In this document: one piece after another, positions 1 through 34,805 of the stretch | Position numbering within the stretch: the stretch's first letter is position 1 | Layout: the number at the start of each line of letters is the position of its first letter | From: a virus | Length of the DNA stretch: 34,805 nucleotides | Virus record (IMG/VR): IMGVR_UViG_3300030090_000611 | Span: 1 to 34,805 of that record | Direction: 5' to 3' (one strand) | The notes under the pieces: generated by a model | What the model saw: the letters and a program-made list of their open reading frames with translations, nothing else | What the model was told of the DNA's origin: nothing | Databases searched by the model: none | Made by a program: the position numbers and the translations under genes

Positions 1-1
1 A

Positions 2-2557
2 GGTGCTGGAGTAGTAAGTAGATCTGTAGGAGACGTTTCAACTACAGTAGGTAGAGTTGGTAAACGTACAGGTCAAATAGCTACAGCAACAGGTATAGAA
101 GCATCGGGAGAAGGTGTTGGTCAAACAGTATCTCCTATTTCAGCTCCATTTAAAAAGAAAGCAAGAACAACTACAAAAGTAGATAAACGTGGTAGAACTG
201 TCCAAGTAGGTGAAACAGGGAGAGGAAAAATGGGACGAAGTGGGCCAGATAATTTATCTGAATTTAGTGATGTAGACGAACAGGCAGCAGAAAAAGCAGC
301 GCAAGATGCAGCGGATACAAAAGCAACAAAAGATAAAAAAGAAGATCAAAAACTTGATCCTACAAAAAAAGATCCTGCAAGAGACTTGCTAGGTAAAGCT
401 CGTACAGATGATCCTACTACTAAAACTTTCACGCCTACAAGAGCTAGAGTTAAAAAATTAAGAGTTGGAGATGCAAGAACAGATGAAGAAAAACTTAAAG
501 CAGGTATAAGTACAGATGTTCAGCAACTAGATGCTTATGAAGATATTACTGATCCTACAGATATAGAAAGAACTACTATTCAACAAACAACAGCAGATAC
601 CGCAACTGCGGAAACACCTGATGCTATAGAGGCTGCTAGTTATGATGCAGTTCGTGCAGAAGAATTAGATCCAACAGAAGCAGCTAAAGGCAGAGTTTCT
701 CGTATTGCAGAAGCAGAAGGCCCTACATTAACAGAAAGATCTGAAGCAGCAAAAAGAGATGCAGAAGCAGAAGAACGATCTTTAGCAAGGGCAGCAGATT
801 ACCAAATTTCTGATGATGCTTTTGTAGGAAGAGTAGAAGGACAAACTACTGATATAGTAGAAACAGATCCTGCCGAAAAAAATGAAAGAGAAGCTGTAAT
901 AGGAATGCCAGCACCAGATGGTCAAGCTGCTCAAATATTAAATGAATATGGATTTGGAAGTTCTAAAAGAAAACCAAGAACAGTAACAGGTCAAAAAGCA
1001 AAAGAATTAGTAGCAAATCAATTAGCGGCTGATTATGATTTACCTGCGGATGTTGCTAATGAAATTGCTAATGATATAGGAAGATTAAATGTAGAAGAAC
1101 AATCTCAAGAATCTTTAGGGGCTGTAGCAGCTTTACCTAAAGAAGCTTTAGTTTCTACTCAAATAGAATCATTATTATCTGGAATGGAAGAAGGTAATCC
1201 TCCTTCTTGGGCTAGACCAGCAGTAGCGGCTGTAGAACAGATGTTAGCTAAAAGAGGTTTGTCAGCCTCTACAGTAGGTAGAGATGCTCTATTCAATGCT
1301 ATTATACAAAGTGCTGTTCCTATTGCACAATCAAATGCTACAGCACTACAACAAAGAGCAGCACAAAATCTTTCTAATGAACAACAAGCTTTAATACAAG
1401 ACCGCCAAATAGCTGCAAGTTTCTTAGAAAAGAACGCAGCATTTAAACAACAAATGGAACTTGCTAATCTTAGTAATGATCAACAAATGAGACTTGCTAA
1501 TCTTACTGCTCAAAATCAAGCTTCATCTGAAAATCTTAATGCAGCGCAGCAAACTGAACTAGCTAATCTTAATGCTAGATTGCAGACTAATTTACTATCT
1601 AATAAAATTGCTGCCGATATGAATCAAGCACAGCTAACTGTAGATCAACAGAGAGCTATATCAAATGCAAACATGGTTGCTAAAGTAGATATGGCTCAAT
1701 TTAGTGCTGAACAACAAGTAGAGCTTGCTAATAGTAAATTTATGCAGACTGCTACTTTAACAGATTATAATGCTAGACAACAAAGTGCTGTTCAAAATGC
1801 AACACTAATGGCTCAAATGGATTTAGCAGCAGCAGATCAACGAACTAAATTAGCTATTACTAATGCTCAAAATTTTCTTAAAATGGATTTAGCAAACTTA
1901 TCAAACGAACAACAAGCTTTAGTATTAGATCAACAATTAAAACAACAAAGAATATTATCTAATCAATCTGCCGAAAATGCAGCACTACAATTTAATGCTG
2001 TTTCTGAAAATCAAACAAATCAGTTCATGGCTAATCTTGAAGCTAATATGAATCAATTTAATACTGCTCAAACTAATTCAATGGCACAGTTTAATGCAGC
2101 AGAGGCAAATAAAATAGCTGCTCAAAATGCAGCAAATGATATGGCAGCAGCCAAGTTTGATACTCAAATGAGTGTACAAGTAAAACAATTTAATGAACAA
2201 ATGGATCTTCAAAGAGATACATGGAATGCTCAGAACGCACAGGCTGTAGAACAGTCTAACATTGAATGGAGAAGAAAAGCAAACACTATAGATAATGCAG
2301 CACAGAATGCTTCTAATATGCTTAATGCTCAACAAGCTTTTGCTATTAGTAGTGCAGAGCAAAATTTTATATGGCAAGAGTTACGAGATCAAGCAGCGTA
2401 TCTTAGACAGAATTATGAAAATGATCAACAACGAAGAACAACTTTATATGCAACAGCTATTGCTAATGAAACATCAGTAGCTGAAAAATCTAAAGTTAGA
2501 CCAGATGATTTAGTAGCTGATATTGATGGTCTATATAGAACTGGTAAAGTGGGGTAA
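2..2557 (+). CDS. Virion protein with long hendecad coiled coil (5' end outside window)
   Basis: The frame is open to the left edge with no stop, so the gene very likely starts upstream; the ATG at 230 is only the first Met in the window and has no good ribosome site. Counting from that Met, residues 1-330 are polar and Ala/Glu/Thr rich. From about residue 365 to 738 the chain is Gln/Asn/Ala rich and falls into 34 consecutive 11-residue units without a slip, for example MELANLSNDQQ at 409-419 followed by MRLANLTAQNQ. An 11-residue repeat is the mark of a right-handed (hendecad) coiled coil. The gene stands first in a run of large virion-type genes and is followed 4 nt later by the next. By position and composition it is probably a tail or internal virion (ejection) protein; this is inference, and no catalytic motif was seen. 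Confidence 0.8.
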   Translation, partial: GAGVVSRSVGDVSTTVGRVGKRTGQIATATGIEASGEGVGQTVSPISAPFKKKARTTTKVDKRGRTVQVGETGRGKMGRSGPDNLSEFSDVDEQAAEKAAQDAADTKATKDKKEDQKLDPTKKDPARDLLGKARTDDPTTKTFTPTRARVKKLRVGDARTDEEKLKAGISTDVQQLDAYEDITDPTDIERTTIQQTTADTATAETPDAIEAASYDAVRAEELDPTEAAKGRVSRIAEAEGPTLTERSEAAKRDAEAEERSLARAADYQISDDAFVGRVEGQTTDIVETDPAEKNEREAVIGMPAPDGQAAQILNEYGFGSSKRKPRTVTGQKAKELVANQLAADYDLPADVANEIANDIGRLNVEEQSQESLGAVAALPKEALVSTQIESLLSGMEEGNPPSWARPAVAAVEQMLAKRGLSASTVGRDALFNAIIQSAVPIAQSNATALQQRAAQNLSNEQQALIQDRQIAASFLEKNAAFKQQMELANLSNDQQMRLANLTAQNQASSENLNAAQQTELANLNARLQTNLLSNKIAADMNQAQLTVDQQRAISNANMVAKVDMAQFSAEQQVELANSKFMQTATLTDYNARQQSAVQNATLMAQMDLAAADQRTKLAITNAQNFLKMDLANLSNEQQALVLDQQLKQQRILSNQSAENAALQFNAVSENQTNQFMANLEANMNQFNTAQTNSMAQFNAAEANKIAAQNAANDMAAAKFDTQMSVQVKQFNEQMDLQRDTWNAQNAQAVEQSNIEWRRKANTIDNAAQNASNMLNAQQAFAISSAEQNFIWQELRDQAAYLRQNYENDQQRRTTLYATAIANETSVAEKSKVRPDDLVADIDGLYRTGKVG

Positions 2558-2561
2558 AACT

Positions 2562-3962
2562 ATGGGATTTTTTAAAAAAATATTCAAAGGTATCGGTAAA
2601 GTTTTTAAAAAAATTGGAAAAGGAATTAAAAGAGCCTTTAAAAAATTTGGAAAGTTTATGGGTAAACTTGGTATAGTTGGACAGCTTGCAATGATGTTTA
2701 TCCTACCGGGGATAGGAGGTGCGCTCTTAAAGGGCTTTGGAGCAATGGCAGGTAAGATGGCAGGGTTCACTAGTAAATTTGGAGGTTTAGCTGGTAAAGC
2801 TTTAACTACTGTTGTTAAAGGAGCAGGTACTGTTCTTAAAGGAGCGCACAGCTTTGTACAAACAGGAGTCAATGCTTTTAAAACAGTAACCAATGGTATT
2901 ATGGAATTTGGTAAAACTGCTTTAAATAAACTTCCGGGTATAAATATACAAAGTGCTACTCCTGATTTTTTTGGCGAAGAAGGTGTATTTAATAAAATAT
3001 CCACAGATGCAAAAAGAATTTTTGATCCTTTTAAATCTAGTATAACTGCAACAAAAGATATGACTTTAAAATCTTTAAGTAAAACTACAGGACTATCTGA
3101 AGGGCAATTACAAAGATTAAATGGAGCTACTGATTTAACTCAAATGAAACAAGGCATGAAAATTAATTTAGATTTTAATAAAATGCCAGTAGATAAAACA
3201 ATACCCGGATATACGCTAGGATCAGGTCTACCTGCTGTTAATCCAAGTGATGTTAACTATGAGTCATTAAATAAATCTGTTAGTCCTGATATGGTTCAAA
3301 ACTTTGATGCTTCGTCAATACCTGAAGCACCTTTTAAAACTGACACACCTTTTAGTGTAGATGCAGCGGCAGGAACTTCTATAGAAGCTCAATCATTACC
3401 TAATTATAATTTAGAAAGAGGTTTTGGAACTGAAGCACCTTTTAAAACTGATGCTTCTTCTCTACTAGGTGCTGCTCCAGAGTCTTTAGTAGGTACTGAT
3501 AAAGAGTCTTTATTATTAGGAAGTGATTTTAGTCCAGAAAAAGGTTTTACTACTGATGTAGATTTATCAGGAGCAACTAGTAGTATAGGTGATAGTACAA
3601 AAGAATTTTTTAGAGATAAAGTTTTTAAGCTTGAACCCGGAGAAACTTTTGGTCAAGGATTTAAACGACAAACAGGAGAAGCTATTGGTTCTCAAATTAG
3701 AAGTGTTGCAACACAGTCAATACTTGGTGGAGGGCAAGAAGCACCCCCTGAAGAATTTGTAGGTTCTTATGGGCAACCTGTAGATGCTGGTACAGTTCAA
3801 ATTACAGCGGCTACCCCTATGAATGATGTTTATAATCAAGCTTATAATGCTCCTGCGTTTGGAGGAGGAGCATACTTAAATCAATCTTTAGATATATTTA
3901 ATATGAATTTAGGTGCTGGTACTTATCGACAATTTGCTCCAAGAGCCGGGGGAATGGCATAA
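2562..3962 (+). CDS. Virion-type protein with cationic amphipathic N-terminus
   Basis: A protein of 466 aa. I chose ATG 2562 (MGFFKKIFKG) over the in-frame ATG 2523, which lies inside the upstream gene; a GTGGGG stretch precedes 2562. Residues 1-37 hold 13 Lys/Arg and no acidic residue, with Phe/Ile spaced as in an amphipathic helix. A Gly/Ala/Met/Leu-rich hydrophobic stretch follows at about 36-70. This resembles membrane-active peptides. The rest is low-complexity and polar; the motif EAPFKTD occurs twice in the middle. The stop overlaps the next start as TAATG. I do not recognise the family. Its place between virion-type genes suggests a structural or ejected protein that can touch membranes or DNA. 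Confidence 0.8.
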   Translation: MGFFKKIFKGIGKVFKKIGKGIKRAFKKFGKFMGKLGIVGQLAMMFILPGIGGALLKGFGAMAGKMAGFTSKFGGLAGKALTTVVKGAGTVLKGAHSFVQTGVNAFKTVTNGIMEFGKTALNKLPGINIQSATPDFFGEEGVFNKISTDAKRIFDPFKSSITATKDMTLKSLSKTTGLSEGQLQRLNGATDLTQMKQGMKINLDFNKMPVDKTIPGYTLGSGLPAVNPSDVNYESLNKSVSPDMVQNFDASSIPEAPFKTDTPFSVDAAAGTSIEAQSLPNYNLERGFGTEAPFKTDASSLLGAAPESLVGTDKESLLLGSDFSPEKGFTTDVDLSGATSSIGDSTKEFFRDKVFKLEPGETFGQGFKRQTGEAIGSQIRSVATQSILGGGQEAPPEEFVGSYGQPVDAGTVQITAATPMNDVYNQAYNAPAFGGGAYLNQSLDIFNMNLGAGTYRQFAPRAGGMA

Positions 3963-4492
3963 TGGCTGTAGAAAATCCTAATGATCCTTTATTTAAAGTA
4001 GCTTTTAATAGACCTATACCCGGAGAATCTTTAGTAAATAGTCCTGAAGAACCTTATCCTTGGGAAAAACCTACGGAGTTTAATTCTGTATATAAAGCTT
4101 CTGAATATCTTTTTGAAGAACTTACGGATGAGGATATGTACCCTGCTATTATATCTTTACTTGATAAAGGAACTCCTGTATTAAGCCTTGCTCAGATTAT
4201 TTTATTTAAAGGTTTTAATGAAGGTAAATGGAATCCTGATTTAATGATGTTGTTACTAGAGCCGACTGTATATATGTTAGCATCTTTAGCAGAAAGAGCT
4301 GATATTGATTTTGTATTAGATGTTGATGATGATGAAGAAGAAAACTACGAATCTCAATTTACTACTAAGACAAAATTTAATGTTCTTAAAAATCTTCAAG
4401 ATCCTGAAGTCCAATCAGTCAGCCCTGAACTCGAAGAAAAAATAGATGAAGTTTCTGAAAAACTTCCAAGCTTACTAGATAAGGAACAATAA
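3962..4492 (+). CDS. Conserved-type phage protein, acidic, unknown function
   Basis: A protein of 176 aa beginning MAVENPNDPL. It shares one base with the stop of the gene before (TAATG) and one with the gene after, so the three are translationally coupled. The middle is helical and hydrophobic (PAIISLLDKGTPVLSLAQII), followed by an acidic patch DVDDDEEE near residues 120-127 and a charged C-terminal helix. It has no signal peptide and no catalytic motif. Given its position inside the virion block it may be a small tail or internal virion component, or a chaperone for one. Confidence 0.8.
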   Translation: MAVENPNDPLFKVAFNRPIPGESLVNSPEEPYPWEKPTEFNSVYKASEYLFEELTDEDMYPAIISLLDKGTPVLSLAQIILFKGFNEGKWNPDLMMLLLEPTVYMLASLAERADIDFVLDVDDDEEENYESQFTTKTKFNVLKNLQDPEVQSVSPELEEKIDEVSEKLPSLLDKEQ

Positions 4493-6357
4493 TGTTAGGT
4501 GATAATGAAGATTTAAACTTAGATCAGTTAGGTCAACAGCTTTCGGCACAAGCTGCTAAAAAAGGAGAAGAAAGAAGAGCAGCAGCAGAAGCGGGAGGTG
4601 GTAATCAATTAATAGATTCTCTTAAAGAGTTTGCAGTTAATGCAGCAGTAGGGGGCGTAACTAATTTCTTTAACACTAGAGCAAATAAAAAAGCTTTTGA
4701 GTTTCAACAAAGAGAAGCAATACAAGCTGCTACAGCTAAATATAATAATGGTGTAGATAATGCTATAAAGCTAAAACAAGATTGGGCAGAAGCTACTAAT
4801 TTTGCGGGGGGCCGAAGAGCATGGGCTATTCAAAAATTTAGACCTATATTTGAAAAAGAACTATTTAAAAATATAGATGAAAAAACTTATACAAAAGATG
4901 GGATAGATAAATATCTTGATCAACGACTTGAAGAATATGTTGATAAAACTTTTATGCCTTTATTTGTAGCAGGAAATGCAGCAGCAAATAGAATGAACAA
5001 TACTAAAGAGGATTTCCAAAGATTTATTTTAGTTAATGATGGTATTGCTGATAATGCAACTGGTGCAGTTTTTCAAGCAGCTAAAAAATTATTTACAGGT
5101 AAAGATGGTAATGCAATTAAAGCTGAAGCAAAAATTGTTAATTCTAATCTTGTAAAAACAGCAGAAGGTGTTAACTTAATTAGTAGGTTAATGTATCAAG
5201 GTTTAGATGTTAAAGATGCAGTTAAAGTTGGAAAAGAGTTTGAAAAAAATAGATATACTGATGCTGATTATAATATTGAAAAGAGTAGAGAATTTAAAAC
5301 TGAAAAACATACAATAGATGGTATTGATGTAACTTTAGGGTTTACTAAAGTAGTAAGGGCAAATGACAGAGATCAAACACGAACCTTCCGCATTTATGAA
5401 GATGGAAGCCAAAAATTTGCAGATCAACTAAACGGAGAGCGTTTTGAAACAAAAGATTTAAATATATCTGGAGATTTAGTTCAGCGACAAACTGTTTATA
5501 GTATAGTAAAAGGACAACCTCAAGAACCTTTTGTAAGGTATAAATATTTAGGAGTAGATGAAGAAGGAGTTCAAGGTATTTCAGATCAAGCAAGTACAAC
5601 TGCTAATAATATGTTCAAAGAATATATTAATTTAACTCCTGTAGCAGAAGGAAGACCTCAAGTTTTTGGAGACTACACTGACATAGATAATAAATCTTAT
5701 AATGGAGGTGATGCTTTTTCATCAGAAACTCCTGATTCTGTAATAAATGCTCAAATAGCAAATAAAGATAAACATACTGTTAAAAATGCGGCTCGTATAA
5801 GGAGTAATTTTAAAATTGCAGACTATGATCAAAACGATAAAGAATTATCTTTGCATATTGCAACCGCTGCTCGTATGATTGATATAAGAAGGATGTTTGA
5901 TGATGAAGGCCCTCTTGCAACATCTACTCTTGATTTTGGTTCTAGTAGAAGAATTGCAACTTCAGAGCCTTCTTATTTAGAAACATTTGAAGCAATAGGG
6001 TTAGTTAATGCTGTTAATCCAAGTATTAAGATAGATGGAAAAATGATAAATGACATAGCTAATTTAGGCCCATTTTTAGAAGAGTTACGTTTTTTAAAAC
6101 AAGATGCAATAGAAGAATTAAACAAAGATCAATTTGGCCCTATAAGAAGAAGAATAACAGAATTATACAATACATTTACAAAGTATGAAAAAAATGATGC
6201 GTATAAATTTTTGTTTGATGAAAATATGATAAAGACAAAACTTATTGTAAGCCAAGGTAAAATTATAAGTAGAACAATAAAGCCAGAACTAAACGAAGTA
6301 CCTACATCAATTTTTCAAGAAGTTGAAAGTTTATATACTTTAGCACAACAACAATAG
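4492..6357 (+). CDS. Large virion-type protein (internal virion/ejection protein candidate)
   Basis: A protein of 621 aa with an ATG coupled to the upstream stop as TAATG. The N-terminal 40 residues are Ala/Glu/Gln/Arg rich. There is a short hydrophobic stretch around 45-60, then a long Lys/Glu/Asp-rich helical body with few cysteines. No enzyme motif was found. It lies directly before the 1801 aa giant, the place taken by middle-sized internal virion proteins in T7-like phages (gp15 before gp16). I assign it only by position and size; a sequence relation to gp15 cannot be claimed from reading. Confidence 0.8.
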   Translation: MLGDNEDLNLDQLGQQLSAQAAKKGEERRAAAEAGGGNQLIDSLKEFAVNAAVGGVTNFFNTRANKKAFEFQQREAIQAATAKYNNGVDNAIKLKQDWAEATNFAGGRRAWAIQKFRPIFEKELFKNIDEKTYTKDGIDKYLDQRLEEYVDKTFMPLFVAGNAAANRMNNTKEDFQRFILVNDGIADNATGAVFQAAKKLFTGKDGNAIKAEAKIVNSNLVKTAEGVNLISRLMYQGLDVKDAVKVGKEFEKNRYTDADYNIEKSREFKTEKHTIDGIDVTLGFTKVVRANDRDQTRTFRIYEDGSQKFADQLNGERFETKDLNISGDLVQRQTVYSIVKGQPQEPFVRYKYLGVDEEGVQGISDQASTTANNMFKEYINLTPVAEGRPQVFGDYTDIDNKSYNGGDAFSSETPDSVINAQIANKDKHTVKNAARIRSNFKIADYDQNDKELSLHIATAARMIDIRRMFDDEGPLATSTLDFGSSRRIATSEPSYLETFEAIGLVNAVNPSIKIDGKMINDIANLGPFLEELRFLKQDAIEELNKDQFGPIRRRITELYNTFTKYEKNDAYKFLFDENMIKTKLIVSQGKIISRTIKPELNEVPTSIFQEVESLYTLAQQQ

Positions 6358-6366
6358 GTAAATAGT

Positions 6367-9300
6367 ATGGCAATAGTAACTTCTTCATTATATGATGACT
6401 CTGAAATAAATAATTTATTATTAAAAAGTCCATCATCAATAGATGATACTCCTAAAACGACAAATGATTTAAGCACTAATAGTTTTGTTTTAAGACACGG
6501 TGTTCCTTTAGTTGAAAAAATTGAAAATAGTAATGCTTTTTCATCTTATTTTAATCAAGGTATAACTGATGCTTTTTTTGATAAACCTAAATACTTTGAT
6601 GGTGATGATGTTATTTCTCATTTAAGAAAACAACAATCTGCACTATTAAGTGCTGGAGCTATTTCTCAAATTTTACAGACAGATGAGTTTAATGATTTTG
6701 ATAGAGAAAACTATGCAAAATTAAAAACTATGTTTGATAATGTAGGCCCTGAAGGATTTACTGAATGGGTAGATGCTATTGTTTCAAATACTGGTCATGT
6801 TCTTAATGACCCTGCTACTTATGTAGGAGGAGGCATAGGAGCTTTAGGAATAAAAGGTTTAATTAAATTAGCACAGGTTTCAAATAATCCTTTATTAAAG
6901 AAAGCAGCAGCTAAATATGTAGGTACAGGATATACTGGATTTGCCTCACAAGGAGCAGCTTCTGGTCTTATATATGGAGGTGTGGCTAATGTAGGCCAAC
7001 AAAATCTTAATTTAGCTTTAGGTTTACAAGATGAATTTAAATATGGAGATTTGGGTATTGCGGGTATTACAGGATTTGGAGGAGGAGCAGCGATTGGAAC
7101 AGCTTTAAGAGGTATACCTGATGTTGCTTCTAAAACAAGAAATTTATTTAAAAACGATAATGATCAAAAAGTTTTTAATAAAACAATAGATGAAGAAGTT
7201 GTTCATAATAACATTAAGAATGATACAGGAGAACCTTTACAAGACTCTATTGTTATAGAAGCTATACCTTATATACAATCAAAAGAAACAAAAGTATACT
7301 ATGATACCTCTGAAGAGTTTATTGAGGCTGCGTTACCTGTTGAGGGGCCTTCTAGGTGGCAACAAAAAAGAGCAAAAGAATCTTCAAAGAAAACAAGACT
7401 AGAAGAAAAAGAAGAAAGATTGTATGGTGGTTTTATGACAGAAGAAATGATCATGCAAGCCTCCAAAGATTATAATGTTAATCCAAATGAGATTATAGAA
7501 AATGCATTAGACTACGAAGCAAGTAGAGATATTCCTTCTATTGAAGATGTATCAGATATGGCTTTTTATTATGAAGTAGATCAAAGTCCTTTTATTCCTA
7601 GAAGCTGGAATGATGAATATAAAAATATTTATAAAGATCATAATGCGCTAGAGAGTTCTAGAACTTTTAGAGAAAAATCTATGCGTAATTTTAGAGATCA
7701 TATGGATGCAAAGAAACAAGCTAAAGAAGAAAAAAGATTAAAAAGACAAAAACAAAAAGATGCTTTATTAGAAAAAGAACAAGCAGAAAGACCAAACCCT
7801 TTTGTTATTGAACCTATAAATTACACTCCTCCAAAGTATGATCACTATGATGCTATTATTGATATGGCTAAAGATTTAGATTATGTAGATCCTCCGAAGC
7901 AATCTTTAAATGCAGGTCAAAAGTTTTCGGACGATATTGGAGGAGGTAACCAAGTAGCAGAAGAAGCCGCAGATATTCATCAACAAGTTAATACAGGACA
8001 GATTACTCCTGATACTGCTAGAGCAAGACTATCTAAAGCAATACAACGAATACATGGTGTTTATCTTTTTGGAAAGCCTACTAAAATTTTAACACAATTT
8101 TTAAATGATTCAAAAATAGCTACAGACTTAGCAGCAAGAATAAGATACGATGCTAACAAAACTTATTCGTCAGATTCTGAAGCTGTTAATTTTGATTACA
8201 ACGAAACTTATAAAGAATATGCAGGTGGTTTATATTCTAGTTTTATGAGAACTCTTGAAAACATTAGACCTTTTATGAGAGGCAAAGGGAAAGATACTAC
8301 TTTTGAATTATTATCTAGGGCATTAAGAGGAGAACGTAGCGAGTTTGATGAGATTAATGCGGCTGCTGATGAAATAAGAATTAATATATTTAATAAAGTA
8401 GCAGAAGATAGTGATCGTTTAAATATTAATCCTGATGTAGATATTAGCAATTATTTTCCTAGATTGTGGGATCGTTCTGCAATAATAAAAGATTTTTACG
8501 GTACTAAATTTGAACCTATTTTAGATAAAGGCAAATATGCAGGGCAAGGCGAAATGAAACTTGCAAAGATGTTGCTTGAAGATGGTCAAGCTCAATCTGA
8601 ACAAGAAGCGTATAAAATTGTAATGGATATGCTAGATAAAAAAGGTAGTGATTTACATAGTTCTGGTAATAGTTTTTTTACTAAAAGAATATTTGATAAA
8701 ATTAAAGACGATAACAAATACAGTGAGTTTTTAGATAATGACATATCTAATGTTATTTATAACTACATAACTCAAGCGGCAGGTACACACGCTAAAAAAA
8801 CTGTTTTAGGTGTAGATAATATTGTTCAGTTTGAAAAAATGTGGGTAGATAAAATAGCAGAAGAAGTAACTTCTAAAAGAGGTAAGAGTGCTTTTAGCGC
8901 AAGCGATAGAGAACAAATTCTTCATTTATATAAAACTATTACTGGAGAAGAGTTAGAAGATTTTGGCCCCGCAGGTCAGTTTATTAGAGATGGTTATGTG
9001 ATGCTTACAAGAATGGCAACGCTACCTTTATCTACTATTTCAAGTTTAACAGAAGTATTAATTAATGTTCAAAAAGCTGGACTAGGACAGACTGCAAAAG
9101 GAATGGGATTTGCGTTAAATCAAGGAACTAAGTGGTTGACTGCTAGTTTAGCTGATAAATTAATGAAAAATCATAATTTAAGCAGACCTGAAGCTATAAA
9201 TGAAATGAGAGAGTTTTTCTTTTTTGTAGATAATGCGGCTGTTTCTAGTGTAGATCGTTTAGCTGATGCATCTATCGCTAATAGAACTATGCAGAATATT

Positions 9301-11772
9301 AATAATAAATTTTTTAAAATTGTTTTACTAGATGGTTGGACTAGATTTGTACAACTTGCATCATACAGTGCTGGTAAAAGTTTAATACATAAAAATTTAA
9401 AGATGATAGCAGATCACGGTAATCTTGCTCCATCTAAAAGAATTAGATTAGCAAGGGATCAACTTACTGAATTAAATGTAGATATTGATCAAGGTTTAAA
9501 TTATCTTAAAAGAAATGATGGAGAAATAAATGTTGATGATGCTTTTTACTATGATATTAAAAAAGGTGCGGCTAGATATACAAACGAAGTTATACTAGAT
9601 ACTAGTGGTAGGGCAGGAGTTAATTCTACTTTTATTAATAATCCTATGAAAACTATGTTTACTCAGCTAATGGGATACCCTGCTGCTTTTACTAATGTTG
9701 TACTAAAGAATTTTGTTAGAGGTCTTAAAAATCCTTATAGCGCACCAGATACTATTGCGGCTGCTTTAATGATGACCGCAGGAGCTTCTGGATTAAACTA
9801 TGTAAGAACTGGTGGAGAAGGATACGATGAAAAAAATGCAGCGCAGATTGCTGGAGAAGGGTTAGCAAGATGGGGTGGTAATGGTATTATCCTAGATCAA
9901 ATGCAAAGAGTAGCTAAAACTTATGATATGACAGGCGGCAATTTAGCTTCTGCTGCAATTTCTGCTACTGGCATACCCGGACAAGATTTAATAAAACTAG
10001 GATATATAGGCCCCGGAAGTCTCTTAGCAACTAAAGCACCCGGATATGGAGCATATAAAACAGTTTTTGGTAAAGACTTTAAAGATAAATATGATGATGT
10101 AACAGGTATAAGAAAAGTATATAGAACAGATTATCGAGAGGGTGGAGAAGTCAAGGATGTGCAGAATGTCATAGAAAATCCTGAAGATCGTATAGACCCT
10201 TATACAAATCTACCTTATAGTGATACTTATGAAGAACGAACAAGATATGTATTTGGAGGTTTAATTGGTAGCCTATCTAGAACTATAACAAAAGCTTTAA
10301 CTAGAAAAGGAATTAGACCTGATCCTGATATGGTTAAAAGAGTAGCAGATGAAATAGAAGAGGGTGTGTACCATCATAATGATCCTGATGTGCCTACAGA
10401 TCCTTTAATGGAAGAATATGTTGATAGGGCTACACGATCTTTAATAGATGAAAAGCATGATAAAAATTTAGTAGATATGAAAGGAGAGTTTCCAGAATTT
10501 TTTGACCCTCAAGGTCGCCTTCAAGGAAGTGAAGAGTTTAGTAGAGCAAGAGGTTACTTTGAAGATCAGATAGATAACTTTCAAAAAGAAGGACAGCTTG
10601 AAAATAAAATGATTTCGGGTCAAGACTACAGAAATTATATTCAAGAAAAACTACTAACTATACCCGGAGCAATAAACAATACTGATTATACACTTAAAAA
10701 CTATAAAAATTATTTAAATGAAAAAATAAATCTTGGCACAGAAAAATGGTTTTTAAATGAAAATAGAGGTACTGTTAAAGATTATTTAAAAAAATTACCT
10801 GAAATAAAAAAAGACAGTAAGAATATGTCAAATAAAATAATAGCTTCTTTAGATGCTGAAGAGCGAAGAATGCTACAAACTTTTGGATCACAGCTACCTA
10901 TATTGCCTAAAGCTGGTTTAGATCCATTATATTTAAACCTGACTAAAAAAGAAAAGAAAGAAAACTTAGAGCGTTTTTTAAAAGACTCTAAAGAAAAGAA
11001 AATCTTTTTTAGAACAACTAGAGATGGTTTTGATTTTGAATGGCAAGAGTCTGTGATAATGCCTTTTGAAACAGGTATGCATATCGGCACTCAAAAACAA
11101 GCAGAGTTTATTGCGGGTAGACACATGGGCGTGATAAGAATGGCAGAAGAAGCTATGAATTTGTCAGGCAAACAAATAACTCAAAGATTCCAAAGACCTA
11201 TTCCAAAAGATATTTCTGCACGAACTTTGAATACTACTATGTTTAGAGGATATATTTCTGTTAAAAATCCACTAGTTATTGATAAAGACTTTGGAGATTG
11301 GAGAGCAGAAAATTATCTTACTGAGAGAGAACAACTTGCGTATTTACTAGATGCTATTAAAGAACAATCTAATATTAGCGATGAAGTTGTAGATGAAGGC
11401 ATAGGTAAATTGTATGTAGAAGCAGGAAAATATATCCGATGGTTTCAAAGACAAGATCAATTAATACCAGAATTAAGTAAGGATGGAGGCGAAGCAAGTT
11501 TTATTTTTAAACAAAAAGATCAAATAAGAAGAGCCTATATAAATAATTTAACTAAAAGATTTTTTCAATCTATGGGGTTTGACTCCATAGCATATAAAAA
11601 TACTTTTGAAACTCCTAAGAAATCTAAACAAGAATACTCTTATATTTTGTTTGAGCCTAATCAATTTAAAAATATTTCGGCTGAAGAGTTTGATATAGAA
11701 GATCCAAGATTTAATGTACGAACAGGTGGATTATTAAAATCTTTAAAAAAGAAGGTGCAAGTAAATGGCTAG
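6367..11772 (+). CDS. Giant 1801 aa virion-type protein with C-terminal ADP-ribosyltransferase-like domain
   Basis: The largest gene of the window, last of the coupled virion block and overlapping the LysM gene by 8 nt. Residues about 140-255 are Gly/Ala-rich and hydrophobic, a likely membrane-active segment. Residues about 320-480 are charged and helical. Residues about 870-1250 hold further hydrophobic helices (TLPLSTISSLTEVLINVQ; TQLMGYPAAF). Near 1546-1770 the order of motifs is IFFRTT (1546-1551), GMHIGT (1570-1575), YISVKNPL, GFDSIAYKN (1737-1745) and YSYILFEPNQFKN (1757-1769). That order and spacing match the ADP-ribosyltransferase domain found at the ends of phage polyvalent proteins (ART-PolyVal type: FHGT, HFGT, NLKNPL, GYDGIVY, SYIVFxPxQIKS). 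The first motif has Arg where the usual one has His, so activity is uncertain. By size and place it is the analogue of T7 gp16-type ejected proteins; a role in host modification is inference. Confidence 0.85.
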   Translation: MAIVTSSLYDDSEINNLLLKSPSSIDDTPKTTNDLSTNSFVLRHGVPLVEKIENSNAFSSYFNQGITDAFFDKPKYFDGDDVISHLRKQQSALLSAGAISQILQTDEFNDFDRENYAKLKTMFDNVGPEGFTEWVDAIVSNTGHVLNDPATYVGGGIGALGIKGLIKLAQVSNNPLLKKAAAKYVGTGYTGFASQGAASGLIYGGVANVGQQNLNLALGLQDEFKYGDLGIAGITGFGGGAAIGTALRGIPDVASKTRNLFKNDNDQKVFNKTIDEEVVHNNIKNDTGEPLQDSIVIEAIPYIQSKETKVYYDTSEEFIEAALPVEGPSRWQQKRAKESSKKTRLEEKEERLYGGFMTEEMIMQASKDYNVNPNEIIENALDYEASRDIPSIEDVSDMAFYYEVDQSPFIPRSWNDEYKNIYKDHNALESSRTFREKSMRNFRDHMDAKKQAKEEKRLKRQKQKDALLEKEQAERPNPFVIEPINYTPPKYDHYDAIIDMAKDLDYVDPPKQSLNAGQKFSDDIGGGNQVAEEAADIHQQVNTGQITPDTARARLSKAIQRIHGVYLFGKPTKILTQFLNDSKIATDLAARIRYDANKTYSSDSEAVNFDYNETYKEYAGGLYSSFMRTLENIRPFMRGKGKDTTFELLSRALRGERSEFDEINAAADEIRINIFNKVAEDSDRLNINPDVDISNYFPRLWDRSAIIKDFYGTKFEPILDKGKYAGQGEMKLAKMLLEDGQAQSEQEAYKIVMDMLDKKGSDLHSSGNSFFTKRIFDKIKDDNKYSEFLDNDISNVIYNYITQAAGTHAKKTVLGVDNIVQFEKMWVDKIAEEVTSKRGKSAFSASDREQILHLYKTITGEELEDFGPAGQFIRDGYVMLTRMATLPLSTISSLTEVLINVQKAGLGQTAKGMGFALNQGTKWLTASLADKLMKNHNLSRPEAINEMREFFFFVDNAAVSSVDRLADASIANRTMQNINNKFFKIVLLDGWTRFVQLASYSAGKSLIHKNLKMIADHGNLAPSKRIRLARDQLTELNVDIDQGLNYLKRNDGEINVDDAFYYDIKKGAARYTNEVILDTSGRAGVNSTFINNPMKTMFTQLMGYPAAFTNVVLKNFVRGLKNPYSAPDTIAAALMMTAGASGLNYVRTGGEGYDEKNAAQIAGEGLARWGGNGIILDQMQRVAKTYDMTGGNLASAAISATGIPGQDLIKLGYIGPGSLLATKAPGYGAYKTVFGKDFKDKYDDVTGIRKVYRTDYREGGEVKDVQNVIENPEDRIDPYTNLPYSDTYEERTRYVFGGLIGSLSRTITKALTRKGIRPDPDMVKRVADEIEEGVYHHNDPDVPTDPLMEEYVDRATRSLIDEKHDKNLVDMKGEFPEFFDPQGRLQGSEEFSRARGYFEDQIDNFQKEGQLENKMISGQDYRNYIQEKLLTIPGAINNTDYTLKNYKNYLNEKINLGTEKWFLNENRGTVKDYLKKLPEIKKDSKNMSNKIIASLDAEERRMLQTFGSQLPILPKAGLDPLYLNLTKKEKKENLERFLKDSKEKKIFFRTTRDGFDFEWQESVIMPFETGMHIGTQKQAEFIAGRHMGVIRMAEEAMNLSGKQITQRFQRPIPKDISARTLNTTMFRGYISVKNPLVIDKDFGDWRAENYLTEREQLAYLLDAIKEQSNISDEVVDEGIGKLYVEAGKYIRWFQRQDQLIPELSKDGGEASFIFKQKDQIRRAYINNLTKRFFQSMGFDSIAYKNTFETPKKSKQEYSYILFEPNQFKNISAEEFDIEDPRFNVRTGGLLKSLKKKVQVNG

Positions 11773-13165
11773 TTATACTTTAAAAAAGGGAGACACTTTA
11801 TATTCTATAGCAAAGCAATATAATACTGATGTTGCATCGCTTCAAATGTTAAATAGTATTTCAGATCCAAATGCCATGAAGATAGGCTCACAACTATATG
11901 TTCCTTCTCTTTCTCTTGTTGAGCAGGTTGAGTCCTTTAAAAAAGAACCTACTATCGGAAAAGAAATAGAAAAATTAAAACAAAGAGGTTCTAGTCTTAA
12001 AGGAGACTTTGTACCTCCCTCTTTATCTGGAAGGAATGTAGTTCCTGAAAGAATACAAAAAGAAGAACCGCCTGAACCTGAAAAAAAAATTACAAAAATC
12101 TTAGAAGAAAAACAAAGAACTTTTACACCGCCTCAGAAGTATCAAGGCTTTGGAAGAATAACAAATCCTTTTGATCCTGAAGTTAGGGCGCAAGCGGCAA
12201 AATATGAGGAAGAAAAAAAAGAAGAAGAAAATGATCCAATAAATTTTATAGTTGAAACTTTACTTTTACCAGAAGCTAAAGCGTTTGTTCCTGAAGAAAT
12301 TAAAACTCCAGTAATTAAAGAAAACTTTAAAGGAAAACTGCTAGATAAAAGTGGTAGTGCTTATACTACTGTTGTTGATACAGAGTTAAAACCTAAAGAA
12401 AAAACTATTTCAGGCATTGTTGAAAAAGGCCAAGCAGAAGCATTACAACGATTTTTAAATGCAGGGCCTATAGATATTACTTCTTATTTTAAAGATCCTA
12501 AAAAACGTGTTGTATTAGATATGAGCGACCCTATTGGTTTTGTAAAAGAAAAAAGAACGCAAGGAGCTAGTGATGTTTATTTATTATCTCATATAGTTTC
12601 TGCTATTCAAGAGCATAATAAAAAAGCCCCCGGAGAAGATGCGTATAAATTAGATCCTTTAAAACAAAGCTTAGTATGGATCTTTGGAACTAGTCCAGAA
12701 AAAGTAAATGAATTTAAAAATTATGCGGATAAAAAAATATTTAGATATAAAAATACTAGTCCTTTAGTAGAAAGAATTGAAAATGATTCTAATCAACAAG
12801 AAATTGAAGACTATGCTGATTATGTTTCTACTTTATCATCAGAAGAAAAAAAGAAAGAATTTAAAAAACAAAGTAAAATAGCTAGAGATCTTGGTATTAG
12901 TAATGATGATGAGCTAGTTCGTAACGCAGTTGAGTATTTAAAACTTCAAAGTATTTATGGAGCAGGTAAGCCAGTGTTAATAAAAGAAGGTGGTAATACT
13001 ATAGTAGATGAAAAAGTTTCTCAATATTACACTAGTTTAAAAAGACATCCTAGAGATAAAGAAGAAATAAGAACATTAACGCAAGTCTTAAACAGAATAA
13101 GGACTCCTAATCCTAATGATGAATATGATTATGTTTCAATAGCAGCGACAGGTAGAGGATTATAA
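11765..13165 (+). CDS. LysM-domain protein, peptidoglycan binding
   Basis: A protein of 466 aa. Residues 3-48 form one LysM repeat (YTLKKGDTLYSIAKQYN, then a Leu/Asn turn and IGSQLYVP), the family that binds N-acetylglucosamine glycans such as peptidoglycan. No signal peptide precedes it, so it is more likely part of the particle or released at lysis than secreted. The remaining 400 residues are Lys/Glu/Pro rich and partly disordered (PPEPEKK), with helical stretches near the end and no recognised hydrolase. It overlaps the giant protein by 8 nt and is followed without a gap by the M15 peptidase. This suggests wall contact during entry or a partner of the lysin. Confidence 0.85.
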   Translation: MASYTLKKGDTLYSIAKQYNTDVASLQMLNSISDPNAMKIGSQLYVPSLSLVEQVESFKKEPTIGKEIEKLKQRGSSLKGDFVPPSLSGRNVVPERIQKEEPPEPEKKITKILEEKQRTFTPPQKYQGFGRITNPFDPEVRAQAAKYEEEKKEEENDPINFIVETLLLPEAKAFVPEEIKTPVIKENFKGKLLDKSGSAYTTVVDTELKPKEKTISGIVEKGQAEALQRFLNAGPIDITSYFKDPKKRVVLDMSDPIGFVKEKRTQGASDVYLLSHIVSAIQEHNKKAPGEDAYKLDPLKQSLVWIFGTSPEKVNEFKNYADKKIFRYKNTSPLVERIENDSNQQEIEDYADYVSTLSSEEKKKEFKKQSKIARDLGISNDDELVRNAVEYLKLQSIYGAGKPVLIKEGGNTIVDEKVSQYYTSLKRHPRDKEEIRTLTQVLNRIRTPNPNDEYDYVSIAATGRGL

Positions 13166-13534
13166 ATGTACAAATATTTTACAGCAGATGAACTAAAGTG
13201 TCAACACTGTGGAGCAGAAGGTATTGATGGATACTTTATGGCTAAGATAGATAATTTACGCGAAGAGTTAGGTTTTCCATTCCCTGTTACTTCTGGTTAT
13301 CGTTGCCCAAAACACCCCATAGAAGCTCGTAAGAAGGCTCCGGGGGCGCATACGACAGGCAAGGCTATAGATATAGGGGTATCTGGAAATGATGCTTATA
13401 TCTTAATAGAGGCCGCTATACGAGACAACTTTACAGGGATAGGTATAAATCAAAAAGGTAATAACAGGTTCATACATCTAGATATTATACCACACTCATC
13501 TAGTTCGCCTCGCCCTTGGATATGGAGTTATTAA
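13166..13534 (+). CDS. M15 family peptidase, endolysin candidate
   Basis: A protein of 122 aa, usual length for the M15A group of zinc D,D- or L,D-peptidases that cut peptidoglycan cross-bridges. The visible hallmarks are a CxxC near the N-terminus (C12, C15), SGYRCPKHP at 43-51, GAHTTGKAID with zinc ligands H62 and D69, and FIHLD with the third ligand H104. It has no signal peptide, so it needs the holin encoded next (2 nt gap) to reach the wall, or it is carried by the virion. Neighbouring LysM and holin genes support a lysis role. Confidence 0.88.
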   Translation: MYKYFTADELKCQHCGAEGIDGYFMAKIDNLREELGFPFPVTSGYRCPKHPIEARKKAPGAHTTGKAIDIGVSGNDAYILIEAAIRDNFTGIGINQKGNNRFIHLDIIPHSSSSPRPWIWSY

Positions 13535-13535
13535 A

Positions 13536-13919
13536 ATGAGTGTTATAGGAAATATAATAGGTGGTTTAGGTGGTAAAGTTGTAGAAGCTTTTGATAATAG
13601 AAGCCAGCGGAAACATGATGAAAAAGTAAAGGCATTAGAAATAGAAAGTGCTAGGCATACAGCAAAAGTAGAGATGGCCCTTAAAGGTCAACAGCTAGAT
13701 AATTCTTGGGAGCTTGAACAAATAAAAAACTCAGGATGGAAAGATGAATGGGTTTTAATTTTGTTAAGCATCCCTTTAGTTCTTTCATTCATACCCGGAA
13801 CTGTGGGGTATGTGGAAGCGGGGTTTGCTGCATTAAGTAAAACTCCTGATTGGTATCAGTGGTTAATACTTGCAGTATTTGCAGCAATATATGGTATAAG
13901 GATATGGCGAAGAAAATAA
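13536..13919 (+). CDS. Holin of the 3TM (GTA holin) type
   Basis: A protein of 127 aa. A charged, helical N-terminal half is followed by hydrophobic helices at about 72-88 (WVLILLSIPLVLSFIPG) and 107-123 (WYQWLILAVFAAIYG), with a basic tail RIWRRK. The WKDEW motif ahead of the first helix, the FIPG turn and the WYQW start of the last helix fit the family of holins used for release of gene transfer agents and many marine phages. It would form the inner-membrane lesion that lets the M15 lysin out. A strong AGGAGG site just after its stop serves the next tiny gene. Confidence 0.75.
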   Translation: MSVIGNIIGGLGGKVVEAFDNRSQRKHDEKVKALEIESARHTAKVEMALKGQQLDNSWELEQIKNSGWKDEWVLILLSIPLVLSFIPGTVGYVEAGFAALSKTPDWYQWLILAVFAAIYGIRIWRRK

Positions 13920-13937
13920 AAGGAGGATTAAAAAAAC

Positions 13938-14012
13938 ATGATGACGAAAGCTTTAGCAAGACTTGCGTGGCTTTGGTTATTTATAATTTGTCTAACACCA
14001 TTTTTAGCATAG
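13938..14012 (+). CDS. 24 aa single-span membrane microprotein in lysis cassette
   Basis: A tiny frame MMTKALARLAWLWLFIICLTPFLA with a strong ribosome site AGGAGG at 13921-13926. Two ATGs are possible (13938 or 13941). Three N-terminal positive charges are followed by a single Trp/Leu/Ile-rich helix from about residue 9 on. It lies between the holin and a second membrane protein. Such peptides can act as extra holins, antiholins or lysis timers; the role here is inferred from position only. Confidence 0.6.
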   Translation: MMTKALARLAWLWLFIICLTPFLA

Positions 14013-14019
14013 AATAAAA

Positions 14020-14490
14020 ATGATATTTGAATCAATAGCTGCTATAAGCGCGGCATTAGGTGCTGTTAATGGTCTTATTGGACAAGTCAAAGAATCTGGA
14101 GGACATATAAATTCTGTATTAGATAGGATGCAAGCTATTAATTCAGGAATGCAAAAATATGAAATAGAAAAACGTGAGTCATTAGTACAGCCTTTAACAC
14201 CACAAGAGGCTATGAAATTAGCTATGGCTAAAAGACAAATGGATAGGTTTCACGAAGAGCTAAAAAATATGGCAGTTCTTTCTAGAGATCATCAAAAATT
14301 TGTAGATGATTACTTTCAAGTAATAGCAGAATCTAAAGCACAACATGAAGCATCAGTTAGAGCTGTGCTAGAAAAACGTAAACAAAGAAAACAATTACTA
14401 CATGATCTTTTTGTTTGGACTTCAGTAAGTGGGATTGGTTTAATAATATCTGCTATAATAATAGCAATGGTTATAGCAATATTCAAATGA
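14020..14490 (+). CDS. Coiled-coil protein with C-terminal membrane anchor, lysis region
   Basis: A protein of 156 aa. The N-terminus (IFESIAAISAALGAVNGLIG) is mildly hydrophobic, the middle (residues 50-125) is a charged helical coiled coil, and the C-terminus (131-155) is a clear transmembrane segment ending IAIFK. It overlaps the next gene by ATGA. It could be a tail-anchored partner of the holin or a spanin-like protein, though a classical inner-membrane spanin has its anchor at the N-terminus. The family is not recognised with certainty. Confidence 0.75.
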   Translation: MIFESIAAISAALGAVNGLIGQVKESGGHINSVLDRMQAINSGMQKYEIEKRESLVQPLTPQEAMKLAMAKRQMDRFHEELKNMAVLSRDHQKFVDDYFQVIAESKAQHEASVRAVLEKRKQRKQLLHDLFVWTSVSGIGLIISAIIIAMVIAIFK

Positions 14491-14702
14491 CAGTACTAGC
14501 ATTTATGTTAGTAGTTATTGTAAATGGCAATACACTAGATAATCAAGGATGGTATTTTAAAAATGTGTACCGCTGCAATACTTTTGCACACGCTGTAGAG
14601 CATGGCAGCGTACACTACCGAGATAGAAGACCATCACAACATAACATTACAGCTTATTGTGTACCAATAAGTGTACCTGATACAACTAAATTTTGGGATT
14701 AA
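14487..14702 (+). CDS. Small exported-type protein, unknown
   Basis: A protein of 71 aa. I chose ATG 14487, which forms an ATGA overlap with the previous stop, rather than the in-frame ATG 14415 buried in that gene. Residues 2-13 (TVLAFMLVVIVN) are a short hydrophobic start, perhaps a signal or anchor. The rest is polar with two cysteines (in YRCNTF and AYCVPI) that could form a disulfide outside the cytoplasm. It follows the lysis genes and so may act in the envelope. No family was recognised. Confidence 0.7.
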   Translation: MTVLAFMLVVIVNGNTLDNQGWYFKNVYRCNTFAHAVEHGSVHYRDRRPSQHNITAYCVPISVPDTTKFWD

Positions 14703-14705
14703 TAT

Positions 14706-14897
14706 ATGGCAGTTAAAAAGAAAAAATCTAAATCAAAAGTAAATCAAGCTGGTAATTATACTAAGCCGACAATGCGAAAAAGATTATTCAATAAAATTAA
14801 AGCAGGATCTAAAGGAGGCAAGCCGGGACAATGGAGTGCTAGGAAAGCTCAGATGCTTGCTAAACAATATAAAGCTGCTGGAGGTGGATATAAATAA
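14706..14897 (+). CDS. Small very basic protein 1
   Basis: A protein of 63 aa, roughly one third Lys/Arg, starting MAVKKKKSKSK and ending AAGGGYK. The core GSKGGKPGQWSARKAQMLAK reads like a short conserved motif repeatedly seen in uncultured marine phages. No structure or function is known to me; the charge suggests nucleic acid binding. It is directly followed by the next basic gene with no gap. Confidence 0.75.
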   Translation: MAVKKKKSKSKVNQAGNYTKPTMRKRLFNKIKAGSKGGKPGQWSARKAQMLAKQYKAAGGGYK

Positions 14898-15176
14898 ATG
14901 GCTGATCCAAAGAAAGGAACTGGTAAAAAACCTAAAGGTAGTGGTAGAAGATTATATACGGATGAAAATCCTAAAGATACTGTACGAATTAAATATGCAA
15001 CTGTTCAAGACGCTAGAGATACAGTACGAAAGGTGAAAAATATTAGAAAGCCTTTTGCCAGAAAAATACAGATACTAACTGTTATGGAGCAGAGGGCTAA
15101 AGTAGCAGGTAAAAAGAAACAAGCAGAAATAGCAAAGCAAGGAAAAGAATCTATACGAAGAAAAAATAAAAAATAA
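14898..15176 (+). CDS. Small very basic protein 2
   Basis: A protein of 92 aa abutting the previous stop. It starts MADPKKGTGKKPKGSGRRLY, has a helical centre (VQDARDTVRKVKNIRKPFARKI) and ends SIRRKNKK. The order of this gene after the GQWSARKAQ protein is familiar from marine phage contigs, but no function is known. It is the last gene before the glutamine riboswitch-like RNA, which begins only about 4 nt after its stop. A DNA- or RNA-binding role is inferred from charge alone. Confidence 0.75.
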   Translation: MADPKKGTGKKPKGSGRRLYTDENPKDTVRIKYATVQDARDTVRKVKNIRKPFARKIQILTVMEQRAKVAGKKKQAEIAKQGKESIRRKNKK

Positions 15177-15179
15177 ATT

Positions 15180-15229
15180 ACGTTCATCCTTATAGGACGG
15201 AAGTAGGCATATAATGCCGAAGGAACGCA
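15180..15229 (+). ncRNA. Glutamine riboswitch-like RNA (glnA / Downstream-peptide group)
   Basis: The stretch folds into a three-way junction. P1 is CGTTC (15181-15185) with GAACG (15223-15227). P2 is TCCT (15187-15190) with AGGA (15194-15197). P3 is GGCA (15206-15209) with TGCC (15215-15218). The joining strands read CGGAAGTAGG and CCGAAGGAACGCA, which are the conserved bases I know from the glnA RNA motif, a glutamine-binding aptamer of cyanobacteria, marine metagenomes and phages. A small peptide gene with a strong ribosome site follows 36 nt later, the usual arrangement. Which of the two glutamine classes it belongs to cannot be settled by eye. Confidence 0.82.
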
Positions 15230-15264
15230 TTGATGAAGTTTATCAATCTAACTGGAGGTATAAT

Positions 15265-15411
15265 ATGGCTGAATATTACAGAGGCTTTAAGCATGACGGA
15301 AAAATAAAAGAATCTTCAAAAGTTAAATCAGGGATTTATCGTGGAGTAAAATGGTATGAAACAGACTCAACAGAAAATACTGACAAAAAAAGAACTGAAG
15401 GAACTAATTAA
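15265..15411 (+). CDS. 48 aa YRG-motif peptide under riboswitch (DUF4278-like)
   Basis: I chose ATG 15265 because GGAGG lies 6 nt ahead (15254-15258). The in-frame ATG at 15214 sits inside stem P3 of the riboswitch and would translate the RNA itself. The peptide starts MAEYYRGFKHDGKI and holds two YRG motifs, YYRGF (4-8) and YRGVKW (25-30). These resemble the short YRG-repeat (DUF4278-type) proteins that follow glutamine riboswitches in marine cyanobacteria. In cyanobacteria such small peptides are tied to nitrogen status; whether this phage copy acts on host nitrogen metabolism is inference. Confidence 0.75.
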   Translation: MAEYYRGFKHDGKIKESSKVKSGIYRGVKWYETDSTENTDKKRTEGTN

Positions 15412-15441
15412 ACAACAACAAAATAAAAGGCACACTCAATA

Positions 15442-15687
15442 ATGGCATTAAAAAAATCTCAAAGATCTTTAAAATCTTGGACAAAACAGAAGTGGCGTAC
15501 TAAATCTGGTAAGCCTAGTGCTAAAACTGGAGAAAGGTATTTGCCTGAAAAAGCTATCAAAGCTTTATCTTCTAAAGAATATGCTGCAACTACTCGTAAA
15601 AAACGAGAAGATACCAAAAAAGGTAAACAGCATAGCAAGCAACCTAAAAAGATTGCAAAGAAAACAAGGAGCTATAGAAAGAAATGA
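15442..15687 (+). CDS. Small very basic protein 3
   Basis: A protein of 81 aa, about one third Lys/Arg, starting MALKKSQRSLKSWTKQKW. The segments SGKPSAKTGERYLPEKAIKA and the tail KKIAKKTRSYRKK recall a conserved small protein of T4-like and podovirus-like marine phages of unknown role. Its stop overlaps the next start as ATGA. It lies downstream of the riboswitch and could be co-transcribed with the YRG peptide; no terminator was seen between them. Confidence 0.75.
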   Translation: MALKKSQRSLKSWTKQKWRTKSGKPSAKTGERYLPEKAIKALSSKEYAATTRKKREDTKKGKQHSKQPKKIAKKTRSYRKK

Positions 15688-16019
15688 GAGAAGCATATAA
15701 GAAAGGAAGTAAAACCAAAAAGAAAAAAGATCCTCGACTAGCAAAGGCAGGTGTTTCAGGATATAACAAACCTAAAAGAACTCCAAAGCACCCTACAAAA
15801 TCCCACGTTGTAGTAGCCAAGCAAGGAGATAAAATAAAAACAATTCGATTTGGTCAACAGGGCGTTAGAGGGGCAGGTAAGAATCCTAAGAGCGCAAAAG
15901 ATAAAGCTCGAAAAAGATCATACTATGCTAGGCATAACGCACAAGATCCTAACCCTTCTAAACTTTCAGCTCGTTACTGGTCGCATCGTGTTAAATGGAA
16001 AGACGGAGGACAGGTATGA
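15684..16019 (+). CDS. Small very basic protein 4 (DUF6321-like)
   Basis: A protein of 111 aa with an ATGA overlap to the previous gene. Its features are KKKDPRLAKAGVSGYNKPK (15-33), TKSHVVVAKQGDKIKTIRFG (about 38-57) and a C-terminal YWSHRVKW. I recall this combination from marine phage proteins of unknown function (DUF6321 group); the number is from memory and should be checked. The sequence is strongly basic with a short beta-like centre. Together with the three other basic proteins it may bind DNA or RNA, but no experiment is known to me. Confidence 0.75.
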   Translation: MREAYKKGSKTKKKKDPRLAKAGVSGYNKPKRTPKHPTKSHVVVAKQGDKIKTIRFGQQGVRGAGKNPKSAKDKARKRSYYARHNAQDPNPSKLSARYWSHRVKWKDGGQV

Positions 16020-16240
16020 GTATGGAAGATTTTTTTTCTATGAGTGATATGCCAGAAGTAAGCGTGTTAAAAACTAATGCTGAAGTAGTATCGTATATGG
16101 CTCAAGCTGTAAATAGCATGAGTGATCCTGAATTACAGAAAGGATTATTTGCTTTACTGCATCAGCATTCTCTTGTAGTTTTAGAAACTAGTCAACGTAT
16201 AATGTCTAAAAATAAAATGCATTTAAAGGTAGTGGAGTGA
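16016..16240 (+). CDS. Small acidic helical protein, unknown
   Basis: A protein of 74 aa. ATG 16016 is preferred over in-frame ATG 15995: it forms an ATGA overlap with the stop before it and has GGAGGA 5 nt upstream (16005-16010). The sequence is Met-rich and mildly acidic, with helices around SVLKTNAEVVSYMAQAVNSM. It stands out from its basic neighbours. No family was recognised. Confidence 0.7.
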   Translation: MSMEDFFSMSDMPEVSVLKTNAEVVSYMAQAVNSMSDPELQKGLFALLHQHSLVVLETSQRIMSKNKMHLKVVE

Positions 16241-16440
16241 TAGAGCCTACAACATCTTTAATGCCTACTAATACTTGGGCAAAACATAATAATGTTGAGG
16301 TTGTTAAATATGATAGAAAGAATCATCAGGAACATAGATTACAAACAGTTTTTAAAACTATTTATTATGAGTTTGCGGATGGGAAAGTAAAATTAAATAA
16401 TTATGTATCGAACTCTTCTACTATAAATTTTTTAGTTTAA
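16237..16440 (+). CDS. Small protein with GTG start, last rightward gene
   Basis: A protein of 67 aa starting at GTG 16237, which overlaps the previous stop as GTGA. The sequence begins MIEPTTSLMPTNTWAKHNN. No motif was recognised. Its last 9 nt overlap the 3' end of the leftward gene at 16432, so the two gene sets collide here. I see no clear rho-independent terminator between them. Confidence 0.6.
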   Translation: MIEPTTSLMPTNTWAKHNNVEVVKYDRKNHQEHRLQTVFKTIYYEFADGKVKLNNYVSNSSTINFLV

Positions 16441-16644
16441 AGCTTCTAGCTCCCCCTCTAAATATGAGTGCATCTTTTCAAGCTTAACTTTACTTTCTTT
16501 TATAATTTTACGCATCATAGTTTTATCGTGTTTAGTTTTAAATACTTGATCTATTTTTTCTTCAGGGAGTCCAGATAACTCTGTGACTACTTGACCTTTA
16601 GAGTTTATTAAAACTTTAAAAGATATTAAGTTAGCTTCTTTCAT
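16432..16644 (-). CDS. Small helical protein after nrdB, unknown
   Basis: A protein of 70 aa, last gene of the leftward run. Its start overlaps the nrdB stop by ATGA, so it is probably translated together with it. A short beta-like start (LISFKVLINSKGQVVTEL) is followed by a charged helix (MMRKIIKESKVKLEKMHSYLEGELEAL). No cysteine pair is present, so it is not a glutaredoxin or thioredoxin for the reductase. Function unknown. Confidence 0.7.
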   Translation of the reverse strand: MKEANLISFKVLINSKGQVVTELSGLPEEKIDQVFKTKHDKTMMRKIIKESKVKLEKMHSYLEGELEALN

Positions 16645-17615
16645 TGGATTAATTCCGCAAATTGAACATTACTAACATCTCCTCTTAATCCCGCCTTCAT
16701 GTATGACGTTGCTCTACCTTCAAAAAAGTTTTGATGCTCTACTCCTAATACATCATCTAACCATGTAAGAGGATTATCTTTTACATTGTAGTTAGGTTTT
16801 AATCCAAGTTGTAATAGTCTTCTATCAGCTATGTATCTTATATACTGGCTCATCTCTTTCTTTGTTAACCCTTTTATATCCCCCATATTAAACACAAGAT
16901 TTAAGAACCTATCTTCTAAGTCTACCATTTCTCTACAGGCTTGATATATTTCTTTCTTAAAATCATCTGTCCATAGCTCTATGTTTTCTTGCATATATTC
17001 TCTGAATAACTGAGTCATAGCTTCAACGTGCAATGATTCATCTCTTATACTATACGTTATAATTTGCCCCATGCCTTTCATTTTACCGAATCTTGGGAAG
17101 TTTAAAAGAATTATAAAGCTACTAAATAATTGAAGACCCTCTGTAAAAGCAGAGTAAACCGCTAGTGCTTTAGCTATACTTTGTTTATTTCTTTCTGTTA
17201 CTTTAATATCATTAATGTATGCGTGTTTATCTGACATAGCTTCATACTCTGCAAAAGCTTTATATTCTAACTCAGGCATACCTACAGTGTCCAACAACAA
17301 ACTATAAGCGTGTTGATGGATAGATTCCATATTATTAAAGGCTCCCATCATCATACGAGCTTCAGGCTTTTTAAAAATTTTCATGTACCTGTCTACATAA
17401 CCTGTACTTACATCTACATCAGATTGAGTAAACAGTCTAAATATCTGTGTTAATAGATTCTTTTCTTTATCATTAAGGTGTTGCCAATCTTGTACATCGT
17501 TATGTAGCGGCACATCTTCAGGGAACCAATGCATTTGATTTTGTTGAACATAATAATCAAACATCCAAGGATGGTCGAAGGGTTTATAATAATCTCTTGT
17601 TGCTGTTAAACTCAT
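16641..17615 (-). CDS. nrdB: Ribonucleotide reductase class I, small (beta) subunit
   Basis: A protein of 324 aa, close to the usual length for phage beta subunits. It makes the radical that NrdA uses to reduce ribonucleotides to deoxyribonucleotides. The di-iron ligands are readable: D66, E97 and H100 (ESIH), E159 (FTEGLQ), E193 and H196 (DESLH). Y104 stands 7 residues after E97, where E. coli has the radical Tyr122, so a tyrosyl-radical enzyme is expected. It overlaps its upstream neighbour as TAATG and is separated from nrdA by four small genes, which is unusual. Phages use it to feed replication from the host's ribonucleotide pool. Confidence 0.95.
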   Translation of the reverse strand: MSLTATRDYYKPFDHPWMFDYYVQQNQMHWFPEDVPLHNDVQDWQHLNDKEKNLLTQIFRLFTQSDVDVSTGYVDRYMKIFKKPEARMMMGAFNNMESIHQHAYSLLLDTVGMPELEYKAFAEYEAMSDKHAYINDIKVTERNKQSIAKALAVYSAFTEGLQLFSSFIILLNFPRFGKMKGMGQIITYSIRDESLHVEAMTQLFREYMQENIELWTDDFKKEIYQACREMVDLEDRFLNLVFNMGDIKGLTKKEMSQYIRYIADRRLLQLGLKPNYNVKDNPLTWLDDVLGVEHQNFFEGRATSYMKAGLRGDVSNVQFAELIQ

Positions 17616-17809
17616 TAGCTCATCCCTTGTATTGTGTTTAATTTTTCTTGTGCTGTAGATAATGCCCCTACAAGATCATCTATGTCTTGCACTATATCTG
17701 GATGCTCTGCTACCGCTACTGCATTATCTAAATAGTTTTTTAAATTAAGTTGTATTATTTCAATTTCTGCTTCGTACTTCAGCTCTAAAGCTTTTAAGTA
17801 TGGATTCAT
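17615..17809 (-). CDS. Small coiled-coil protein between nrdA and nrdB
   Basis: A protein of 64 aa, coupled on both sides (ATGA upstream, TAATG into nrdB). Almost the whole length is an amphipathic, acidic helix (LKALELKYEAEIEIIQLNLK ... VGALSTAQEKLNTIQ). It has no catalytic residues. It may be an accessory factor of the reductase or simply a co-transcribed gene; I do not recognise it. Confidence 0.7.
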   Translation of the reverse strand: MNPYLKALELKYEAEIEIIQLNLKNYLDNAVAVAEHPDIVQDIDDLVGALSTAQEKLNTIQGMS

Positions 17810-18039
17810 TGTAAAGTCTCCTCATATTTCTCGCGTAACCAATCATTATATTTATTGCAGTATCTTTCTAAGGACATATGTTCAGATGTAATGTTGTTGT
17901 GTTCATCACAGTAGTCTAACCACATCCTAATTTTAAAACTATTAAAAACACTCTCATTAAAAGGTCTTGATTTAAATTTTAAATAGTTAACAAATTGTCT
18001 TGTTTCGCTTATGTAATATTGAGCATCTTCAACGCTCAT
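17806..18039 (-). CDS. Small protein, unknown
   Basis: A protein of 77 aa starting MSVEDAQYYISETR, rich in Tyr/Asn/Glu, with two cysteines (LDYCDEH, ERYCNKY). AGGAGG lies 7 nt before the ATG and overlaps the end of the upstream membrane gene (ATGA). No family was recognised. It is translationally coupled with its neighbours in the nrd cluster. Confidence 0.7.
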   Translation of the reverse strand: MSVEDAQYYISETRQFVNYLKFKSRPFNESVFNSFKIRMWLDYCDEHNNITSEHMSLERYCNKYNDWLREKYEETLQ

Positions 18040-18230
18040 ATTATGCCTCCTAATTTATTATTAATTTCCCACAGTAAATATATAACAACTCCTAAACCTG
18101 CGGCTAGGATTGTATGATACCACACCCACCTAACTTTATATATTCTTAATTCAAGTCTTCTTTCTTCTTCAGCTAATTTGTAATACTTAACGACCTCTTC
18201 TAATTCAGATTCAAATATTTTATCTTTCAT
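18036..18230 (-). CDS. Small membrane protein, partner of the lipoprotein gene
   Basis: A protein of 64 aa starting at ATG 18230, which shares one base with the stop of the lipoprotein gene (TAATG), the same coupling used elsewhere here. A longer frame to 18275 exists but would run inside that gene. Residues 1-30 are a charged helix (ESELEEVVKYYKLAEEERRLE). Residues about 38-57 are a membrane span (ILAAGLGVVIYLLWEI). With the lipoprotein before it, the pair resembles a two-gene envelope unit; a spanin role is possible but the anchor is not at the N-terminus as in known inner spanins. Confidence 0.65.
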   Translation of the reverse strand: MKDKIFESELEEVVKYYKLAEEERRLELRIYKVRWVWYHTILAAGLGVVIYLLWEINNKLGGII

Positions 18231-18397
18231 TATACATAACACTCGCAAATTATCTTTGAACCTATACGTTCGCATATTTTTATTTCTTCTTTAAAGCGGC
18301 ATTTAAGATTTTCTGGGGTCATATAGTCCCATACTGGCGCACTGTTATTAGAGGAGCAGCCAGTTAATAATATAAATAACAATAGTTTAACCTTCAC
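18230..18397 (-). CDS. Small lipoprotein overlapping the end of nrdA
   Basis: A protein of 55 aa with start GTG 18397, 11 nt inside the 3' end of nrdA, and a GGAG 10 nt upstream. The N-terminus MKVKLLLFILLTGCSSN is a complete lipoprotein signal with lipobox LTGC and lipid-bearing Cys14. The mature part carries four more cysteines (33, 42, 51, 53) in the spacing C-x8-C-x8-C-x-C. No stop interrupts the frame and the next gene starts on its stop (TAATG), so I consider it real despite its size. An outer-membrane spanin or superinfection-exclusion lipoprotein are the likeliest roles; both are inference. Confidence 0.68.
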   Translation of the reverse strand: MKVKLLLFILLTGCSSNNSAPVWDYMTPENLKCRFKEEIKICERIGSKIICECYV

Positions 18398-20282
18398 AAC
18401 TAAGACACTCCATATCTTCTAAATTTATTCTTGGTATTTTTAAGTTGACATTCTCTGTAGATCTAGCAGCATCTGACCTTAAATAATATAAAGACTTGAG
18501 CTTAGTAGCTCCAGCCCAATGTACACTATTAACATAATCAAGATAAAGATCATGGACTTCCTGCGATTCCGTAGCCTTTGGAAAACTAAAGAAAAGATTG
18601 ACGCTTTGACTTTGGCAGATGTATTGTTGTCTTTGTTGTGCGTGTTCAATGACCCATAGTTGGTTATATTCTGGCGCGGTTTTAAATAATTCTTTTTCTT
18701 CTTCAGATAGTTCTTCAATATGTTGAATAGACCCTTCATTAGCAGCAATATCGCGCCAAGTTTTTTCATTATCTAACCCTTTATTTTTGAGAATATTTCT
18801 AAGGTATTTGTTCTTAACCTTATAAGAACCTGTAAGAGTTTTGTGGGTAAATATGTTAGCCCTTTGTGGCTCAATACTAGGAGAAGTTCCACCACATATA
18901 ATACTAGAACTGGCATTAGGAGCAATAGCCAACAAGTGAGAATTACGAAGATTGCTACCGACCATATCAGGAGCCTCCCCACGTTCAGCACAAAGTCTTT
19001 TACTAGCATCCCTAGCTCTTTGCTTAATGTGTGAAAAGGCTCTATGATTGAAACTTGTGGCATACATACTTTCAAAACTGATTCTATTGCGCTGTAAGTA
19101 ACTGCAAAAACCCATCGCTCCAAGCCCAATCGCACGTTCTCTATACGCTGAATAAGCGGCTTTAACAAACCCTTCATTGGATTCTTTAACATAATTTTTA
19201 AACCTCTCGTAGTTTGCGTTGTATTTTCCAAGAGCATTAGTATCGACTGAGTGTTCAATAAAATGTTCTAAGACATTATCTAGCATTGTAATTAAATCAT
19301 CAATAAAATTATCATCTTTAACCCACTCATCAAAGTACTCTAGATTAACAGAACTTAAACAACACACGGCAGTTCGTTCTTCATTAGTAGGTAGAGTTAT
19401 TTCTGAACAAAGATTACTCTGACTAACTTCTAATCCTAAATCTTTTTGTTGTGTAGGTAAAGCTTCATTGCAGCGATCAAGATTTACGATATAAGGCTCC
19501 CCTGTTTCTGCTCTGGTATTTATGATTTGCCACCACAGATCTCTAGCAGGGAGTATCTTAATAGCTTCTTTAGATTTAGGATCTATTAAACGCCACTCAG
19601 TATCATCTTGTACTGCTTTTAAAAAGCTATCATTAATAGTAACTGCGTTATGTAAATTTAAACATTTACGATTAAGATCACCTCCAGTAGTTTTACGCAT
19701 ATTAATAAACTCTTCTACTTCTGGATGTTGTATATCCATGTAAGCAGCATACGATCCTCTCCTAGTTACACCTTGATTGAAGGCTAACATTTGAGAATCT
19801 ACAATATGCATGAAAGGGATAGAACCAGTAGACTGACTACCGTTAGAAGTGCTAGTACCGTTGCTGCGAACACTAGACCAAGATCCACCGATGCCTCCAC
19901 CTCCACTTGCAAGCCAAATGTTTTCATCGTAATGATCAGATAAACCAGACCTTGAATCAGGAACATAATTAAGAAAGCAGCTAATAGGGAGGCCACGACT
20001 AGTTCCTGCGTTACTAAGTATAGGAGTACTAAACCCAAACCAATGATCACTTGAGTAGTTATAAAGTCTTTGTGCAAGATCGAAATCAGTAACACCTTTA
20101 TAAGTTGAACAATATGTAGCGGCCCTTGCAAAAGCTTCTTGAGCATGAGTTTCATCCTTCCAAAAATATCTATCTTTAAGTGTGTCCAAAGAAAAATTAT
20201 CTAAGTTTTTTTCTTTGTCGTAATCAATTTCAATTCCTAAATAGAATTGTTTACCTTTTTTATTTGAGGTCTTTGATACCAT
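18387..20282 (-). CDS. nrdA: Ribonucleotide reductase class I, large (alpha) subunit
   Basis: A protein of 631 aa, shorter than the bacterial enzyme (about 760) because the N-terminal ATP-cone is missing, which normally means loss of dATP feedback inhibition. Readable active-site parts are the redox Cys102 (PISCFL), N290-x-C292-x-E294 (NLCSEI, the radical cysteine), the second redox Cys307 (CCLSSVNL), the Tyr599-Tyr600 pair of radical transfer (SLYYLR) and the C-terminal CLSC pair (626-629) that hands electrons from thioredoxin or glutaredoxin. AAGGA lies 8 nt before the ATG. It acts with NrdB; no thioredoxin gene is seen in the window, so a host one is probably used. Confidence 0.95.
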   Translation of the reverse strand: MVSKTSNKKGKQFYLGIEIDYDKEKNLDNFSLDTLKDRYFWKDETHAQEAFARAATYCSTYKGVTDFDLAQRLYNYSSDHWFGFSTPILSNAGTSRGLPISCFLNYVPDSRSGLSDHYDENIWLASGGGGIGGSWSSVRSNGTSTSNGSQSTGSIPFMHIVDSQMLAFNQGVTRRGSYAAYMDIQHPEVEEFINMRKTTGGDLNRKCLNLHNAVTINDSFLKAVQDDTEWRLIDPKSKEAIKILPARDLWWQIINTRAETGEPYIVNLDRCNEALPTQQKDLGLEVSQSNLCSEITLPTNEERTAVCCLSSVNLEYFDEWVKDDNFIDDLITMLDNVLEHFIEHSVDTNALGKYNANYERFKNYVKESNEGFVKAAYSAYRERAIGLGAMGFCSYLQRNRISFESMYATSFNHRAFSHIKQRARDASKRLCAERGEAPDMVGSNLRNSHLLAIAPNASSSIICGGTSPSIEPQRANIFTHKTLTGSYKVKNKYLRNILKNKGLDNEKTWRDIAANEGSIQHIEELSEEEKELFKTAPEYNQLWVIEHAQQRQQYICQSQSVNLFFSFPKATESQEVHDLYLDYVNSVHWAGATKLKSLYYLRSDAARSTENVNLKIPRINLEDMECLSCEG

Positions 20283-20388
20283 CTAAACCGTCCTTTTTTC
20301 TTAATTGTTCCTTGCGGTGTTGTTTGTGTTTGCCTTTACTTTTTTTATTAAAGCGTTCTTTACGTTCCGCTTTCCTGTCCCAAGTCAT
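20260..20388 (-). CDS. 42 aa very basic microprotein
   Basis: A frame starting MTWDRKAERKERFNKK with about 45% Lys/Arg/His, GGAG 7 nt ahead of the ATG and no internal stop. It overlaps the end of the upstream DUF3310-like gene by 29 nt and the start of nrdA by 23 nt; such overlaps are long but not rare here. Possibly a nucleic acid-binding peptide. Because both flanks are coding, a chance frame cannot be excluded. Confidence 0.5.
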   Translation of the reverse strand: MTWDRKAERKERFNKKSKGKHKQHRKEQLRKKDGLDGIKDLK

Positions 20389-20743
20389 CTTTATTCTCCA
20401 TCCAAAACTCTATAAGTTTATTCTCATACCAAGCAGCTTTCTTTTGATCTTCTATAGGGGAACCTTTATATCTCATCCTCCATCTATATTTTAAAGAGTT
20501 ACCTCGTAAGTACCCTATAAACTCATCAGGAGATAGCATAGCCTCTATAGCTTCTATGCATTCTACTGCACCTTGATTATAGTGTTCTGGATTATTTATG
20601 TTATCTACCATAGCACTATTAATAAGTTTAGAATAAGTTTTACCAAGAGTAGATGGGCCTTTCCTTAAAGGCTCTTCTTCTTCAATCCTTCTAGCATTCA
20701 TTTCATCCCACTCTTGAGGTGTTGCGTCATCAATACTGCTCAT
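20360..20743 (-). CDS. DUF3310-like phage protein
   Basis: A protein of 127 aa. ATG 20743 (MSSIDDATPQ) is chosen over ATG 20773 since AAGGAG lies 7 nt before it and the overlap with the upstream gene falls to 14 nt. The C-terminal half NPEHYNQGAVECIEAIEAM, LSPDEFIGYLRGNSLKYRWR and KKAAWYENKLIEFW matches the DUF3310 family of phages, which sometimes is annotated as a nucleotide kinase or SAM-like protein without firm proof. Conserved Tyr, Arg and Lys in KYRWRMRYKG hint at binding of a charged ligand. Lies between endonuclease I and nrdA. Confidence 0.8.
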   Translation of the reverse strand: MSSIDDATPQEWDEMNARRIEEEEPLRKGPSTLGKTYSKLINSAMVDNINNPEHYNQGAVECIEAIEAMLSPDEFIGYLRGNSLKYRWRMRYKGSPIEDQKKAAWYENKLIEFWMENKDDLGQESGT

Positions 20744-21212
20744 CAGTTGTCTCCTTATTTCTTGCAGTTTCATCTATCCAAGATTCAGGTATAGTATCTA
20801 CACTATACCATTTGAAATCGTTAGCCCATGCCCATTCAGCATGACTTCTTTTAGTTCCATCTTTACGTCTTTTAGCGGCTGGCATAGGAGCATTAGGTTC
20901 TGCGAAGAGAAACACAAGCTCTACATCAGGGGGTAGTACTTTTTTAATCCAAACATATTTACTATATTCAGAGTAATCCCAGAAACGTCCTTTAGATTCT
21001 AAAAGGATTTTTTTACCATCTATTAAGCGAACAAAGTCTGGATTGTATTTGTGTTCTACAATATATTCTACTGGCTTTTCTTTATGGTGTTCCCAATCTT
21101 TAAGAATCCCTTGATGTAAAAGATATTCCCAATTAGAATCATATCCAGTAACTAAGTTTTTTTCTACAGGACGTACCGCTCTTTTTTTTCTTCTTCCTGA
21201 TTTAACTTTCAT
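20730..21212 (-). CDS. Endonuclease I, T7 gp3-like Holliday junction resolvase
   Basis: A protein of 160 aa, near the T7 length of 149. The pattern is GYDSNWEYLL (E29), YNPDF (D59) and LLESKGRF (E72, K74), the E/D/E-x-K active site of the PD-(D/E)XK fold used by T7 endonuclease I. The C-terminal FKWYSVDTIPESWIDE aligns by eye with the gp3 ending. It resolves branched DNA before packaging and helps break host DNA. The very basic N-terminus (KVKSGRRKKRAVR) probably binds DNA. ATGA overlap with the gene before it. Confidence 0.9.
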   Translation of the reverse strand: MKVKSGRRKKRAVRPVEKNLVTGYDSNWEYLLHQGILKDWEHHKEKPVEYIVEHKYNPDFVRLIDGKKILLESKGRFWDYSEYSKYVWIKKVLPPDVELVFLFAEPNAPMPAAKRRKDGTKRSHAEWAWANDFKWYSVDTIPESWIDETARNKETTDEQY

Positions 21213-21490
21213 GTAGAATAATCTTTGTAGTTATTATTAAAATAATTATAATCAATAGATGCTATGTCTATACCTGCCTTATACATTTTTTTAAGGTTTT
21301 TTCTAACCCACTTTTTAGAGTATGTACTAAGATATAAAGTTTTTATATTATAGTAATACTCTTGTTTAGGTAGATATTTGTAAACATCTTTATATTTAAT
21401 TTCTTTTTCTTCAGCTATAAGAGAAAGAAGCCAATGAGTTAATATCTCTTCAGTCTTTCTACTAATAAGCTTGCAAGTTTTTCTATTCAT
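21209..21490 (-). CDS. Small Tyr/Lys-rich protein, unknown
   Basis: A protein of 93 aa coupled by ATGA on both sides, between the exonuclease and endonuclease I. It is basic and unusually Tyr/Asn-rich (YYYNIKTLYLSTYSKKW; YNYFNNNYKDY), with helices at both ends. No motif for a nuclease or a zinc site was seen. It may be an accessory of the neighbouring nucleases. Confidence 0.7.
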   Translation of the reverse strand: MNRKTCKLISRKTEEILTHWLLSLIAEEKEIKYKDVYKYLPKQEYYYNIKTLYLSTYSKKWVRKNLKKMYKAGIDIASIDYNYFNNNYKDYST

Positions 21491-22329
21491 ACTTCTTCAA
21501 CTTTAGGTTCAGATACTATTTCTGTAAAGTATACTAAGCCTTTAGCATACTTAAAAGTACGCAGCCCTTTACCATCATTAGAATCTTTATGACATTCATA
21601 TTTATATTCACAATATGAACATTGACGAGGTAATTTCATATTACCTTTTGTGCCTTCTGGGATGGGATCGTAGCACAAAGGAGGCGGGTTGTCAAGCGAT
21701 AATTCAGATTTTAAATTACTAATTCTATCATTAACATTTACTTTATCCATATCATCTGGCTGATAAAAACATAGCTCTCCACTATCTTTAGAGATAACAA
21801 GGAACCCTCCATCCGAAGTACCTTCTGCTTTTTCATATCCAGATAACTGAGCTAGATAACCAAAGGGATCGTCTTCAGCTACTGTACCTTTTTTAAATTT
21901 ATCAAAAGAAAGCCTTGATGCAGTCTTAACATCTACAACTTCTCCATTAATTTTACAATCAATGTGTCCAGATATTCCGTCAACATTTACTTCTTTCTGT
22001 TGATCTGTAACTTTGTACCCTGCCATTCTAACAAACATTAGAACTATTGCTTCTAGAATATGACCATATAAAAATCTTATTTGATTAGACGCTGACAGTG
22101 TGGTTTCATTTTGATTTTTATTTTCAAACCACAACTGTCTAGATGGTCTACCAATATTAGACATTCGTAAAGAAAACTTTTTGTTTCTTTCATTAGGTTT
22201 AGCCCAATGTATTAGAGCCTCTCTAAGATCATCTACAGTCTTATATATTTCTTCTGTAGATATATCAATAGGTTCTCCACTAGATAGAGGCTCAATAGCT
22301 TTATAAATATCTTCTATTAAATTTTTCAT
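21487..22329 (-). CDS. PD-(D/E)XK exonuclease, Cas4/RecB-like
   Basis: A protein of 280 aa. Active-site parts in order: YGHILE (H90, E93), GHIDCK (D124), VVDVKTAS (D133, K135) and QLSGY (161-165), the order seen in RecB/Cas4-type nucleases. The C-terminus has C219 and the cluster C237-x2-C240-x5-C246 (QCSYCEYKYEC), which may hold an iron-sulfur centre as in Cas4 and AddB relatives. In T7-like marine phages a protein of this kind takes the place of the gp6 5'-3' exonuclease that frees nucleotides from host DNA and removes primers. A promoter-like site lies inside the gene at 21667-21695. Confidence 0.85.
   Translation of the reverse strand: MKNLIEDIYKAIEPLSSGEPIDISTEEIYKTVDDLREALIHWAKPNERNKKFSLRMSNIGRPSRQLWFENKNQNETTLSASNQIRFLYGHILEAIVLMFVRMAGYKVTDQQKEVNVDGISGHIDCKINGEVVDVKTASRLSFDKFKKGTVAEDDPFGYLAQLSGYEKAEGTSDGGFLVISKDSGELCFYQPDDMDKVNVNDRISNLKSELSLDNPPPLCYDPIPEGTKGNMKLPRQCSYCEYKYECHKDSNDGKGLRTFKYAKGLVYFTEIVSEPKVEEV
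21667..21695 (-). promoter_or_regulatory. Sigma-70-like promoter inside exonuclease gene
   Basis: On the minus strand TTGACA (21695-21690), a 17 nt spacer and TACGAT (21672-21667). It carries the same extended -35 CGCTTGACAA found at three other sites. If active it would drive the 93 aa gene, endonuclease I, the DUF3310-like gene and the nrd cluster downstream. Confidence 0.45.
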
Positions 22330-22610
22330 TTTCTATGATTTACAAACCTGCACTTTCTAGTTTCAGAATTATAGTGAACATACTGCACTCCTAGTTTCTT
22401 TTGAGTCATGGTCTTTGCCGACAGCCTACCATCTTTATAAGACTTAACATCAATCAATATAATTTCGCCATTGGGTTTCATAGCTACTATATCAACAGGG
22501 CCTGTACACCCTGAATTTTTAAACACATGATACCCTTTATCCCATAGCCATGTGATAGCATAATGCTCTGCCATATCTCCAACTTTATTTGGTTCGTGCT
22601 TCTGTTTCAT
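22326..22610 (-). CDS. Small PD-(D/E)XK nuclease-fold protein, resolvase-like
   Basis: A protein of 94 aa with GDMAEHYAITWLWDKGY (E15), GPVDIVAM (D40) and LIDVKSYKDG (D54, K56). This is the E...D...(D/E)xK pattern of small Holliday-junction-resolvase or VRR-like nucleases, near minimal length. GAGGAG precedes the ATG, and it is coupled by ATGA at both ends. With endonuclease I and the Cas4-like exonuclease it is one of several nuclease-fold proteins in a row. DNA structure specificity cannot be read from sequence. Confidence 0.72.
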   Translation of the reverse strand: MKQKHEPNKVGDMAEHYAITWLWDKGYHVFKNSGCTGPVDIVAMKPNGEIILIDVKSYKDGRLSAKTMTQKKLGVQYVHYNSETRKCRFVNHRK

Positions 22611-23089
22611 ACTAACTCCTCAATAGGTTTTAATTTTGAAATTTGTAAGTTAAAACAATCAGTTCTAACTTTCCAATTATTTGAAGGATCTATGTCACCT
22701 TTATTTAAAGGTGTTGCGCTTTTAAAATAATCTTCTTTAGAAAGATAACCTAGCAGCCACCCCTTAGACATATCTTTTAATACTCTAGCAAAGACATAAA
22801 CATCGCATCTCTGGTGCGTATTTAATTTTGCTATAGAACATTCATAAAAAGGTTTAGGTTCTGTAGATACTTTTTTAGTTTTAACATCTATTTTTTTACC
22901 CTTGTAGATTATATCATAATCATAAGTATTAGATAGGTCAACTCCTAAAAAATTAGCTGTCATTAATTCACCTAAGAAACCATACATATTACCTTTACCT
23001 TTTGTTATAGAATTATTTATCTCTCCTAAATCTAAAGATAAAGACTTAGCTTTACGAACATCATTATATTTTATATCAATGAGTTTCAC
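22607..23089 (-). CDS. PD-(D/E)XK-like phage protein
   Basis: A protein of 160 aa with start GTG 23089 (GGAG 9 nt upstream), overlapping the polymerase gene by 14 nt. GFLGELMTANFLG (E41), YDYDIIYKGKKIDVKTK (D59, D68, K70) and the conserved-looking CDVYVFARV and GWLLGYLSKEDY stretches fit a nuclease fold of restriction-enzyme type seen in T7-like marine phages. It may process replication intermediates; the catalytic set looks complete but activity is not known. Confidence 0.72.
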   Translation of the reverse strand: MKLIDIKYNDVRKAKSLSLDLGEINNSITKGKGNMYGFLGELMTANFLGVDLSNTYDYDIIYKGKKIDVKTKKVSTEPKPFYECSIAKLNTHQRCDVYVFARVLKDMSKGWLLGYLSKEDYFKSATPLNKGDIDPSNNWKVRTDCFNLQISKLKPIEELV

Positions 23090-24815
23090 TCCAGTTATCT
23101 CCTACATTGTATGCACCATCTAAAGGACAGTTTAGTTTTAGTATTGGAGCTGTATCTATAATTGCTTGTACACCTCGTTTACCTACTTCTTCTGCTTGAT
23201 CTTCTTTTACTTCAACCTGCCATTCGTCATGCACGTTAGCCACTATTTTAGCATCCAAGTCTCGGATGTAGTGGTTAAATAAAACTAATGCTTGTTTCAT
23301 TACTATACTACCTGCACCTTGTAACAAAGTATTTAAAGCAGCGTGTTCAGATCTAACAATTAACTTTCGATTATCAATGCCTTTTAAGAATCCTTTTTTC
23401 GATGCTCTTCCAACTCTGTCTTTAAGATCCCTAAATGATGGTAGATTATAGAGGAAACTGTCTCTAATTCTTTCTGCATCTTTGACGCTTCCTCCAAGAA
23501 TTGTAGATAGCTTTCTAGAACCTGCTCCGTAGCAGAGGGCATAGATGAATACTTTTGCCTGATCTCTTGATTTAAGTCCCGCAAGTTTTTGATTAGTGGT
23601 GTGTATATCTCCGTTAATGATTTCATTTGTGTACTCCTTATCGTTCATATAGTGTGCTAACATTCTTAATTCTAGTTGTGATGCATCAATACCACACAAC
23701 TTATAACCTTTTGGCACTGTCCAACAAGAACGACATTCTTTACCATACTCGGCTCTAGTACTTGGAATCTGTCCAGTATTAGGATTAGAGTGTGTCATGC
23801 GTCCAGTTATTGTACCATTAGGGTTTACATACCCATGTATTCTACCATCTTTAAGTTCTTTTAACCATGAAGAAACTTGGGCAATTCTTTTCTGCAACAT
23901 TAAATAAGTAGCTATCAATGTAGCTTGTGGTATATCTTTTATACCTTGCAATATTTTTTCATCTACCATTGGTTGATTAGTAGGTGTGAACTTCTTAGGC
24001 TTCCAACCAAAGTCAATTAAGTATTCACCTATTTGCTTTCTAGATCCTAAATTAAAATCAGTTTTAATACATCGTTTAACTTTTTTAGATATAGACATTT
24101 CTTTGTATTCGTCTTCAGTTAATCTAACTCTTTTCTTTAACTGTCTACAGTTTGCAAATTTAGATAGGCTACCATCATTATTGTATCTAGGGCGAAGCAT
24201 ATGTTCTTCGACTTTAGGTTTAAAAACCTTCCTAACTTCTTTAGTTGTCTCATTAAGTTTCTCTTCTAGTTCTGAAACTAAAAGCATAGCTTTCCGTTCA
24301 TCTAATAGAAAGCCATGTTCTCTTTGCTGACAAACTATTTTCATTACATCGTGTTCTAATTCTATAGACTGTTGAGAGAAGCCTCTGCTTTCTTCTTTAA
24401 GTTTATTGTAAACTCTGTAGTTTAGTTCAACATCATTAATACAATAAGTTAACATTTCATTTGAGTATTCTTTAAACTCTTTGAACTCTAGTTTATTATG
24501 GCCCAAACGATAACCCCAAGATTCTAAGCTATGACCGCCTTCTCTTGTTGGATTAAACAGTCTAGATAATACAAGAGTATCTACTATTTTCTTATCAAAC
24601 AAATTAACATTTTTTAATTTATTAATAACTGGAATATCGAATCCAATAATATTATGTCCAATCAATTTATCAGCTTTTGAAAGAAACATAATCCCTTCAT
24701 CTATCTCAGAAGGATTAAACGTATGTACTTCTTTTGTATCTACATCTAAAGCAACTATACACCAGATTATACTAGCATCTAAGTCATCCGTTTCTATATC
24801 AAATACAAGATTCAT
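23076..24815 (-). CDS. DNA polymerase, family A (T7-like), with 3'-5' exonuclease
   Basis: A protein of 579 aa, shorter than T7 gp5 (704). Proofreading motifs: FDIETD (D6, E8), GHNIIGFD (53-60) and CINDVELNY (D128). Polymerase motifs: GIDASQLELR (motif A, D377), RDQAKVFIYALCYGAG (motif B, R417, K421, Y425) and NVHDEWQVEV (motif C, H529, D530, E531). Y425 stands where E. coli Pol I has Phe762, as in T7 (Tyr526), a state linked to fast lytic phages. No DnaJ-like zinc insertion is seen between the two domains. AGGAG before the ATG overlaps the primase-helicase stop. It would copy the genome with the primase-helicase and SSB encoded upstream. Confidence 0.96.
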   Translation of the reverse strand: MNLVFDIETDDLDASIIWCIVALDVDTKEVHTFNPSEIDEGIMFLSKADKLIGHNIIGFDIPVINKLKNVNLFDKKIVDTLVLSRLFNPTREGGHSLESWGYRLGHNKLEFKEFKEYSNEMLTYCINDVELNYRVYNKLKEESRGFSQQSIELEHDVMKIVCQQREHGFLLDERKAMLLVSELEEKLNETTKEVRKVFKPKVEEHMLRPRYNNDGSLSKFANCRQLKKRVRLTEDEYKEMSISKKVKRCIKTDFNLGSRKQIGEYLIDFGWKPKKFTPTNQPMVDEKILQGIKDIPQATLIATYLMLQKRIAQVSSWLKELKDGRIHGYVNPNGTITGRMTHSNPNTGQIPSTRAEYGKECRSCWTVPKGYKLCGIDASQLELRMLAHYMNDKEYTNEIINGDIHTTNQKLAGLKSRDQAKVFIYALCYGAGSRKLSTILGGSVKDAERIRDSFLYNLPSFRDLKDRVGRASKKGFLKGIDNRKLIVRSEHAALNTLLQGAGSIVMKQALVLFNHYIRDLDAKIVANVHDEWQVEVKEDQAEEVGKRGVQAIIDTAPILKLNCPLDGAYNVGDNWSETH

Positions 24816-24823
24816 TAATACTC

Positions 24824-26470
24824 CTAAAAAGGTATGTCATCAAAATCATCATCGTCATCCTCTCCATTATCAAAGACCTCTGTTAGTCTACCAGATTCTC
24901 CATCATAAGACAAGATAGAACCGAGTCCAACGTCACCAGTGTATCTAGATTTTAAAACTAATAGCTTTGTTTTGTTAGCTTCTGTTTCATCCTCAGACAT
25001 TTGGTTCCTAGCTAAAGCTAATACACAATCAGATAATTGAGCTATGCTTTGGCTACCTCTAAGATGACTAAGATTAATCTCAGCACCATTCTCATGTCCT
25101 CTGTTACCATCTATACGTCTAGGATGTGCTACAAGTATAAGTCCTACTTCAGTTTCCTCAACTAAAGATCTAAGCCTAGTCATTATATTATCAATACCTC
25201 TACGCTCATCGCCTTCTGATAAAGAAGAAACCAGCATATGCAAGTGGTCTACAATAATCCATTTACAACCGCAGCCGACTATCATAAATCTTAACTTAGA
25301 AAATATCTCATCAATATCATGGATGCCGAGATGAGCATGAACCCACACTCTATCTTTGTTGTCACCTAGATAAACCTTACCAAAGATTTCATCTAACTGT
25401 TCTTTAGAATACTCTTCTCGTACTTGATCTATGTAGAGCCTAGCATTAGCTTCAATAGACATAATACCATCAACAGTTCTACGCCATGATTCTTCTAAAG
25501 CCATGATGCCAACTGAATCCTCAGTATGATTTATAATCCAGTGTTCTAATTCTCTTGTAACTGTAGACTTACCAAGACCAGTACCGCCAGTAAGGGTTAC
25601 TAATTCACCTCTTCGTAGGCCATACAGTTTATTATTCAAGCCCTCCCAAGGATAAGGTATGCACTCTTTCTTTTCTCTATTGTGATACTTGTCTTGTTGA
25701 TCTGAAATATTCATTACCCCAGATGGTGTATAGGTTTTAGACTCCCACCATGACGCTACAAATGCTTTGTGTTTGCCTTGCTTGAGTGCATCATTAGGAT
25801 CTTTGATTCCTGTAGGCAGAGTTAATATCTTTGCTGATCCGGGTTTTAAAATCCTAGCAACTCTTCTTGCATTATCTTGCCCTACCTTATCACTATCAAA
25901 GGCAATGATAACTTGGTCATAAGACTGTAGAAACTCTAAGTTTTCTTTAACATCTTTCAATGCACCGCCAGCACCATTCTTAATAGATACGCAAGCATAC
26001 TTAGAACCTAACATTTCATAAGCAGCCATAGCATCGCACTCACCTTCTGTAAGTGTAATCATCTTGCCGCCACCCGAAAATAATTGTTGACCAAATAACA
26101 TTACACCTTTAGCAGAGCCTCTCCAAATAAACTCTTTAGTTTTACAAGTTCTAACCTTAGTCGATACCATCTCATTAGATATGTAGTAAGGATAGTAGTG
26201 ATGATTGTCATCGGATTTAACGCCATATGTTTTAGCAGTATTTAAAGATATGTTTCTATCTTTTAATTCTTGGAAGGAACCTTCTTCAAAGCTAGTCATT
26301 TTAGAGTTTCTCTGGTATGTTTTAAAATCAGACACATTAGTCGAGTCACCATCATAGTTTGGTAAATATGTTTGACAACTAAAACAGTAACCGTTCCCAT
26401 CTTGGTCAACTGATACAGGATCGCTACCACCACATTTAGTACAGGGCAGATGGAATTTAACAAAGGGCAT
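24824..26470 (-). CDS. Primase-helicase, T7 gp4-like
   Basis: A protein of 548 aa, near the 566 of T7 gp4. An N-terminal zinc finger (C10, C13, C29, C32) recognises priming sites. The Toprim part holds TEGECD (E142) and FDSD (D192, D194) for primer synthesis. The RecA-like helicase has Walker A GGTGLGKST (295-303), a Walker B-type WIIVDHLHML and VAHPRR further on. The C-terminus ends EDDDDDFDDIPF, an acidic tail with terminal Phe like the one T7 gp4 uses to hold its polymerase. GGAGG precedes the ATG by about 10 nt; a terminator lies between it and the SSB-side genes, so it may have reduced read-through or its own promoter. Confidence 0.95.
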   Translation of the reverse strand: MPFVKFHLPCTKCGGSDPVSVDQDGNGYCFSCQTYLPNYDGDSTNVSDFKTYQRNSKMTSFEEGSFQELKDRNISLNTAKTYGVKSDDNHHYYPYYISNEMVSTKVRTCKTKEFIWRGSAKGVMLFGQQLFSGGGKMITLTEGECDAMAAYEMLGSKYACVSIKNGAGGALKDVKENLEFLQSYDQVIIAFDSDKVGQDNARRVARILKPGSAKILTLPTGIKDPNDALKQGKHKAFVASWWESKTYTPSGVMNISDQQDKYHNREKKECIPYPWEGLNNKLYGLRRGELVTLTGGTGLGKSTVTRELEHWIINHTEDSVGIMALEESWRRTVDGIMSIEANARLYIDQVREEYSKEQLDEIFGKVYLGDNKDRVWVHAHLGIHDIDEIFSKLRFMIVGCGCKWIIVDHLHMLVSSLSEGDERRGIDNIMTRLRSLVEETEVGLILVAHPRRIDGNRGHENGAEINLSHLRGSQSIAQLSDCVLALARNQMSEDETEANKTKLLVLKSRYTGDVGLGSILSYDGESGRLTEVFDNGEDDDDDFDDIPF

Positions 26471-26495
26471 AAATAAAAACCTCCATATTGCAAAT

Positions 26496-26525
26496 AAAAA
26501 AAAGGGCTACTTGATAATAGCCCTT
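26496..26525 (-). terminator. Rho-independent terminator between 79 aa gene and primase-helicase
   Basis: The inverted repeat AAGGGCTA (26502-26509) and TAGCCCTT (26518-26525) makes an 8 bp stem with an 8 nt loop. On the minus strand the stem is followed at once by a T run. It ends leftward transcripts carrying SSB and the 79 aa gene; the primase-helicase downstream must rely on read-through or another promoter. Confidence 0.8.
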
Positions 26526-26532
26526 ATTAAGT

Positions 26533-26772
26533 TTAGGTTTCTTGTTCTGGTTCAGGCTCCTCAATTATAGCATCATCAACTAAGGCTGCTACTATAACTT
26601 CATTTAGTTTAGCTTGAGCTGCTTTGAATACATTGTATTCTAGTTCGGCTCTCCTTAGTGACCCCTGCTGTAATTCAGCAAGAGTCACGAAAGATGCTTG
26701 AGCTTCAGAACCAAGTTTTGAAACATCATAGTTCTTACCTTCAAACCTAAACACTTTATTTAGATCACTCAT
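26533..26772 (-). CDS. Small acidic protein after SSB, unknown
   Basis: A protein of 79 aa coupled to the SSB gene by ATGA and followed by the terminator. It has a short beta-like start FRFEGKNYDVSKLG, a long helix (LAELQQGSLRRAELEYNVFKAAQAKLNEVI) and an acidic tail IEEPEPEQET. Similar layouts occur in unassigned phage proteins; no function known. It may work with SSB given the tight link. Confidence 0.7.
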   Translation of the reverse strand: MSDLNKVFRFEGKNYDVSKLGSEAQASFVTLAELQQGSLRRAELEYNVFKAAQAKLNEVIVAALVDDAIIEEPEPEQET

Positions 26773-27197
26773 ATATCTGCTACCTCTTCTTCTAATGCAG
26801 TAAACTCATCGTCATCATTATCTGGATTGTATTCAATAAGATCTACAACTTGCATCTTAACAAAGTCTAAACCTTTATATTGCCTACCATTCCAAGTAGA
26901 TTCCCACTCGTTGTACTTAACTTTAACTTTAGAACCATTGCCTACATTAACATCAAGCGGTTCTAGGTTTCTGCCTATAAGTTCAGGAGCCTTACGGATC
27001 ATACCATTAGGGCCATTAACTTTACGCTTAATGACAATAGCAGGGCCTTCATCCATTTGCTTTACAGCAAAACCCCTATCCTCAAAGTCAGATGCAGTCT
27101 CGTTGTCAACTATAAGATTGACACTGTATGCAGGTTCAAACTTAGTGTTAGGCGTTTTAACAAAAGCCCAATATGCAGTTCCTTCTAATACAGCCAT
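26769..27197 (-). CDS. Single-stranded DNA-binding protein, gp2.5-like
   Basis: A protein of 142 aa. AYWAFVKTPNTKFEPAYSVNL, GPAIVIKRKVNGPNG and GSKVKVKYNEWES with GLDFVKMQVVDL match an OB-fold SSB commonly found in T7-like marine phages. It ends in an acidic tail (NDDDDEFTALEEEVADI), the part that SSBs use to contact polymerase and helicase. A clear promoter stands upstream at 27229-27257 and GGAGG precedes the ATG. It coats DNA strands during replication and recombination. Confidence 0.85.
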   Translation of the reverse strand: MAVLEGTAYWAFVKTPNTKFEPAYSVNLIVDNETASDFEDRGFAVKQMDEGPAIVIKRKVNGPNGMIRKAPELIGRNLEPLDVNVGNGSKVKVKYNEWESTWNGRQYKGLDFVKMQVVDLIEYNPDNDDDEFTALEEEVADI

Positions 27198-27228
27198 GTA
27201 AATATACCTCCGTTTGTGATGTTTGCAA

Positions 27229-27257
27229 ATCTTATCAGGTCAAAAGCAGCTTGTCAA
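27229..27257 (-). promoter_or_regulatory. Sigma-70-like promoter for SSB unit
   Basis: On the minus strand TTGACA (27257-27252), 17 nt spacer, TAAGAT (27234-27229). The TGA stop of the gene before lies inside the -35 box (CGCTTGACAAG). The expected start near 27222 leaves a leader of about 25 nt with GGAGG before the SSB ATG. Confidence 0.65.
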
Positions 27258-27553
27258 GCGTAATCTTTTTCCCATCCTTTACTTCTACGTCTTTTGCCAG
27301 CTTGCCATGCTTTAATAGTAGCATCTAATCTAGCAGCACTCCAGTACTGAGCAGCAAGAGCTTCCTTTAACTTATTGATAGTCATAGTTATTTTCTTACT
27401 GGATTCAGCTTTTAAAGTGCCTCTTTTATTCCCTACTTCTATATAGTAAGGTCTAAAACCTTGACCAATATGTAGCCATACAGTAAACTTATCGCTACGT
27501 TTTGGATTTAATAAAAACCTTTTAAGTTCTAAAGTTTCTTCATGCACAGTCAT
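27254..27553 (-). CDS. Small basic protein, unknown (99 aa)
   Basis: ATG 27553 (MTVHEETLEL) is preferred to in-frame ATG 27595 because GGAGG stands 9 nt before it and the longer form would run inside another gene. The sequence has beta-like FTVWLHIGQGFRPYYIEV and a basic helical C-terminus ending AGKRRRSKGWEKDYA; it may bind nucleic acid. Its TGA stop forms part of the -35 box of the SSB promoter. Confidence 0.65.
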   Translation of the reverse strand: MTVHEETLELKRFLLNPKRSDKFTVWLHIGQGFRPYYIEVGNKRGTLKAESSKKITMTINKLKEALAAQYWSAARLDATIKAWQAGKRRRSKGWEKDYA

Positions 27554-27695
27554 TTGTTGATGCCTCCATAAAAATATCAGTATTAAATCTAGCATTGTCG
27601 GCTTTAAAGACTTGAGCTAATGCTTTAATAGTATCTATATCTGTTCCTTTTTGTTTTAAAATGTTAGCGATTGCTACATAGTGTTTCTTAGACAT
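27540..27695 (-). CDS. 51 aa conserved-type small phage protein
   Basis: A frame starting MSKKHYVAIANILKQ; it begins right after the stop of the upstream gene and overlaps the next by 14 nt. The order helix, ALAQVFKADNARFNTDIFMEA resembles a small protein motif (ADNPRFDRxRFLxA) frequent on actinobacterial and marine phages and plasmids, of unknown function. Two frames side by side with good ribosome sites support it. Confidence 0.68.
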   Translation of the reverse strand: MSKKHYVAIANILKQKGTDIDTIKALAQVFKADNARFNTDIFMEASTNDCA

Positions 27696-27917
27696 TTAGT
27701 TTCCTATTAAGTAGTTTAAAAACTCTGGGAAGTGATTGGAAATTATAGTATCTATCTCCGCTCTTATATCGTGATCATCATGTTCGTGCCTTAAATATCT
27801 AGCAAACTTATAAAACAATTTACGATTTGGTGTAGAGCTATAATTAAAAGCCCAATGTTTCGCCCAAGCATCATCTAATGCTTCCATCATTTCTGAATTA
27901 GGATCTATTGCACTCAT
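27696..27917 (-). CDS. Small protein, unknown (73 aa)
   Basis: Starts MSAIDPNSEMMEALDD and is rich in aromatic residues and His (KHWAFNYSS; YLRHEHDDHDIRAEID). GGGAGG precedes the ATG and the start overlaps the upstream stop as ATGA. Helical throughout with no visible metal site pattern beyond a His/Asp cluster (HEHDDHD). Function not recognised. Confidence 0.68.
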   Translation of the reverse strand: MSAIDPNSEMMEALDDAWAKHWAFNYSSTPNRKLFYKFARYLRHEHDDHDIRAEIDTIISNHFPEFLNYLIGN

Positions 27918-28084
27918 TGTTCCTCCCTAGTTTTAATTTCAAGCTCAACAAAATCTATTAAAGCCTTTTTAAAATCTTTTTGATTACTTCTTAAAACTGG
28001 CATATAAGGTTCACTATCCCTGTAATAAATCCAGTAGTCTAAAAAAATTTCTATATGTCTTTGTGTTTCTATTTCTTTATTCAT
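27914..28084 (-). CDS. Small helical protein, unknown (56 aa)
   Basis: ATG 28084 (MNKEIETQRH) is chosen since it lies one base after the upstream stop; the longer frame from 28135 would run within that gene and has no ribosome site. It is an acidic, aromatic, helical protein (HIEIFLDYWIYYRD; DFKKALIDFVELEIKTREEQ). No motif recognised. Confidence 0.62.
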   Translation of the reverse strand: MNKEIETQRHIEIFLDYWIYYRDSEPYMPVLRSNQKDFKKALIDFVELEIKTREEQ

Positions 28085-28085
28085 A

Positions 28086-28325
28086 TTACCACACCAATAC
28101 TTCATTGCAAGTTTCGATCCAACACTTAGCTCCACAGTCTAAAGGTTTATCAGGAGAATAAATAACTCTAGCTACAGTCTTGCCTCTACCATCAAGTATT
28201 TCTACATGATTACCTTTTCTATTTTGAGTATAATCCTTTGCTGTTATCACAGGTTTCATATCACCTGTAGCTCTGCTATTATACTTTATATTATGCTGAT
28301 TAATGTGTATTCTAGTGCGTTTCAC
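28086..28325 (-). CDS. Small conserved-type phage protein with GTG start (79 aa)
   Basis: GTG 28325 overlaps the preceding stop as GTGA, with GAGGAG 8 nt ahead. It begins MKRTRIHINQHNIKYNSR and carries NHVEILDGRGKTVARVIYSPDKP and DCGAKCWIET. This layout (INQHxI, VYSPxKPLxCGAxxWIET) is familiar from many small phage and bacterial proteins of unknown role, probably a beta-rich fold. Confidence 0.72.
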   Translation of the reverse strand: MKRTRIHINQHNIKYNSRATGDMKPVITAKDYTQNRKGNHVEILDGRGKTVARVIYSPDKPLDCGAKCWIETCNEVLVW

Positions 28326-28474
28326 TTAGTATTCTCCTCATATTCAATCACAAGTTTCCACCTAAAACTAGATGGCATTATACCTCTATCAATTAAAAAA
28401 TCAAGAACCATCTCATCTATCGGGCCTTCTTCAGATGGTGTAGCATCCTTAGCATCAAGAGTTATTTGTTTCAT
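28322..28474 (-). CDS. 50 aa microprotein upstream of GTG-start gene
   Basis: A frame starting MKQITLDAKDATPSEEG with AGGTGAT before the ATG and a GTGA overlap to the next gene. Acidic, with one helix DEMVLDFLIDRG and a basic-aromatic end SSFRWKLVIEYEEN. No family recognised; coupling supports it as real. Confidence 0.62.
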   Translation of the reverse strand: MKQITLDAKDATPSEEGPIDEMVLDFLIDRGIMPSSFRWKLVIEYEENTK

Positions 28475-28496
28475 AATATCACCTATAAATTTAAAG

Positions 28497-28519
28497 TGAG
28501 CAGTTTTATATCATGCTCA
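28497..28519 (-). repeat. Short inverted repeat after DUF932-like gene
   Basis: TGAGCA (28497-28502) and TGCTCA (28514-28519) can pair over 6 bp with an 11 nt loop, between the DUF932-like stop and the 50 aa gene. On the minus strand the T tail behind it is weak, so it is at best a partial terminator or an RNA-processing site. Confidence 0.3.
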
Positions 28520-28535
28520 GGATTTTCAGGAGAAA

Positions 28536-29507
28536 TTAGGCAGCTATTTTAAACAATGAATTAGTCGAGATAACCTCTCTAACCTTTTCAGAGTTCTTGT
28601 AGTTTACCATAGGCATATCAACAACTGGCTTGGCTTTGGTAGGAGATGGCCCATAATGACTAGACCAATCGGTCAATACATTATAGACAGCCCAAAGATT
28701 GTGTCCAAGTCTAGGAGCATAGTCAGAAGTGTATTTACTAAGCATATATACTAATGCTTTGTTATTATAAACCGCACTATCATTTAAAGTTTCGTCCCAT
28801 CTTTGTCCTTCTTTCAAAAGCTGTAATGCTTTTTTAGAACCTGCCAACTCTGCAATAATACTAAAGAATTGAGAGATACTGACTTTAGTTTCGTACCATC
28901 TATGCCATATGGTATTTTGCTGGTCGAGGATACCTACAACATTGCTTATAATATTAGCAGCGTGTTCTAAATTTAAAGACATGGTGTGCCTATTTTTATA
29001 AACACTAGCGGCCCCTGCTGTAAATACTTGACCATTCAAGCAAGCAGACTGTCGGATACCAACTGATTGCCAGTAAGCCATTTTAGAATTATAAGCGTTG
29101 ACTGCAAGAAATGTAAGCTCCCCAGTATCACCGCATGGAGTTGTAATAGTATGTTCTGGTAACAGGTGTCTAACAAAACATACTGCACCATCTTCTCCAA
29201 CAGTAATGGTTTCTTCTAGCCCTTCTAAATTTAAAGAAGATCTTTTAAGAATTGAGCGAGTGCTGTCTATCATATCTTTATGATGTACTGGCTTGTATCG
29301 CTGACCATGTGTCCCTAACTCAAGACCAGTATCAGTCCTAAAATAAACTTTCTTTTTATTCTGAGCTATCTCAATATCGGAACCGTCATTTAAGACAGCC
29401 GTATAATATGGTATTGCTGTCAATACTTCAAAGTCAGCATCGCCATATCCTTGAGGAAACTCAGTAGTGATTGCACTAGATCCGAACATATTAACTATAT
29501 TATCCAA
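28536..29507 (-). CDS. DUF932-like phage protein
   Basis: A protein of 323 aa. GTHGQRYKPVHHKDMID (65-81), SVGIRQSACLNGQVF (about 148-162) and the overall order of a beta-rich N-terminal and helical C-terminal half resemble the DUF932 family of phage and plasmid proteins, whose job is unknown; some members lie near recombination genes. A promoter-like site and a structured leader of about 150 nt precede it, so it is probably made early and in quantity. ATG 29507 has only a distant GGAG (about 11 nt). Confidence 0.72.
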   Translation of the reverse strand: MDNIVNMFGSSAITTEFPQGYGDADFEVLTAIPYYTAVLNDGSDIEIAQNKKKVYFRTDTGLELGTHGQRYKPVHHKDMIDSTRSILKRSSLNLEGLEETITVGEDGAVCFVRHLLPEHTITTPCGDTGELTFLAVNAYNSKMAYWQSVGIRQSACLNGQVFTAGAASVYKNRHTMSLNLEHAANIISNVVGILDQQNTIWHRWYETKVSISQFFSIIAELAGSKKALQLLKEGQRWDETLNDSAVYNNKALVYMLSKYTSDYAPRLGHNLWAVYNVLTDWSSHYGPSPTKAKPVVDMPMVNYKNSEKVREVISTNSLFKIAA

Positions 29508-29570
29508 GATAATTCTCCAGAAGTTTTAGAAGAAGTGTTACTAACGTCACTTAAACTGCTCTTTTTAGAT

Positions 29571-29617
29571 AGCGAGTCCCATTAAGGGGGCAGTAGGTAC
29601 TTATAATTAAGCTCGCT
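29571..29617 (-). promoter_or_regulatory. Structured 5' leader of DUF932-like gene
   Basis: Within the 150 nt leader, AGCGAG (29571-29576) pairs with CTCGCT (29612-29617), and inside it CCC (29578-29580) faces GGG (29586-29588). The two nested stems lie between promoter and start codon. It could protect the RNA or control translation; no known riboswitch pattern was recognised. Confidence 0.35.
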
Positions 29618-29633
29618 GCTTCGATGGGGCCTA

Positions 29634-29662
29634 GCTTAACGCCAAGCCTCGTCCCTTGTCAA
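29634..29662 (-). promoter_or_regulatory. Promoter-like site before DUF932-like gene
   Basis: Minus strand CGCTTGACAAG with TTGACA at 29662-29657. At 17 nt spacing the -10 reads TTAAGC, a poor match, so the call rests mostly on the shared extended -35. As at the SSB promoter, the TGA stop of the gene before (29661-29659) is part of the -35 box. Confidence 0.45.
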
Positions 29663-29868
29663 GCGACTTTTATATTAGAATCATTTACAAATCCATAATG
29701 TTCTGGACATACAGCACCGTTATCTACTTTAATAAAAGCATTAGCCAAACCACATTCAATGCATACATTAAAGTTTTTGTAGCCTAGCATAGCTAGTTTC
29801 TCTCTATTCTTTTTATTAGACACTAGTTTTTTCAAACCTTTAATACTAATTTCATAATCATCAATCAT
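29659..29868 (-). CDS. Small zinc-ribbon-like protein (69 aa)
   Basis: Starts MIDDYEISIKGLKKL. VCIECG and VCPEHYG give a C-x2-C...C-x2-H set that may bind zinc. Its start lies within the end of the upstream TTG-start gene. Small zinc-ribbon proteins in phage early regions often bind host proteins or nucleic acid; this is not shown here. Confidence 0.7.
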   Translation of the reverse strand: MIDDYEISIKGLKKLVSNKKNREKLAMLGYKNFNVCIECGLANAFIKVDNGAVCPEHYGFVNDSNIKVA

Positions 29869-30031
29869 TTAAATTGCCCTCAATTTCTTTTATTAGTACG
29901 TTGATAACTTCATCGCACATTATTTTCTTACCTTCATCTATCAAAGTTATGTTGTTCCCTTTACTTTGTAGTTCAAGTATAGTAGACTCTATTAAAAGCA
30001 TAACTGCTCTAATTGTTTGTTGATCTACCAA
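29861..30031 (-). CDS. 56 aa helical protein with TTG start
   Basis: The frame starts at TTG 30031 (MVDQQTIRAVMLLIESTILE) with AAGGAG 8 nt upstream; the first internal ATG would drop 10 residues. It fills the gap between the 65 aa membrane protein (7 nt overlap) and the zinc-ribbon gene (8 nt overlap). Helical, mildly acidic, no motif. Confidence 0.6.
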   Translation of the reverse strand: MVDQQTIRAVMLLIESTILELQSKGNNITLIDEGKKIMCDEVINVLIKEIEGNLND

Positions 30032-30222
30032 GATTTATTCTCCTTTTTATTTAAATAAGTATCGACAATTTCTATCCAAGCATACCAGCCACAGCAGCCA
30101 ATTAAAAATCCAGATAAGAATATTATATAAAATTCTTTTCTTGGAACAATACCATACATCCATTCAGTACCTAATAAAAAAACTGCAATCGCCAAACCAA
30201 AACCACATAAAAAATTAGCCAT
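30025..30222 (-). CDS. Small two-span membrane protein (65 aa)
   Basis: Hydrophobic helices at about 3-18 (NFLCGFGLAIAVFLLG) and 31-52 (FYIIFLSGFLIGCCGWYAWIEI), with a charged tail LNKKENKSW. GGAGG precedes the ATG within the upstream gene (8 nt overlap). Lies in the early region; such proteins may alter the host envelope or block superinfection (inference). Confidence 0.7.
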   Translation of the reverse strand: MANFLCGFGLAIAVFLLGTEWMYGIVPRKEFYIIFLSGFLIGCCGWYAWIEIVDTYLNKKENKSW

Positions 30223-30394
30223 GAATTTCTTCCTCCATTACTTTACAAAAAGAATCCGAGAACTGGTCAACATACTCGAAGCCATGCTTCAGTGCCAACT
30301 TTATCACATCGGCCATGAATTTGTCACGCTCTTCATCACTACCATCAAAGATAGCTTCAGACCATACATTACAACAATCAATTAGATTTTGCAC
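30215..30394 (-). CDS. 59 aa protein with GTG start, unknown
   Basis: GTG 30394 with AGGAG 6 nt upstream opens a frame MQNLIDCCNVWSEAIFDGSD ending EEEIHG. It is acidic and helical with three cysteines and overlaps the membrane-protein start by 8 nt. Base composition is less AT-rich than its neighbours. Not recognised. Confidence 0.65.
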   Translation of the reverse strand: MQNLIDCCNVWSEAIFDGSDEERDKFMADVIKLALKHGFEYVDQFSDSFCKVMEEEIHG

Positions 30395-30466
30395 AATAAG
30401 CTCCTACATTAATTAAGATAACTAATATCATCATTATAATAATACTATTATATGATAATAAAAATA

Positions 30467-30500
30467 AACTTAATAGACCTATTAAGATAACTATTAAGTT
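30467..30500. repeat. AT-rich inverted repeat with three CTATTAAG motifs
   Basis: AACTTAATAG (30467-30476) is the reverse complement of CTATTAAGTT (30491-30500); a third copy CTATTAAG lies at 30479-30486. On the minus strand the outer repeat forms a 10 bp stem followed by TATTTTTA, just after the stop of the 60 aa gene. It could be an attenuator, an operator or part of an origin. The gap around it (30395-30503) holds no gene. Confidence 0.45.
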
Positions 30501-30503
30501 CAT

Positions 30504-30686
30504 CTAGAAATCTATCTCTTGTTTTTCTAATTCAAAAGAATACCCTAGTTGTCTAACTATATCTAAAGTTTCTCTTGTAAAATTCTGATTCTTAGTAAGA
30601 CTTACTAATAGCTTACCAGTTTCACATACTGGTTTATAATAAGTATTACCCCAATTATTACCTAATTTTCTGAGTGTAATTTTCAT
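30504..30686 (-). CDS. Small protein, unknown (60 aa)
   Basis: Starts MKITLRKLGNNWGNTYYKP, with AGGAG 5 nt before the ATG. A short beta-like and helical sequence (LLVSLTKNQNFTRETLDIVRQLGY) without metal or catalytic motifs. Separate from its neighbours by short gaps. Function not recognised. Confidence 0.65.
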   Translation of the reverse strand: MKITLRKLGNNWGNTYYKPVCETGKLLVSLTKNQNFTRETLDIVRQLGYSFELEKQEIDF

Positions 30687-30694
30687 AGATTCTC

Positions 30695-30844
30695 CTAGTC
30701 TTTAATATTATAAAATACTTTAAAACAACTATCACACATATGGTCAAACTCTAATGGTTCAGTCCACCCATTACTAGTAGTTTTAATAGAAATATAATTT
30801 TTACTACAATCTTCACAGCTTGGTAAATCTTTGACATTATCCAT
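30695..30844 (-). CDS. 49 aa zinc-ribbon microprotein
   Basis: Frame MDNVKDLPSCEDCSKNY to KVFYNIKD, with AGGAG 6 nt before the ATG. Two CxxC pairs (C10-C13 and C37-C40), 24 residues apart, form a textbook zinc ribbon. It follows the terminator at 30866 and precedes the 60 aa gene. Probably a small nucleic acid or protein binder; identity unknown. Confidence 0.7.
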   Translation of the reverse strand: MDNVKDLPSCEDCSKNYISIKTTSNGWTEPLEFDHMCDSCFKVFYNIKD

Positions 30845-30865
30845 TTTATTCTCCTGATTAGTTTT

Positions 30866-30885
30866 AAAAGCCCCCCGAAGGGGGC
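30866..30885 (-). terminator. Rho-independent terminator after first leftward gene
   Basis: GCCCCC (30870-30875) and GGGGGC (30880-30885) form a 6 bp GC stem; on the minus strand its loop reads TTCG, a very stable tetraloop, and TTTT follows. It lies 17 nt after the stop of the 141 aa gene. Confidence 0.85.
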
Positions 30886-30902
30886 CGAGTTGAGCCTAGC
30901 GA

Positions 30903-31328
30903 TTAGTCAAGATCGTCAAGATCTAACTCTTTGAGGAGCTTGATAAACTCGTGTTTCTCTTTGAGAGACAAGTCTTTCTTTGCTATTACTGCTTTCTTCG
31001 CAACCTCTTGAACTGGCTTTGGTTGTGATTTAATAACCGCTTTTGGTTTTAAATCGTCCAGTTTCACTGTGGACATAACTTTGATTGCAAACGGAGTTTG
31101 AAGCTGCTTGTCTTTGAAGAGTGCATCGAGGACTACTTGTGGTACATTGCCGTTGGTCAGAGCCTTTATCGAGGCAAAGATTCTCTTTGAGAGTCTTCCT
31201 GATTTACCTCTGGCCTTCACCAGATACTTTGGTAAGTCATGCTTTTCAGTGACAATGTAAGCCATTTGGTTAGACAACTTACCAAGTTTATAGTCAGAAA
31301 CGAACTCATTAGCGATTGTATCAGTCAT
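30903..31328 (-). CDS. First leftward (early) gene, 141 aa, unknown
   Basis: Starts MTDTIANEFVSDYKLGKLSN with AGGAG before the ATG. Residues 1-85 look folded, residues about 90-120 are a Lys/Pro/Ala linker (KSQPKPVQEVAKKAVIAKK), and the end is an acidic helix (LLKELDLDDLD). It is nearest to the divergent promoters and has its own strong terminator, so it is made alone, early and probably in large amount. Codons and GC content (about 42%) differ from the AT-rich neighbours. This position is typical of host-takeover proteins; no family recognised. Confidence 0.75.
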   Translation of the reverse strand: MTDTIANEFVSDYKLGKLSNQMAYIVTEKHDLPKYLVKARGKSGRLSKRIFASIKALTNGNVPQVVLDALFKDKQLQTPFAIKVMSTVKLDDLKPKAVIKSQPKPVQEVAKKAVIAKKDLSLKEKHEFIKLLKELDLDDLD

Positions 31329-31388
31329 AAGAACTCCTATTGGTTCTGTTATTTAAGAAACAAGGCCCAGCACCGCCGAGCCATTTCC

Positions 31389-31417
31389 AAGGTACGCTGG
31401 TCGGCAGAAGTTGTCAA
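31389..31417 (-). promoter_or_regulatory. Possible promoter for first leftward gene
   Basis: Minus strand TTGACA (31417-31412), 17 nt spacer, TACCTT (31394-31389). The -35 is perfect, the -10 weak. A start near 31382 would give a leader of about 54 nt with AGGAG before the 141 aa gene. Confidence 0.4.
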
Positions 31418-31440
31418 CCTCCCTTCGTGTGAGAGTTAGC

Positions 31441-31453
31441 GCGCATTATGCGC
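31441..31453. repeat. 13 bp palindrome, possible operator
   Basis: GCGCATTATGCGC is a perfect palindrome around one central T, inside the GC-rich island and between opposing promoter-like sites. It could be a protein-binding site. Confidence 0.4.
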
Positions 31454-31521
31454 AGGATCTCCGTGCGAAAGGGTGAAAATCGCCAGTTCGACCATGCCAA
31501 TCGAGCAGAAAAAAAAATCGC

Positions 31522-31550
31522 TTGACAAGCTGGCCGGACTTTGGTATTTT
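31522..31550 (+). promoter_or_regulatory. Rightward promoter-like site with extended -35
   Basis: CGCTTGACAA with TTGACA at 31522-31527, 17 nt spacer, TATTTT (31545-31550). Same extended -35 as at three minus-strand sites. It would make a leader of about 390 nt before the terminase small subunit. Confidence 0.45.
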
Positions 31551-31809
31551 TATATCAGTATTGTATGGCTTAGTAATTAGTATTATTATTATACTAGGAA
31601 GGATATGGAGAGGTTAGTTATAAAACTTAGTAAGTCTTTAAAGAGTCTATATGACTTTGTAAACTAGAAAGAACTAGAGAGATCTCACAGAGATTAGCCT
31701 TGGAGACCTTTAGAGACTATAGAGGTAGGCAGGATGCCATGGGGGGTACCCTATATATATACTAATTCATATACATTTTTAGTCAAAATGGATGTAAACT
31801 AGTTTTGAT

Positions 31810-31835
31810 GCCGCCTTTAAAGTCTTTAAAGTGGC
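31810..31835. repeat. Hairpin built of two TTTAAAG copies
   Basis: GCCGC at 31810-31814 pairs with GTGGC (31831-31835, one G-T pair), and TTTAA pairs with TTAAA inside, with one bulged C and a short loop. No T run follows on either strand, so it is not a plain terminator. Confidence 0.4.
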
Positions 31836-31872
31836 TATATATACATATATGACCCCGGTGGGTCTAAACAAT

Positions 31873-31901
31873 ATTATAGAGTTTATTTTCTATTTTGTCA
31901 A
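31873..31901 (-). promoter_or_regulatory. Perfect leftward sigma-70 promoter
   Basis: Minus strand TTGACA (31901-31896), 17 nt spacer, TATAAT (31878-31873): a full consensus match. The expected start is near 31866, more than 500 nt before the first leftward ATG at 31328. Confidence 0.85.
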
Positions 31902-31909
31902 TATATTTC

Positions 31910-31938
31910 TTGACAAAATGTAAACTAGGTACTATAAT
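31910..31938 (+). promoter_or_regulatory. Perfect rightward sigma-70 promoter at terminase small subunit
   Basis: TTGACA (31910-31915), 17 nt spacer, TATAAT (31933-31938): a full consensus match. The -35 boxes of this and the leftward promoter are 8 bp apart. The expected start (about 31945-31947) falls on the ATG at 31946. Confidence 0.88.
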
Positions 31939-31945
31939 ATAAAAA

Positions 31946-32329
31946 ATGAAAAAAGAGTTGACAACGAAACAACAAAGCTTCTTGGACTGTCTGATAGAAA
32001 CAGGAGGTGATCCTAAACTAGCGGCTGAGAAAGCAGGTTACGCAGCTAATACCCATTGGCAAGTTACAAAAGCATTAAAAACTGAAATAATAGACTTGGC
32101 CTCTAATATATTAGCACAATCTGCACCTAAAGCAGCAATGAAACTTGTAGATGTTATGGAATCTGATACTCCAGTACCACAAGCAAATATAAGATTACAA
32201 GCTGCACAAACTATTTTAGATCGCATTGGATTAGGAAAAACTGATCGATTAGACGTAAACCATAAATCAAGCGGAGGCATCTTTGTTCTACCTGCAAAGG
32301 AAGAAGTTATAATAGATGTACAAGCGTAA
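31946..32329 (+). CDS. Terminase small subunit-like protein
   Basis: A protein of 127 aa. LTTKQQSFLDCLIETGGDPKL followed by AAEKAGY (residues about 5-32) is the helix-turn-helix start typical of small terminase subunits, which recognise the packaging site. A helical middle (APKAAMKLVDVME; NIRLQAAQTILDRIGL) would form the oligomer. It is followed after one small gene by the large terminase. An in-frame TAA just upstream rules out a longer ATG start. The promoter -10 is only 7 nt ahead, leaving no room for a ribosome site. Confidence 0.82.
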   Translation: MKKELTTKQQSFLDCLIETGGDPKLAAEKAGYAANTHWQVTKALKTEIIDLASNILAQSAPKAAMKLVDVMESDTPVPQANIRLQAAQTILDRIGLGKTDRLDVNHKSSGGIFVLPAKEEVIIDVQA

Positions 32330-32540
32330 AAGTTCAACTATACCTTTTGGATATAAATTATCTGAAGAGGATTCTGCATACTTAGAAGAAATTCCAGAGC
32401 AATTAAAGGTTCTTGAAGAAATAAAACCTTTAATAAAAGATCAGTCTATTTCCTTACGAGAAGGATCTATGTGGATAGAACATAAAACTGGTCGTAAATT
32501 AAGTCATATGGGATTAAAGAAGATAGTAGATAATGAATGA
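32316..32540 (+). CDS. Small protein resembling recombinase linker/HTH region, between terminase genes
   Basis: A protein of 74 aa starting MYKRKSSTIPFGYKLSEED. IPFGYKL, then EEIPEQLKVLEEIKPLI, SISLREGSMWIEHKTGRKLS and MGLKKIV follow the order seen in large serine recombinases just after their catalytic domain (PYGY, E-rich helix, S-x-x-x-I-A-x-x-L-N). No catalytic Ser domain is present, so it may be a DNA-binding adaptor. It overlaps terminase small subunit by 14 nt and the large subunit by 8 nt. Confidence 0.72.
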   Translation: MYKRKSSTIPFGYKLSEEDSAYLEEIPEQLKVLEEIKPLIKDQSISLREGSMWIEHKTGRKLSHMGLKKIVDNE

Positions 32541-34212
32541 TTGGGATATAAATCCTTCAAAGTACTTGACAGACTCTGAAGGTAACTTTAAACTTAAAGC
32601 AGATGGGACTCCACGCAAAAAAGGTGGTAGACCTAAAGGTTCTAAATCTAGAGGCTACAATTATCATAGTCAAACAAAAGCTAAAATAGCTGCTAGAAAA
32701 GATATAAGATTAAAAGAAAAGAAGATAGAACAAACAAGACAAAAGTTAAATGCTCTTAAAAGTTCTACAAAAAATAAAAAAGAAGTTCTTTCTAAATTAG
32801 AAGGTACAGAATCTGCTAAAGTAGGAAAGATAGTTGAAGATATTAAATCTTTACCTAAACAATTAAAAAAAGAAACAGAAGATAATATTGTATTTCACCC
32901 TAATGAGGGGCCACAAACAGAATTTTTAGCTGCTGGCGAAATAGACGTACTATACGGAGGCGCGGCAGGTGGTGGTAAATCTTATGCGATGTTAGTTGAT
33001 CCGCTAAGATATTGCCACAAAGAAGCGCATAGAGCCTTAATACTTAGAAGGTCTATGCCAGAACTTAGAGAATTGATAGATAAATCTAGAGAGTTGTATC
33101 CTAAAGCTTTTCCGGGTTGTAAATTTAGAGAAGTAGAAAAGCTATGGAACTTTCCTAGTGGGGCTAAGATTGAATTTGGATTCCTAGAAAGGGATGCAGA
33201 TGTGTACCGTTATCAGGGGCAAGCATATTCTTGGATTGGCTTTGACGAGATTACCCACCTGCCAACAGAATTTGGGTGGAACTATTTAGCATCTCGACTA
33301 AGGACTACTGATCCAAGCATTGTCCCTTACCTACGTTGTACAGCTAACCCCGGAGGTATAGGCGCACAATGGGTTAAAAAAAGGTATATTGACCCCTGTG
33401 TACCTAATGAATCTTTTAAGGGTTCAGATGGCTTGACTCGAAAGTTTATTCCTGCTAGACTACAAGACAATCCGTTTTTATCTAAGGATGGTCGCTACGA
33501 GCAGATGTTAAGAGCATTGCCTGAAGTACAACGTAGGCAGTTATTAGATGGGAATTGGGATATATCAGAAGGTGCAGCATTTACTGAGTTTGATGTAAAT
33601 GTCCATGTAATACCTCCATTTGAAATACCAATACACTGGGAAAGAGTAAAAGGTATTGACTATGGGTATGCATCAGAATCAGCTTGTGTTTGGGCTACTG
33701 TAGATTCTTCTGATGGCACTCTTATTATTTATAGAGAATTATACCAAAAGAACTTGACAGGCGTAGATTTAGCTGGTGTAATTACTCAAATGGAATTAGA
33801 AGATCCTCTATCCGTTGCAGGTGTACTTGATACAGCGGCATGGAATAGAACAGGAACAACAGGCCCTACAGTTGGAGAAACGCTTGTTCGTGCAGGTCAC
33901 AAGCTTCGTAGGGCCGATAAAAATAGAATACAAGGTAAAATACAAATACACGAATATTTAAAAGTATTACCAAGCGGAAGACCAAGAATACAAATATTTA
34001 ATACGTGTCCTAATTTAATTCGTGAGTTGCAAAGTATACCATTAGATAAAAGTAATCCTGAAGATGTAGATACTCATGCACAAGATCACGCATATGATGC
34101 TTTAAGATATTTAATAATGTCAAGACCTAGAATAAATGATCCTCTGTCTAATTTGCGTCATATGAGAATGGAACAAGCCTACACACCAGTAGATCAGGAG
34201 TTTGGGTATTGA
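32533..34212 (+). CDS. Terminase large subunit
   Basis: A protein of 559 aa. ATPase: Walker A GGAAGGGKS (142-150), Walker B SWIGFDE (D238, E239), coupling motif TANPGG (270-275). Nuclease: GIDYGY (D376), VLDTAAW (D433), QDHAYDALRY (D518, D522). It pumps DNA into the prohead and cuts it. The first 120 residues are an unusual extension: a GRPKGSK AT-hook-like motif (32-38), then a Lys/Arg-rich coiled coil. Otherwise it resembles terminases of T7-like and related marine phages. The start ATG overlaps the gene before it. Confidence 0.95.
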   Translation: MNDWDINPSKYLTDSEGNFKLKADGTPRKKGGRPKGSKSRGYNYHSQTKAKIAARKDIRLKEKKIEQTRQKLNALKSSTKNKKEVLSKLEGTESAKVGKIVEDIKSLPKQLKKETEDNIVFHPNEGPQTEFLAAGEIDVLYGGAAGGGKSYAMLVDPLRYCHKEAHRALILRRSMPELRELIDKSRELYPKAFPGCKFREVEKLWNFPSGAKIEFGFLERDADVYRYQGQAYSWIGFDEITHLPTEFGWNYLASRLRTTDPSIVPYLRCTANPGGIGAQWVKKRYIDPCVPNESFKGSDGLTRKFIPARLQDNPFLSKDGRYEQMLRALPEVQRRQLLDGNWDISEGAAFTEFDVNVHVIPPFEIPIHWERVKGIDYGYASESACVWATVDSSDGTLIIYRELYQKNLTGVDLAGVITQMELEDPLSVAGVLDTAAWNRTGTTGPTVGETLVRAGHKLRRADKNRIQGKIQIHEYLKVLPSGRPRIQIFNTCPNLIRELQSIPLDKSNPEDVDTHAQDHAYDALRYLIMSRPRINDPLSNLRHMRMEQAYTPVDQEFGY

Positions 34213-34325
34213 GAATTAAATTTGAAAAAAGATCTAAAATATCTAAACAAAAGGATAGATTAAAAAAACAACAAAAAGAAATTGAACAACAATACGAATT
34301 AATTAAAAAACTAAACGGAGATTAA
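34209..34325 (+). CDS. 38 aa basic coiled-coil microprotein with TTG start
   Basis: TTG 34209 overlaps the terminase stop as TTGA, with AGGAG 8 nt upstream. The product starts MRIKFEKRSKISKQK and ends ELIKKLNGD, a single charged helix. The gap between two genes is exactly filled. A chance frame is possible given its size. Confidence 0.5.
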   Translation: MRIKFEKRSKISKQKDRLKKQQKEIEQQYELIKKLNGD

Positions 34326-34326
34326 T

Positions 34327-34805
34327 ATGGCAAATCCAGTTGTAAACATTAGAAATACAGGGAGGGACTCTGCTGCTGTTGCAGATGTTCGTGCATTATC
34401 AGATAACGTAATTACTTCAGCGACTTCTGCCACTACAGGCACTATTGCTGTAACTGCTGATGCTACTTATGATGTAAGTTTTACTCAACCTGCTGACACT
34501 TCAATCAAAAATCTTATTATGATTGCTAACGGTAACTTAGTTACTGCTGGTGCATCAGGCGATGATATTGATTTTGATTTAGGTACTTCCGCAGGTGGTG
34601 GGCAAATCATTGATGAAAAAGCTATTGCGGATGATGGCGGTTCTGCTGTAACAATTACAGCTAACACACCTCTTTATATTATTGAAAATGGTTTGCCAGC
34701 TACAGCTAATAAGTTTGCTAACATGAGTGGTGGCCCTGCTACATCAGAAGCTATGACACTTTCAGCTTCTTTGTATAGCTCTGCTGCAAGAACGCTTCAT
34801 ATTAG
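34327..34805 (+). CDS. Structural-type protein, cut by right edge
   Basis: Opens at ATG 34327 with GGAG 7 nt before it and stays open to the window end (159 codons seen). It starts MANPVVNIRNTGRDSAAVAD and is Ala/Thr/Ser/Gly-rich with alternating beta-like segments (TIAVTADATYDVSF; IKNLIMIANGNL). This composition is typical of phage head decoration, fibre or other surface proteins. It lies after the large terminase, where head genes usually begin; the exact role cannot be read. Confidence 0.75.
   Translation, partial: MANPVVNIRNTGRDSAAVADVRALSDNVITSATSATTGTIAVTADATYDVSFTQPADTSIKNLIMIANGNLVTAGASGDDIDFDLGTSAGGGQIIDEKAIADDGGSAVTITANTPLYIIENGLPATANKFANMSGGPATSEAMTLSASLYSSAARTLHI

What the first reader, a model, noticed from the sequence alone, without database searches (positions are those of the whole stretch)
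10981..11772. ADP-ribosyltransferase-like domain at the end of a giant, probably injected virion protein
Residues about 1546-1770 of the 1801 aa protein show in order FFRTT, GMHIGT, YISVKNPL, GFDSIAYKN and YSYILFEPNQFKN, matching the motif order of ART-PolyVal domains. The gene sits in the place of T7-like ejected proteins. If the protein enters the cell, the phage would deliver a host-modifying enzyme with its DNA, as T4 does with Alt, but fused to an ejection-type protein. The first motif has Arg in place of His, so it may be altered or inactive.
Basis: partly seen in the sequence, partly recalled or inferred. Interest (0 to 1): 0.78.

Follow-up and report, generated by a model that had tools for sequence, protein, structure and literature searches.

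The report
ART-like tail on phage ejection protein
A marine virus of bacteria carries, at the end of a very large protein that is probably injected into the host with the viral DNA, a conserved domain related to enzymes that chemically tag host proteins, but with an unusual active site whose activity has not been tested.

Summary
The 1801-aa protein (6367-11772) ends in a domain (about residues 1525-1797) that carries all five motifs in the stated order. It is a weak, sub-threshold Pfam ART-PolyVal match (23.1 bits; cut-off 31.2), but it belongs to a large, well-conserved family: 80 IMG/VR loci collected, and a profile built without the window or its nearest relative finds it at 8e-66. The AlphaFold model (pLDDT 82.5) has the expected strand order and resembles viral proteins named ART-PolyVal, though at modest TM-scores; no solved ART is hit. 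The "His to Arg" change is not a lesion: Arg is kept in 46 of 49 family members, with an invariant His in strand 2 and Asp at strand 5 (R-H-D instead of H-Y-D), under purifying selection. The protein's core is homologous to the LUZ24-type "phage particle protein" (8e-25) and sits in the ejection-protein gene position. The domain is either fused to this protein or encoded in the very next gene, and is patchy among siblings. Best reading: an ART-type effector module carried on an injected virion protein. This is a new variant of the known polyvalent-protein theme; injection and catalysis are inferred.

The parts
6367..11772 (+). giant protein, 1801 aa: N-terminal region, conserved alpha-helical core, linker, C-terminal ART-like domain
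7849..10236 (+). conserved core, residues 495-1290; mostly helical model; homologous to Bruynoghevirus (LUZ24-type) particle protein
8983..9939 (+). residues 873-1191, direct tblastn match to Bruynoghevirus virion structural protein
10939..11757 (+). ART-like domain, residues about 1525-1797
11005..11019 (+). strand-1 motif FFRTT, R1549 (R in 46/49, N in 3/49)
11074..11091 (+). strand-2 motif GMHIGT, H1572 invariant (51/51)
11251..11274 (+). YISVKNPL, strands 3-4
11575..11601 (+). strand-5 motif GFDSIAYKN; D1739, Y1743, N1745 invariant
11635..11673 (+). strand-6 motif YSYILFEPNQFKN; S1758, F1762, Q1766 invariant
3962..4492 (+). 176-aa gene in the gp14-like position; homologues upstream of the equivalent gene in HTVC115P and HMO-2011
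4492..6357 (+). 621-aa gene in the gp15-like position
11765..13165 (+). 466-aa LysM protein, overlapping the giant gene by 8 nt; LysM is fused behind the ART-like domain in some relatives
13166..13534 (+). M15 peptidase (probable peptidoglycan hydrolase)

Best explanation
The gene encodes an internal (ejection) virion protein of the LUZ24-type podovirus line, with a C-terminal effector module of the ADP-ribosyltransferase superfamily, distantly related to ART-PolyVal. The helical core probably helps move DNA across the envelope, and the C-terminal domain probably enters with it and uses NAD+ to ADP-ribosylate a host target at the very start of infection. Shown: motifs, family conservation, ART-like model, homology of the core to a phage particle protein, and coupling of the module to this protein in cis or as the next gene. 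Inferred: packaging, injection, cytoplasmic exposure, NAD+ use and the target. The active site is predicted to use R1549, H1572 and D1739 instead of the H-Y-D of the prototype.
For: Domain: Pfam ART-PolyVal 1.4e-4 on the fragment and hits in 30 of 53 family members, best 9.6e-7; family profile 8.4e-66; AlphaFold pLDDT 82.5, pTM 0.80, strands in ART order with R, H and D on or at strands 1, 2 and 5; 12 BFVD matches at E<=1e-3, one of them named PolyVal ADP-ribosyltransferase, with more such names lower down. Constraint: 13 invariant columns, dN/dS 0.03-0.37 in the 40 closest pairs. Carrier: core profile hits PaP4 gp53, annotated 'similar to LUZ24 phage particle protein', at 8e-25; PHROG virion structural protein 5.7e-19; gene order 176/621/1801 aa matches 125/597/1055 aa in PaP4. 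Module: fused in 51 ORFs; in 23 others it is the next gene behind the core protein, gap -26 to +13 nt. Concept: ARTs in polyvalent injected proteins (PMC5512222, PMC9503650).
Against: Below Pfam's curated cut-off. The Pfam alignment covers only the C-terminal half (profile 57-138), so strand-1 and strand-2 equivalence rests on the model and motif order. Two of three canonical catalytic residues differ. No solved ART is hit by Foldseek and TM-scores to viral matches are modest (0.3-0.5). Profile-profile comparison with nine canonical N4-type ART-PolyVal sequences gave no significant match. LysM directly downstream suggests that part of the complex contacts peptidoglycan, where NAD+ is expected to be scarce. 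The core gives no PDB fold match, including T7 gp16. No virion proteomics.
Confidence: 0.57

Rival explanations
1. Catalytically dead ART fold: the domain descends from an ART-PolyVal enzyme but has lost transferase activity and serves as a binding or assembly module of the virion protein.
For: H to R in strand 1 and Y to H in strand 2 relative to the H-Y-D prototype.
Against: R1549, H1572, D1739, E1568, N1745, E1748, S1758 and Q1766 are invariant or nearly so across 51 diverse sequences and the domain is under purifying selection; loss of chemistry alone would usually relax the pocket. The domain also occurs as a separate gene and is missing from many siblings, which is unlike an essential assembly part.
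Confidence: 0.22
2. The module acts at the envelope: together with LysM and the M15 peptidase it is part of the wall-penetration apparatus and never reaches the cytoplasm; its activity, if any, is not ADP-ribosylation.
For: LysM follows the ART-like domain in the same ORF or the next gene; M15 peptidase adjacent; PHROG labels the family endolysin.
Against: No hydrolase domain is found in the giant protein or its relatives; the endolysin label is explained by LysM alone; ART-related motifs have no precedent in wall hydrolysis known to me.
Confidence: 0.12
3. Not an ART at all: a different alpha/beta domain whose strand motifs resemble the C-terminal half of ART-PolyVal by convergence.
For: Sub-threshold Pfam score, half-domain alignment, no PDB fold match, failed profile-profile test.
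Against: Hits to the same single Pfam family in 30 of 53 members and structural matches to proteins named for that family; shared tail motif FD..DPR with a canonical-looking member.
Confidence: 0.09

Closest known systems
ART-PolyVal (Pfam PF18760), prototype in Roseovarius Plymouth podovirus 1 vRNAP CBX87992 (PMC5512222)
   Same: Domain in a giant, probably injected podovirus protein; motif order Y-x-G-[TS], G-x-x-x-x-T, x-V-x-N-P-L, G-[FY]-D-[GS], strand 6; strand-5 Asp.
   Different: Arg for His in strand 1 and His for Tyr in strand 2; about 90-residue helical insert between strands 4 and 5; carrier is a LUZ24-type particle protein with no N4 RNA polymerase; score below the Pfam cut-off.
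Bruynoghevirus (LUZ24-type) particle protein, PaP4 gp53, 1055 aa
   Same: Homologous core in collinear segments, same place in a small/medium/large gene triplet.
   Different: Ends after the core; has no ART-like domain.
T4 Alt
   Same: Idea of a virion-borne ART; Arg in strand 1.
   Different: Alt is of the R-S-E clade; the strand-2 Ser and the strand-5 Glu are not seen here; no sequence relation found.
T7 gp16 and other ejection proteins (PMC8954989)
   Same: Largest, last gene of the ejection triplet; mostly helical; gp16-C is placed in the host cytoplasm.
   Different: No sequence or fold match found; no N-terminal transglycosylase.

Membership tests
ART-PolyVal PF18760 | score above curated cut-off (31.2 bits) | tested here: not met
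   11.6 bits full length, 23.1 bits fragment; 18.3 bits in record scan
ART-PolyVal PF18760 | H (strand 1), Y (strand 2), D (strand 5) active site | tested here: not met
   R1549, H1572, D1739; only D agrees
ART-PolyVal PF18760 | sequence relation of strands 3-6 | tested here: met
   profile 57-138 in the window and similar spans in other members; 30 of 53 hit; still below the cut-off
ART superfamily | split beta-sheet fold with NAD pocket | tested here: inconclusive
   model has six core strands in order; BFVD ART-PolyVal-named matches at TM about 0.3; no PDB ART match
ART superfamily | NAD+ binding and ADP-ribose transfer | not testable with these tools
   needs biochemistry
polyvalent (injected multidomain) protein | encoded among late virion genes and fused to a virion protein | tested here: met
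LUZ24-type particle (ejection) protein | homologous core | tested here: met
   PaP4 gp53 at 8e-25; tblastn about 1e-5
LUZ24-type particle (ejection) protein | present in the virion | not testable with these tools
   needs virion mass spectrometry
T7 gp16 | gp16 fold or transglycosylase domain | tested here: not met
   no PDB match for the core, no Pfam transglycosylase hit
T4 Alt (R-S-E clade) | R, S and E active site | tested here: not met
   strand-1 R present, strand 2 has H, strand 5 has D

The most novel reading that the evidence does not exclude
A widespread marine podovirus subfamily of ART with a new R-H-D catalytic triad rides on ejection proteins as a swappable C-terminal cargo, so that the ejection protein serves as a general injector of enzymes into marine bacterial hosts.
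Probability: 0.3. Interest if true: 0.8.

Novelty: new variant of a known kind. Interest (0 to 1): 0.55.

Why it matters
Virion-borne ARTs are described as mostly a feature of contractile-tailed phages (PMC9503650 reports ARTs in only 3% of siphoviruses and podoviruses). A conserved ART-like family on ejection proteins of marine podoviruses would widen that picture, give a testable case of a non-canonical active site, and offer a natural cargo for tracking which part of an ejection protein reaches the host cytoplasm.

Tried and rejected
Single-sequence searches with the domain found nothing in isolated phages or IMG/VR; only after collecting terminase and core relatives did the family appear. 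A second family member also found nothing in isolated phages. Bacterial genomes: no relatives by pattern. The Pfam family in 398 genomes of one phylum gave nothing at 1e-6; the control rang nowhere, so the threshold was probably too strict and the result is uninformative. PDB by sequence profile: only noise. hhalign against canonical N4-type ARTs: too shallow, no significant match. HTVC115P gp40 and HMO-2011 gp22, the positional equivalents, are not detectable homologues. The PHROG name 'endolysin' was rejected as a function: only LysM supports it. NCBIfam gave no relevant hit.

Full report
Observation. The ORF at 6367-11772 (+) encodes 1801 aa. PHROG 7348, named 'endolysin', matches residues 513-1251 at 4e-119 and the C-terminal fragment at 1.3e-25.

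Source. The large terminase is 67% identical to that of Pelagibacter phage HTVC115P and related to that of HMO-2011. The window is therefore most likely a fragment of an HMO-2011-like marine podovirus.

Family. Direct searches with the domain failed. Records sharing a closely related terminase or the conserved core were gathered and searched whole. This gave a first alignment, which in turn found 115 IMG/VR stretches, of which the best 80 were kept. In 51 dereplicated sequences E1568, H1572, G1574, G1628, P1635, D1739, Y1743, N1745, S1758, F1762 and Q1766 never vary; R1549 is Arg in 46 of the 49 that cover it and Asn in 3; E1748 is Glu in 49 and Asp in 2. A profile without the window and its nearest relative hits the window at 8.4e-66, and none of 1000 shuffles reaches E=10. 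dN/dS (Nei-Gojobori) lies between 0.03 and 0.37 in the 40 closest pairs. The domain is thus real and maintained.

What the domain is. Pfam ART-PolyVal is hit by 30 of 53 members, best 9.6e-7. AlphaFold2 gives pLDDT 82.5 and pTM 0.80: strand 1 at 1546-1552 holds R1549, strand 2 at 1571-1574 holds H1572, strands 3 and 4 follow, then a long helical insert, strand 5 at 1740-1744 just after D1739, and strand 6 at 1757-1761. Foldseek finds no solved ART but 12 predicted viral proteins at E<=1e-3, one named PolyVal ADP-ribosyltransferase, with further ART-PolyVal names lower down; TM-scores are modest. Iyer et al. 2017 (PMC5512222) define the polyvalent ART active site as H-Y-D, with the prototype fused to the N4-like vRNAP of Roseovarius Plymouth podovirus 1; that protein reads YHGT...GLFFT...GGYDG. 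Here the corresponding places read YRG[TS], G.H.GT and GFDS. The Asp is kept, the other two differ. The equivalence of strands 1 and 2 rests on the model and motif order, because neither Pfam nor hhalign aligned that half.

Carrier. The core (residues 495-1290) is homologous to a Bruynoghevirus virion protein annotated as similar to a LUZ24 phage particle protein: tblastn about 1e-5, family profile 8e-25 in collinear segments. Gene order 176, 621, 1801 aa mirrors 125, 597, 1055 aa in PaP4 and the gp14/15/16-like ejection triplet described for podoviruses (PMC8954989). The core model is almost all helix at moderate confidence (pLDDT 72.3), with no PDB match. A direct link to T7 gp16 was not shown.

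Architecture. The module is fused to the core in 51 ORFs; in 23 others it is the very next gene, with gaps of -26 to +13 nt (loci not dereplicated). It is often followed by LysM, which in the window is a separate overlapping gene. Among 20 records of 32-72 kb with terminases at least 75% identical, seven clearly carry it, one weakly, and twelve show none (some are incomplete). This fits a cargo module that is gained, lost and re-fused. The Bruynoghevirus protein ends shortly after the core, so the module is not needed by the carrier type as such.

Mechanism. Most likely the protein is packaged, ejected with the DNA, and the C-terminal domain ADP-ribosylates a host factor early. Packaging is supported by homology; injection, cytoplasmic exposure, catalysis and target are inference. 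LysM nearby is a caution that part of the assembly may sit at the wall.

Novelty. ARTs in injected multidomain virion proteins are a published idea (PMC5512222, PMC9503650). New here are the R-H-D subfamily, its fusion to a LUZ24-type ejection protein, and the fused-or-next-gene arrangement. Searches for papers naming ARTs together with pelagiphages or with podovirus internal virion proteins found nothing relevant, within the limits of that library.

Noticed in passing
PHROG 7348 versus window 6367-13165: The family is labelled endolysin, but only a LysM domain supports that; no hydrolase domain was found in the giant protein.
   Followed up: partly
L132:6152-8836 and L204:7394-9616: C-terminal regions of a related giant protein and of an ART-bearing next gene show weak DUF6973 matches, perhaps another swappable module.
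   Followed up: no
L002:14038-19719, L003:16927-20313: The positional equivalents in HTVC115P and HMO-2011 show no detectable similarity to the giant protein although flanking genes and terminase are related.
   Followed up: partly
window 14898-16019: Three small, strongly basic ORFs (92, 81, 111 aa) of unknown role.
   Followed up: no
window 16641-20282: Ribonucleotide reductase beta and alpha subunit genes on the minus strand, as in HTVC115P.
   Followed up: no
G003 (L125, L126): The record is cut inside the giant gene: the ORF runs off both contig ends, so core and ART-like part appear as two open ORFs.
   Followed up: yes

Follow-up and report, generated by a model that had tools for sequence, protein, structure and literature searches.

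The viral record IMGVR_UViG_3300030090_000611 carries a glutamine riboswitch aptamer that is followed by a hairpin, by a gene for a 48-aa peptide with two YRG motifs, and by a second short open reading frame (ORF) overlapping the tail of the peptide gene (Table 1). The window, that is the whole stretch of DNA analyzed, comprises positions 1 to 34,805 of this record (34,805 bases) and encodes tail, LysM, and endolysin proteins, ribonucleotide reductase, DNA polymerase, primase/helicase, and terminase. Its relatives measure ~54 kb, so the contig is probably a fragment. The unit is flanked by the genes at 14898 and 15442, with the upstream gene ending at 15176, immediately 5′ of the aptamer. The original prediction had placed it among late genes, which fits as far as position goes, since the tail, LysM, and endolysin genes lie 5′ of it on the same strand. 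The flanking genes (14706–15176 and 15442–16019) are short Lys/Arg-rich ORFs, in agreement with the basic proteins described there. Elsewhere in the window, positions 28536–29507 of the minus strand encode a DUF932 protein (Pfam 66.7 bits, cut-off 23; TIGR03299 scored under its own cut-off).

Table 1. Features of the riboswitch unit and the gene downstream (window coordinates).
Feature	Position	Strand	Basis
Type I glutamine riboswitch aptamer	15179–15231	+	RF01739 match
Helix P1	15181–15185/15223–15227	+	Aptamer helix
Helix P2	15187–15189/15195–15197	+	Aptamer helix
Helix P3	15206–15208/15216–15218	+	Aptamer helix
Proposed masking element (loop and 3′ strand of P3)	15208–15218	+	Predicted pairing with 15257–15267, ligand-free
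Hairpin, 19 bases, between aptamer and ribosome-binding site	15229–15247	+	Present in free and aptamer-constrained folds
Shine-Dalgarno GGAGG of YRG gene	15254–15258	+	Sequence; kept in seven relatives
Start codon of YRG gene	15265–15267	+	Sequence; kept in seven relatives
48-aa YRG peptide gene, DUF4278-like	15265–15411	+	ORF with two YRG motifs
28-aa ORF, +1 frame, MKQTQQKILTKKELKELIKQQQNKRHTQ, over YRG tail	15356–15442	+	Open in 7/7 relatives
81-aa basic phage protein, phrog_14910	15442–15687	+	Start overlaps second-ORF stop

Two Rfam models had been named for the RNA predicted upstream of the peptide, and one of them was matched. RF01739 (Glutamine) aligned at full length (model 1–53 of 53; 59.8 bits, cut-off 35, E 6e-11) and was the sole match over any curated cut-off when the whole window was compared with all Rfam families using cmscan. 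RF01704 (Downstream-peptide, now Glutamine-II) scored 15.8 bits at the same place, under its cut-off of 33, and the aptamer is therefore of type I. Both joining strands quoted in the prediction are in place, CGGAAGTAGG at 15198–15207 and CCGAAGGAACGCA at 15217–15229. With this hit, the RNA belongs to a known riboswitch class, and the first half of the refuting condition stated with the prediction, absence of a covariance-model hit, did not apply; the RNA very probably binds glutamine. We aligned 45 viral aptamers (the window and 44 of 98 pattern-collected viral aptamers, picked by eye for spread) and found the pairs of P1, P2, and P3 intact in 100% of 482 cells. Two-sided changes numbered 41 against a shuffle mean of 9.8; P2 and P3 covary, and P1 is invariant. 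Among the seven closest sequences, namely the window and six viral contigs with the same pattern of aptamer end plus hairpin (L212 being the contig of L002), a single aptamer pair varies: the first pair of P3 occurs as GC, GU, or AU and is never broken.

Predicted folding of the leader

All eight pairs of the hairpin 3′ of the aptamer (8/8) are invariant in the seven sequences; with the stem identical across these relatives, it offers no covariation to judge by. The strong GGAGG of the prediction is present ahead of the ATG. In the fold predicted without ligand, the loop and 3′ strand of P3 cover the end of this Shine-Dalgarno sequence and the ATG, and two Shine-Dalgarno bases pair with P3 at 0.74–0.99 in six of the seven sequences (0.16 in L209). 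Enforcing P1, P2, and P3 made the start codon more accessible in 7/7 sequences at each of three lengths, with values going from 0.01 to 0.41–0.52 in the window and from 0.02–0.43 to 0.15–0.88 in the others. The free fold was the more stable by 1.2 to 5.9 kcal/mol, a gap that ligand binding could plausibly bridge. A translational switch turned on by glutamine is suggested because the start codon is buried in the predicted ligand-free fold of all seven and exposed once the aptamer forms, and also because the tested cyanobacterial glutamine switches, type I and type II alike, activate with glutamine according to section 12 of PMC6316151. We regard such an ON switch as probable on the modeled folds.

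The Shine-Dalgarno sequence behaved differently. Its accessibility showed no consistent rise with the aptamer fold across the seven sequences and fell in most relatives; when 60 coding bases of the window were included, enforcing the aptamer lowered it from 0.60 to 0.05, as the Shine-Dalgarno paired with the coding region. Taken alone, these values speak against the ON model and would suit a working OFF-type switch in which high glutamine lowers peptide synthesis. We consider an OFF switch improbable, given the rise at the start codon in every sequence and length and the activation by the cyanobacterial switches.

Sequence variation at the proposed masking element was limited. At the start, the window and L002 have TATAATATG in common, together with a longer P3 loop, and the other five have TATATTATG with a shorter loop; this single event is only suggestive of covariation for a masking pairing. 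Across 91 viral leaders, pairing of P3 with the leader's own start was slightly above that with swapped partners (34/2000 permutations reached it; mean rank 0.48), and because this set-wide pairing is weak, other phages may use other platforms.

Two overlapping reading frames and the gene downstream

The YRG gene encodes 48, 52, or 56 aa across the seven relatives, with a variable tail and a conserved first part, 30 codons being ungapped in 7/7. As predicted, the 48-aa peptide of the window contains YRG motifs, two in number. The DUF4278 profile (PF14105) matched it at 18.4 bits (E 0.0028), under the gathering cut-off of 25.3; among aligned phage-type YRG peptides, 19/19 matched DUF4278 with E values of at most 0.1 (best 3e-9). 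DUF4278 is described as the main neighbor of glutamine riboswitches in cyanobacteria (PMC6316151), and the proposed kinship with the peptides found behind such RNAs there is supported by these matches. AlphaFold predicted two β-hairpins and a loose tail (mean pLDDT 71, pTM 0.30). No PDB fold matched below E 4, and no relatives of the peptide were found in named phages at E 1. PirA, reportedly absent from marine picocyanobacteria, was set aside as a candidate for these peptides on that report.

The unit had been predicted to hold one peptide gene. The 48-aa gene stands, but its 18-residue tail overlaps a conserved 28-aa ORF in another frame, and the unit therefore contains two coding frames. 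The second ORF spans 27–28 codons in all seven sequences, its length nearly constant while that of the YRG gene varies, and starts just after the second YRGVKW. A GGAG (15343–15346) inside the YRG codons lies 9 bases upstream of its ATG. Of the 27 sites at each codon position of the second ORF, 14, 9, and 22 vary. Variation is lowest at the sites that serve the YRG gene as third codon positions, contrary to the pattern that constraint from the YRG frame would produce (Fisher P 0.0008, with columns taken as independent and kinship ignored). In this alignment, the second ORF varies like coding DNA. Homology of the second ORF to the glutamine synthetase (GS) inactivating factors IF7/IF17 was unsupported by profile searches run each way and by comparing the profiles with each other: against the GS-inactivating part, the window's second ORF scored −2.9 bits, with 173/200 shuffles as good, and only two of 23 peptides (L012 and L022) beat nearly all shuffles.

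The stop codon of the second ORF overlaps the next start (TAATG in the window) in 5/7 sequences (the window, L002, L074, L209, and L211), so a signal may be passed on by translational coupling, and the gene for the 81-aa basic protein is possibly coupled to the second ORF. In L208 and L210, TTGACA-17-TATAAT follows the second ORF instead, and with this promoter-like sequence the next gene there appears uncoupled. The promoter-like sequences are perfect and lie near 2000–2050 in L208 (minus strand) and at 3620–3650 in L210.

The conservation of the frame and end point of the second ORF, which the YRG tail does not share, and the overlap with the next start in five of the seven would also fit a YRG frame that is mainly a leader and itself inert, the switch serving the 28-aa protein or, by coupling, the next gene of the structural operon. 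We think this unlikely as well. The 30 ungapped YRG codons argue against it, as do the YRG genes that stand alone after aptamers in other phages (L024, L088, and L090) and the lack of coupling in L208 and L210.

Movement, distribution, and probable host

Aptamer and peptide travel together as a unit that occupies different gene positions, three among the seven relatives. In L002, L074, L209, and L211, the unit lies 3′ of a homolog of the gene at 15684, and in L208 and L210 immediately 3′ of a homolog of the gene at 14020. In L013, a contig closest to Roseobacter phage CRP-3, an aptamer and a 42-aa YRG gene stand between homologs of the same neighbors as in the window (the genes at 14706 and 15442); a second ORF was not seen in this unit. 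The cassette has apparently moved between viruses as a unit. Such differing positions could reflect a cassette captured from cyanophages and kept without present function, as recent or selfish DNA. In line with this, the aptamer pattern was missing from the best 80 among 599 relatives found for the gene at 15684, a biased sample for judging absence, and the presumed host family had no DUF4278 in 100 genomes (below). Nevertheless, aptamer, hairpin, Shine-Dalgarno, and both frames are kept over peptides down to 48–63% identity, and the first pair of P3 changes between GC, GU, and AU without breaking, which leaves a functionless cassette with little credibility.

We scanned viral contigs for the aptamer pattern and found at least 119 stretches. 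Glutamine switches are thus not uncommon among marine phages, and phage examples have been published (PMC9004378). Among the matches listed, the first ORF 3′ of the viral aptamer was ≤80 aa in 119/119 (median 48) and contained YRG in 36/119. These figures derive from 124 loci, many on related contigs. Of the 124 aptamers, 5 were omitted for a contig end within 120 bases; in tandem arrays only the last copy was assigned an ORF, leaving 22 copies without one, and taking the first ORF can at times select a spurious frame. At random positions, 50% of 783 first ORFs were ≤80 aa. Similar units occur on contigs closest to T4-like cyanophages (L012 and L040); in several cyanophage-like contigs the YRG gene overlaps a second short basic ORF by 4 bases, and in L081 the two are fused. 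In five further contigs (L029, L034, L042, L053, and L089), the aptamer precedes a 51-aa ORF and then another gene, which we take to be peroxiredoxin-like.

In bacterial genomes, the aptamer pattern had at least 120 matches. Among those listed, cyanobacterial aptamers often accompany YRG proteins, some of them IF7/IF17-like, and tandem aptamers in Alphaproteobacteria lie 5′ of glutamine synthetase (L219) and ammonium transporters (L254 and L318); in SAR86, an aptamer precedes glutamate synthase (L331). RF01739 was detected in 97/100 genomes of the family of L254, titled Pelagibacteraceae (the presumed host family), which is hard to square with the statement in section 12 of PMC6316151 that such switches are restricted to cyanobacteria. 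In 100 genomes of this SAR11 family, we detected neither DUF4278 at E 0.001 (0/100; control positive in Synechococcus elongatus) nor matches to profile A1 of phage YRG peptides (0/100; control positive in 7/9 records). Profile A1 detects phage-type peptides only, because it missed the cyanobacterium of L227, which has YRG genes.

Other arrangements were seen in bacterial contigs. In three SAR86 contigs (L309, L311, and L323), tandem aptamers precede small ORFs ending in DNPFYP or FFPYYL; the copy in L311 is probably chromosomal, since that contig measures 482 kb. In the genome contigs L288 and L329, a lone glutamine aptamer stands before a gene of the circularly permuted ATP-grasp type. A Porticoccaceae MAG contig (L263) encodes a 60-aa peptide with three YRG motifs after the aptamer, near a 462-aa ORF that is presumably a tyrosine recombinase, and this locus is perhaps a mobile island or prophage.

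The terminase of the window best matched those of Pelagibacter phages HTVC115P, HTVC103P, and HTVC104P (65–67% identity), and the DNA polymerase likewise those of HTVC103P/HTVC115P-type Pelagibacter phages (51–52%). The nrdB gene was closest to that of HTVC115P (69%), bases 1–8000 had HTVC104P, HTVC103P, and HTVC115P as best matches at the DNA level, and the neighboring gene at 15684 was closest to those of Roseobacter phage CRP-345 and SAR116 phage HMO-2011. Judged by the best-match identity of terminase and DNA polymerase, the contig, probably a fragment, belongs to an HMO-2011-type podophage whose closest named relatives infect Pelagibacter. Because of all these nearest relatives, SAR11 or another alphaproteobacterium is the likely host, and a cyanobacterium is unlikely. 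Neither the whole of HTVC115P nor the initial 20–22 kb of HTVC103P, HTVC104P, and HTVC033P contained an RF01739 match over the cut-off. A cyanobacterial host whose own genes the switch and peptide mimic would account for the cyanobacterial pairing of DUF4278 with glutamine riboswitches and for the similar units in cyanophage-like contigs, but is very unlikely with terminase, polymerase, nrdB, and bases 1–8000 all closest to Pelagibacter phages and no photosynthesis genes among the protein families matched in the window.

Proposed function and relation to known systems

We propose, with a probability of about 0.55, that a type I switch in a podophage probably infecting SAR11 most likely turns on translation of the YRG peptide at high glutamine. 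At low glutamine, the P3 loop and 3′ strand would pair with the Shine-Dalgarno end and the start codon, hiding the start; with glutamine present, P1, P2, and P3 would close and free it. A second protein of 27–28 aa would be read from the overlapping frame via the Shine-Dalgarno inside the YRG codons, and coupling at its stop may relay the signal to the next gene. Together, aptamer and peptide make up a cassette placed at several points in related phages. We only tentatively place the target of the peptides in host nitrogen or glutamine metabolism. The three positions of the cassette and the same neighbor genes in the Roseobacter-phage-like contig are in favor of this proposal, and so is the presence of the aptamer throughout most of the presumed host family, in the named cases before glnA and amt. 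Against it stand the inconsistent Shine-Dalgarno accessibility, the low pairing in L209, the weak set-wide pairing, the single covariation event, the DUF4278 score under its cut-off, and the lack of the aptamer in the three closest isolates where scanned.

These observations suggest that the phage may tune small proteins to the nitrogen state of its host. Pelagiphage infection is reported to raise host glnA, gltB, gltD, and amt transcripts (PMC12753301). More speculatively, and with considerable doubt, several marine phage lineages may have turned glutamine sensing into a shared platform for tiny effectors. Each lineage would then fit its own 30–80-codon gene to the same aptamer. The effector, often a YRG peptide plus a second short basic chain, would be made in a nitrogen-replete host and act on host nitrogen assimilation, partly as a functional analog of IF17 split over two overlapping frames. 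The locus offers a compact test case, with one metabolite sensor and two overlapping tiny genes behind it, and the tiny first ORFs after all 119 viral aptamers among the matches listed point the way to many others.

That phages carry glutamine riboswitches, and that in cyanobacteria such switches are paired with DUF4278, is already published. The glnA and Downstream-peptide motifs were described in cyanobacteria and marine samples by Weinberg and colleagues (PMC2864571), glutamine riboswitches are carried by Melnitz, Mosig, and AG-345-P14 (PMC9004378), and T4-like cyanophages are said to have them (PMC9602691, PMC9964418); a pelagimyophage survey is reported to have detected none (PMC7029224). 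In the literature covered, which includes few subscription papers, we found no report of the cassette, of its overlapping frame, or of HMO-2011-type phages with a glutamine riboswitch, and no account of a mobile cassette that joins an aptamer to two tiny, overlapping genes in a phage probably infecting SAR11.

With type I glutamine riboswitches (RF01739, glnA RNA), the window shares the full-length aptamer, the joining strands, and the three helices; in contrast to the typical arrangement, its copy is phage-borne and single and precedes a tiny peptide gene in a structural operon, not a nitrogen gene. Type II riboswitches (RF01704) also lie 5′ of short DUF4278 genes in marine picocyanobacteria (PMC6316151), but the window fails their model. 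The cyanobacterial gifB leader and IF17 present the order riboswitch, DUF4278, and GS-inactivating part, and the phage unit the order aptamer, YRG, and second short basic chain; the phage chain, however, is in another frame, far shorter, and without supported IF7/IF17 homology. The tandem aptamers before glnA and amt in the SAR11 family (L219 and L254) are of the same aptamer family as the window, whereas they precede enzymes or transporters, and the YRG peptide was not found in the 100 family genomes. The riboswitches of Melnitz, Mosig, AG-345-P14, and T4-like cyanophages are reported to be of the same aptamer class and are likewise phage-borne; that of Melnitz lies beside a tmRNA gene in a 141-kb myophage, as reported, whereas the window carries a YRG cassette in an HMO-2011-type podophage.
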